IMG/VR virus record: IMGVR_UViG_3300021964_005385 | Location: 1 to 33,133 of that record | Source of the DNA: a virus | Reading direction: 5' to 3' (one strand) | Length of the DNA stretch: 33,133 nt | In this document: positions 1 to 33,133 of the stretch, piece by piece | Layout: each line of letters opens with the position of its first letter | How positions within the stretch are numbered: the stretch's first letter is position 1 | The notes under the pieces: model-generated | What the model saw: the letters and a program-made list of their open reading frames with translations, nothing else | Databases searched by the model: none | What the model was told of the DNA's origin: nothing | Program-made: the position numbers and the translations under genes

Positions 1-1146
1 GAAAACCAAGAGAAAGCAATCCGTGAAGAGAGACAAGCTCTTTTCGAAGCTGCTCCAGCCAACGCAACAGGTGCTTCGGTTGACAACTATGACCCAGTAT
101 TGATTTCACTGGTTCGTCGTGCTCTTCCAAACCTGATGGCTTATGATGTCTGCGGCGTTCAGCCAATGACTGGTCCAACTGGTCTCATCTTCGCGATGAA
201 ATCACACTACACATCGCAAACTGGCACAGAAGCTCTGTTCAACGAAGCCGACACTGACTTCGCTGGTGCAGGCACTCACGCTGGTTCAAACCCAGTTGAT
301 GGCTCTTACACTACAGGCACTGGCATGGCCACTGCTACTGGTGAAGGTGTTGACCCAGCTGAAATGGCTTTCTCAATCGAGAAAACCACTGTTACTGCTA
401 AAACTCGCGCACTGAAAGCCGAATACTCAATCGAGTTGGCTCAAGACCTGAAAGCAATCCACGGTCTTGACGCTGAGTCAGAGTTGAGCAACATCCTGTC
501 ACAGGAAATCTTGGCTGAAATCAACCGTGAAGTTATCCGCACAATCTACAAAGTTGCTAAAACAGGTTCTGCCTCTACAGCAACTGCTGGCGAATTTGAC
601 CTTGACGTTGACTCAAACGGTCGTTGGTCAGTTGAGCGTTTCAAAGGCTTGCTGTTCAACATCGAACGCGATGCCAACGTAATTGCTCAAGACACTCGTC
701 GCGGTAAAGGTAACTTCATCGTATGTTCATCTGACGTAGCTTCTGCTCTGTCAATGGCTGGTGTTCTGGATTATGCTCCAGCTCTTAACACCGACCTGAA
801 CGTAGATGACACAGGTAACACCTTTGCTGGTGTTCTGAACGGTCGCTATCGTGTATATATCGATCCGTATTCAGCTAACACTGGTGCTGCTTCTCAGTTC
901 TATGTAGTAGGTTATAAAGGCTCGTCTGCTTATGACGCTGGCTTGTTCTACTGCCCATATGTTCCGCTGCAGCAGGTTCGCGCAATCGATCCAACGACCT
1001 TCCAGCCAAAAATCGGCTTTAAGACTCGTTACGGTATGATCGCTAACCCATTCGTAACACAGTCAGACGGCACAACCGATGCTGACACCTTTACAGCTGA
1101 CCGTAACCAATACTATCGTTCAGTAAAAGTTACAAACCTGATGTAA
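1..1146 (+). CDS. 23: Major capsid protein gp23 (5' truncated)
   Basis: Structural subunit that forms the hexamers of the T4-type head. The reading frame is open from base 1, so the gene begins upstream of the window; 381 residues are visible against about 520 in T4. The hallmark stretch around residues 31-65, with YDPVLISLVRRALPNL followed by YDVCGVQPMTGPTG, is the most conserved part of gp23 and makes the call secure. The gene stops just before a strong hairpin terminator. Its codon use is more GC-rich and regular than that of later small genes, as expected for a highly expressed structural gene. The promoter lies outside the window. Confidence 0.97.
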   Translation, partial: ENQEKAIREERQALFEAAPANATGASVDNYDPVLISLVRRALPNLMAYDVCGVQPMTGPTGLIFAMKSHYTSQTGTEALFNEADTDFAGAGTHAGSNPVDGSYTTGTGMATATGEGVDPAEMAFSIEKTTVTAKTRALKAEYSIELAQDLKAIHGLDAESELSNILSQEILAEINREVIRTIYKVAKTGSASTATAGEFDLDVDSNGRWSVERFKGLLFNIERDANVIAQDTRRGKGNFIVCSSDVASALSMAGVLDYAPALNTDLNVDDTGNTFAGVLNGRYRVYIDPYSANTGAASQFYVVGYKGSSAYDAGLFYCPYVPLQQVRAIDPTTFQPKIGFKTRYGMIANPFVTQSDGTTDADTFTADRNQYYRSVKVTNLM

Positions 1147-1148
1147 AC

Positions 1149-1214
1149 AATAAGAGTGAGGCTAACTCACCACTTATTAGAGAGGCGGCTCCGAAAAGAG
1201 TCGCCTCTTTTTTT
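1149..1214 (+). terminator. Tandem hairpins with T-tract after gp23
   Basis: Two adjacent inverted repeats follow the capsid stop. The first pairs AATAAG and GTGAG (1149-1160) with CTCAC and CTTATT (1166-1178). The second pairs GAGGCGGCTC (1182-1191) with GAGTCGCCTC (1198-1207), giving a 10-bp stem with one G-U pair and a 6-base loop, followed by seven T residues (1208-1214). The second is a textbook intrinsic terminator. The first may protect the 3' end or assist termination. Confidence 0.9.
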
Positions 1215-1227
1215 ATATTGCAACTCT

Positions 1228-1235
1228 TATAAATA
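1228..1235 (+). promoter_or_regulatory. T4-type late promoter TATAAATA, tail-tube-family gene
   Basis: A perfect match to the late-promoter box read by gp55/gp33 RNA polymerase in T4. Exactly five bases separate it from the ATG at 1241. With T4 spacing (box at -13 to -6), the predicted first transcribed base is the A of the start codon. No Shine-Dalgarno lies upstream. Confidence 0.8.
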
Positions 1236-1240
1236 GTGTT

Positions 1241-1831
1241 ATGGCATATAATCCTATTACAAATGTATCAGAAGCACAGTTCGATGGGGGAAGTAATCCC
1301 ACCGAACTAGACTTCCTGCGCCCAAATGGGTTTCGATTTCAGATTGCAAACATTCCTAATGTTTCTTTCTTTTGTCAGGCGGCTAATATACCACAGATGT
1401 CTATTGGACAACCTGAAGTAAGCACACCTCTGGCTAATATCCCATTTCCTGGAGATAAGGTTCAGTTCGGTGAACTTATGATCAGATTCCTTATTCAGGA
1501 AGATATGGCTAATTACAAAGAACTATATAATTGGATAACAGGATTGGGATTTCCTGAAAACCATAAGCAGTTTACAGACTTCATTAAAACTCAGGAATAC
1601 CGAACTGCTCTCGGAAACAAGAATAAGAAAGAAGCAATCGCTCAAGTAAGTGATGCAACTCTTTTTGTTCTGGATTCAAACAACAATCCTAATGTTAAGA
1701 TTACATTTATAGATGCCTTTCCTACCAGTCTAGAAGGTCTAGACTTTGACATTTCTCAGGGTGCTGGTGATTATTTCGTTGGTATTGCTGGGTTTAGATA
1801 CCGCACTTTTAAGATTGAAACCGTAAGTTAA
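1241..1831 (+). CDS. Tail tube/tail completion family structural protein (gp19/gp3-like)
   Basis: Probable virion protein of the contractile tail, either a paralog of tube protein gp19 or the gp3-type tube completion protein. 196 residues. Features typical of the family are an N-terminal FLRPNGFRFQI strand, an IPFPGDKVQFGELMIRFLIQ segment near residues 67-87, a YKELYNWI helix (about 92-99), and a C-terminal beta region with FIDAFPTSLEGLDFD. It sits between gp23 and uvsY, where marine T4-like phages often carry a gp3-type tail gene. It has its own terminator upstream and its own late promoter, and the ATG falls at the predicted +1. I cannot decide between gp3 and gp19 by eye. Confidence 0.75.
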   Translation: MAYNPITNVSEAQFDGGSNPTELDFLRPNGFRFQIANIPNVSFFCQAANIPQMSIGQPEVSTPLANIPFPGDKVQFGELMIRFLIQEDMANYKELYNWITGLGFPENHKQFTDFIKTQEYRTALGNKNKKEAIAQVSDATLFVLDSNNNPNVKITFIDAFPTSLEGLDFDISQGAGDYFVGIAGFRYRTFKIETVS

Positions 1832-1833
1832 TC

Positions 1834-1862
1834 TTGACTTTTTCTTGAAACTACTTTATTAT
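1834..1862 (+). promoter_or_regulatory. Sigma-70-like promoter for uvsY
   Basis: TTGACT (1834-1839), a 17-base spacer, then TATTAT (1857-1862). The standard six-base gap places +1 at 1869, the A of the uvsY ATG. No Shine-Dalgarno is visible before that ATG, so the transcript would be leaderless. Confidence 0.7.
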
Positions 1863-1868
1863 TGATAC

Positions 1869-2312
1869 ATGATTACTCTAAAAGAACTCCAAGACGAATG
1901 GGCTGTAGACTGTAAAATTGACGAGTTAGAACTCGGCAAAGCGACAATCAAAACAGCTGAACTACATTCAAAATATCTCAATCATCTTTCTAACTTCAAA
2001 CTACAGTTGCGTAAATCCGAAGCTGCATTCTACAAACTTCGCCGCGTAAAACAACAATATTGGAGAGGTGAACTTTCAAAACAAGAACTTGATGCTCTTG
2101 GCTGGGATCAATGGCTCGGAAATAAACCTCTGAAAAATGACATGTCAGAGATGATTGAATCCGATGATGATTTACAAGAACAAATGAATAAGGTCGAATA
2201 TATTCGCACTGTTGTTGATTTCCTCGACCGAGTTATGCGTTCTCTACACAGTCGCACTTGGGATATCAAAAATGGTATCGAATGGACTAAATTTACAAAC
2301 GGTCTCATGTAA
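1869..2312 (+). CDS. uvsY: Recombination mediator UvsY
   Basis: UvsY loads the UvsX recombinase on gp32-coated single-stranded DNA. This 147-residue protein is close in size to T4 UvsY (137) and shares its pattern: N-terminal TLKELQDEW, a KYLNHLSNFKLQLRKSEAAFYKLR basic helix (about 35-58), a YWRGELSK segment, and a C-terminal helical region ending in SRTWDIKNGIEWTKF. It is followed directly by uvsW with a TAATG stop/start overlap, the same pair order as in T4-like genomes. It has its own sigma-70-type promoter, with the predicted +1 on the start codon. Confidence 0.9.
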   Translation: MITLKELQDEWAVDCKIDELELGKATIKTAELHSKYLNHLSNFKLQLRKSEAAFYKLRRVKQQYWRGELSKQELDALGWDQWLGNKPLKNDMSEMIESDDDLQEQMNKVEYIRTVVDFLDRVMRSLHSRTWDIKNGIEWTKFTNGLM

Positions 2313-3802
2313 TGGCTGATATTACTGTCACATATAAAGATGCTGTCAATCTTAGCGTTGAATGTGACACTGGCATCCTACAAGAATTAAATGATTTCTT
2401 CACCTTCGAAATTCCAGGAGCAAGGTTCATGCCTGCTTATCGATCTCGTATGTGGGATGGTAAAGCTAGACTTTTCAATATGTTCAACAAAGAACTTCCA
2501 GTTGGTCTTATTAAGTATCTCGAGGACTTCGCCAAACAGCTTGAATATACTATTGATAATCAGATCGAATCTCTTGGAGATATTGTCTCGTCGGAGTATG
2601 TTAAGAAGTTTGCTGAAGAACTAAATCTACACTCCAACGATAAACCAATTGAGATTCGGGATTATCAAATTCAAGCAGTCCGTAAAGGTATTCAGGGTGC
2701 TAGGTCTCTATTGTTGTCGCCCACTGCCTCTGGTAAGTCATTAATAATTTACACACTCATGCGTTATTTCCAGAAAAGAAATAAGCGTCAACTCATCATT
2801 GTTCCGACCACATCACTCGTTGAGCAGATGTATGGTGACTTCCAAGACTATGCTAGTGCTGTTGATTGGCAAGCAAGTGAAAACTGCCATCGTATCTATG
2901 GCGGCAAAGAAAAATCGAATGAATATCCAGTCACAATCTCGACATGGCAATCAATATATAAGTTTCCTAAAAAATGGTTCGAGAAGTTTGATGTGGTGTA
3001 TGGAGATGAGGCACACCTTTTCAAAGCGAAGTCCCTTTCCACAATCATGAATAAATGTCAAAACGCTCATTGGCGGTTTGGAACGACAGGAACATTAGAT
3101 GGAACAAAGACTCATCGTCTCGTATTAGAAGGTTGCTTTGGTCCAGTCACTAAGGTTATCACTACTAAGGAACTTATGGAGAAGGGTAAGGTCGCTGAAC
3201 TTGATATTACATGTTTGCTTCTCAATCACACTGATGAAGATAAACAAGCAATGAAGAAGATGAAGTATCAGGACGAGGTTGACTGGCTTGTTCGCGACCA
3301 TTGGCGAAATAACTTTATCAGTAACCTTACATTGAGATGTGAAGGTAATAGTCTCGTCTTATTTCAGTTTGTAGAAAAACACGGTAGTGTTTTATTTGAG
3401 ATGATTAAAGGGAAAGCTGGACCAAACCGTCCTGTGTATTTTGTATATGGCGGGACAGACACAGAGCAACGTGAGAATATCCGCGCTCTTACAGAGAAGG
3501 CAGATAATGCAATTATTATCGCCTCATATGGAACCTTCTCCACAGGTATAAATATAAAGAATCTTCATAACGTAGTATTCGCCTCGCCTTCCAAAAGCCG
3601 CATTAGAAATCTACAATCTATTGGTCGCGGTTTGAGGCTCGGAGATAATAAGGTCGCCTGTAATCTTTATGATATTGGTGACGATCTCTCTTGGAAGTCT
3701 CGTAAAAATTATACCCTTGAACATTTGATTGGGCGAATCAAATTATACAACGAAGAGGGGTTCAAATATAAAACTGTTAAGGTGGACAAGGATGGAAAAT
3801 AA
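2312..3802 (+). CDS. uvsW: UvsW-like DNA/RNA helicase (SF2)
   Basis: SF2 helicase that, in T4, unwinds R-loops and branched recombination intermediates and helps shut off origin-dependent replication. 496 residues, close to T4 UvsW. The N-terminal DNA-binding part contains YRSRMWDGKARLFN (about 43-56). The helicase core has Walker A SPTASGKSL (about 136-144), DEAH box YGDEAHLF (about 230-237), motif III GTTGT, and motif VI QSIGRGLR. It is translationally coupled to uvsY by TAATG. The following small gene begins inside its last codons. Confidence 0.95.
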   Translation: MADITVTYKDAVNLSVECDTGILQELNDFFTFEIPGARFMPAYRSRMWDGKARLFNMFNKELPVGLIKYLEDFAKQLEYTIDNQIESLGDIVSSEYVKKFAEELNLHSNDKPIEIRDYQIQAVRKGIQGARSLLLSPTASGKSLIIYTLMRYFQKRNKRQLIIVPTTSLVEQMYGDFQDYASAVDWQASENCHRIYGGKEKSNEYPVTISTWQSIYKFPKKWFEKFDVVYGDEAHLFKAKSLSTIMNKCQNAHWRFGTTGTLDGTKTHRLVLEGCFGPVTKVITTKELMEKGKVAELDITCLLLNHTDEDKQAMKKMKYQDEVDWLVRDHWRNNFISNLTLRCEGNSLVLFQFVEKHGSVLFEMIKGKAGPNRPVYFVYGGTDTEQRENIRALTEKADNAIIIASYGTFSTGINIKNLHNVVFASPSKSRIRNLQSIGRGLRLGDNKVACNLYDIGDDLSWKSRKNYTLEHLIGRIKLYNEEGFKYKTVKVDKDGK

Positions 3803-4193
3803 CACAAGAATAATCCGTTTCTCTGATGGGACAATGATTGTGTGTATGGTGGAAAGTTTGGACGATATTCAAAAACAAAATTTCATTAATATTTTATATC
3901 CAATTGAAATCGTTTCCAATGGTTTGGAAGAAAATGGCGGAAGTCAAATGCTAGAACAGTATATGTTGAAAGCGTGGATGGGTCTCTCGGATGATGTTAT
4001 GTTCACCCTAAATACAAGTGACATTACGACTATTGCCTTGTTGCGAGAAGAGTATATCGCTGGATATGAAAATGTAGTGAATCGTCTTTTCTTCAGATCT
4101 GACGAGTTCCAGAATCCTCCAGAAGAGGAAGAATTAACACCTGAAGACTTACTCGAATATTTACAGTTAAAAGACGAAGGTAAATTAAACTAA
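3792..4193 (+). CDS. Small conserved phage protein, possible Sm-like fold
   Basis: 133 residues from ATG 3792, which overlaps the last 11 bases of uvsW; an upstream in-frame start at 3729 would overlap far more and is disfavoured. The N-terminal pattern FSDGTMIVCMVESLDD, then a conserved segment with a MLKAWMGLSDDVMFTL strand and a central ALLREEYIAGYENVV helix, resembles the arrangement in the 25782-26093 gene and small Sm-like proteins of marine T4-like phages (a guess at the fold, not a proven match). The C-terminus is acidic (PPEEEELTPEDLLEY). Function unknown. It lies between uvsW and the late sigma factor. Confidence 0.7.
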   Translation: MENNTRIIRFSDGTMIVCMVESLDDIQKQNFINILYPIEIVSNGLEENGGSQMLEQYMLKAWMGLSDDVMFTLNTSDITTIALLREEYIAGYENVVNRLFFRSDEFQNPPEEEELTPEDLLEYLQLKDEGKLN

Positions 4194-4259
4194 TCTAATC
4201 ACCCCAGCACATGCTGATTATATGGCTAAAATTGGTAAATAGTCAAGCAAAAAAAATGA

Positions 4260-4288
4260 TTGACATTCAAAAAAATATGAGATAATAT
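4260..4288 (+). promoter_or_regulatory. Sigma-70-like promoter for gp55
   Basis: TTGACA at 4260-4265. The -10 is either GATAAT (4281-4286, 15-base spacer) or TAATAT (4283-4288, 17-base spacer). Predicted +1 is 4293-4295, only 3-5 bases before the gp55 ATG at 4298, leaving no room for a Shine-Dalgarno in the transcript. The preceding 4194-4259 stretch holds only a short CAGCA/TGCTG inverted repeat. Confidence 0.65.
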
Positions 4289-4297
4289 GGATTTATT

Positions 4298-4897
4298 ATG
4301 GCTAAAAGAAGAGACCCCAACAGTCGTCATTATGTCGACAACAAAGAATTCCTAGTAGCAATTAGCGAATATCGTGAGCGAGTTATCGCAGCGAAAGAAG
4401 CTGGTCAGGAAAAACCTCGCGTGACTGAATATTTGGGTGAGTGTATGGTGAAGATTGCCAACCATCTCGCATACAAATCGAACTTTGTGAACTATACATT
4501 CCGAGATGAGATGATTCTCGATGGTATTGAAAACTGCATCACATATATTGATAACTTCGATCCTGAGAAGTCTAAAAATCCTTTCGCATATTTCACACAG
4601 ATTACTTACTATGCATTTATCCGCCGCATTCAAAAAGAGAAGAAGCAGATGGATACGAAGAAAAAGTATATCGGCAGTTTAGATATGCAAGAGTTAATGT
4701 CTGCAGATGCTGATGGTCATGAAGGTAATGCTGAGTATCTCGATTATATCCGCAAGGCAGTAGATGAGGCAGCAACCTTAGAAGAAAAACATGCTGATCA
4801 GAAAGCTAATGTTAAGAAGCGTAGACCTAAATATCTAGATGACAAAGAAGCCATGGAGATGGCGAAGAAAAAGATCCCTGCCTTGAAAGGTGATTGA
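4298..4897 (+). CDS. 55: Late-transcription sigma factor gp55
   Basis: Phage sigma-70-family factor that, with gp33 and the gp45 clamp, directs host RNA polymerase to TATAAATA late promoters. 199 residues, near the T4 length of 185. The region-2-like core reads FVNYTFRDEMILDGIENCITYIDNFDPEKSKNPFAYFTQITYYAFIRRI (about 66-114), the most diagnostic part of gp55; it has no recognisable region 4. The C-terminus is Lys/Arg-rich. Four gene-proximal TATAAATA boxes in this window are its presumed targets. The gene overlaps the next by TGATG. Confidence 0.95.
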   Translation: MAKRRDPNSRHYVDNKEFLVAISEYRERVIAAKEAGQEKPRVTEYLGECMVKIANHLAYKSNFVNYTFRDEMILDGIENCITYIDNFDPEKSKNPFAYFTQITYYAFIRRIQKEKKQMDTKKKYIGSLDMQELMSADADGHEGNAEYLDYIRKAVDEAATLEEKHADQKANVKKRRPKYLDDKEAMEMAKKKIPALKGD

Positions 4898-6876
4898 TGT
4901 CTAATCGTGATATGCAGATCCTCAAACAGATTGAGGGTCATTCACAAAAAGTAAATTCGCAACCTTTAAAAAAAGAATATAGCATTCGGCGTAAATCAAA
5001 GGTTGCACTACTGACATTACCTGTGTGGGCGGCTACATTCCCACCATATAATCTTGCTCGCTTAAATGCAATGGCAAAACGAGCAGGGTATGAATCTAAA
5101 ATTTTTGATTTTAATATTGCTGCTAAACATGCATATGATGCGTTGGGTAAACCTAAAGGTGAATACAACAATTCATTATTGAGTGGTTGGTATGACGAAT
5201 CTTCACTGAAAGAACTTCTCTATCCCACAGTCGATCGACTTGTGATGGAAATGTTAGAAAATTATAATCCAGATATCGTTGGTGTCTCTTGTTATTTTTA
5301 TAACAGGTTTGCAACTCACAGATATACTGATATGATGAAGAAGCATAATCCGAATATTAAAATCATACTCGGTGGACCAAATACACTTACAGACTCTGCA
5401 AATTCTCAAAATCAATTTGATATCGATTATGTATCAGTTGGTGAAGGCGAGGAAACATTCTTACCTATACTGAATGAAATTGAAATGGGTATTGAAAATG
5501 ATGGAGTGAAAATTTTTGAATCATCAAGGCAAAGGTTGAGTCTAGATGAACTTCCAACACCAGATTACACAGATTTGGATTTGAATCTCTATGATATGCC
5601 AAATTGTATGTTGACTGAATTTTCACGTGGTTGTGTAGCTAAGTGTTCTTTCTGTTCTGAAACTCATTTCTGGAAATATCGTCAAAAAGAATCAACCACT
5701 CTTGTTGATGAATTGCAAGAATTATATGAAACCCATGGCGTCCAAATGTTTTGGTTCACGGACAGCCTCATCAATGGCGACCTTAAAAAATTAAAAGAGT
5801 TTGCCATAGAAGTAAAAGAAAGGGAACTTCCTATCTGGTGGTTTGGTTATGCTCGGCATGACAAAAGGATGACCGATGAGTATCTTCAAATCCTAAAAGA
5901 TGGTGGATTGTGGGGTATGAACTTTGGAACCGAGACTGGTGCACAGGGTGCACTGAATAAGATGAATAAGAAGGTCAATGTCCAGACCATTCACGACAAC
6001 ATGGATTCATTTGCTAGGGTTAAACTCTGGGCACAAAGTCAGATTATTTTTGGATCCCCCGAAGAACAAATCTCAGAAGTTTATAAGACATATGAGATGT
6101 TGTGGAGATCGGCTTGTAGAAATTTGAAGTCAATCGCTATTGCACCAGATTATTGGGTTATGTCATCTGCCATGGTTGGATTGAACCCTTCACAATTTTA
6201 TAAAAAGTATTCAAATTTAGCCTATGGTGGCCACTGGATCTTAGATGATTTTTCTCAGGGTGGAGATACAAATAAAGTTCGTGCTAAGATGGCAAACATC
6301 TTCATACGAGAACTGAGAAATACAGAAGGGATGATGATTGAAAATAATTCATCTATGGCTAATCCATTAGACCACTACAACTTTAAATTCTTTAAAAATC
6401 TAGACAATGAGTTTGAACAGTTTGATGACTTCGAGGATTTTCATCTCATTAAAGAGGACTTAAACCCATATGCTAAGACCATGGTAAACGAAGTCTGGTC
6501 GTTACTTAGAATACTATGGAAAATGAAGGGTGCGTTCAACATAGAAATAATGGCAGACCCGAAGATTGATGAAGGGTTTTTGGGCGACTCTTTCGGTAAG
6601 AACAAGTTATCTTATAACATAAAATTTGATATAGATGATGAAGGCTATTGGGCTATGAAGTTAAGTTTTGATTTCAAGCAAATAGACGAGCCATTTTCAT
6701 TCATCGATTTAGACCTGAATCCAAGTCACATTACTGAAGCAATCTCTATACACTCAAAGGGTCAACAGACAGAAGATGAAATAGCAGAGGTGAAGAGTCG
6801 CGCTGAGAGATATAATAAAGAGATAGATCTAAGTTTTAAATTAGATTGGGAAGGTGCTGGTCAATGGCACAAATAA
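4897..6876 (+). CDS. B12-binding-type radical SAM protein, copy 1
   Basis: Predicted radical S-adenosylmethionine enzyme of the family with an N-terminal cobalamin-binding-type Rossmann domain. 659 residues. The N-terminal domain (about 30-205) has LPVWAATFPPYNLARL, PDIVGVSCY, ILGGPNT and VGEGEETF, the usual pattern of this class; no clear DxHxxG cobalamin ligand motif is visible. The CX3CX2C cluster motif is Cys246, Cys250, Cys253 (RGCVAKCSFC). The barrel follows to about residue 430, then a long C-terminal extension of no known family. ATG 4897 overlaps the gp55 stop and has AAAGG about six bases upstream; a TTG one codon earlier is unlikely. Substrate unknown. A paralog follows immediately. 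Confidence 0.85.
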   Translation: MSNRDMQILKQIEGHSQKVNSQPLKKEYSIRRKSKVALLTLPVWAATFPPYNLARLNAMAKRAGYESKIFDFNIAAKHAYDALGKPKGEYNNSLLSGWYDESSLKELLYPTVDRLVMEMLENYNPDIVGVSCYFYNRFATHRYTDMMKKHNPNIKIILGGPNTLTDSANSQNQFDIDYVSVGEGEETFLPILNEIEMGIENDGVKIFESSRQRLSLDELPTPDYTDLDLNLYDMPNCMLTEFSRGCVAKCSFCSETHFWKYRQKESTTLVDELQELYETHGVQMFWFTDSLINGDLKKLKEFAIEVKERELPIWWFGYARHDKRMTDEYLQILKDGGLWGMNFGTETGAQGALNKMNKKVNVQTIHDNMDSFARVKLWAQSQIIFGSPEEQISEVYKTYEMLWRSACRNLKSIAIAPDYWVMSSAMVGLNPSQFYKKYSNLAYGGHWILDDFSQGGDTNKVRAKMANIFIRELRNTEGMMIENNSSMANPLDHYNFKFFKNLDNEFEQFDDFEDFHLIKEDLNPYAKTMVNEVWSLLRILWKMKGAFNIEIMADPKIDEGFLGDSFGKNKLSYNIKFDIDDEGYWAMKLSFDFKQIDEPFSFIDLDLNPSHITEAISIHSKGQQTEDEIAEVKSRAERYNKEIDLSFKLDWEGAGQWHK

Positions 6877-8897
6877 TGTCAGTTGAACGCGACCAAGCGA
6901 TGCTTGATGTCATTTCTCCCAATCGTAAGATGGTGAAACAAAAAACTTCAGACGTAGTTATCGATTATGCTACAAGAAATACTAAACTTGCGCTCGTCGT
7001 TATGCCAATGTGGTCGGTTCAATTTCCACCATACAATCTTGCTCGCCTTGCAGGGGTGACTAAAACTGCTGGATATGAAACTGATATTTTCGATTTCAAT
7101 GTAACTTCATACAATTACTCTCAATTAGAAAATGAAATAGATGATGACCTCTGGACGACTGGTAGTTGGCGTTGGCAAGATGCAGACTTTCATAATGTTA
7201 TATTACCATGGTTTGAAAGTTTTTGGGAAGACCAAGCTAAAGCCTTAATCGATTACAAACCTGATGTGATAGGATTTACTGAGTATGTGTTTAGTGAACG
7301 TGTCACCCATTGGTTTGTTGATAGGATTCGTTCGCAATTACCAGACACAAAGTTTATTGTGGGTGGTTCTAACATTCAATCCATTCAAGATGATTATTCA
7401 GGTAAAACAATCTATGATTATATTGTTTCTGGCGAAGGCGAAAATGCAATCCTAAGTGTCCTCAATAAAATCGAAGCAGGAATCGAGGAACCAAAGCCTG
7501 TTATTATAAATCAGGTTTCTGATCAGAGATTGAATATTAGTAATTTGCCTTTGCCTGATTATTGTAGTCTAGATTTCAATCAATACATTATTCCAAATGC
7601 AATATCTTCTGAGTTTTCTAGGGGCTGTGTTGCTAAGTGCACCTTTTGTTCCGAGACTCACTTTAACAAATATAGACAAAGAGAATTTACAGATGCATTC
7701 TCTGAAGTAAAATACTTCTATGAAACTAGAGGGTCACAAGTATTCTACTTCTTAGATAGTTTGGTAAACGGAAACCTAAAAGAATTGAAAGAGTTTGCCA
7801 ATCTCATTGAAGAAAATGAATTGGACGTTATGTGGCTTGGATATGCTCGTCATGACGGAAGGATGGATTTAGATTATCTAAAACAATTGGCTGCAGGTAA
7901 ATGCATTGCTATGAATTTTGGATGTGAGTCGGCAAGTCAAAAAGTCCTCGATAGTATTGATAAGAAAGTCACGGTTGAGGCAATGGAACAAAACTTTCGA
8001 GACATTAAGGAAGTTGGAATCGTAGCAATGACAAATTGGATTTCAGGATGGCCAACAGAAGAACCGAACGACCATTATCAAACAATGCAATTTTTATGGA
8101 GGCATAGAGAAAACAATTTAAATAGCATCAGCCTCGGTTATGGATTGATGCCACGCCCTGATTCAATTATGGGACAAGATTTATCTAGGTTCAATATCCT
8201 ACCACATTTATATTGCGGGCATTGGATCACTGAAGATTATAGAGTTGCTGGACCACATGTCCTAACAAGAATTAAAAACATCTATATGATGGTCGATAAA
8301 CTCATTGTTCAAAATCCTGTCTATAACCCTGCTATGAATGCAAAGGGAACTCCTGTGAGTAAGAGGGATGCACTAGAAAGTAAACATTACTCCTTGACTT
8401 TTCATGATGAATCATGTATAAAGGAGATCGAATGGGAAAATTTTGATACGAATATTATCGAAATTCCTGATAACCCTTTTGCCGAAAGCCTAATGAATGA
8501 AGTCTGGCCAATTCTTAGATTTTTCTGGAGAACTAGAGGTGGGTTCAAATTCGAGCACCGTTTCAGCCCAGAACTTGACTTTGAAGAGTTTGGGACAGGC
8601 GAGTGGATTTCGTTTGGTAATGGTGAATACAGAGCGACTTATAAGTTTGAGATCGACGCCGATGGTAATTGGGAAGCAGACTTTGATGCCTCATATAAAT
8701 CTGTTGAAGATCCTTGGAAGTTCTTTGATTTCAGTAGGCAGACTGGTCGAGTCGTTGACCGAGCAAAGAGATTGGCAAAGGCTGATGACCCCCGCTCTGA
8801 TCAGGACATGCTCGATGGTGAGCAAGAAGCACAGTTACTCAATATGACAGAGGATTTCTCCTTTGAACATACTTGGAAACAAAATGGTAAGTGGTAA
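6864..8897 (+). CDS. B12-binding-type radical SAM protein, copy 2
   Basis: Paralog of the preceding gene over its whole length, 677 residues from ATG 6864. The N-terminal domain has MPMWSVQFPPYNLARLAGVT, IVGGSNI and VSGEGENA; the CX3CX2C motif is Cys255, Cys259, Cys262 in SRGCVAKCTFC, with the shared sequence CSETHFNKYRQ after it. The C-terminal domain aligns with copy 1 around NPFAESLMNEVWPILRFFW. Start 6864 has GGGAAGG nine bases upstream and overlaps copy 1 by 13 bases. ATG 6876 (TAATG overlap) would give a start, MSVERDQ, more like copy 1 and is a real alternative. Divergence between copies suggests an old duplication and separate roles or a heterodimer. Confidence 0.85.
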   Translation: MAQIMSVERDQAMLDVISPNRKMVKQKTSDVVIDYATRNTKLALVVMPMWSVQFPPYNLARLAGVTKTAGYETDIFDFNVTSYNYSQLENEIDDDLWTTGSWRWQDADFHNVILPWFESFWEDQAKALIDYKPDVIGFTEYVFSERVTHWFVDRIRSQLPDTKFIVGGSNIQSIQDDYSGKTIYDYIVSGEGENAILSVLNKIEAGIEEPKPVIINQVSDQRLNISNLPLPDYCSLDFNQYIIPNAISSEFSRGCVAKCTFCSETHFNKYRQREFTDAFSEVKYFYETRGSQVFYFLDSLVNGNLKELKEFANLIEENELDVMWLGYARHDGRMDLDYLKQLAAGKCIAMNFGCESASQKVLDSIDKKVTVEAMEQNFRDIKEVGIVAMTNWISGWPTEEPNDHYQTMQFLWRHRENNLNSISLGYGLMPRPDSIMGQDLSRFNILPHLYCGHWITEDYRVAGPHVLTRIKNIYMMVDKLIVQNPVYNPAMNAKGTPVSKRDALESKHYSLTFHDESCIKEIEWENFDTNIIEIPDNPFAESLMNEVWPILRFFWRTRGGFKFEHRFSPELDFEEFGTGEWISFGNGEYRATYKFEIDADGNWEADFDASYKSVEDPWKFFDFSRQTGRVVDRAKRLAKADDPRSDQDMLDGEQEAQLLNMTEDFSFEHTWKQNGKW

Positions 8898-9457
8898 TGT
8901 ATAAGTTTGATTATGAAGACCCTAAAAAATATCAAGTGATGATTGACATTGAGACCCTCAGTAATCGCAGTAATGCTGCGATCTTGTCAATTGGTGCTGT
9001 AAAATTTAATATTGAGAGCGGTGTTATCGATACTTATTATCAAAATATAGATGCATCAACAGCAAAGAAATTTAATCGGCATATTGATAAAGGAACTCTT
9101 GATTGGTGGTCTAAAAAAGACCCAGCGGCATTGAAGTCTCTTATGGTTGATGTTGAGCAGTTCGATAAAGTCATTACTGATTTTATAAAGTGGTATGGTG
9201 TTTCAACACCTACGTGGGGAAATAGTGCACAATTTGACCTCGGGATTATTGAGTCAGCTTGCCATGAATTGAATCTTCCAGTTCCTTGGAAGTATTGGCA
9301 TTGTTATTGTTACAAGACAGTAACACATTTGTTTGGTGTTAATAACGCTCATATTCGTCAGGTTGAGAACGATCAAGGCGGTAAATGGCATAATGCCTTG
9401 GACGATGCTATAAGTCAAACTAACACGCTTGTTAAAATTCTCAGAGGAACACAATAA
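8897..9457 (+). CDS. dexA: DexA-like DEDD 3'-5' exonuclease
   Basis: Predicted 3'-5' DNA exonuclease of the DEDDh class, as T4 DexA. 186 residues against 227 in T4. Exo I motif MIDIETLSN (about 15-23), Exo II region PTWGNSAQFDLGIIE (about 107-121) and Exo III KWHNALDDAI with H(x4)D spacing are all present, so the active site looks complete. The TLDWWSKKDP segment matches the DexA/exonuclease VIII family. ATG 8897 overlaps the upstream stop (TAATG); a GTG two codons earlier is less likely. Function in T4 is accessory DNA turnover. Confidence 0.85.
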   Translation: MYKFDYEDPKKYQVMIDIETLSNRSNAAILSIGAVKFNIESGVIDTYYQNIDASTAKKFNRHIDKGTLDWWSKKDPAALKSLMVDVEQFDKVITDFIKWYGVSTPTWGNSAQFDLGIIESACHELNLPVPWKYWHCYCYKTVTHLFGVNNAHIRQVENDQGGKWHNALDDAISQTNTLVKILRGTQ

Positions 9458-9726
9458 TGACATATCCATATTCTAAACTTTTACGACATATTACTGATAT
9501 CAGATATATTCCTGGAACTCCTCCCATGCAACTAAACCTTGCTGCGTGGGATCCAGGTTCTCCAGAAAAAATTGAAATACATATTAAAGATATGCGAGGA
9601 AACCCAGAGATAATTAATGTTCTTGACTTCAATGGAACAGACCTATATAATTTTATCCAAGAAGTTTATGACATGGGTAAGAGAGATGCCAGACAAAAAA
9701 TCAAAGATGCCCTTGAAGGTCGCTAA
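9457..9726 (+). CDS. Hypothetical protein, 89 aa
   Basis: Not recognised. It starts with a TAATG overlap to the exonuclease stop and has SD-like GAGGA about 10 bases upstream. The N-terminal half contains the segment IRYIPGTPPMQLNLAAWDPG, the C-terminal half a predicted amphipathic helix (DLYNFIQEVYDMGKRDARQKI). No membrane segment, signal peptide or cysteine motif is seen. Its 3' end overlaps the next small ORF. Coupling and normal codon use support it as a real gene. Confidence 0.6.
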   Translation: MTYPYSKLLRHITDIRYIPGTPPMQLNLAAWDPGSPEKIEIHIKDMRGNPEIINVLDFNGTDLYNFIQEVYDMGKRDARQKIKDALEGR

Positions 9727-9859
9727 AGAAATAGTCACAAAATATGAAAAAGATTTCAACAATGGTATAGTGGCTTATCCTCACTTAAAAAAAGATCTTG
9801 ACATTGCAAGAAAAGTGTTGCATAATCACTATATCGAAGCGTTTAGGAGAATGCCATGA
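9686..9859 (+). CDS. Hypothetical protein, about 57 aa
   Basis: Small Lys-rich ORF that bridges the end of the preceding gene and the ATGA overlap with the gene at 9856. ATG 9686 is proposed; in-frame ATGs lie further upstream and at 9707, so the start is uncertain. The part after 9726, where no other frame is used, encodes KEIVTKYEKDFNNGIVAYPHLKKDLDIARKVLHNHYIEAF, a plausible helical protein. It also carries the promoter for the next gene inside it. Function unknown. Confidence 0.5.
   Translation: MPDKKSKMPLKVAKEIVTKYEKDFNNGIVAYPHLKKDLDIARKVLHNHYIEAFRRMP
9798..9826 (+). promoter_or_regulatory. Sigma-70-like promoter for the 9856 gene
   Basis: TTGACA (9798-9803), 17-base spacer, CATAAT (9821-9826); predicted +1 at 9833. 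The 23-nt leader carries TAGGAGA (9844-9850) before ATG 9856. The promoter lies within the coding sequence of the small upstream ORF. Confidence 0.7.
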
Positions 9860-10392
9860 ATATTTTTTATCTTGACGAAAATTTTGAAACAGCTGCCCAG
9901 ATGCACCTTGACAAGCATGTGGTCAAAATGATTATCGAGTATGCCCAACTTATGTCGACTGCTCACCGTATGCTTGATGGTGAAGAATATATCGATGACT
10001 CTTCTGGGCGTCGCATCAAACGCTGGCGTCATCCGAATGATAATATGGATGGTGTTCTTTACAAAGCATCACATATCAATCATCCGTCAGCTGTATGGAC
10101 ACGCGAAACATTTACCAATTATCTCTGGTTGTATTCATTATGGTTAGAACTTTGTAAGGAATACACTCATCGTTATGGTAAAAAACATTTGACTCAGGAA
10201 AAACTAGAAGATATTTTGTCAATGCCACCACATAATATTAAAGATGGTCCAATGACAAAAATGCCTCAAGCGATGCCCGACGATGTTAAGATGGAAAGTT
10301 CTATTGACGCTTATCGTAATTACTATCGCACTTACAAAATGGATATGGCTCGTTATACAAAACGTGATGTCCCTGAATTTATGGTTGCTTAA
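9856..10392 (+). CDS. Conserved T4-like phage protein, 178 aa
   Basis: Resembles a conserved but unnamed protein of marine T4-like phages, with the N-terminal signature MNIFYLDENFETAAQMHLDK followed by HVVKMIIEYAQLMSTAHR, HPSAVWTRETFTNYLWLYSLWLELCKEY in the middle, and MPQAMPDDVK plus AYRNYYRTYK near the end. It is rich in His, Trp and Tyr, and the several conserved histidines could bind metal or nucleic acid, but no catalytic family can be assigned. ATG 9856 follows a clear Shine-Dalgarno and its own promoter. The stop overlaps the next start (TAATG). Confidence 0.75.
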   Translation: MNIFYLDENFETAAQMHLDKHVVKMIIEYAQLMSTAHRMLDGEEYIDDSSGRRIKRWRHPNDNMDGVLYKASHINHPSAVWTRETFTNYLWLYSLWLELCKEYTHRYGKKHLTQEKLEDILSMPPHNIKDGPMTKMPQAMPDDVKMESSIDAYRNYYRTYKMDMARYTKRDVPEFMVA

Positions 10393-10844
10393 TGAAAATT
10401 TTGATAATGGGACTTCCAGGATCTGGTAAGACTACTCTTGCCAGTGAATTAGCATTTAATTTTCGTGTTCCATATCATAATGCAGATGTTGTTCGAGAAT
10501 ATACTGACAATTGGGATTTTAGTCGCGGTGGAAGAATAAAGCAAGCATTGTATATGCGCGATCAGTGGGGTATTTTAGATTTTATTGCTCCAACTAAACA
10601 AATAAGAAGTATCTGTGACCCACACTTTGTGATATGGATGGACACCATCAAAGAAGGTAGATTCGAAGATACAAATAAACTTTTTGAAAGACCAAAGCGT
10701 GACGAATATGATGTTAGGATTACAAAATGGATTGGACTAAACCAACTACGCTCCTCCTTGGAAGATACCAGCCATGGCATCGAGGGCATACAGAACTATT
10801 TAAAAAAGCCCTTCAAAAAACTGGTCAAGTCCTCATCACAGTGA
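10392..10844 (+). CDS. P-loop kinase, adenylylsulfate-kinase-like
   Basis: Small nucleotide-dependent kinase of the APS kinase/P-loop class. Walker A GLPGSGKTT is at residues 7-15, followed by NADVVREYTDNWDFSRGGRIKQA and VIWMDTIKEGRFEDTNKLF, matching APS-kinase-like proteins of marine T4-like phages. Conserved kinase sequence ends near residue 112 (YDVRITK); the last 38 residues lie antiparallel in content to no family and are simply the other frame of the nucleotidylyltransferase that starts at 10727. From memory, homologs in other phages join both domains in one chain, so this looks like a split fusion. Actual phosphate acceptor unknown. Confidence 0.75.
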   Translation: MKILIMGLPGSGKTTLASELAFNFRVPYHNADVVREYTDNWDFSRGGRIKQALYMRDQWGILDFIAPTKQIRSICDPHFVIWMDTIKEGRFEDTNKLFERPKRDEYDVRITKWIGLNQLRSSLEDTSHGIEGIQNYLKKPFKKLVKSSSQ

Positions 10845-11089
10845 GGCATATGCCAAAAGACGAAAACAATCCATACGACTGGAAAACTGTCTCAAAAAAT
10901 ATTGTTGACTCTTTGGAGGCAGAAGGGTATATTTATGGTGTAGATTTTGAATTATCGCGCTCAGCAAACATCACACATATAACTTATGGTCGGGATGTTG
11001 GATATATAATTGAACAAGAGCATTTAGGAGAGGAGATTGAATCAATCTCCGCAACGGATATTCGTAATGAAAATAGCACTGATAACTGA
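10727..11089 (+). CDS. Nucleotidylyltransferase domain protein
   Basis: HxGH-class nucleotidylyltransferase (relatives: NMN adenylyltransferase, PPAT). 120 residues. The T/HxGH site is WHRGH (His18, His21), after the conserved KPTTLLLGRYQPW strand, and the C-terminal ISATDIR matches the ISxTxxR motif. ATG 10727 has AGGA seven bases upstream. The gene overlaps the 3' part of the kinase ORF by 118 bases in another frame and gp47 by 23 bases. The frame is closed by a TAG only three codons before its ATG. It may transfer a nucleotide to the kinase product, but the substrate is not known. Confidence 0.75.
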   Translation: MDWTKPTTLLLGRYQPWHRGHTELFKKALQKTGQVLITVRHMPKDENNPYDWKTVSKNIVDSLEAEGYIYGVDFELSRSANITHITYGRDVGYIIEQEHLGEEIESISATDIRNENSTDN

Positions 11090-12131
11090 TACGCACTTTG
11101 GTGCGAGATCTGATTCGATTCCATTTGATAACTTTTTTGAAAAGTTTTATTCTCAAACATTTTTCCCAGAACTTGAAAAACGGCAAATCAAAACTATCAT
11201 TCACTTGGGTGATATTTTCGATCGACGTAAGTTTATCAACTTCAACACATATAAAAAATGTCGTGAGTATTTCTTTGATAAAACTGAACAGATGCAGATT
11301 GATATGCATATGATTCCTGGAAATCATGATACTTATTTTAAGAACACCAATGAGGTAAACTCTCCAGAATTGTTGCTCAAAGATTATGATAATATTCAGA
11401 TATATCCTGAAGTAACTGAGTTGTCTTTTGGTAAAAAGAACATTCTATTTACACCATGGATCTGCTCTGACAACTACAAACAGACTATGGAGGCAATCAA
11501 TGAAACAGACGCTACAGTATGTTTTGGACACTATGAACTCGCTGGGTTCCAGATGTATAAAGGGCATGCGAATGACCATGGAATGGATCCATCTATATTT
11601 GATAAGTTTTCCCTTGTTTGCTCTGGTCATTTTCACCATCGTAGTAGCAATGGCAACATTACTTATCTTGGTAATCCTTATGAAATTACTTGGAGCGATT
11701 ATGATGACCCTAGAGGCTTTCACATCTATGATACAGAAACAGATGAACTTGAGTTTGTTCAAAACCCCTTTAACATCTTTCACAAATTTTATTACAACGA
11801 CTCAGATGATGCTTCTCGAGCAAGTCTCGATGCTATTGATTTTGATCGTGTTAAGGGCGGATCTGTAAAGGTTGTTATTGTAAATAAATCTGATTTCTCA
11901 AGGTTCGATAATTTTATTGACAAACTTGAAAGCTGCAATTTAATTGAACTTAAAATTATTGAAGACTTTTCTGAATTTGAAGATGACGCAATTGATGCTG
12001 ATAATCTCAATTTAGAAGACACAATAACTTTACTAGATGATTATATTGATAACATTCAGACTGACCTAGATAGAGAGAAGCTGAAGACTGTGATGAAAAC
12101 TCTTTATGTAGAAGCAAGAAACTTAGCATGA
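11067..12131 (+). CDS. 47: Recombination endonuclease subunit gp47 (Mre11-like)
   Basis: Nuclease subunit of the gp46/gp47 complex that resects DNA ends for recombination-dependent replication and degrades host DNA. 354 residues, about the T4 length. Metallophosphoesterase motifs are complete: DTHFG (8-12), GDIFDRR, GNHDTY, GHYE and GHFHHR. ATG 11067 matches the family N-terminus MKIALITDTHFG; an upstream in-frame start would add a tail outside the family. The start overlaps the preceding gene and the stop overlaps gp46 (ATGA), so the two subunits are coupled. Confidence 0.95.
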   Translation: MKIALITDTHFGARSDSIPFDNFFEKFYSQTFFPELEKRQIKTIIHLGDIFDRRKFINFNTYKKCREYFFDKTEQMQIDMHMIPGNHDTYFKNTNEVNSPELLLKDYDNIQIYPEVTELSFGKKNILFTPWICSDNYKQTMEAINETDATVCFGHYELAGFQMYKGHANDHGMDPSIFDKFSLVCSGHFHHRSSNGNITYLGNPYEITWSDYDDPRGFHIYDTETDELEFVQNPFNIFHKFYYNDSDDASRASLDAIDFDRVKGGSVKVVIVNKSDFSRFDNFIDKLESCNLIELKIIEDFSEFEDDAIDADNLNLEDTITLLDDYIDNIQTDLDREKLKTVMKTLYVEARNLA

Positions 12132-13798
12132 TTTATTTTGAAAAACTTAGGTGGAAAAACTTTCTTTCTACTGGTAATTCTTTCTCAGAAGTTGACTTTA
12201 CTCGTTCACCAAGCACACTTATTATTGGGGATAATGGTGCAGGTAAGTCCACATTTTTAGATGCATTGTGTTTCGGGCTATTTAATAAACCATTTCGTAA
12301 TATTAATAAACCACAACTTGTAAATTCTATCAATGGTAAAAATCTAGAAGTAGAGGTTGAGTTTCGATCTGGCAAACATCAATACAAAGTTCGTCGTGGT
12401 GTGAAGCCAAACTTCTTTGAGATCTATCGCAATGATGAAATGATTGATCAGGATGCTGCTCTGAGGGATACACAGAAGTATCTTGAAGAGTCTATCTTAA
12501 ATCTAAATTATAAGTCATTCACACAGATTGTTATTCTTGGTAGTGCATCATTCACACCATTTATGCAGCTTCCTGCTCATATTCGCCGCGAGGTTATTGA
12601 AGACATTTTGGATATCCAGATCTTCACAACCATGAATGGATTGTTAAAGGAACAATTGACTGGAATCCAAGGAGAAGTTAGAGAAATCGAAGCACAGGTT
12701 GAGGTTGCTAAACAAAAAGCTGAGATTCAAAAAGGATATATTGAAACATTAGAAAATAACAAGGCTGAGAAAATCACAGAAATTGAGGGGAAGATTAATG
12801 AGTTGGACAAAGCGATCGAAGACTTACAAGAACAAGCTAAGAAAAAATCAGAACAGGCGGAGACACTTGGCAACCCCGAAGATAAAAGAAGAAAACTTGA
12901 AAAATATCAAGACAAATTTCAGTCACAGATAAATAAGCTGAACAAGGAACTTTCATTTTATGAAGAGCACGACGATTGTCCAACCTGTAAACAGGGTATC
13001 CCACACGAATTTAAGGAAGAGATACAACAGGAACGCTTGGATAAAATCAAAGAAATCGAACAAGCAAATCAACAGATGGACTCTGAGTTCTCAGAGTTGG
13101 ATAGCTTGATTGAAGATTACAAAAAAATACAATCAGAAATTATAGAGACAAATAATGAGATTACCTCGAATCAAAGATATCTTCAACGCTTACATGCAGA
13201 GTTGGGCGATGCTCGGGGGCGTGTGGCTGATATTGAGTCCGAACAATCTAAACTCAAAGAACTCGCCAAAGAAGTAACGACTAAAAATAGTTTGCGTTCT
13301 GAGAAGAATCAAGAGATGCATTATATGAATGCAGCAGCTGCATTGCTAAAAGATTCAGGCATCAAAACCCGAATCATTAAGCAGTATCTCCCAGCTATTA
13401 ATTCTTTGGCGAATAAATACTTAGCAGCTATGGACTTCTTTGTCAACTTTAACCTTGATGAGAAGTTCAACGAGACAATTAAATCTCGTGGGCGTGATAA
13501 GTTTTCTTATGCAAGTTTCAGTGAAGGTGAGAAACAGCGTATTGATTTGGCTCTGTTGTTTACATGGAGAACTATCGCCAAGATGAAGAATAGTGCAAGC
13601 ACCAATCTTCTTATTCTCGATGAGGTGTTTGATAGTTCCCTAGATAATAACGGCACAGATTATGTCATGACTTTGTTGAACACAATCGGTGAGGACACAA
13701 ATGTTTTTGTTATTTCTCATAAAGGCGACCAGCTGTTCGACAAGTTTAGATCTGTGATTAAGTTTGAGAAAAAGCAAAACTACTCGGTGATGGTATAA
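12128..13798 (+). CDS. 46: Recombination endonuclease subunit gp46 (Rad50-like)
   Basis: SMC-type ATPase partner of gp47. 556 residues, matching T4 (560). The N-terminus WKNFLSTGNSF and Walker A GDNGAGKST (about 35-43) are followed by a long coiled coil interrupted by the zinc-hook CPTC (Cys284, Cys287), then the ABC signature FSEGEKQR and Walker B LLILDEVFD near the C-terminus. The coiled-coil arms are short compared with cellular Rad50, as usual in phages. TAATG couples it to the deformylase gene downstream. Confidence 0.96.
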   Translation: MIYFEKLRWKNFLSTGNSFSEVDFTRSPSTLIIGDNGAGKSTFLDALCFGLFNKPFRNINKPQLVNSINGKNLEVEVEFRSGKHQYKVRRGVKPNFFEIYRNDEMIDQDAALRDTQKYLEESILNLNYKSFTQIVILGSASFTPFMQLPAHIRREVIEDILDIQIFTTMNGLLKEQLTGIQGEVREIEAQVEVAKQKAEIQKGYIETLENNKAEKITEIEGKINELDKAIEDLQEQAKKKSEQAETLGNPEDKRRKLEKYQDKFQSQINKLNKELSFYEEHDDCPTCKQGIPHEFKEEIQQERLDKIKEIEQANQQMDSEFSELDSLIEDYKKIQSEIIETNNEITSNQRYLQRLHAELGDARGRVADIESEQSKLKELAKEVTTKNSLRSEKNQEMHYMNAAAALLKDSGIKTRIIKQYLPAINSLANKYLAAMDFFVNFNLDEKFNETIKSRGRDKFSYASFSEGEKQRIDLALLFTWRTIAKMKNSASTNLLILDEVFDSSLDNNGTDYVMTLLNTIGEDTNVFVISHKGDQLFDKFRSVIKFEKKQNYSVMV

Positions 13799-14334
13799 TG
13801 GAATTAGAACTCTTGGATTTTAGTGATGAACTTTTGAAGCGTGAGCCAAAAGAGTTTGAATTTGAAAACGAAAACGCAAAAGAAGTTTGTGATAAACTTT
13901 TTGAGCGCATGAAAGAACTTGGTGGTATTGGATTATCAGCAAACCAAGTTGGATTAGACATGAAGGTTTTTGTGTTCGGTGATGGTGAGGCACTCACGAG
14001 ATATATTATCAACCCTATTATTATTGCTATTGGCGATGAATCTGTATCTATGAAAGAAGGTTGTTTGTCACTTCCTGGAGTATTCCTTATGGTCAAAAGA
14101 CCAACTGAGGTGACATTAAAATACCAAGATACAGAAGGTAATGAAGTTGTTGAGCAGTTCAAAGATCTTGCCGCAAGAGTTGTTCTGCATGAGTATGACC
14201 ATATGATTGGACAAAACTTTACACAGCGTGTGTCAAAGCTGAAACTAGACCGAGCCATCAAAGCGATGAAAAAGAAGGTCACTAAGAAAGTTCGGTCTGA
14301 TGTGCGCAAACAACTGGAGGCAAATAATGTCTGA
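13798..14334 (+). CDS. def: Peptide deformylase
   Basis: Metalloenzyme that removes the N-terminal formyl group from nascent proteins. 178 residues. All three motifs are present: GIGLSANQVG (about 43-52), EGCLSLP with metal ligand Cys89, and HEYDHMIG with His131, Glu132 and His135 (cellular enzymes usually have HEIDH). The C-terminus is a Lys/Arg-rich extension. Phage deformylases are known from marine T4-like phages, where they may speed maturation of highly made proteins. It overlaps gp46 (TAATG) and the next gene by 8 bases. Confidence 0.93.
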   Translation: MELELLDFSDELLKREPKEFEFENENAKEVCDKLFERMKELGGIGLSANQVGLDMKVFVFGDGEALTRYIINPIIIAIGDESVSMKEGCLSLPGVFLMVKRPTEVTLKYQDTEGNEVVEQFKDLAARVVLHEYDHMIGQNFTQRVSKLKLDRAIKAMKKKVTKKVRSDVRKQLEANNV

Positions 14335-14698
14335 CGATTTCGATTTTGGTTTCACTATGGTAGACGAGGACGAACTTGAGGTAAGTCCTGTATCAACGCA
14401 ACTTGTTCAGGCTGAGATTCCTTCTGATCAGATTGAAACTATTATGGACAAACTTGAACAGCTTGAGGCTCGTATCATCACAGCTGATAACTCCGATATG
14501 ATTAACGACCATAGAGCATTGGTAGAGCAAGATGTGGCGACTAAACTCCGAGATGTTGAGGATCTTATCCTGCCTCTCCTACTCAATCTGAAAAAGAATC
14601 CTGAAAAAGACATCATTAAATGGCCAAATAGAACAGCTATTATTGATAGACAGATTGAAAAAATCAAAGCAATTACAAGATATTTTGATAAAATGTAA
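14327..14698 (+). CDS. Conserved phage hypothetical protein, 123 aa
   Basis: Starts at ATG 14327 with GGAGG seven bases upstream, overlapping the deformylase stop. Acidic N-terminus (MSDDFDFGFTMVDEDELE), a helical middle (IETIMDKLEQLEARI), and the motif KKNPEKDIIKWPNRTAIIDRQIEKIKAITR at the C-terminus, which I recall as conserved among marine T4-like phages without assigned function. No transmembrane segment. Probably the last gene of the 47-46-def operon, since a promoter follows. Confidence 0.75.
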   Translation: MSDDFDFGFTMVDEDELEVSPVSTQLVQAEIPSDQIETIMDKLEQLEARIITADNSDMINDHRALVEQDVATKLRDVEDLILPLLLNLKKNPEKDIIKWPNRTAIIDRQIEKIKAITRYFDKM

Positions 14699-14707
14699 TA
14701 TTAGGTG

Positions 14708-14736
14708 TTGACATTTGGGTAAAAATGCGATATTCT
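14708..14736 (+). promoter_or_regulatory. Sigma-70-like promoter for the VWA protein gene
   Basis: TTGACA (14708-14713), 17-base spacer, TATTCT (14731-14736). Predicted +1 is 14743, giving a 19-nt leader with GAGGAG before ATG 14762. Confidence 0.8.
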
Positions 14737-14761
14737 AAGACTAAGAGTTGAGGAGTATATT

Positions 14762-16951
14762 ATGGAAATCACCCAAAAAAGCACATTAGCTAAGTTGCTC
14801 GCTACTGAGAATGTCAGCGTCGAGCATCAAAACGTCAAGACTGCTTACTTTGATTTGAAAGAGCGAAAAGTCGTTCTCCCCATTTTTAATGAAATGTCAT
14901 CTGACCTTTATGACCTGTTGATTGGTCATGAGGTCAGTCATGCATTGAACACGCCGCTTGAAGGCTGGCACGATGCTGCTAGTGTTAAGGGTAATGGGTT
15001 CAAGTCCTTCCTTAATGTCGTTGAGGATGCTCGTATCGAGCGCGATATAAAGAGTCGCTATCCTGGGCTTGTCAAAAATTTCTTCAAAGGTTACAAAGAA
15101 TTATATGAACGCGACTTCTTTGGTCTAAATGGTCGCGACATTAACGAATATCCTTTGATTGACCGCATCAATATCCACTTCAAAGTCGGTATGTTTGCTG
15201 CTGTCGAGTTTACGGATGCCGAACTTGTCTATGTTGACAAAGTCGCCACTTGTGAAACTTGGGAAGATGTTGTCGCTGTCGCCACCGAGATCTATGAGTT
15301 GTCAAAAAATGAACAAGCTATGATTGATATGGCTGACGACCTTATGATGGATGACATTGATGGCGGTGAGATCTCTGAAGAGGATGAAGTCACTGAAGAG
15401 TCTGCTGAGACAGGCGAAGAAGAAAAAGAAGATGACAAAGGTGATAAGTCAGACGACAATGATGAAGGTCAGGATGAGTCTGATGAAACTACTGAAGAAA
15501 CTGTTGCCTCTGACGAGACAACTGAAGATTCTGATTTTGATCCAGCCTCTGCTACTGACAATGCTTTCCGCAACAATGAAGAACAGCTGATCAATAATGG
15601 TGCTGGTGATTACTTCTATGGTAACTTCCCTAAACTTGATTACAAGAAGTGGGTTAAGATGGATCCTTGGACAGAGTTTGAGAATTCAGAGTATCTTGAG
15701 ATTATTCGTTTTATAAAAGAAGATGCTTGGTCGTATAAAGAAGAAAAAGTTGACCGTTCTGTTGCGATTGAACAATTCACCAAAGACTTCCGCGCTAAAA
15801 ATAATGCGTATATCAACTTCATGGTGCAGCAGTTCGAAGCCAAGCGTAAAGCTGCTCAGTTCGCCAAGTCCCGCGAAAACAAGACTGGTGTATTGAACGC
15901 TGATAAACTATGGGCGACGAAGCTGACTGAAGATGTCTTCTTGTCAAACACTGTTGTTCCTGATGGTAAGAATCACGGTATGCTGATGGTCATCGACTTC
16001 TCTGGTTCTATGTATGATAAGATGTCTGAGACTATTGAGCAGATGCTTGTTCAAGTATCGTTCTGCAAAAAAGTAAATATCCCATTTGAGGTTTACTCAT
16101 TCACAGATCGTCACTGGGGCGACCATCAAGAACATCTCGTGCAGAATCAGAAAGAGTCTGACATCCGAATTGCTGATGCTGGTCTATGTATCAATAAACT
16201 GATCAGTTCTGATATGAGTTCTGCTGGATACAAAAAAGCATTTGCTAATTTACTACTTCTCGCATCAGCATATGGAGAAAGGTATGATGCCAAGCCACAT
16301 GTTAAACGCAATACTCTTCCAATGCATCTGGAACTCGGCGGAACTCCGTTGGCTGAGACTATCCTGTTGTTGCGTGACCGTGCTATTGATTTCCGTAATC
16401 AATATAACATCGAAGTTCTAAACACTTTGTTCCTGACTGATGGTGGAAACACTGGTCAGTTGCTTGTCGGTGATTTGCCAACTTATCGCGGCGGTCGTGG
16501 CGGTGACCATTGTGTAATCACTGAAGGTGGAGTCACGACTATCGCAAATGCGAAAGGTAAAGTTTTCAGCCACCGCTGGAGCGATGTTGTCTGTGAGGCT
16601 GTCCTGAAACATTTTGACAAGACGACTGGCTCGCGCACCATTAATTACTTCTTGGCAAATCCGCAAAAGCGTGACCTGAAATATAGCTGGATGGATATGC
16701 ATGGTTACAATGAACACGATTTTGAGAAACAATACAAAGCCGAGTGGTTGAAAGATGGGTTTATGCAGATGGATGGTATGAATGGGTTTGCCAATGCTTA
16801 TGTCCTTCGTGCTAAAGATCTGGGTAATGTCGAGGATCTGGAAGTCGCCAGCGATAAGAAAAATGACCTTGTCAAAGGATTCCGTAAATTCCAGAAATCT
16901 AAGACGACATCGCGGAAATTTTTAACAAAATTTATTGAAAAAATTGCTTGA
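14762..16951 (+). CDS. CobT-like VWA-domain protein with HExxH motif
   Basis: 729-residue protein of the type found beside CobS in marine T4-like phages. The N-terminal domain has a zinc-metallopeptidase-like HEVSH (His56, His60) followed by NVVEDARIE, seen in VWA partners of MoxR ATPases. Residues about 200-265 are a highly acidic linker. The C-terminal half is a von Willebrand A domain with MIDAS motif DFSGS (about 411-415) and a later LFLTDGG. CobT proper has the acidic linker and VWA domain and works with CobS and CobN in cobalt insertion; no CobN is present here. A role as a substrate adaptor for the downstream AAA+ ATPase is the better-supported inference. Confidence 0.8.
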   Translation: MEITQKSTLAKLLATENVSVEHQNVKTAYFDLKERKVVLPIFNEMSSDLYDLLIGHEVSHALNTPLEGWHDAASVKGNGFKSFLNVVEDARIERDIKSRYPGLVKNFFKGYKELYERDFFGLNGRDINEYPLIDRINIHFKVGMFAAVEFTDAELVYVDKVATCETWEDVVAVATEIYELSKNEQAMIDMADDLMMDDIDGGEISEEDEVTEESAETGEEEKEDDKGDKSDDNDEGQDESDETTEETVASDETTEDSDFDPASATDNAFRNNEEQLINNGAGDYFYGNFPKLDYKKWVKMDPWTEFENSEYLEIIRFIKEDAWSYKEEKVDRSVAIEQFTKDFRAKNNAYINFMVQQFEAKRKAAQFAKSRENKTGVLNADKLWATKLTEDVFLSNTVVPDGKNHGMLMVIDFSGSMYDKMSETIEQMLVQVSFCKKVNIPFEVYSFTDRHWGDHQEHLVQNQKESDIRIADAGLCINKLISSDMSSAGYKKAFANLLLLASAYGERYDAKPHVKRNTLPMHLELGGTPLAETILLLRDRAIDFRNQYNIEVLNTLFLTDGGNTGQLLVGDLPTYRGGRGGDHCVITEGGVTTIANAKGKVFSHRWSDVVCEAVLKHFDKTTGSRTINYFLANPQKRDLKYSWMDMHGYNEHDFEKQYKAEWLKDGFMQMDGMNGFANAYVLRAKDLGNVEDLEVASDKKNDLVKGFRKFQKSKTTSRKFLTKFIEKIA

Positions 16952-16976
16952 CATTTGTCTGAGGATAAGAGAGAAT
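16948..16976 (+). promoter_or_regulatory. Sigma-70-like promoter for the CobS-like gene
   Basis: TTGACA (16948-16953), 17-base spacer, GAGAAT (16971-16976, a modest -10). Predicted +1 is 16983, giving a 24-nt leader with GAGAGAGAGG before ATG 17007. The -35 overlaps the stop codon of the VWA gene. Confidence 0.65.
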
Positions 16977-17006
16977 AGAGTATAACTTGAGAGAGAGGTT
17001 TTTATT

Positions 17007-18134
17007 ATGTCTAAATTGAATCGTCAAAAATTGTTGGATGCCTTGGCTGGTGAAAGTCAAGCCATCTTCAGTCGTCCTGAGATTGCAAGTCTCGCCGAGC
17101 GTATCGGTGTTTCGTATCCGCATTGGTTTTTCCGTGAGCACAAAGTTGGTCACAATAAATACTCAGTTGAAGCTGCTGGTCTGAAGGTTGTTGCCTCCAA
17201 TCCTACACCCACTCCTGTCGAGGATGCTAAGATCGTGACACAAGCTAAGTTAGCTGTCGAAGTTGATAATCTTGTCCCTGTAGTCGATGCGACATATGTC
17301 GCGTTTGGCTTCCACCGAGATCTTATCAAGATCGTGAAGTCTGGTATTTTCTATCCGACTTTCATCTCTGGTCTGTCAGGTAATGGTAAGACCACGATGG
17401 TTGAGCAGGTTTGTGCTAAACTGAAGCGTGAAGCTATCCGTGTCAATATCTCTGTAGAGACTGACGAAGATGATTTGATTGGTGGTAACACACTGGTCGA
17501 TGGCAATGTCGTTTATCGCGAAGGTCCAGTTCTCACTGCTATGAAGCGTGGTGCTGTCCTGATTCTCGACGAGTTGGATCGTGGCTCTAATAAGCTGATG
17601 TGCCTTCAAGCGATTCTCGAAGGTAAGCCATACTTCAATAAGAAGACTGGTGAGGTGATCACACCTGCTGCTGGCTTTAATGTAATCGCGACTGCTAACA
17701 CTAAAGGTCGTGGCTCGGATGATGGTAAATTCATCTCTGCCCAGATCCTTGACGAGGCATTCCTCGAGCGTTTCGCCGTGACTGTTGAACAGCAGTATCC
17801 AACCGAGTCTCAAGAGTTAAAGATCGTTCTCGGTAAGATGAACAAAGTTGGTAAAGTCGATGAAGATTTTGCTGAGAAACTTGTCCGCTGGGCAGATGTT
17901 ATTCGTAAGACTTTCAACGAAGGTGCGATCGAAGACCTTGTTTCTACTCGTCGGATCGAGCATATCGTAAATGCGTATGCTATGTTTGAAGATCGGTTGA
18001 AAGCAATCGAGTTGTGCGTTAATCGCTTTGATGAAGATACCCGTCAGGCATTCCTCGACCTATATACTAAGGTTGACGCTGGTGTGTCTCTTAATGAAGA
18101 AGAAACTACTGAAGGTGAACAAGTTGACATCTAA
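17007..18134 (+). CDS. cobS: CobS-like MoxR-family AAA+ ATPase
   Basis: 375 residues. Walker A GLSGNGKTT near 121-129, Walker B LILDELDR near 184-191, sensor-1 ATANT near 228-232, and the LEERF-like AFLERF arginine-finger region. The sequence ISVETDEDDLIGGNTLVDG and the stretch KPYFNKKTGEVITPAAGFNVIATANT are characteristic of the CobS/MoxR subgroup carried by cyanophages. In bacteria CobS is the ATPase of aerobic cobaltochelatase, but MoxR relatives act more broadly as chaperones with VWA partners, and the partner here lies directly upstream. The N-terminal 60 residues may form a separate small domain. The acidic tail overlaps the next gene. Confidence 0.85.
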   Translation: MSKLNRQKLLDALAGESQAIFSRPEIASLAERIGVSYPHWFFREHKVGHNKYSVEAAGLKVVASNPTPTPVEDAKIVTQAKLAVEVDNLVPVVDATYVAFGFHRDLIKIVKSGIFYPTFISGLSGNGKTTMVEQVCAKLKREAIRVNISVETDEDDLIGGNTLVDGNVVYREGPVLTAMKRGAVLILDELDRGSNKLMCLQAILEGKPYFNKKTGEVITPAAGFNVIATANTKGRGSDDGKFISAQILDEAFLERFAVTVEQQYPTESQELKIVLGKMNKVGKVDEDFAEKLVRWADVIRKTFNEGAIEDLVSTRRIEHIVNAYAMFEDRLKAIELCVNRFDEDTRQAFLDLYTKVDAGVSLNEEETTEGEQVDI

Positions 18135-18405
18135 AACCGATTACAAATACAATGAGGGTCAGCTTCTGGCTGACCTTCAAAAATATGTCGATGCTACATA
18201 TGGAGAGCATTATTCGACGAATCAGTTTCAAGCCACTGAGTTTATCATCGATGGTGGGCATGGTGAAGGTTTCTGTATTGGGAACATCATGAAGTATGCT
18301 CAACGCTATGGTAAGAAAGATGGATACAATCGCAAAGACTTGATGAAAGTTTTGCATTATGGGTTGATCGCACTACATGTGCACGACCTAGAGCATGGCG
18401 AATGA
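18124..18405 (+). CDS. DUF3310-like small protein
   Basis: 93 residues. The core EFIIDGGHGEGFCIGNIMKYAQRYGKKDGYNRKDLMKVLHYGLIALH matches the DUF3310 (SaV-like) pattern, in which a conserved helix binds a nucleotide-like ligand; function is not established. No ATG suits well: TTG 18124 follows a good Shine-Dalgarno (GAAGGTGA, 18111-18118), while ATG 18094 would overlap cobS by 41 bases. I favour the TTG. It is coupled to the next gene by ATGA. Confidence 0.75.
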   Translation: MTSKTDYKYNEGQLLADLQKYVDATYGEHYSTNQFQATEFIIDGGHGEGFCIGNIMKYAQRYGKKDGYNRKDLMKVLHYGLIALHVHDLEHGE

Positions 18406-18689
18406 AATACACAAAGAAAATAGATGGCTGCAAGGCACTTGGACCACCAGCCACCCCGACAGTCGATCGTTTGAGCCATGCGGTTCATGAGCATGAAGAA
18501 GTATTTGTTGAAGTTTTGAAATGGCATAAAGATCGAGCGACCATCTTTATTGATCAGGCTCGCTGGTGTCATGACGACCCTGAAAATTATCCTTCCGATG
18601 CTGTTTGGAAAGAACATACGATACATTTATCATATTCACAGATGAAAGAAATTATTGAGTTTATTGATGAAATCGGTTTCGAAGAATAA
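18402..18689 (+). CDS. Hypothetical protein, 95 aa
   Basis: Not recognised. The start overlaps the DUF3310-like stop. The sequence is rich in His, Trp and acidic residues (HAVHEHEEVFVEVLKWHKDR; ARWCHDDPENYPSDAVWKEH), with no membrane segment. The 3' end overlaps the glycosyltransferase start by 23 bases. The coupling supports expression. Confidence 0.6.
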   Translation: MKYTKKIDGCKALGPPATPTVDRLSHAVHEHEEVFVEVLKWHKDRATIFIDQARWCHDDPENYPSDAVWKEHTIHLSYSQMKEIIEFIDEIGFEE

Positions 18690-19446
18690 TATCCTATTCG
18701 CTGTTTTAACCAGCGATAAGCCAGAGAAGTTAAAGCGGTGTCTGCGATCCGTGAACTCTAACTCCTCTCCTCAAGAGCGGATTGTCGTTATTAATACAAC
18801 AGACAACGACTTTGCCTCTCTGGCTCAAACTATTTCAACCGAGTATGAATTTCCTGTCCACATCAGTGAATCTAATGGCACTCCAGGGCGCGGTAAAAAC
18901 TCTGTGTTAGATTATTTTCAAAAAACTGAACACGACTATCTTGTTCTTATTGATGGTGATGACTATCTAACACCTGATGCCAGAGAAGAAATTGACCAAC
19001 TTATAGGGACGCATGAGTTTGACGTCTTAGCATTAGGTGAAACTAATGTCTTAATCCCAGAAGGTGAAATCACAACATCTGAATGGTTGCAATCTAGACA
19101 TTTTTTACGACAGATATGGAAGTCAGTTCCTCGCAATGAACTAGCTGATATTATGAAGTTATTTGATTACTTAAAAGCCTTTACAGTTGGTGGTGTTCCA
19201 ATGAATAGACCATTTATGTTCTCAAAGAAAGGTGCTACGATAAGATTTGATGAAGAGTTGCTCGCAGCCGAAGATTCATTACATAATGCTGTTTGTAGAA
19301 AGCGCGAAGAACTCGAATATGTTGTAGCTGAAAATATGCCGATCTATGTTTATGATAATACAGAGTTAGGACAATTTCATAACGCCCTTCGTTTGGGGGC
19401 AAAAGATTTTTGCGATAAACTTTATGGAAAATTTGATGATCTTTAG
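18667..19446 (+). CDS. GT-A fold glycosyltransferase, family 2-like
   Basis: 259 residues from ATG 18667; a TTG four codons upstream is less likely. The N-terminal nucleotide-sugar region ILFAVLTSDKPEKLKRCLRSV, the NGTPGRGKNSVLDYF segment, and the metal-binding LIDGDDYLTPDA (about 97-108, the DxD motif) are typical of family 2 transferases. The C-terminal half has an acidic pair in LLAAEDSLHNAV that fits the usual catalytic position. Target unknown: phage DNA, virion protein or host surface are possible. It begins the AT-rich accessory patch before gp45. Confidence 0.75.
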   Translation: MKSVSKNNILFAVLTSDKPEKLKRCLRSVNSNSSPQERIVVINTTDNDFASLAQTISTEYEFPVHISESNGTPGRGKNSVLDYFQKTEHDYLVLIDGDDYLTPDAREEIDQLIGTHEFDVLALGETNVLIPEGEITTSEWLQSRHFLRQIWKSVPRNELADIMKLFDYLKAFTVGGVPMNRPFMFSKKGATIRFDEELLAAEDSLHNAVCRKREELEYVVAENMPIYVYDNTELGQFHNALRLGAKDFCDKLYGKFDDL

Positions 19447-20023
19447 GGTCGACAGTTCTTATACAAGTGATAAGTTAATGAAGTTTTGCCAATCTGCGCA
19501 GAACGATCCACATCCTGCAGCAAGGAATGTCGAATTAGTTGACTGGCAAACAAGACCTGAGACATTGTATCATCAATTATACATACAGAAAATTTATGAT
19601 GGTGACAAAAATGGATTCTACATCTATGAGAAAGATGATGAAATAATCTGTTGTGCTGGTTTAATACACATACCAGAAATTAATGCATGTGTGTTGTCAA
19701 GAGCGTATGCTGATCACACGGTTAATAAATTTACAAGAGTGAGAAATTACACTAAATTTTTTCATCAATTATATGATTCTGTGATTTTTGAGAAATATGA
19801 TAGCTGGATAAACTTCTTTAATACATATAATTTGTCAGGAAGAAATGTTATAACAAACTTAAACAAAACTCCTGAACGATATAAACGTGAAGATAAAGTA
19901 ATAGAGTTTGTTAATTATGAAAATCCTGTCACATATAAATTTACGAAACAATTTGTTTCATATCATATAATTAATGGAAATGATAATAAAGTATTGGAAT
20001 ATTTGAATGGCATATCGTGTTGA
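19424..20023 (+). CDS. Unknown protein, possible GNAT-like acyltransferase
   Basis: 199 residues, AT-rich and Asn/Tyr-rich. The central block GFYIYEKDDEIICCAGLIHIPEINACVLSRAYADHTVNKFTRVRNYTKFFHQLYDS has the strand-turn-strand and helix order of a GNAT fold, but the acetyl-CoA loop (Q/RxxGxG/A) is not seen, so this is a weak guess. ATG 19424 overlaps the glycosyltransferase end by 23 bases; ATG 19436 is an alternative. The next gene begins inside its last codons. Confidence 0.55.
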   Translation: MENLMIFRVDSSYTSDKLMKFCQSAQNDPHPAARNVELVDWQTRPETLYHQLYIQKIYDGDKNGFYIYEKDDEIICCAGLIHIPEINACVLSRAYADHTVNKFTRVRNYTKFFHQLYDSVIFEKYDSWINFFNTYNLSGRNVITNLNKTPERYKREDKVIEFVNYENPVTYKFTKQFVSYHIINGNDNKVLEYLNGISC

Positions 20024-20339
20024 ATTCATATTAAAAAGATCTTCTCTCCGAGATTTGTTTTATCCAAATTCAGAATCAAGTAGATTGCCCGATCTAACTG
20101 ATGAATTTAATGAAGCAAAAGAGATTGGTATTCTCTTAGATTATGGTTTTGATTTTTCAGTTGATGGTTTAGAAATCACAACTTGGTTTATGTTTAAAGA
20201 CGAAGAATCCTACAATAAAAAATATAAAGAAATCCTTGAAGGAAAAACTTCATTTCAAATTAATAACGATGAATACCGTCTCTGGTGTGAAGAAAATAAT
20301 ATTGAGTGGGAAACTAAAATAATTGGCTATACTGCTTGA
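20007..20339 (+). CDS. Hypothetical protein, 110 aa
   Basis: Not recognised. It overlaps the preceding gene by 17 bases. Notable features are an N-terminal LKRSSLRDLFYPNSESSRLPDLTDEFNEAKEIG segment, a GLEITTWFMFKDEESYNKKYKEIL strand-helix unit, and an acidic C-terminal part. No motif suggests a function. The -35 box of the gp45 promoter overlaps its stop codon. Confidence 0.6.
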   Translation: MAYRVEFILKRSSLRDLFYPNSESSRLPDLTDEFNEAKEIGILLDYGFDFSVDGLEITTWFMFKDEESYNKKYKEILEGKTSFQINNDEYRLWCEENNIEWETKIIGYTA

Positions 20340-20364
20340 CATTTACTTTCACTTGCGGTATAAC
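20336..20364 (+). promoter_or_regulatory. Sigma-70-like promoter for gp45
   Basis: TTGACA (20336-20341), 17-base spacer, TATAAC (20359-20364). Predicted +1 is 20371; the 26-nt leader carries AGAAAGAGGA before ATG 20397. This is one of the best promoters in the window. Confidence 0.85.
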
Positions 20365-20396
20365 AAGAATGTTGATTAAAGAAAGAGGATTATATT

Positions 20397-21053
20397 ATGA
20401 ATATTTCAAAACCAACCCTTGAAGTTCTAAAGAACTTCGCAACTATCAACACGAACATTCTCGTTCGTGAGGGTAACACTCTTGCCACGATTAGTAATGG
20501 TAAGAACATTTTCTCCCGCGCAACTGTGGGTGAAACTTTCGGTAAAGAATTTGCGATTTATGACCTCAACAGTTTGTTGGGTTTGCTGACCTTTACTGAA
20601 AATCCTGACCTCGACTTGGGTGACGAGAGCCTGAAGATTAATAGCGGTGGTGCAGAGTTTGAATACTTCTATGCCGATCCATCAATTATCGTGGCTGCTC
20701 CTGACCGCACTATCGAGGTTGACAACTTCTATGAGTTTGAGTTGACCAAAGATGAGATCGTGAATATTACACGTGCTGCATCTGTTATCAATGCACCTGT
20801 ATTGAGTGTCGTTGGTCGCGATGGTAAAGTAACTCTGTCTGTTGGCGATCCGTCAACCCCTCGTAGCAATACTTTCCGTCAAGTAATCGGTGAGACTGAC
20901 AAAGAGTTTGATTGTCGCCTCGCTGTTGAGAACTTCAAAGTAATTGCTGGCGACTATCGTGTCGTTCTGTCACAGAAGAAGTTTATGTTCCTTGACAATA
21001 AAGCCGCCGAACTGAAATACTGGTTGGCTCTCGAACCTAACTCAACAATCTAA
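20397..21053 (+). CDS. 45: Sliding clamp gp45
   Basis: Trimeric DNA polymerase processivity clamp, also the coactivator of late transcription. 218 residues, near the T4 length of 228. N-terminal ISKPTLEVLKNFATINTNILVREGN matches gp45, and the C-terminal FKVIAGDYRVVLSQKKFMFLDNKAAELKYWLALEPNS is diagnostic of the clamp family. The codon use is regular. It heads the 45-44-62-regA replication operon as in T4, with its own promoter. A peroxiredoxin gene sits between it and gp44. Confidence 0.95.
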   Translation: MNISKPTLEVLKNFATINTNILVREGNTLATISNGKNIFSRATVGETFGKEFAIYDLNSLLGLLTFTENPDLDLGDESLKINSGGAEFEYFYADPSIIVAAPDRTIEVDNFYEFELTKDEIVNITRAASVINAPVLSVVGRDGKVTLSVGDPSTPRSNTFRQVIGETDKEFDCRLAVENFKVIAGDYRVVLSQKKFMFLDNKAAELKYWLALEPNSTI

Positions 21054-21063
21054 GGAGGGCATC

Positions 21064-21669
21064 ATGCCACCATGGCCACGCCGTATTCCTAATGTTGTTC
21101 ATCAGCTTCGTGTGCGCGATGAAAGCATTGGGGGCGATAATCCATATCGCTGGGAACAAAAAACAACACACGAAATCGTGGGACGTGGAAAGAACATTAT
21201 CTTCTCACTTCCAGGAGCATTTACTCCAACATGTTCAACATTTCAACTGCCAGATTTTGAGAAACTTTTTCCAGAGTTTCAAGAACAGGGTGTTGAGAAC
21301 ATCTTTTGTGTATCAGTAAACGATGCATTTGTAATGAATTGCTGGGCAAAAGACCAAGGTTTGAATCATGTGCAGGTTATTCCTGATGGGTCAAATTTGT
21401 TCACATCATCTATGGGTATGGACGTTGCCAAAGACAATCTTGGTTTTGGTATTAGGTCATGGCGATACGCTATTGTCGTAGAAAACTATGAGATTGTCAA
21501 TTCATTCATTGAGCGTGGTTTCCGTAACAATGCTGATGATGACCCTTATGGTGTATCATCGCCGCAGAATATTCTTGCCTTTTTGAAGGGCGAAGAGTAT
21601 GATACAGGTGGTGAAGACTTAACGCTTGAACTTTCTGATGGCGTTGGTTCTGAAGATAAAATTGGTTAG
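21064..21669 (+). CDS. Peroxiredoxin, Prx5-like
   Basis: Thiol peroxidase that reduces peroxides with a catalytic cysteine. 201 residues. The peroxidatic site is PGAFTPTCS (Cys57), followed by FCVSVNDAFVMNCWAKDQG and LGFGIRSWRYAIVVENYEI, the Prx5 family pattern. No signal peptide; a cytoplasmic protein is expected. Strong Shine-Dalgarno AAGGAGGG before ATG 21064. It lies between the clamp and clamp-loader genes and is probably co-transcribed with them from the gp45 promoter. A role in protecting replication from oxidative damage is plausible but unproven. Confidence 0.9.
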   Translation: MPPWPRRIPNVVHQLRVRDESIGGDNPYRWEQKTTHEIVGRGKNIIFSLPGAFTPTCSTFQLPDFEKLFPEFQEQGVENIFCVSVNDAFVMNCWAKDQGLNHVQVIPDGSNLFTSSMGMDVAKDNLGFGIRSWRYAIVVENYEIVNSFIERGFRNNADDDPYGVSSPQNILAFLKGEEYDTGGEDLTLELSDGVGSEDKIG

Positions 21670-21677
21670 GAGTGACT

Positions 21678-22619
21678 ATGAATAAGCAAGATGAATTTCT
21701 CTGGGTTGAAAAATACCGCCCACAAAAACTGAGTGAGTGTATCTTACCCTCCTCTCTCTTGGATACATTCCAACAGTTCGTGGATCGTGGAGAGATTTCT
21801 AACTTGCTTCTTTGTGGCACTGCTGGCACGGGAAAGACGACGGTCGCTCGTGCGTTGTGTAACGAGTTAGGGTGTGACTATATTATTATCAACGGCTCTG
21901 AGGAGTCTGGTATCGATGTTCTTCGGACAAAGATTAAAGACTTCGCCAGCACTGTGTCCTTTGAGGGCAAGCCAAAAGTAGTTATCCTTGACGAAGCAGA
22001 TTATTTGAATCCTAACTCGACACAACCTGCCTTGCGTGCATTCATTGAGGAGTTCTCCTCGAACTGTCGGTTCATCTTTACCTGTAACTTCCGTAACAGG
22101 ATTATTGAACCACTACACAGCCGAACTACTGTGATTGATTTCAAACTCGGTAAGGCTGAACGGCAACAGATGGCGGCTCGCTTTATGAAGCGAATGTCAA
22201 ATATCCTAGATGGGGAGAGTGTTGAGTATTCTGAAAAAGTCCTTGCTGAACTTTTGATGAAACACTTCCCTGACTATCGCCGTGTCCTAAATGAACTGCA
22301 ACGCTACAGTGTTTCTGGTAAGATCGACGAGGGGATTCTCTCTAACCTTGCTGAAGTAAATACCAAGGCACTTATTGATAGTCTGCGTGATAAAGACTGG
22401 AAGAAAATGCGACAATGGGTCGCCAATAATGTTGACGCTGACCCTCAAGGTGTTTATCGTAAGATTTATGATACGCTCCTCGACAAAGTGTCGCAAGTTC
22501 CTCAACTGGTTCTTTTGATCGCAGACTATCAATACAAGGCAGCTTTTGTTGCCGACCAAGAAATTAATTTGACTGCTTGCCTTACGGAGATTATGGCGAA
22601 TGTTGAATTTAGAACTTGA
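21678..22619 (+). CDS. 44: Clamp loader large subunit gp44
   Basis: AAA+ ATPase subunit of the gp44/gp62 loader that places gp45 on primer-template DNA. 313 residues (T4, 319). FLWVEKYRPQKLSECILP, Walker A GTAGTGKTT (about 48-56), Walker B VILDEADYL, and LHSRTTVIDF at the SRC-like position are all present. ATG 21678 is preferred over GTG 21672 because of TAGGAG five bases upstream. The end overlaps the TauD-like gene by 20 bases. Confidence 0.95.
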   Translation: MNKQDEFLWVEKYRPQKLSECILPSSLLDTFQQFVDRGEISNLLLCGTAGTGKTTVARALCNELGCDYIIINGSEESGIDVLRTKIKDFASTVSFEGKPKVVILDEADYLNPNSTQPALRAFIEEFSSNCRFIFTCNFRNRIIEPLHSRTTVIDFKLGKAERQQMAARFMKRMSNILDGESVEYSEKVLAELLMKHFPDYRRVLNELQRYSVSGKIDEGILSNLAEVNTKALIDSLRDKDWKKMRQWVANNVDADPQGVYRKIYDTLLDKVSQVPQLVLLIADYQYKAAFVADQEINLTACLTEIMANVEFRT

Positions 22620-23403
22620 TATAAAAAATGCTACTCAGGATACAGCTGATATTGTATCAGAGGCACTTGATGAACATTTAATCGTTGTTATAAGAAACCA
22701 ACATATTACACCAGAAGAACAATTAACATTCTGTAAGATGATTGGTGAAGTTGAGTCACATTGGGATAATGATTGGAAACGAGAACGCATGGGCAGTCTA
22801 TCGATTGCTGATGGTGTAACTCGTGTTACAGGTGCAATTGGTCATGATGGTCGTCCAGGATTATTTCACAAACCAGAGACGCTTGAGTGGCATGCTAATT
22901 CTGTCACAAAACCTGACCGACATTCGATTGTTTGGATTTATGCAAACAAGGGTTCGGCGGGGTCAAGGACTAGCTGGATTAATATGTTAAAGGTATATGA
23001 ATCCCTACCAGCAGAGATACAAACCGAACTTGAAACAATGAAGATTCATACTAAGCATGTCGCTGAAGTTAATGGTGGTTCTGAGAAATCTTTCTTCAAT
23101 GATGTAGTTTCAGAGACAGCGTTTGATGTCGTTTGCGAAAACTCTGAGGGTCAAAAAGGATTGTATTACCCATTCCTACAAATATCTCATTCACCAACAC
23201 ATGAAGATAAATTTGAAGAATTGCACGAAATTATCGTTAAGCATGCACTAGATCCATGTCATATTTATCACCACGATTGGGTCGATGGTGATGTTGTCAT
23301 TTCTGATCAGTGGCTAACATTGCATCAACGCGAGGCATTTGAGAATATCGAGAAAAGAGAAATGCATAGAATTGCTTTCAATTATGGAGACAGTAATGCT
23401 TGA
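22600..23403 (+). CDS. TauD/TfdA-like Fe(II)/2-oxoglutarate oxygenase
   Basis: 267 residues. The fold is recognised by EHLIVVIRNQHITPEEQLTFCKMIGEVE near the N-terminus, TSWINMLKVYESLP in the middle, DGDVVISDQWLTLHQRE with distal His242, and the 2-oxoglutarate carboxylate Arg257 in HRIAFNY. The first iron ligand pair, normally HxD, here reads WHANS (His98, Asn100): the acidic ligand is replaced by asparagine. That could lower activity, change the reaction, or be a phage variant. The gene overlaps gp44 by 20 bases and gp62 by 8 bases, so it is embedded in the clamp-loader operon. Substrate unknown. Confidence 0.8.
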   Translation: MLNLELDIKNATQDTADIVSEALDEHLIVVIRNQHITPEEQLTFCKMIGEVESHWDNDWKRERMGSLSIADGVTRVTGAIGHDGRPGLFHKPETLEWHANSVTKPDRHSIVWIYANKGSAGSRTSWINMLKVYESLPAEIQTELETMKIHTKHVAEVNGGSEKSFFNDVVSETAFDVVCENSEGQKGLYYPFLQISHSPTHEDKFEELHEIIVKHALDPCHIYHHDWVDGDVVISDQWLTLHQREAFENIEKREMHRIAFNYGDSNA

Positions 23404-23839
23404 GGGTATGGGCGATCCAGTCGTCAGGGTCGACGAAGAACAATTCAAAGTCAAGAAGAAAGCTATTAGTCCGTTTGACTTTGCGAATGCTATTCATCAC
23501 ACCAAAGAAAATTTGATTGTTGATGACTGGTCAGAAAAGCAGTATAATTCATTCATCGTAAACAAAGCACTTAGTTATGGTGCTGATACTGTTATCGCTG
23601 CGAACGAGATGAATAGTCGACCACATATTGATAAGAAGGCACAGTTTGATTTCCTTCGCGGTATTGTGCGACCCAAGAAGCGGTTCAATAAATGGTTGAA
23701 GGCTGAGAAAGAAGAACAATTAGAACTGGTCAAAGAGTATTACGGATATAATAACACAAAGGCAGCTTCGGCTCTCCGTATCTTGACTCCTGATCAGATA
23801 GAAACTATCAAGAAAAAGTTATCGAGGGGTGGCTATTAA
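23396..23839 (+). CDS. 62: Clamp loader small subunit gp62
   Basis: 147 residues from ATG 23396, with GGAGA five bases upstream; an upstream in-frame start would overlap the oxygenase by 65 bases. The pattern FDFANAIHHTKENLIVDDWSEKQYNSFIVNKALS, then FLRGIVRPKKRFNKWLKAEKEE (about 84-105), matches gp62, the non-ATPase subunit of the loader. It is shorter than T4 gp62 (187). In T4 this gene directly follows 44; here the oxygenase gene separates them. Its 3' end meets the reverse-strand gene tail to tail with a 21-base overlap. Confidence 0.88.
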   Translation: MLEGMGDPVVRVDEEQFKVKKKAISPFDFANAIHHTKENLIVDDWSEKQYNSFIVNKALSYGADTVIAANEMNSRPHIDKKAQFDFLRGIVRPKKRFNKWLKAEKEEQLELVKEYYGYNNTKAASALRILTPDQIETIKKKLSRGGY

Positions 23840-24529
23840 TCCACGGTTTGATAGATACTTTCGCACATCTAGAAATTTTGCGTCATATCCCATTTGCATG
23901 GCGAGGCTAGATCCTTGATAATTCGGGCTTCCTCCACAATTGTGAAATTTTCTATTGTTTAGTAAGACTGGTGTTCTTAAATCTGCATATTTAACTTCAA
24001 CCTGTAGTGAAGATGGATCCATTGTCTCATAAAAATATGTAGATCTATATTGTGAATAATCTGGAAATAAAGGTATATTGACATTGCAAGATCTATAATA
24101 GGTTGGATCTTTATGAATATGATATGGTGAACTTACATCTCTCCCATAAATAAAAACAACTTCGTCTGCGCCATATCTCAGTTTAACATCATTAATAAAA
24201 TCCAAACCGATAGCATCAAATGTTTCAGGAGAATTAATTGGATTAAAGAAAGCAAACGGAGAGGTTTTAGTTGTTATATCCATTTCTTTAATTTTATCTT
24301 TTGCACTTTGATTATTGGGCAACTCAAATCCATACCCATTAAGCAGCCTTTGATAATCTTCTTCTTTAAAACTAATTTTAGTTTTTTCAATTATTTTCTC
24401 AATTGAAGACGTATAGTCAAGAAAATATTCTTGTAAGTTTTTTTCTTTCCAAGTTTTTATTATGTGCTCTTGCTCTTCAACTGCAAGTAGATTTTTAACG
24501 GGGACAAAGTATTTTTCTGGTCTAGACAT
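23819..24529 (-). CDS. Putative 2OG-Fe(II) oxygenase-like protein
   Basis: The only convincing reverse-strand gene. 236 residues from the ATG at 24529. The C-terminal half reads as a double-stranded beta-helix oxygenase: HIHKDP gives an HxD pair (His139, Asp141), and a distal histidine lies in RKFHNCGG (His196), with LAMQMGYDAKF following. The family is not certain and the N-terminal half is helical and unknown. It is AT-rich compared with neighbours, suggesting recent acquisition. A late-promoter TATAAATA on the minus strand places +1 exactly on its ATG. An upstream in-frame ATG (24553) lies before that promoter and is disfavoured. Confidence 0.65.
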   Translation of the reverse strand: MSRPEKYFVPVKNLLAVEEQEHIIKTWKEKNLQEYFLDYTSSIEKIIEKTKISFKEEDYQRLLNGYGFELPNNQSAKDKIKEMDITTKTSPFAFFNPINSPETFDAIGLDFINDVKLRYGADEVVFIYGRDVSSPYHIHKDPTYYRSCNVNIPLFPDYSQYRSTYFYETMDPSSLQVEVKYADLRTPVLLNNRKFHNCGGSPNYQGSSLAMQMGYDAKFLDVRKYLSNRGLIATPR

Positions 24530-24534
24530 ACTTA

Positions 24535-24546
24535 TATTTATAAATA
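24535..24546. promoter_or_regulatory. Back-to-back late promoters in one palindrome
   Basis: The palindrome ATTTATAAAT (24536-24545) yields TATAAATA on both strands: plus strand 24539-24546, minus strand 24542-24535. The plus-strand copy predicts +1 at 24552 and a 27-nt leader with AAGGA for regA. The minus-strand copy predicts +1 at 24529, the ATG of the reverse gene. Polymerase bound in one orientation would block the other. Confidence 0.75.
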
Positions 24547-24578
24547 ATCTCACACTCTAATAATAACAAGGAAATATA

Positions 24579-24992
24579 ATGAGTGAAGATTTCTTCGATA
24601 TTGATTATCCTGGATATGCGCCGCTAGAAATCACCTTAAAGAATGCTGATGACTTTCTCAAAATCCGAGAAACCTTATCACGTATTGGTGTCGCCTCCAG
24701 AAAAGACAAAGTATTGTATCAGTCCTGCCACATTTTACATAAGCAGGGAAGGTATTTCATCACACACTTCAAGGAGTTATTTGCTCTTGACGGTAAAGGC
24801 GCAGACTTTGGCGAGAACGATCTAGAACGTCGCAACACTATTGCCAAGTTGCTTTCTGATTGGGGTTTGCTAGTAATTATATTTCCTGAAAAGCACGAGA
24901 GCCAAGCACCTCTGAGTCAGATAAAAGTTCTCCCGTATAAAGAAAAGGGTGAATGGGAACTGATCACGAAGTATAATATTGGAAAAAAATAA
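24579..24992 (+). CDS. regA: Translational repressor RegA
   Basis: RNA-binding protein that represses translation of early T4 mRNAs, including those of the clamp and clamp loader, and its own. 137 residues (T4, 122). The core LEITLKNADDFLKIRETLSRIGVASRKDKVLYQSCHILHKQGRYFITHFKELF aligns clearly with RegA, as does LLSDWGLLVIIFPE and the ending EWELITKYNIGKK. The N-terminal MSEDFFDIDYPGYAP is an extension. Unlike T4, the gene has a late-type promoter and is separated from gp62 by a reverse gene. Confidence 0.95.
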   Translation: MSEDFFDIDYPGYAPLEITLKNADDFLKIRETLSRIGVASRKDKVLYQSCHILHKQGRYFITHFKELFALDGKGADFGENDLERRNTIAKLLSDWGLLVIIFPEKHESQAPLSQIKVLPYKEKGEWELITKYNIGKK

Positions 24993-25001
24993 TCTTTTTT
25001 C

Positions 25002-25030
25002 TTGACATTTTCCTATAAAACGCTTATATA
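25002..25030 (+). promoter_or_regulatory. Sigma-70-like promoter for Hsp20
   Basis: TTGACA (25002-25007), 17-base spacer, TATATA (25025-25030). Predicted +1 is 25037, giving the longest leader seen here (54 nt). The leader opens with a small hairpin, AGCGA (25037-25041) with TCGCT (25053-25057), followed by the Shine-Dalgarno AAGGAG (25078-25083). Confidence 0.8.
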
Positions 25031-25090
25031 TAGAGTAGCGATGCCTAATGGGTCGCTGTAACATAAACTCGCTTTATAAGGAGAATGAAC

Positions 25091-25558
25091 ATGGTAGTTC
25101 GTAAATTTAACGCACGTGATCTTCATGAGATCGCAAACTCAATTTCCCCATTCACTATTGGTTTTGATCGAGTATTCGATAACCTAAACACAGTAGCTGA
25201 ACTTTCTAATAATTATCCACCTTACAACATTGTCGAAGATGGCGACGGCAAATATACTATTGAATTTGCTGCAGCTGGATTCAATGAAGAGGAACTATCA
25301 ATCACACAAGTTCCAGAAGGAAATAAACTTGTTGTTCAAGGTGTTCAATCTGAAGCTGATGACCGTAACTTTGTCCACAAAGGAATCGGTGCTCGTAACT
25401 TCACAAAGACTTTCGCCCTAAATCAAGATGTTCAAGTGACTGGTGCGGCACACGTTCGAGGTCTGCTAAAGATTTTCCTCGAACATATAGTCCCAGAAGA
25501 ACGCAAGCCAAAAGAAATTAAAATTGGCATTGACGAAAAGCAGTTCTTGCAAGACTAA
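25091..25558 (+). CDS. Small heat shock protein Hsp20
   Basis: ATP-independent holdase chaperone of the IbpA/alpha-crystallin type. 155 residues. N-terminal TIGFDRVFDNL resembles IbpA; the alpha-crystallin domain runs from YNIVEDGDGKYTIEFAAAGF through GNKLVVQG to GIGARNFTKTFALNQDVQVTGAAHVRGLLKIFLEHIVPEE. The C-terminal KPKEIKIG replaces the usual IxI anchor. Hsp20 genes are widespread in marine T4-like phages. ATG 25091 is chosen because AAGGAG lies seven bases upstream; ATG 25085 is too close to it. Confidence 0.93.
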   Translation: MVVRKFNARDLHEIANSISPFTIGFDRVFDNLNTVAELSNNYPPYNIVEDGDGKYTIEFAAAGFNEEELSITQVPEGNKLVVQGVQSEADDRNFVHKGIGARNFTKTFALNQDVQVTGAAHVRGLLKIFLEHIVPEERKPKEIKIGIDEKQFLQD

Positions 25559-25565
25559 TAAATAA

Positions 25566-25588
25566 GGGGGAGCAGTGGTTGCTCCCCC
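25566..25588 (+). terminator. Perfect 9-bp hairpin after Hsp20
   Basis: GGGGGAGCA (25566-25574) pairs exactly with TGCTCCCCC (25580-25588) around the loop GTGGT. There is no T-tract after it, so it may be an mRNA-stabilising hairpin or a weak terminator rather than a classic intrinsic one. Confidence 0.6.
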
Positions 25589-25611
25589 AACTTAACTTAA
25601 TAGGATATATT

Positions 25612-25785
25612 ATGACAACTCATGAATCTATTGTAGAGCAATTCGAAACTTATCTCAAAGAAAATGAAACTTTCGGTAACGGCACTAAAGCTGCTGCTGC
25701 ACGTGCACGCAAGGCACTTGGGGAACTCGGTAAACTGACGAAAGAACGTCGTAAAGAAATTCAAGATGAGAAGAACGCACTATGA
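25612..25785 (+). CDS. Small basic conserved phage protein, 57 aa
   Basis: Starts at ATG 25612 with TAGGA about seven bases upstream; the longer reading frame would start inside the hairpin and is rejected. The sequence is helical and rich in Ala, Lys and Arg: ENETFGNGTKAAAARARKALGELGKLTKERRKEIQDEKNA. This pattern recurs in marine T4-like phages, sometimes noted as histone-H1-like. DNA binding is a guess. It is coupled to the next gene by an ATGA overlap. Confidence 0.75.
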   Translation: MTTHESIVEQFETYLKENETFGNGTKAAAARARKALGELGKLTKERRKEIQDEKNAL

Positions 25786-26093
25786 TTCAGATTTTAAAAC
25801 TATCTTCAGGCGAAGAACTTATCGGCACTGTAACTGACTTTGAAGTCGAAGGTCGCCAAGTAATCAAAATGGATAAACCAGCTGTCATTATTATGCAGCC
25901 GATCGAAGGTCAACCAGAAAAGTTTGGTATCGGTCTTGCTCCATATGCACCTTATGCTGAAAATAATTCTTTGAATATTATGCCGACTCATGTCATTGCT
26001 ATCATGCAACCGACTGATAATCTAAAAAATGAATATAACACTCACTATGGTTCTGGGGTTATTGTCCCTGAAAAACCTAAGTTGAAAGTTTAA
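25782..26093 (+). CDS. Small Sm-like conserved phage protein, 103 aa
   Basis: The pattern ILKLSSGEELIGTVTDFEVEGRQVIKMDKPAVIIMQP, then GIGLAPYAPYAENNSLNIMPTHVIAIMQPTDNLKNEYNTHYGSG, matches a group of short beta-rich proteins in marine T4-like phages with an Sm/SH3-like layout (Sm1-like strand order, then a conserved NxYxxxxG tail). No function is proven. It resembles in layout the small gene after uvsW. TAATG couples it to the next gene. Confidence 0.7.
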   Translation: MIQILKLSSGEELIGTVTDFEVEGRQVIKMDKPAVIIMQPIEGQPEKFGIGLAPYAPYAENNSLNIMPTHVIAIMQPTDNLKNEYNTHYGSGVIVPEKPKLKV

Positions 26094-26731
26094 TGTCTAC
26101 TCTAATCTGCAATCTTCCCAATGAAAAGGTTTATGTTCGTAAAGAATATTTGATGGATCACCAGTCAGGTCATGGTGAGTTTGTAGAAGGTCATTGGGTG
26201 ACATGTAAGTCTATTCCTGGACGTGCTTTCTACTTCGAAACATTTTTGCCTGAGTATGGTGCGCTTTATGATAAGTTGCCCATCTCGGCATTTGTTTCTG
26301 AACCCAAAACACCATATCCAGATTTACCTCTCCAAGACTTACAGTTTTGGAACGCAATGGACTATGGTGTGACTGCTGTTTGTAAGCAATTTATCGGCAG
26401 TATGGACTACGAGGTCTTCACTCGAAGCCATCAAATCCTCAAAGGGACTTATTGCTTCACTCTGGATAACTATCATGCTCAGGTCGATACGATTGATTAT
26501 AGCACTGCCGAGACGCCAGATGAACACAAGTCTTTTAATGTTCTCGAATTAGAGAATGGACAATATGCCGCATACCCTAACAACCGTATGCGTGTTTACG
26601 ATAACTCTTTGACGCCACAAGAGCCTAAGATGCCAGACTTCAAAGTGTCGACTGTTGAGTATCAAGTTGAGAACGGTTATGATTATCGACTCGGTGATAC
26701 TGATGAATATTTTTGGAAAACCAAAGATTAA
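26093..26731 (+). CDS. Conserved hypothetical phage protein, 212 aa
   Basis: Not assignable to a family. It has a beta-rich N-terminal half (EKVYVRKEYLMDHQSGHGEFVEGHWVTCKSIPGRAFYFETFLPEYGALYDKLPISAF), a DLQFWNAMDYGVTAVCKQFI segment, then a second domain with GTYCFTLDNYHAQ and FNVLELENGQYAAYPNNRMRVYDNSLTP. I recall similar proteins upstream of gp43 in marine T4-like phages. The gene is coupled to the preceding one and ends just before the gp43 promoter. Confidence 0.7.
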   Translation: MSTLICNLPNEKVYVRKEYLMDHQSGHGEFVEGHWVTCKSIPGRAFYFETFLPEYGALYDKLPISAFVSEPKTPYPDLPLQDLQFWNAMDYGVTAVCKQFIGSMDYEVFTRSHQILKGTYCFTLDNYHAQVDTIDYSTAETPDEHKSFNVLELENGQYAAYPNNRMRVYDNSLTPQEPKMPDFKVSTVEYQVENGYDYRLGDTDEYFWKTKD

Positions 26732-26734
26732 TCC

Positions 26735-26763
26735 TTGACATTTTTGCCCATTTGAGGCATACT
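26735..26763 (+). promoter_or_regulatory. Sigma-70-like promoter for gp43
   Basis: TTGACA (26735-26740), 17-base spacer, CATACT (26758-26763). Predicted +1 is 26770, exactly the A of the gp43 ATG, so a leaderless mRNA is expected. The nearest SD-like GAGG (26753-26756) lies inside the promoter, not in the transcript. Confidence 0.7.
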
Positions 26764-26769
26764 GAGAAC

Positions 26770-29286
26770 ATGGCTGAATTCTATACTTATTGCTGGCAAT
26801 ATGGTAAAAACGTATTGACCAGAGGTTATCGTGACGGCAAGCCCTTCACGGAACGAGACCCTTCCTTTAAACCTAAACTTTATGTTCGTTCCAAAGAGGA
26901 ATCGGACATCAAAGGTTTGTATGGTGAAAACTTAAAACCTATTGAGTTTCCAAACGCTTCTGAATGTAAAGAATTTCTGAAGACATATGAGGGTATTGGG
27001 AACTATCCGATCTACGGTCAGACTGATTTTACATATCAATATCTTTCTCAGAAATATCCTGATGAGGTTCCATTTGATATGTCTCAAATGGGTATTTGGT
27101 CTCTTGATATTGAGACAACGACTGAATTTGGATTCCCAGATCCAGAAAACCCTCTTGAAGAAATTATCCTCATCACAGTGATGAACAATAACACCAAAGA
27201 GGTTTTGACATGGGGTGTTGGTGAGTGGACGTCAGTATCAGATGAGATAAAAAACCTTAATGTTACATACGAGCCTTGTTCTGATGAAATAGAACTTCTT
27301 GGTAAGTTTGGTAACTGGTGGGTTCAAAACACTCCTGATATTGTAACTGGTTGGAACATCGAGTTTTTTGATATTCCTTATCTCTTGTCTCGGTTTGCCA
27401 GAAAGTTTGGTAAACAAGATGAATTAAAAGAAAACAAAGTGAGAAATGGATTCAGTCCATTCGACATGACTCGTCGGAAGTCTGTTACTATTATGGGTAA
27501 AGAACACACTCTTTATGATATTAAAGGTGTTGCTCAACTCGATTATCTCGACCTGTATAAAAAGTTCACTTATACTGTTCGTGAATCATATAAACTCGAT
27601 TACATCGCTGAAGTAGAACTCGGTCACAAAAAACTTGAAAATAACTACGACACATTCCGCGAGTTCTATGAGAAAGATTGGAATCGGTTTATTGATTACA
27701 ACATCATCGATACTCAACTTGTCGATGAACTTGAAGACAAGATGAAACTTATAGAGTTGATTGCAACTATGGCTTATGATGCCAAGTGTAATCTCACTGA
27801 CATTTATTCTTCTGTTCGGACATGGGATTGCCTTCTGTATAATCACCTTCTTAAAAAGAATATTATGATTCCACAGAAGCGTGTGAACGAGGATAGAACT
27901 ATTGAGGGTGCATATGTCCAGCAACCTGAGATCGGTGAATATGACTGGGTTCTGAGTTTCGATGCGACATCTTTGTATCCTTCTATCATTATGCAATACA
28001 ATATGTCGCCTGAGACTTTGGTCGATGAGGCACAGATCGATACTACAGTTGATCGTCTCTTGAATCGAGAAACAAATATCGATACTGATCACGCGATGTC
28101 TGCTAATGGTGCTAAATTCACAAGAGAACGGCAGGGTGTATTCGCTGAGATTACTCAGACATTCTTTGATGACCGCCAGAAATACAAGAAGCTAATGAAA
28201 GAAGCTGAACGCGAGTTTGAGAAAACAAAAGACCCATCCCTAAAAAGTAAGATTGCAAAATACAACAACTTCCAGATGGCTCGTAAGATTCAGTTGAACA
28301 GTCTTTATGGTGCGCTCGCTAATCAGTATTTCCGATATTATGATGATAAGATTGCTGAGGGTATTACATTATCTGGTCAGTTTATCATCCGTGAGACTGC
28401 CAAGGCACTTGATGAATATCTTAACGAAGTCTGTGGCACTGAAGGTGAAGTTTATTCTTTCTATTCAGATACAGATTCTTGCTATATTACCCTTGACAAA
28501 TTGGTCAAAAAGTTTTATAGTGGGTTAAGTAAAGAAAAGATTGTTGATGTTCTTGACAAGATTGCTGAAGAAAAAATCGAGCCAGCCATTGCAAGGGCGA
28601 TGAGTAAGTTGGCTGATTATACAAATGCCTTTGATGAGAAGATCTTCTTCAAGCGTGAAGCTATTGCCGATCGTGGTATCTGGGTTGCTAAGAAACGATA
28701 TGCTCTTAATGTCTGGGACAATGAGGGTGTTCGTTATAAAGAACCGAAACTAAAAGTTATGGGTCTTGAGATTGTTAGATCCTCTACACCTGCTCCTGTT
28801 CGTGAAAGTTTGCGTGAGGCAGTTAAACTTTGCCTAACGCAAGATGAAGCTGCTCTACAAAAGTTTGTTGAAGATAATTGGCAAGACTTTAAGAGCCGAA
28901 AAGCTGAAGAAATATCTTTCCCACGTGGTTGTAACAATCTTACAAAATATACCTCTACTGCAGATATCTATCAGAAGGGGACACCGATTCAGGTTCGAGG
29001 CGCACTTTTGTATAATAACGAACTAAAGAAAGCTAAACTTGAAATGAAATATCCTGTAATCAATGAAGGCGATAAGATTAAGTTCGTTTACTTGAAAGAG
29101 CCAAACACTCTTGGTGAGAATGTAATTGCATTTTCCTCTAAGATTCCAAACGAATTTGACCTTCACAAATATATCGACTATGAATTAATGTTTGAGAAGG
29201 CATTTATTGAGCCACTAAATACAATTGCAACGAGCATTGGTTGGAAAACAAAACCAGTTGCCACACTAGAGGATTTATTTTCGTAA
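26770..29286 (+). CDS. 43: DNA polymerase gp43 (family B)
   Basis: Replicative polymerase with proofreading. 838 residues, slightly shorter than T4 (898). The family start MAEFYTYCWQYGKNVLTRGY begins at ATG 26770; a longer in-frame start at 26713 is rejected as it lies upstream of the promoter. Exo I SLDIETTTEF, motif A SFDATSLYPSIIMQYN, motif B KIQLNSLYGALANQYFRYYD and motif C YSDTDSCY are intact. The C-terminal tail ends EDLFS, resembling the clamp-binding tail of gp43. The stop overlaps the MazG-like gene (TAATG). Confidence 0.97.
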   Translation: MAEFYTYCWQYGKNVLTRGYRDGKPFTERDPSFKPKLYVRSKEESDIKGLYGENLKPIEFPNASECKEFLKTYEGIGNYPIYGQTDFTYQYLSQKYPDEVPFDMSQMGIWSLDIETTTEFGFPDPENPLEEIILITVMNNNTKEVLTWGVGEWTSVSDEIKNLNVTYEPCSDEIELLGKFGNWWVQNTPDIVTGWNIEFFDIPYLLSRFARKFGKQDELKENKVRNGFSPFDMTRRKSVTIMGKEHTLYDIKGVAQLDYLDLYKKFTYTVRESYKLDYIAEVELGHKKLENNYDTFREFYEKDWNRFIDYNIIDTQLVDELEDKMKLIELIATMAYDAKCNLTDIYSSVRTWDCLLYNHLLKKNIMIPQKRVNEDRTIEGAYVQQPEIGEYDWVLSFDATSLYPSIIMQYNMSPETLVDEAQIDTTVDRLLNRETNIDTDHAMSANGAKFTRERQGVFAEITQTFFDDRQKYKKLMKEAEREFEKTKDPSLKSKIAKYNNFQMARKIQLNSLYGALANQYFRYYDDKIAEGITLSGQFIIRETAKALDEYLNEVCGTEGEVYSFYSDTDSCYITLDKLVKKFYSGLSKEKIVDVLDKIAEEKIEPAIARAMSKLADYTNAFDEKIFFKREAIADRGIWVAKKRYALNVWDNEGVRYKEPKLKVMGLEIVRSSTPAPVRESLREAVKLCLTQDEAALQKFVEDNWQDFKSRKAEEISFPRGCNNLTKYTSTADIYQKGTPIQVRGALLYNNELKKAKLEMKYPVINEGDKIKFVYLKEPNTLGENVIAFSSKIPNEFDLHKYIDYELMFEKAFIEPLNTIATSIGWKTKPVATLEDLFS

Positions 29287-29654
29287 TGTATCAAATTGAT
29301 GTTAAAAAATTTATGGACGCTTGTGATCAACCTTCTAATCAGGGTCTAGATTCAGGACAAGCCTATCTGTATATGGAACTCATTCGCGAAGAATGGGAAG
29401 AAACAAAAGAAGCATATGCTAACCAAGACCTTGTTGAAGTCGCCGATGGGTTGGCTGATATGGTTTGGGTAATTATGGGATTGGCTAATACTATTGGCAT
29501 TCCTTTTGAAGATGTATGGCGCGAGGTCAGAGCGTCAAATATGAGTAAATGTGTAGACGGCAAAGTTATTAAGAACGAAGCTGGTAAGGTCATGAAACCT
29601 GATACATATTTTAAACCTGACTTGAAAAAAATTGTTTATGGAGTGCACGAATAA
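29286..29654 (+). CDS. mazG: MazG-like nucleotide pyrophosphohydrolase
   Basis: 122 residues. The all-helical phosphohydrolase motif EEWEETKEA (EExxE, about 35-43) and EVADGLADMVWV (ExxxD-type, about 52-63) supply the magnesium ligands of the MazG/PRA-PH superfamily. Such enzymes hydrolyse nucleoside triphosphates; in phages proposals include dNTP cleanup and lowering of (p)ppGpp-like signals. ATG 29286 overlaps the polymerase stop; longer in-frame starts would lie within gp43. Coupled to uvsX by TAATG, so it belongs to the 43-mazG-uvsX-41 operon. Confidence 0.85.
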   Translation: MYQIDVKKFMDACDQPSNQGLDSGQAYLYMELIREEWEETKEAYANQDLVEVADGLADMVWVIMGLANTIGIPFEDVWREVRASNMSKCVDGKVIKNEAGKVMKPDTYFKPDLKKIVYGVHE

Positions 29655-30718
29655 TGAGTTTACTTGACAAGCTACAAAAGAATTCTACTATCAAGGATTC
29701 AAATATTTTATCTGAATCTAAGTTCTTCAGCACGAAGGATCTTATTCAAACATCAGTTCCCGCATTGAATGTGGCATTGAGCGGTCGCCTTGATGGTGGT
29801 CTTACTCCTGGATTGACAGTATTTGCTGGTCCAAGTAAGCACTTCAAGACAGCATTTGCTATGTTAATGATCAAAGCATATCTCGACAAGTATGAAGATG
29901 CTGTTGTGTTGTTCTATGACTCAGAGTTTGGTGCGCCACAAGGTTACTTCGACAGTTTCGGTATTGACACAAGCCGTATTATGCATACTCCTATCACTGA
30001 CATTGAGCAGCTAAAGCATGATGTGATGTCTCAGCTTAATAACATTGAGCGTGGTGATCACGTTATCGTAGTCGTTGACTCGGTGGGTAACTTGGCTTCT
30101 AAGAAAGAAGTTGAGGATGCACTTGATGGTAAATCAGTTGCTGATATGACTCGCGCTAAACAAATGAAGTCGTTATTCCGTATGATTACTCCTCATTTGA
30201 CCATCAAAGATATTCCTTGTATCGTTGTAAACCACACTTATATGGAAATTGGTATGTTCCCGAAAGCAATCGTTTCGGGCGGAACAGGTATCTACTACTC
30301 TGCTGATAACATTTATATCATTGGTCGTCAGCAAGAAAAAACTGGTTCAGATATTACTGGTTACAACTTCATTATTAATGTCGAGAAATCTCGTTATGTT
30401 CGTGAGAAGTCTAAAATTCCAGTAGAAGTTTCATTTGAGGGCGGTATCAGTAAATGGTCTGGTCTTCTCGATATGGCACTTGAGTCAGGTCATGTGGTAA
30501 AGCCAAGCAATGGTTGGTATCAGGTTGCAAAAGATGGAGTCGATAGTAAAAAATATCGAACAAAAGAAACTCATTCAAAAGATTTCTGGCTACCTATCTT
30601 GAGCGATGAATCTTTTTCTGATTGGATAAGTAAAAGATATTTGATTTCAAGCGGAAGCATTATGCAAGACGAAGTATCTGAAGACGATATCGCCGAGGCA
30701 TATGGTGACGATGAGTAG
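29654..30718 (+). CDS. uvsX: Recombinase UvsX (RecA-like)
   Basis: Strand-exchange protein for recombination-dependent replication. 354 residues (T4, 391). Walker A GPSKHFKT (about 58-65), matching the unusual T4 form GPSKSFKS, then YDSEFG, VVVDSVGNLASKKE as Walker B, and the DNA-binding-loop region VSGGTGIYYSADNIYIIGRQQ. The C-terminal tail is acidic (EVSEDDIAEAYGDDE), as in RecA-family proteins. Its mediator UvsY lies at the other end of the window. The zinc-ribbon gene starts inside its last codons. Confidence 0.96.
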   Translation: MSLLDKLQKNSTIKDSNILSESKFFSTKDLIQTSVPALNVALSGRLDGGLTPGLTVFAGPSKHFKTAFAMLMIKAYLDKYEDAVVLFYDSEFGAPQGYFDSFGIDTSRIMHTPITDIEQLKHDVMSQLNNIERGDHVIVVVDSVGNLASKKEVEDALDGKSVADMTRAKQMKSLFRMITPHLTIKDIPCIVVNHTYMEIGMFPKAIVSGGTGIYYSADNIYIIGRQQEKTGSDITGYNFIINVEKSRYVREKSKIPVEVSFEGGISKWSGLLDMALESGHVVKPSNGWYQVAKDGVDSKKYRTKETHSKDFWLPILSDESFSDWISKRYLISSGSIMQDEVSEDDIAEAYGDDE

Positions 30719-30899
30719 TGGGTGGTCATTACGAATGACTTGCGATCGTTGCAGTCGCAAGATTATGGACGATGAACCAGCTATGGTTTTTCAACGCCCA
30801 GAAGGAGATCTTGGGTTATGTGAAGATTGTGTAGAAGAAATAAAAGCGGAGTTTATTGATGAGAATCGAGACACAAATATTATCGAATCTAGTGACTAA
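30711..30899 (+). CDS. Small zinc-ribbon protein, 62 aa
   Basis: Two CxxC pairs, CDRC (about 12-15) and CEDC (about 38-41), joined by a short beta segment, make a zinc-ribbon likely. ATG 30711 overlaps the uvsX stop; ATG 30702 is three codons upstream in frame. It overlaps the start of gp41 by 41 bases. Function unknown; the setting suggests an accessory factor of recombination or helicase loading, which is inference only. Confidence 0.7.
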   Translation: MSSGWSLRMTCDRCSRKIMDDEPAMVFQRPEGDLGLCEDCVEEIKAEFIDENRDTNIIESSD

Positions 30900-32247
30900 T
30901 GAAGAGTATGTCCGAAAGGTCATTCCCTTCCTGAAAACTGATTATTTCACTGAAACTGATGACAGGATTGTATTTGAGAAAATATTTTCTTATGTTGCAA
31001 AATATAATAATCCACCGAGCAAAAGTGCATTGCTTATTGCTCTCCAAGATGACAGAAAAATCAGTGAAGATCTTTATGTCCAGTGTGAAACTCTAATCAA
31101 TTCTCTTAACGAAACTGCTCCTGAACAGGACTGGCTTGTTGATGAAACTGAAAGGTTTTGTAAAGATAAAGCACTTTATAATGCTATCATGGATAGCATT
31201 CAGATTATCGATGGGTCAGACACTACACGTTCTAAGGACGCACTTCCATCTCTTCTATCTGATGCACTATCAGTTGGGTTCGATAATAATATCGGTCATG
31301 ATTATATCGAAAATGCTTCTGAACGATTTGATTTCTATAACCGAGTAGAGGAAAAGATTCCGTTCGACTTGGATTTTTTTAACAAGATTACTGATGGCGG
31401 TCTTCCCAACAAAACATTGAATATTGCTCTTGCTGGCACAGGCGTTGGTAAGTCACTATTCATGTGTCATGTCGCTGCTGCTTGCATTTCTCAAGGCAAA
31501 AATGTTTTGTATATTACTCTTGAGATGTCTGAAGAACGAATCGCCGAGCGTATAGATGCTAACATGATGAATGTTCCGATTCAAGACCTAAAAGATCTGC
31601 CCAAGAAAATGTTTGACGATCGCGTCAAAAAAATTAATGATAAGATTGACGGTAAACTTATCATCAAAGAATATCCTACTGCCTCTGCGCATGCAGGACA
31701 CTTCAAGGCATTGTTGGAAGAGTTGAAGCTAAAACGCTCCTTCGCTCCCGACATTATCTTTATCGACTACTTAAACATCTGCACAAGTAGTCGCTTCCGT
31801 GCTGGTTCACAAGTAAACTCTTATACGATTATCAAAAGTATCGCCGAGGAACTTCGAGGTCTTGCTGTTGAGTATGACCTGCCGATCGTCTCCGCTACAC
31901 AAACGACTCGGTCTGGCTATGCTAATAGCGATGTCGATCTCACTGATACTTCTGAATCGTTTGGTCTGCCTGCAACTGCTGACCTGATGTTTGCTCTGAT
32001 CAGCACGGAAGAACTTGAAGCGCAACAGCAAATTATGGTAAAGCAGTTGAAGAATCGTTATTCTGATCCAACCTCCAATAAAAGGTTTATGGTTGGCGTT
32101 GATCGATCTAAGATGCGATTATTTGATTTGACTGACGAGGTTCAGAAAACTATTAGCGACAGTGGTCAGAATGATAGTGCTGCTGTTTTCGACAACACAA
32201 CATTCAGTAGTAAGATGACTGGTGATTACGGATCTATTAAAGTATAA
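30859..32247 (+). CDS. 41: Replicative helicase gp41 (DnaB-like)
   Basis: Hexameric 5'-3' helicase that works with primase at the fork. 462 residues (T4, 475). The N-terminal domain begins MRIETQILSNLVTNEEYVRKVIPFL; the RecA-like core has Walker A AGTGVGKS (near 193), LYITLEMSEERIAERIDANMM, Walker B IIFIDYLNIC, and a later VSATQTTRSGY. ATG 30859 has GGAG seven bases upstream; TTG 30856 is rejected. It closes the replication block, and a late promoter overlaps its stop codon. Confidence 0.95.
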   Translation: MRIETQILSNLVTNEEYVRKVIPFLKTDYFTETDDRIVFEKIFSYVAKYNNPPSKSALLIALQDDRKISEDLYVQCETLINSLNETAPEQDWLVDETERFCKDKALYNAIMDSIQIIDGSDTTRSKDALPSLLSDALSVGFDNNIGHDYIENASERFDFYNRVEEKIPFDLDFFNKITDGGLPNKTLNIALAGTGVGKSLFMCHVAAACISQGKNVLYITLEMSEERIAERIDANMMNVPIQDLKDLPKKMFDDRVKKINDKIDGKLIIKEYPTASAHAGHFKALLEELKLKRSFAPDIIFIDYLNICTSSRFRAGSQVNSYTIIKSIAEELRGLAVEYDLPIVSATQTTRSGYANSDVDLTDTSESFGLPATADLMFALISTEELEAQQQIMVKQLKNRYSDPTSNKRFMVGVDRSKMRLFDLTDEVQKTISDSGQNDSAAVFDNTTFSSKMTGDYGSIKV

Positions 32248-32250
32248 ATA
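32243..32250 (+). promoter_or_regulatory. T4-type late promoter TATAAATA, lysis-like cassette
   Basis: Perfect late-promoter box overlapping the gp41 stop codon. Predicted +1 at 32256; the 17-nt leader contains TAGGAG before ATG 32273. It would drive the membrane protein and spanin-like genes late in infection. Confidence 0.8.
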
Positions 32251-32272
32251 AAAAATATAATAGGAGATTAAA

Positions 32273-32437
32273 ATGTTAGATTTTATCACATCAAGAATTA
32301 AAGAACGCACATCATTAGACGGTATCGCTCTAATTGGTGCTGGCGTTGTGTTTTTAGTATTTAAACCATTTGCTTCGATTGCCGCATATGCCGCTATCGC
32401 TTATGGTGCATGGACTTTCTATAAGAAGGAAGACTAA
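32273..32437 (+). CDS. Small membrane protein, 54 aa, holin candidate
   Basis: Too short for most ORF callers. It begins MLDFITSRIKERTSLDG, has a long hydrophobic stretch at about residues 17-49 (IALIGAGVVFLVFKPFASIAAYAAIAYGAW) broken by KPF, and ends in a charged YKKED tail. One or two membrane segments are possible. Good Shine-Dalgarno and late promoter, and TAATG coupling to the i-spanin-like gene. A holin role is inferred from size, topology and neighbours; similar small proteins occur in marine myophages without proof of function. Confidence 0.7.
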   Translation: MLDFITSRIKERTSLDGIALIGAGVVFLVFKPFASIAAYAAIAYGAWTFYKKED

Positions 32438-32823
32438 TGTTTAAATTATATGCGATGCTTGCAGTTGTAGGCATTGTCGGTGCAGTTCTGTTCGGTGCTT
32501 GGTATGAATACCGAGACATGCAACAACGTATCGCTACCCTCAGAGAAAATAATGCTAAGTTAGAAACGGTTGCCAAAGCAAACGCTGAAGCACTTGAAGA
32601 AGTGACAGCATTTGCGAATCAAATGGAAGCCAGTAACTTAGAGTTACAAGCAAACCTCCAGAAAGCAGAAGCATACAAAGACGACCTTCTGAGCAAGTTT
32701 CAGAAGCACAATCTTACTAAGTTGTCTTTGAGAAAGCCTGGATTAATAGAAGGGAGGATAAATGATGCTACGAAAAAAGTTTTTGACGACATCGAGTCTC
32801 TTACTGCTATCAATAACGATTAG
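32437..32823 (+). CDS. Inner-membrane spanin-like protein (Rz-like)
   Basis: 128 residues. An N-terminal membrane anchor (about 3-23, YAMLAVVGIVGAVLFGAW) is followed by a periplasmic coiled coil (about 27-90) and a globular end with KHNLTKLSLRKPGLIEGRINDATKKVF. Anchor plus coiled coil is the layout of an i-spanin, which spans the periplasm to fuse inner and outer membranes at lysis. The call is strengthened by the lipoprotein gene that begins in another frame within its last 62 bases, the standard Rz/Rz1 arrangement. Confidence 0.75.
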   Translation: MFKLYAMLAVVGIVGAVLFGAWYEYRDMQQRIATLRENNAKLETVAKANAEALEEVTAFANQMEASNLELQANLQKAEAYKDDLLSKFQKHNLTKLSLRKPGLIEGRINDATKKVFDDIESLTAINND

Positions 32824-33133
32824 TGGTTGTGCCATGTTTCGATCCCCAGAAGATAGAGTGGTCGTGCAAAACCAACTTGTCGAAAGAAAGATTCCATTGC
32901 AGGGTAATCCTAAACCTGTAACACTTGGCGACCCGACATTCTATGTTGTGACACAAGAGAACTTTGATGAGTTTCTAGAGAAGTTTGTCAAAGAAGAGGG
33001 TGAACCGTGGGTGTTCTATGCTATGAGTGTTCGTTCATATGAGACACTCGCATTGAATGTTGCTGAGACACGCCGCTATCTGGAACAACAAAAAGAAATT
33101 ATCATCTATTATGAATCTGCCATTACTGGCAAA
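32762..33133 (+). CDS. Outer-membrane lipoprotein, o-spanin-like (3' truncated)
   Basis: Reading frame open to the window end (124 codons visible). It begins at two successive ATGs (32762 or 32765) with GGGAGG about five bases upstream, overlapping the i-spanin-like gene by 62 bases in another frame. The N-terminus is a lipoprotein signal: MMLRKKF, a hydrophobic LTTSSLLLLSITI core, then lipobox ISGC (Cys24 from the first ATG). The mature part starts AMFRSPEDRVVVQNQLVE and is longer than lambda Rz1. The overlap, lipobox and membrane-coiled-coil partner support an o-spanin. Confidence 0.75.
   Translation, partial: MMLRKKFLTTSSLLLLSITISGCAMFRSPEDRVVVQNQLVERKIPLQGNPKPVTLGDPTFYVVTQENFDEFLEKFVKEEGEPWVFYAMSVRSYETLALNVAETRRYLEQQKEIIIYYESAITGK

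Follow-up and report, generated by a model that had tools for sequence, protein, structure and literature searches.

Tandem B12-binding-type radical SAM paralogues at a cargo site of a T4-like phage belong to an unnamed phage family with a possible role in sugar or glycan tailoring

Results

Two radical SAM genes fill the space between gp55 and dexA

Two genes predicted to encode radical SAM enzymes lie in tandem between the genes of the late sigma factor gp55 (4298..4897, + strand; phrog_234, E = 6e-59) and of a dexA-type exonuclease (8897..9457, + strand; phrog_255, 2.6e-43), which form the upstream and the downstream border of a cargo site in the window, that is, the whole 33,133-nt stretch of viral DNA analyzed here (IMG/VR record IMGVR_UViG_3300021964_005385). 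The first gene, R1 (4897..6876, + strand), codes for a divergent paralogue of 659 aa, and the second one, R2 (6876..8897, + strand), for a canonical family member of 673 aa. Together they fill the gp55–dexA space exactly, as the stop and start codons overlap at all three junctions, TGA and ATG at position 4897 (TGATG), TAA and ATG at positions 6876 and 8897 (TAATG in both cases). These overlaps fix and refine the start positions of R1 and R2. The central observation of a preliminary description of this DNA, tandem paralogous B12-binding-type radical SAM reading frames between gp55 and dexA, is confirmed by Pfam, BLASTP and the two PHROG matches of the flanks.

Both proteins start with a B12-binding-type Rossmann domain, continue with a radical SAM core containing the CxxxCxxC motif, and end in a common C-terminal domain. 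The B12-binding domain (PF02310) scores 48.0 and 36.5 bits in the two proteins versus the Pfam gathering cut-off of 32.1, and the Radical_SAM domain (PF04055), 43.7 and 49.0 bits versus 29.5; judged by these two domains, R1 and R2 are members of the B12-binding-domain class of the radical SAM superfamily. The [4Fe-4S] motif is C246-x3-C250-x2-C253 in R1 (5632..5655, + strand) and C251-x3-C255-x2-C258 in R2 (7626..7649, + strand), with the invariant cysteines of R1 aligned to those of R2. The proteins are 34% identical over the full length, including the C-terminal part (BLASTP, E = 5e-129), and chance is excluded. The C-terminal domains themselves (6154..6873 in R1; residues 425–673, 8148..8894, in R2; both on the + strand) are homologous, with 26% identity in alignment A6.

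Predicted fold and the C-terminal domain

In the AlphaFold2 model of full-length R2 (pLDDT 81) the Rossmann domain is followed by the radical SAM barrel and the C-terminal domain. The top PDB matches of this model in Foldseek are AprD4, TsrM, OxsB, MgmA, MiaB, CysS and TokK, and as the score gaps between AprD4, TsrM and the others are small, these matches support the class and not the substrate. In the viral structure library the same model retrieved general radical SAM matches only. The C-terminal domain of R2, modeled with pLDDT 90.4 and pTM 0.87, has no match in PDB at E ≤ 0.001 when taken alone (Foldseek, best E 0.3), and its profile search produced one insignificant sequence match only. 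The preliminary description had been unable to place this domain, and both the profile and the fold searches bear this out.

Extent of the family

Scanning of viral contigs in IMG/VR with a five-member alignment yielded 241 confirmed stretches with family members, the best 80 of them being 42–97% identical to R2; relatives of R2 in viral contigs were also found at 42–58% identity. The core set of proteins aligning over the full length comprises 88 members, and loss of the cluster residues is not observed among them, the cysteines being present in 88/88; a more distant group, with about 20–25% identity, has the core in common with the family. We define the family by the presence of the C-terminal domain of profile A6 after the barrel, which both R1 and R2 have; among twelve tested contigs the profile matches six, exactly those bearing the family. 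The viral scan with R1 as a single-protein query gave zero matches, so apart from the window only the truncated ends of two related contigs, L001 and L002, are known to carry R1. Among 50,697 phage records we found no full-length relatives (over 80% of R1 or R2), the matches covering the general core only, with 22–25% identity, and in the one bacterial genome scanned there was a single weak match, also to the general core.

None of the named NCBIfam equivalogs (BchE, rSAM_ocin_1, rSAM_ladder_B12, AprD4, KedN5, MgmA, and others) scores above its curated cut-off. The best score of R1 is 119.7 bits versus the cut-off of 360, with the ladderane model first and BchE second, and the best score of R2 is 88.2 bits versus 481, with BchE. 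In PHROGs, R1 and R2 have only fragmentary matches, none of them full-length. Assignment to a well-known, named radical SAM family was therefore dropped, and, as far as sequence comparison goes, the R1/R2 family is an unnamed, widespread and phage-borne one. The earlier suggestion of an undescribed system thus holds for the family, which has no named model, but not for the general phenomenon, as T4-like marine phages rich in radical SAM genes have been reported already (PMC5332604, PMC7029224).

The gp55–dexA site as a cargo slot

We surveyed 23 contigs, including the window, in which gp55 shares 85% or more identity with its counterpart in the window. Here gp55 is directly followed by dexA in 19 contigs, a single family gene is inserted in three (L005, L006, L014), and two family genes are present in the window only. 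Both copies are also found in L001 and L002, but these contigs begin inside R1; two cyanophage isolates inspected have neither copy. Since gp55 and dexA overlap or abut already in relatives without the insert, the insertion has been precise. The pair had initially been regarded as coupled to the late sigma factor; the overlap is, however, the usual one of a compact operon, and as relatives without the insert show overlaps of the same type, functional coupling to gp55 was dropped as evidence. We read the gp55–dexA site as a slot for cargo that implies no functional tie to late transcription.

In relatives more distant than the surveyed ones the site holds other open reading frames. Such frames occupy the same slot in L181–L194 (about 291, 162, and 223 aa), and one of about 530 aa lies between dexA and gp47 in L167 and L175–L178; as these slots are filled by other genes in related T4-like phages, the gp55–dexA–gp47 stretch is a hotspot for cargo.

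The R1–R2 block of the window is 95–98% identical to that of L001 at the DNA level, with dS of 0.06 and 0.22, versus 79–82% identity and dS of 1.4–1.9 for dexA, gp47 and gp46, and the similarity drops from 93–97% to about 72–86% at the R2/dexA border. As the block is far closer to L001 than its flanks are, the tandem must have been exchanged between phages in one piece, and recently.

Two small genes were noted in the vicinity. One, between uvsW and gp55 (3729–4193, + strand), matches phrog_471 “methylamine utilization” and has a weak Sm-like match; its identity among relatives, 24–64%, makes it far more variable than its neighbors. The other, a kinase-like gene at 10392–10844 (+ strand), has a counterpart with 50% identity close to the family gene of L015/L016 and none in L001/L002.

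Divergence of R1

In the phylogenetic tree R1, R2 and the copies from L005 and L006 constitute one clade (support 95/95), and hence the tree places the duplication within the T4-like clade. Independent acquisition of R1 from outside this clade is not favored, given this grouping. The exact place of R1 inside the clade is unsure, as long branches were flagged by the tree program, the branch length being 2.03 for R1 versus 0.45 for R2.

The two copies have diverged unequally. At 121 columns conserved in at least 95% of other family members, R1 departs from the family residue at 28 positions and R2 at 10. The losses of R1 are concentrated in the region 301–420 of the barrel, with 13 of 34 conserved columns affected versus 5 of 45 in the region 171–300 (p = 0.006), and in the C-terminal domain, with 7 of 22 affected. 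The three cluster cysteines, the equivalent of E351, and the G-x-P-x-E motif are all kept. The pattern would fit altered substrate handling with the radical chemistry retained. Both copies had been considered probably active: the retained cluster residues agree with that, but because of the 28 lost positions, compared to 10 in R2, equal activity of the two proteins may not be assumed.

R2 is under purifying selection (dN/dS 0.08 versus L001), while the value for R1, 0.215, comes from 78 codons only, with few changes. Interpretation of R1 as a pseudogene is not favored, given 659 open codons and the conservation of the cluster residues.

Gene context in other phages

Outside the T4-like phages we analyzed 84 loci, and the family gene is single in all of them (84/84). 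The preliminary description had considered a heterodimer; as these 84 loci and three T4-like relatives are single-copy, it is unlikely that the family as such depends on an obligate heterodimer, and the idea was dropped as a family trait.

Further radical SAM genes occur within about 10 kb in 74 of the 84 loci (median 3), and sugar-type genes, in 66 (relatives of UDP-glucose dehydrogenase, of NAD epimerase, of DegT aminotransferase, of carbamoyltransferase, or of sugar C-methyltransferase). Sugar enzymes are the commonest recognizable neighbors other than radical SAM proteins, while the commonest additional radical SAM proteins of these islands are those with the twitch domain, NF033640 (371 bits vs. 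170). NF033640 is above the cut-off in each of the 38 tested contigs that carry the family and measure at least 50 kb, among them L008, L012 and L129, in which the family gene lacks radical SAM neighbors. The association is not exclusive, since twitch-domain genes are also carried by three of the seven T4-like gp55 contigs of this size class that lack the family gene; the comparison uses a small control set and loci ranked by similarity to R2, and the record of the window itself spans 33 kb only. Extreme expansions were seen in two single viral contigs, G013 (L013) and G016 (L090), with 17 and 21 NF033640-family matches, respectively.

The islands contain several other proteins of interest. 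A long protein with FDFSWHPD..PPYIYVFG repeats (L147:18595-22035 and relatives, cluster c3, up to 1671 aa) is recurrent in radical SAM islands and matches neither Pfam nor PHROG models. The same locus encodes a 594-aa protein without a Pfam match (L147:13728-15509), whose first half, by eye, is Asp/Asn beta-hydroxylase-like, and the second half resembles a glycosyltransferase-like neighbor, and two small proteins, SGNH-hydrolase-like by eye (L147:15509-16258, matching DUF6071, and L147:7916-8683), each recurring in roughly half of the loci with the family gene.

In the window itself the sole recognized sugar gene encodes a GT2-type glycosyltransferase (18655–19446, + strand; PF00535, 28.1 bits vs. 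23.3); it lies about 10 kb from R1/R2, after a CobS-like AAA gene at 17007–18134.

Combinations of this kind have been observed in marine phages before. A T4-like environmental genome carries 12 radical SAM genes together with iron-sulfur assembly genes (Nishimura et al., PMC5332604), in pelagimyophages the host recognition cluster includes radical SAM cassettes next to tail fiber and glycosyltransferase genes, and LPS-type genes such as UDP-glucose 6-dehydrogenase are present as well (PMC7029224), and in Tasman Sea viromes radical SAM, RmlD and glycosyltransferase genes are enriched (PMC7150976). These three studies give no function for the phage radical SAM genes.

Discussion

Because relatives of R1 and R2 sit in sugar-modifying gene islands, the two proteins probably build an unusual sugar or glycan. 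Specifically, we see slightly less than an even chance that they perform a cobalamin-type radical SAM tailoring step on a phage sugar or glycan, with R1 as a neofunctionalized copy. A fuller evolutionary account is more tentative: a phage-specific family with a new C-terminal fold may tailor a phage-made glycan, and in one marine T4-like lineage it may have entered the gp55–dexA slot, duplicated there and gained a second activity. Of the possible targets, a sugar or glycan, covered earlier only by the mention of a host metabolite, fits the context best, while a modified base and a ribosomal protein find no support here.

The reaction might proceed as follows. The [4Fe-4S] cluster would cleave SAM, producing the 5′-deoxyadenosyl radical, which would abstract a hydrogen atom from a carbon of the substrate, a nucleotide-sugar or glycan bound between the barrel and the C-terminal domain. 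Cobalamin bound by the N-terminal domain would then most likely donate a methyl group, C-methylation taking somewhat more than half of the weight that we give to the sugar reading; alternatively, as in AprD4, the radical itself could bring about a redox reaction or a dehydration. A known cobalamin-dependent radical SAM enzyme is GenK. The product would be a modified sugar on the virion or the host envelope, and its synthesis would likely involve twitch-domain radical SAM proteins and sugar-nucleotide enzymes whose genes lie in other parts of the phage genome. R2 would keep the family reaction, while R1, with the cluster and SAM chemistry kept and the second half of the barrel rebuilt, would probably act at another position or on another sugar. 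What the data establish is the class, the family, the duplication, the mobility and the selection acting on R2; we infer that cobalamin is used, that a methyl group is transferred, that the substrate is a sugar, and what R1 does.

Radical SAM chemistry on sugars exists, since the radical SAM enzyme GenK is described as catalyzing C-methylation at C-6′ of a gentamicin sugar (PMC4039129). Against a sugar substrate, no sugar-nucleotide gene adjoins R1/R2 in the window, and, the record being a 33-kb fragment, the island is assumed and not seen in this phage; the neighborhood of sugar genes is not proof of a common pathway. Against C-methylation, the named methyltransferase models of NCBIfam are all below the cut-off, and proteins of the AprD4 and MiaB types share the fold but are not known to use cobalamin as a methyl donor.

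Among other explanations, the best surviving, if unlikely, one is modification of proteins or peptides, that is, C-methylation or crosslinking of residues in virion or host proteins with the help of twitch-domain partners, like in RiPP maturases and MgmA. It agrees with the occurrence of the RiPP C-methyltransferases rSAM_ocin_1 and ApyD among the best NCBIfam matches, with MgmA as a structural neighbor, and with the long repetitive proteins in the islands (L147:18595-22035) and He_PIG-type proteins in five loci. Still, the RiPP-type matches are far below the curated cut-offs and reflect the common core, the most common recognizable non-radical-SAM neighbors are sugar enzymes, and neither a precursor peptide gene nor a RiPP recognition element was noticed in the loci, although no dedicated search was made.

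Somewhat less probable again, and compatible with any substrate, is that R1 serves as a non-catalytic or regulatory partner of R2 in an obligate heterodimer restricted to the phage type of the window. The tandem is translationally coupled and was co-transferred as one cassette, and many conserved residues are lost in R1; but R1 retains the cluster cysteines, the E351 equivalent and the G-x-P-x-E motif, and single copies are the rule among relatives, so that R2-type proteins need no partner.

It seems improbable that the enzymes are radical methyl- or methylthiotransferases acting on nucleic acids, be it tRNA, rRNA, or the DNA of the phage. DNA modification is frequent in T4-like phages, and MiaB and RimO are among the fold matches, but the latter cover the Rossmann and barrel parts common to all relatives, MiaB-type NCBIfam scores are very weak, no nucleic-acid-binding domain was found, and the island neighbors are sugar enzymes, not nucleotide-hypermodification genes. 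Equally doubtful is that the genes are auxiliary metabolic ones that help the host during infection with cofactors, tetrapyrroles or lipids (in the manner of BchE, HpnJ or ladderane enzymes), since the BchE and ladderane models, although best for R2 and R1, respectively, with BchE second for R1, all match far below the cut-off (R2 to BchE, 88 bits vs. 481), the C-terminal domain is the family's own, and no genes of tetrapyrrole or lipid pathways were recognized around the family gene.

Many marine and freshwater phages spend tens of kilobases on radical SAM enzymes. The R1/R2 family offers a tractable entry to them, with a single-gene form in T4-like phages and a C-terminal domain having no solved relative, and the natural duplicate pair may help to tell substrate recognition apart from radical chemistry. 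If the sugar or glycan reading is true, phages would build unusual surface sugars with oxygen-sensitive radical chemistry and host B12.

Comparison with known systems

The closest described proteins are the cobalamin-binding (class B) radical SAM enzymes TsrM (6wte), OxsB (5ul4), TokK (7kdx), CysS (9n1b) and MgmA (9ccb), the best profile and fold matches of the phage enzymes, in which the B12-binding Rossmann domain is also followed by the CxxxCxxC barrel. The identity to them is 12–17% over the aligned parts, and the C-terminal domain of the phage enzymes is different and has no relative in PDB. AprD4 (6fd2), the radical SAM 1,2-diol dehydratase of apramycin biosynthesis, is the top Foldseek match to R2 (E = 6e-11), with the same combination of Rossmann domain and barrel and a carbohydrate-type substrate, an aminoglycoside in the structure. 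However, it is only 14% identical to R2, with TM of 0.40 normalized to R2 and a score barely above those of other matches, and its length, about 450 residues, leaves no room for the phage-type C-terminal domain.

NF033640 (N_Twi_rSAM) proteins co-occur with the family, often within the same island, but they have an N-terminal twitch/SPASM-like domain and no B12-binding domain, and hence would be partners rather than members of the same family. Finally, the phages described previously (PMC5332604, PMC7029224) are similarly T4-like and marine and carry several radical SAM genes as cassettes, whereas in the case considered here a single gene has entered the core region of replication and transcription genes and has been duplicated.
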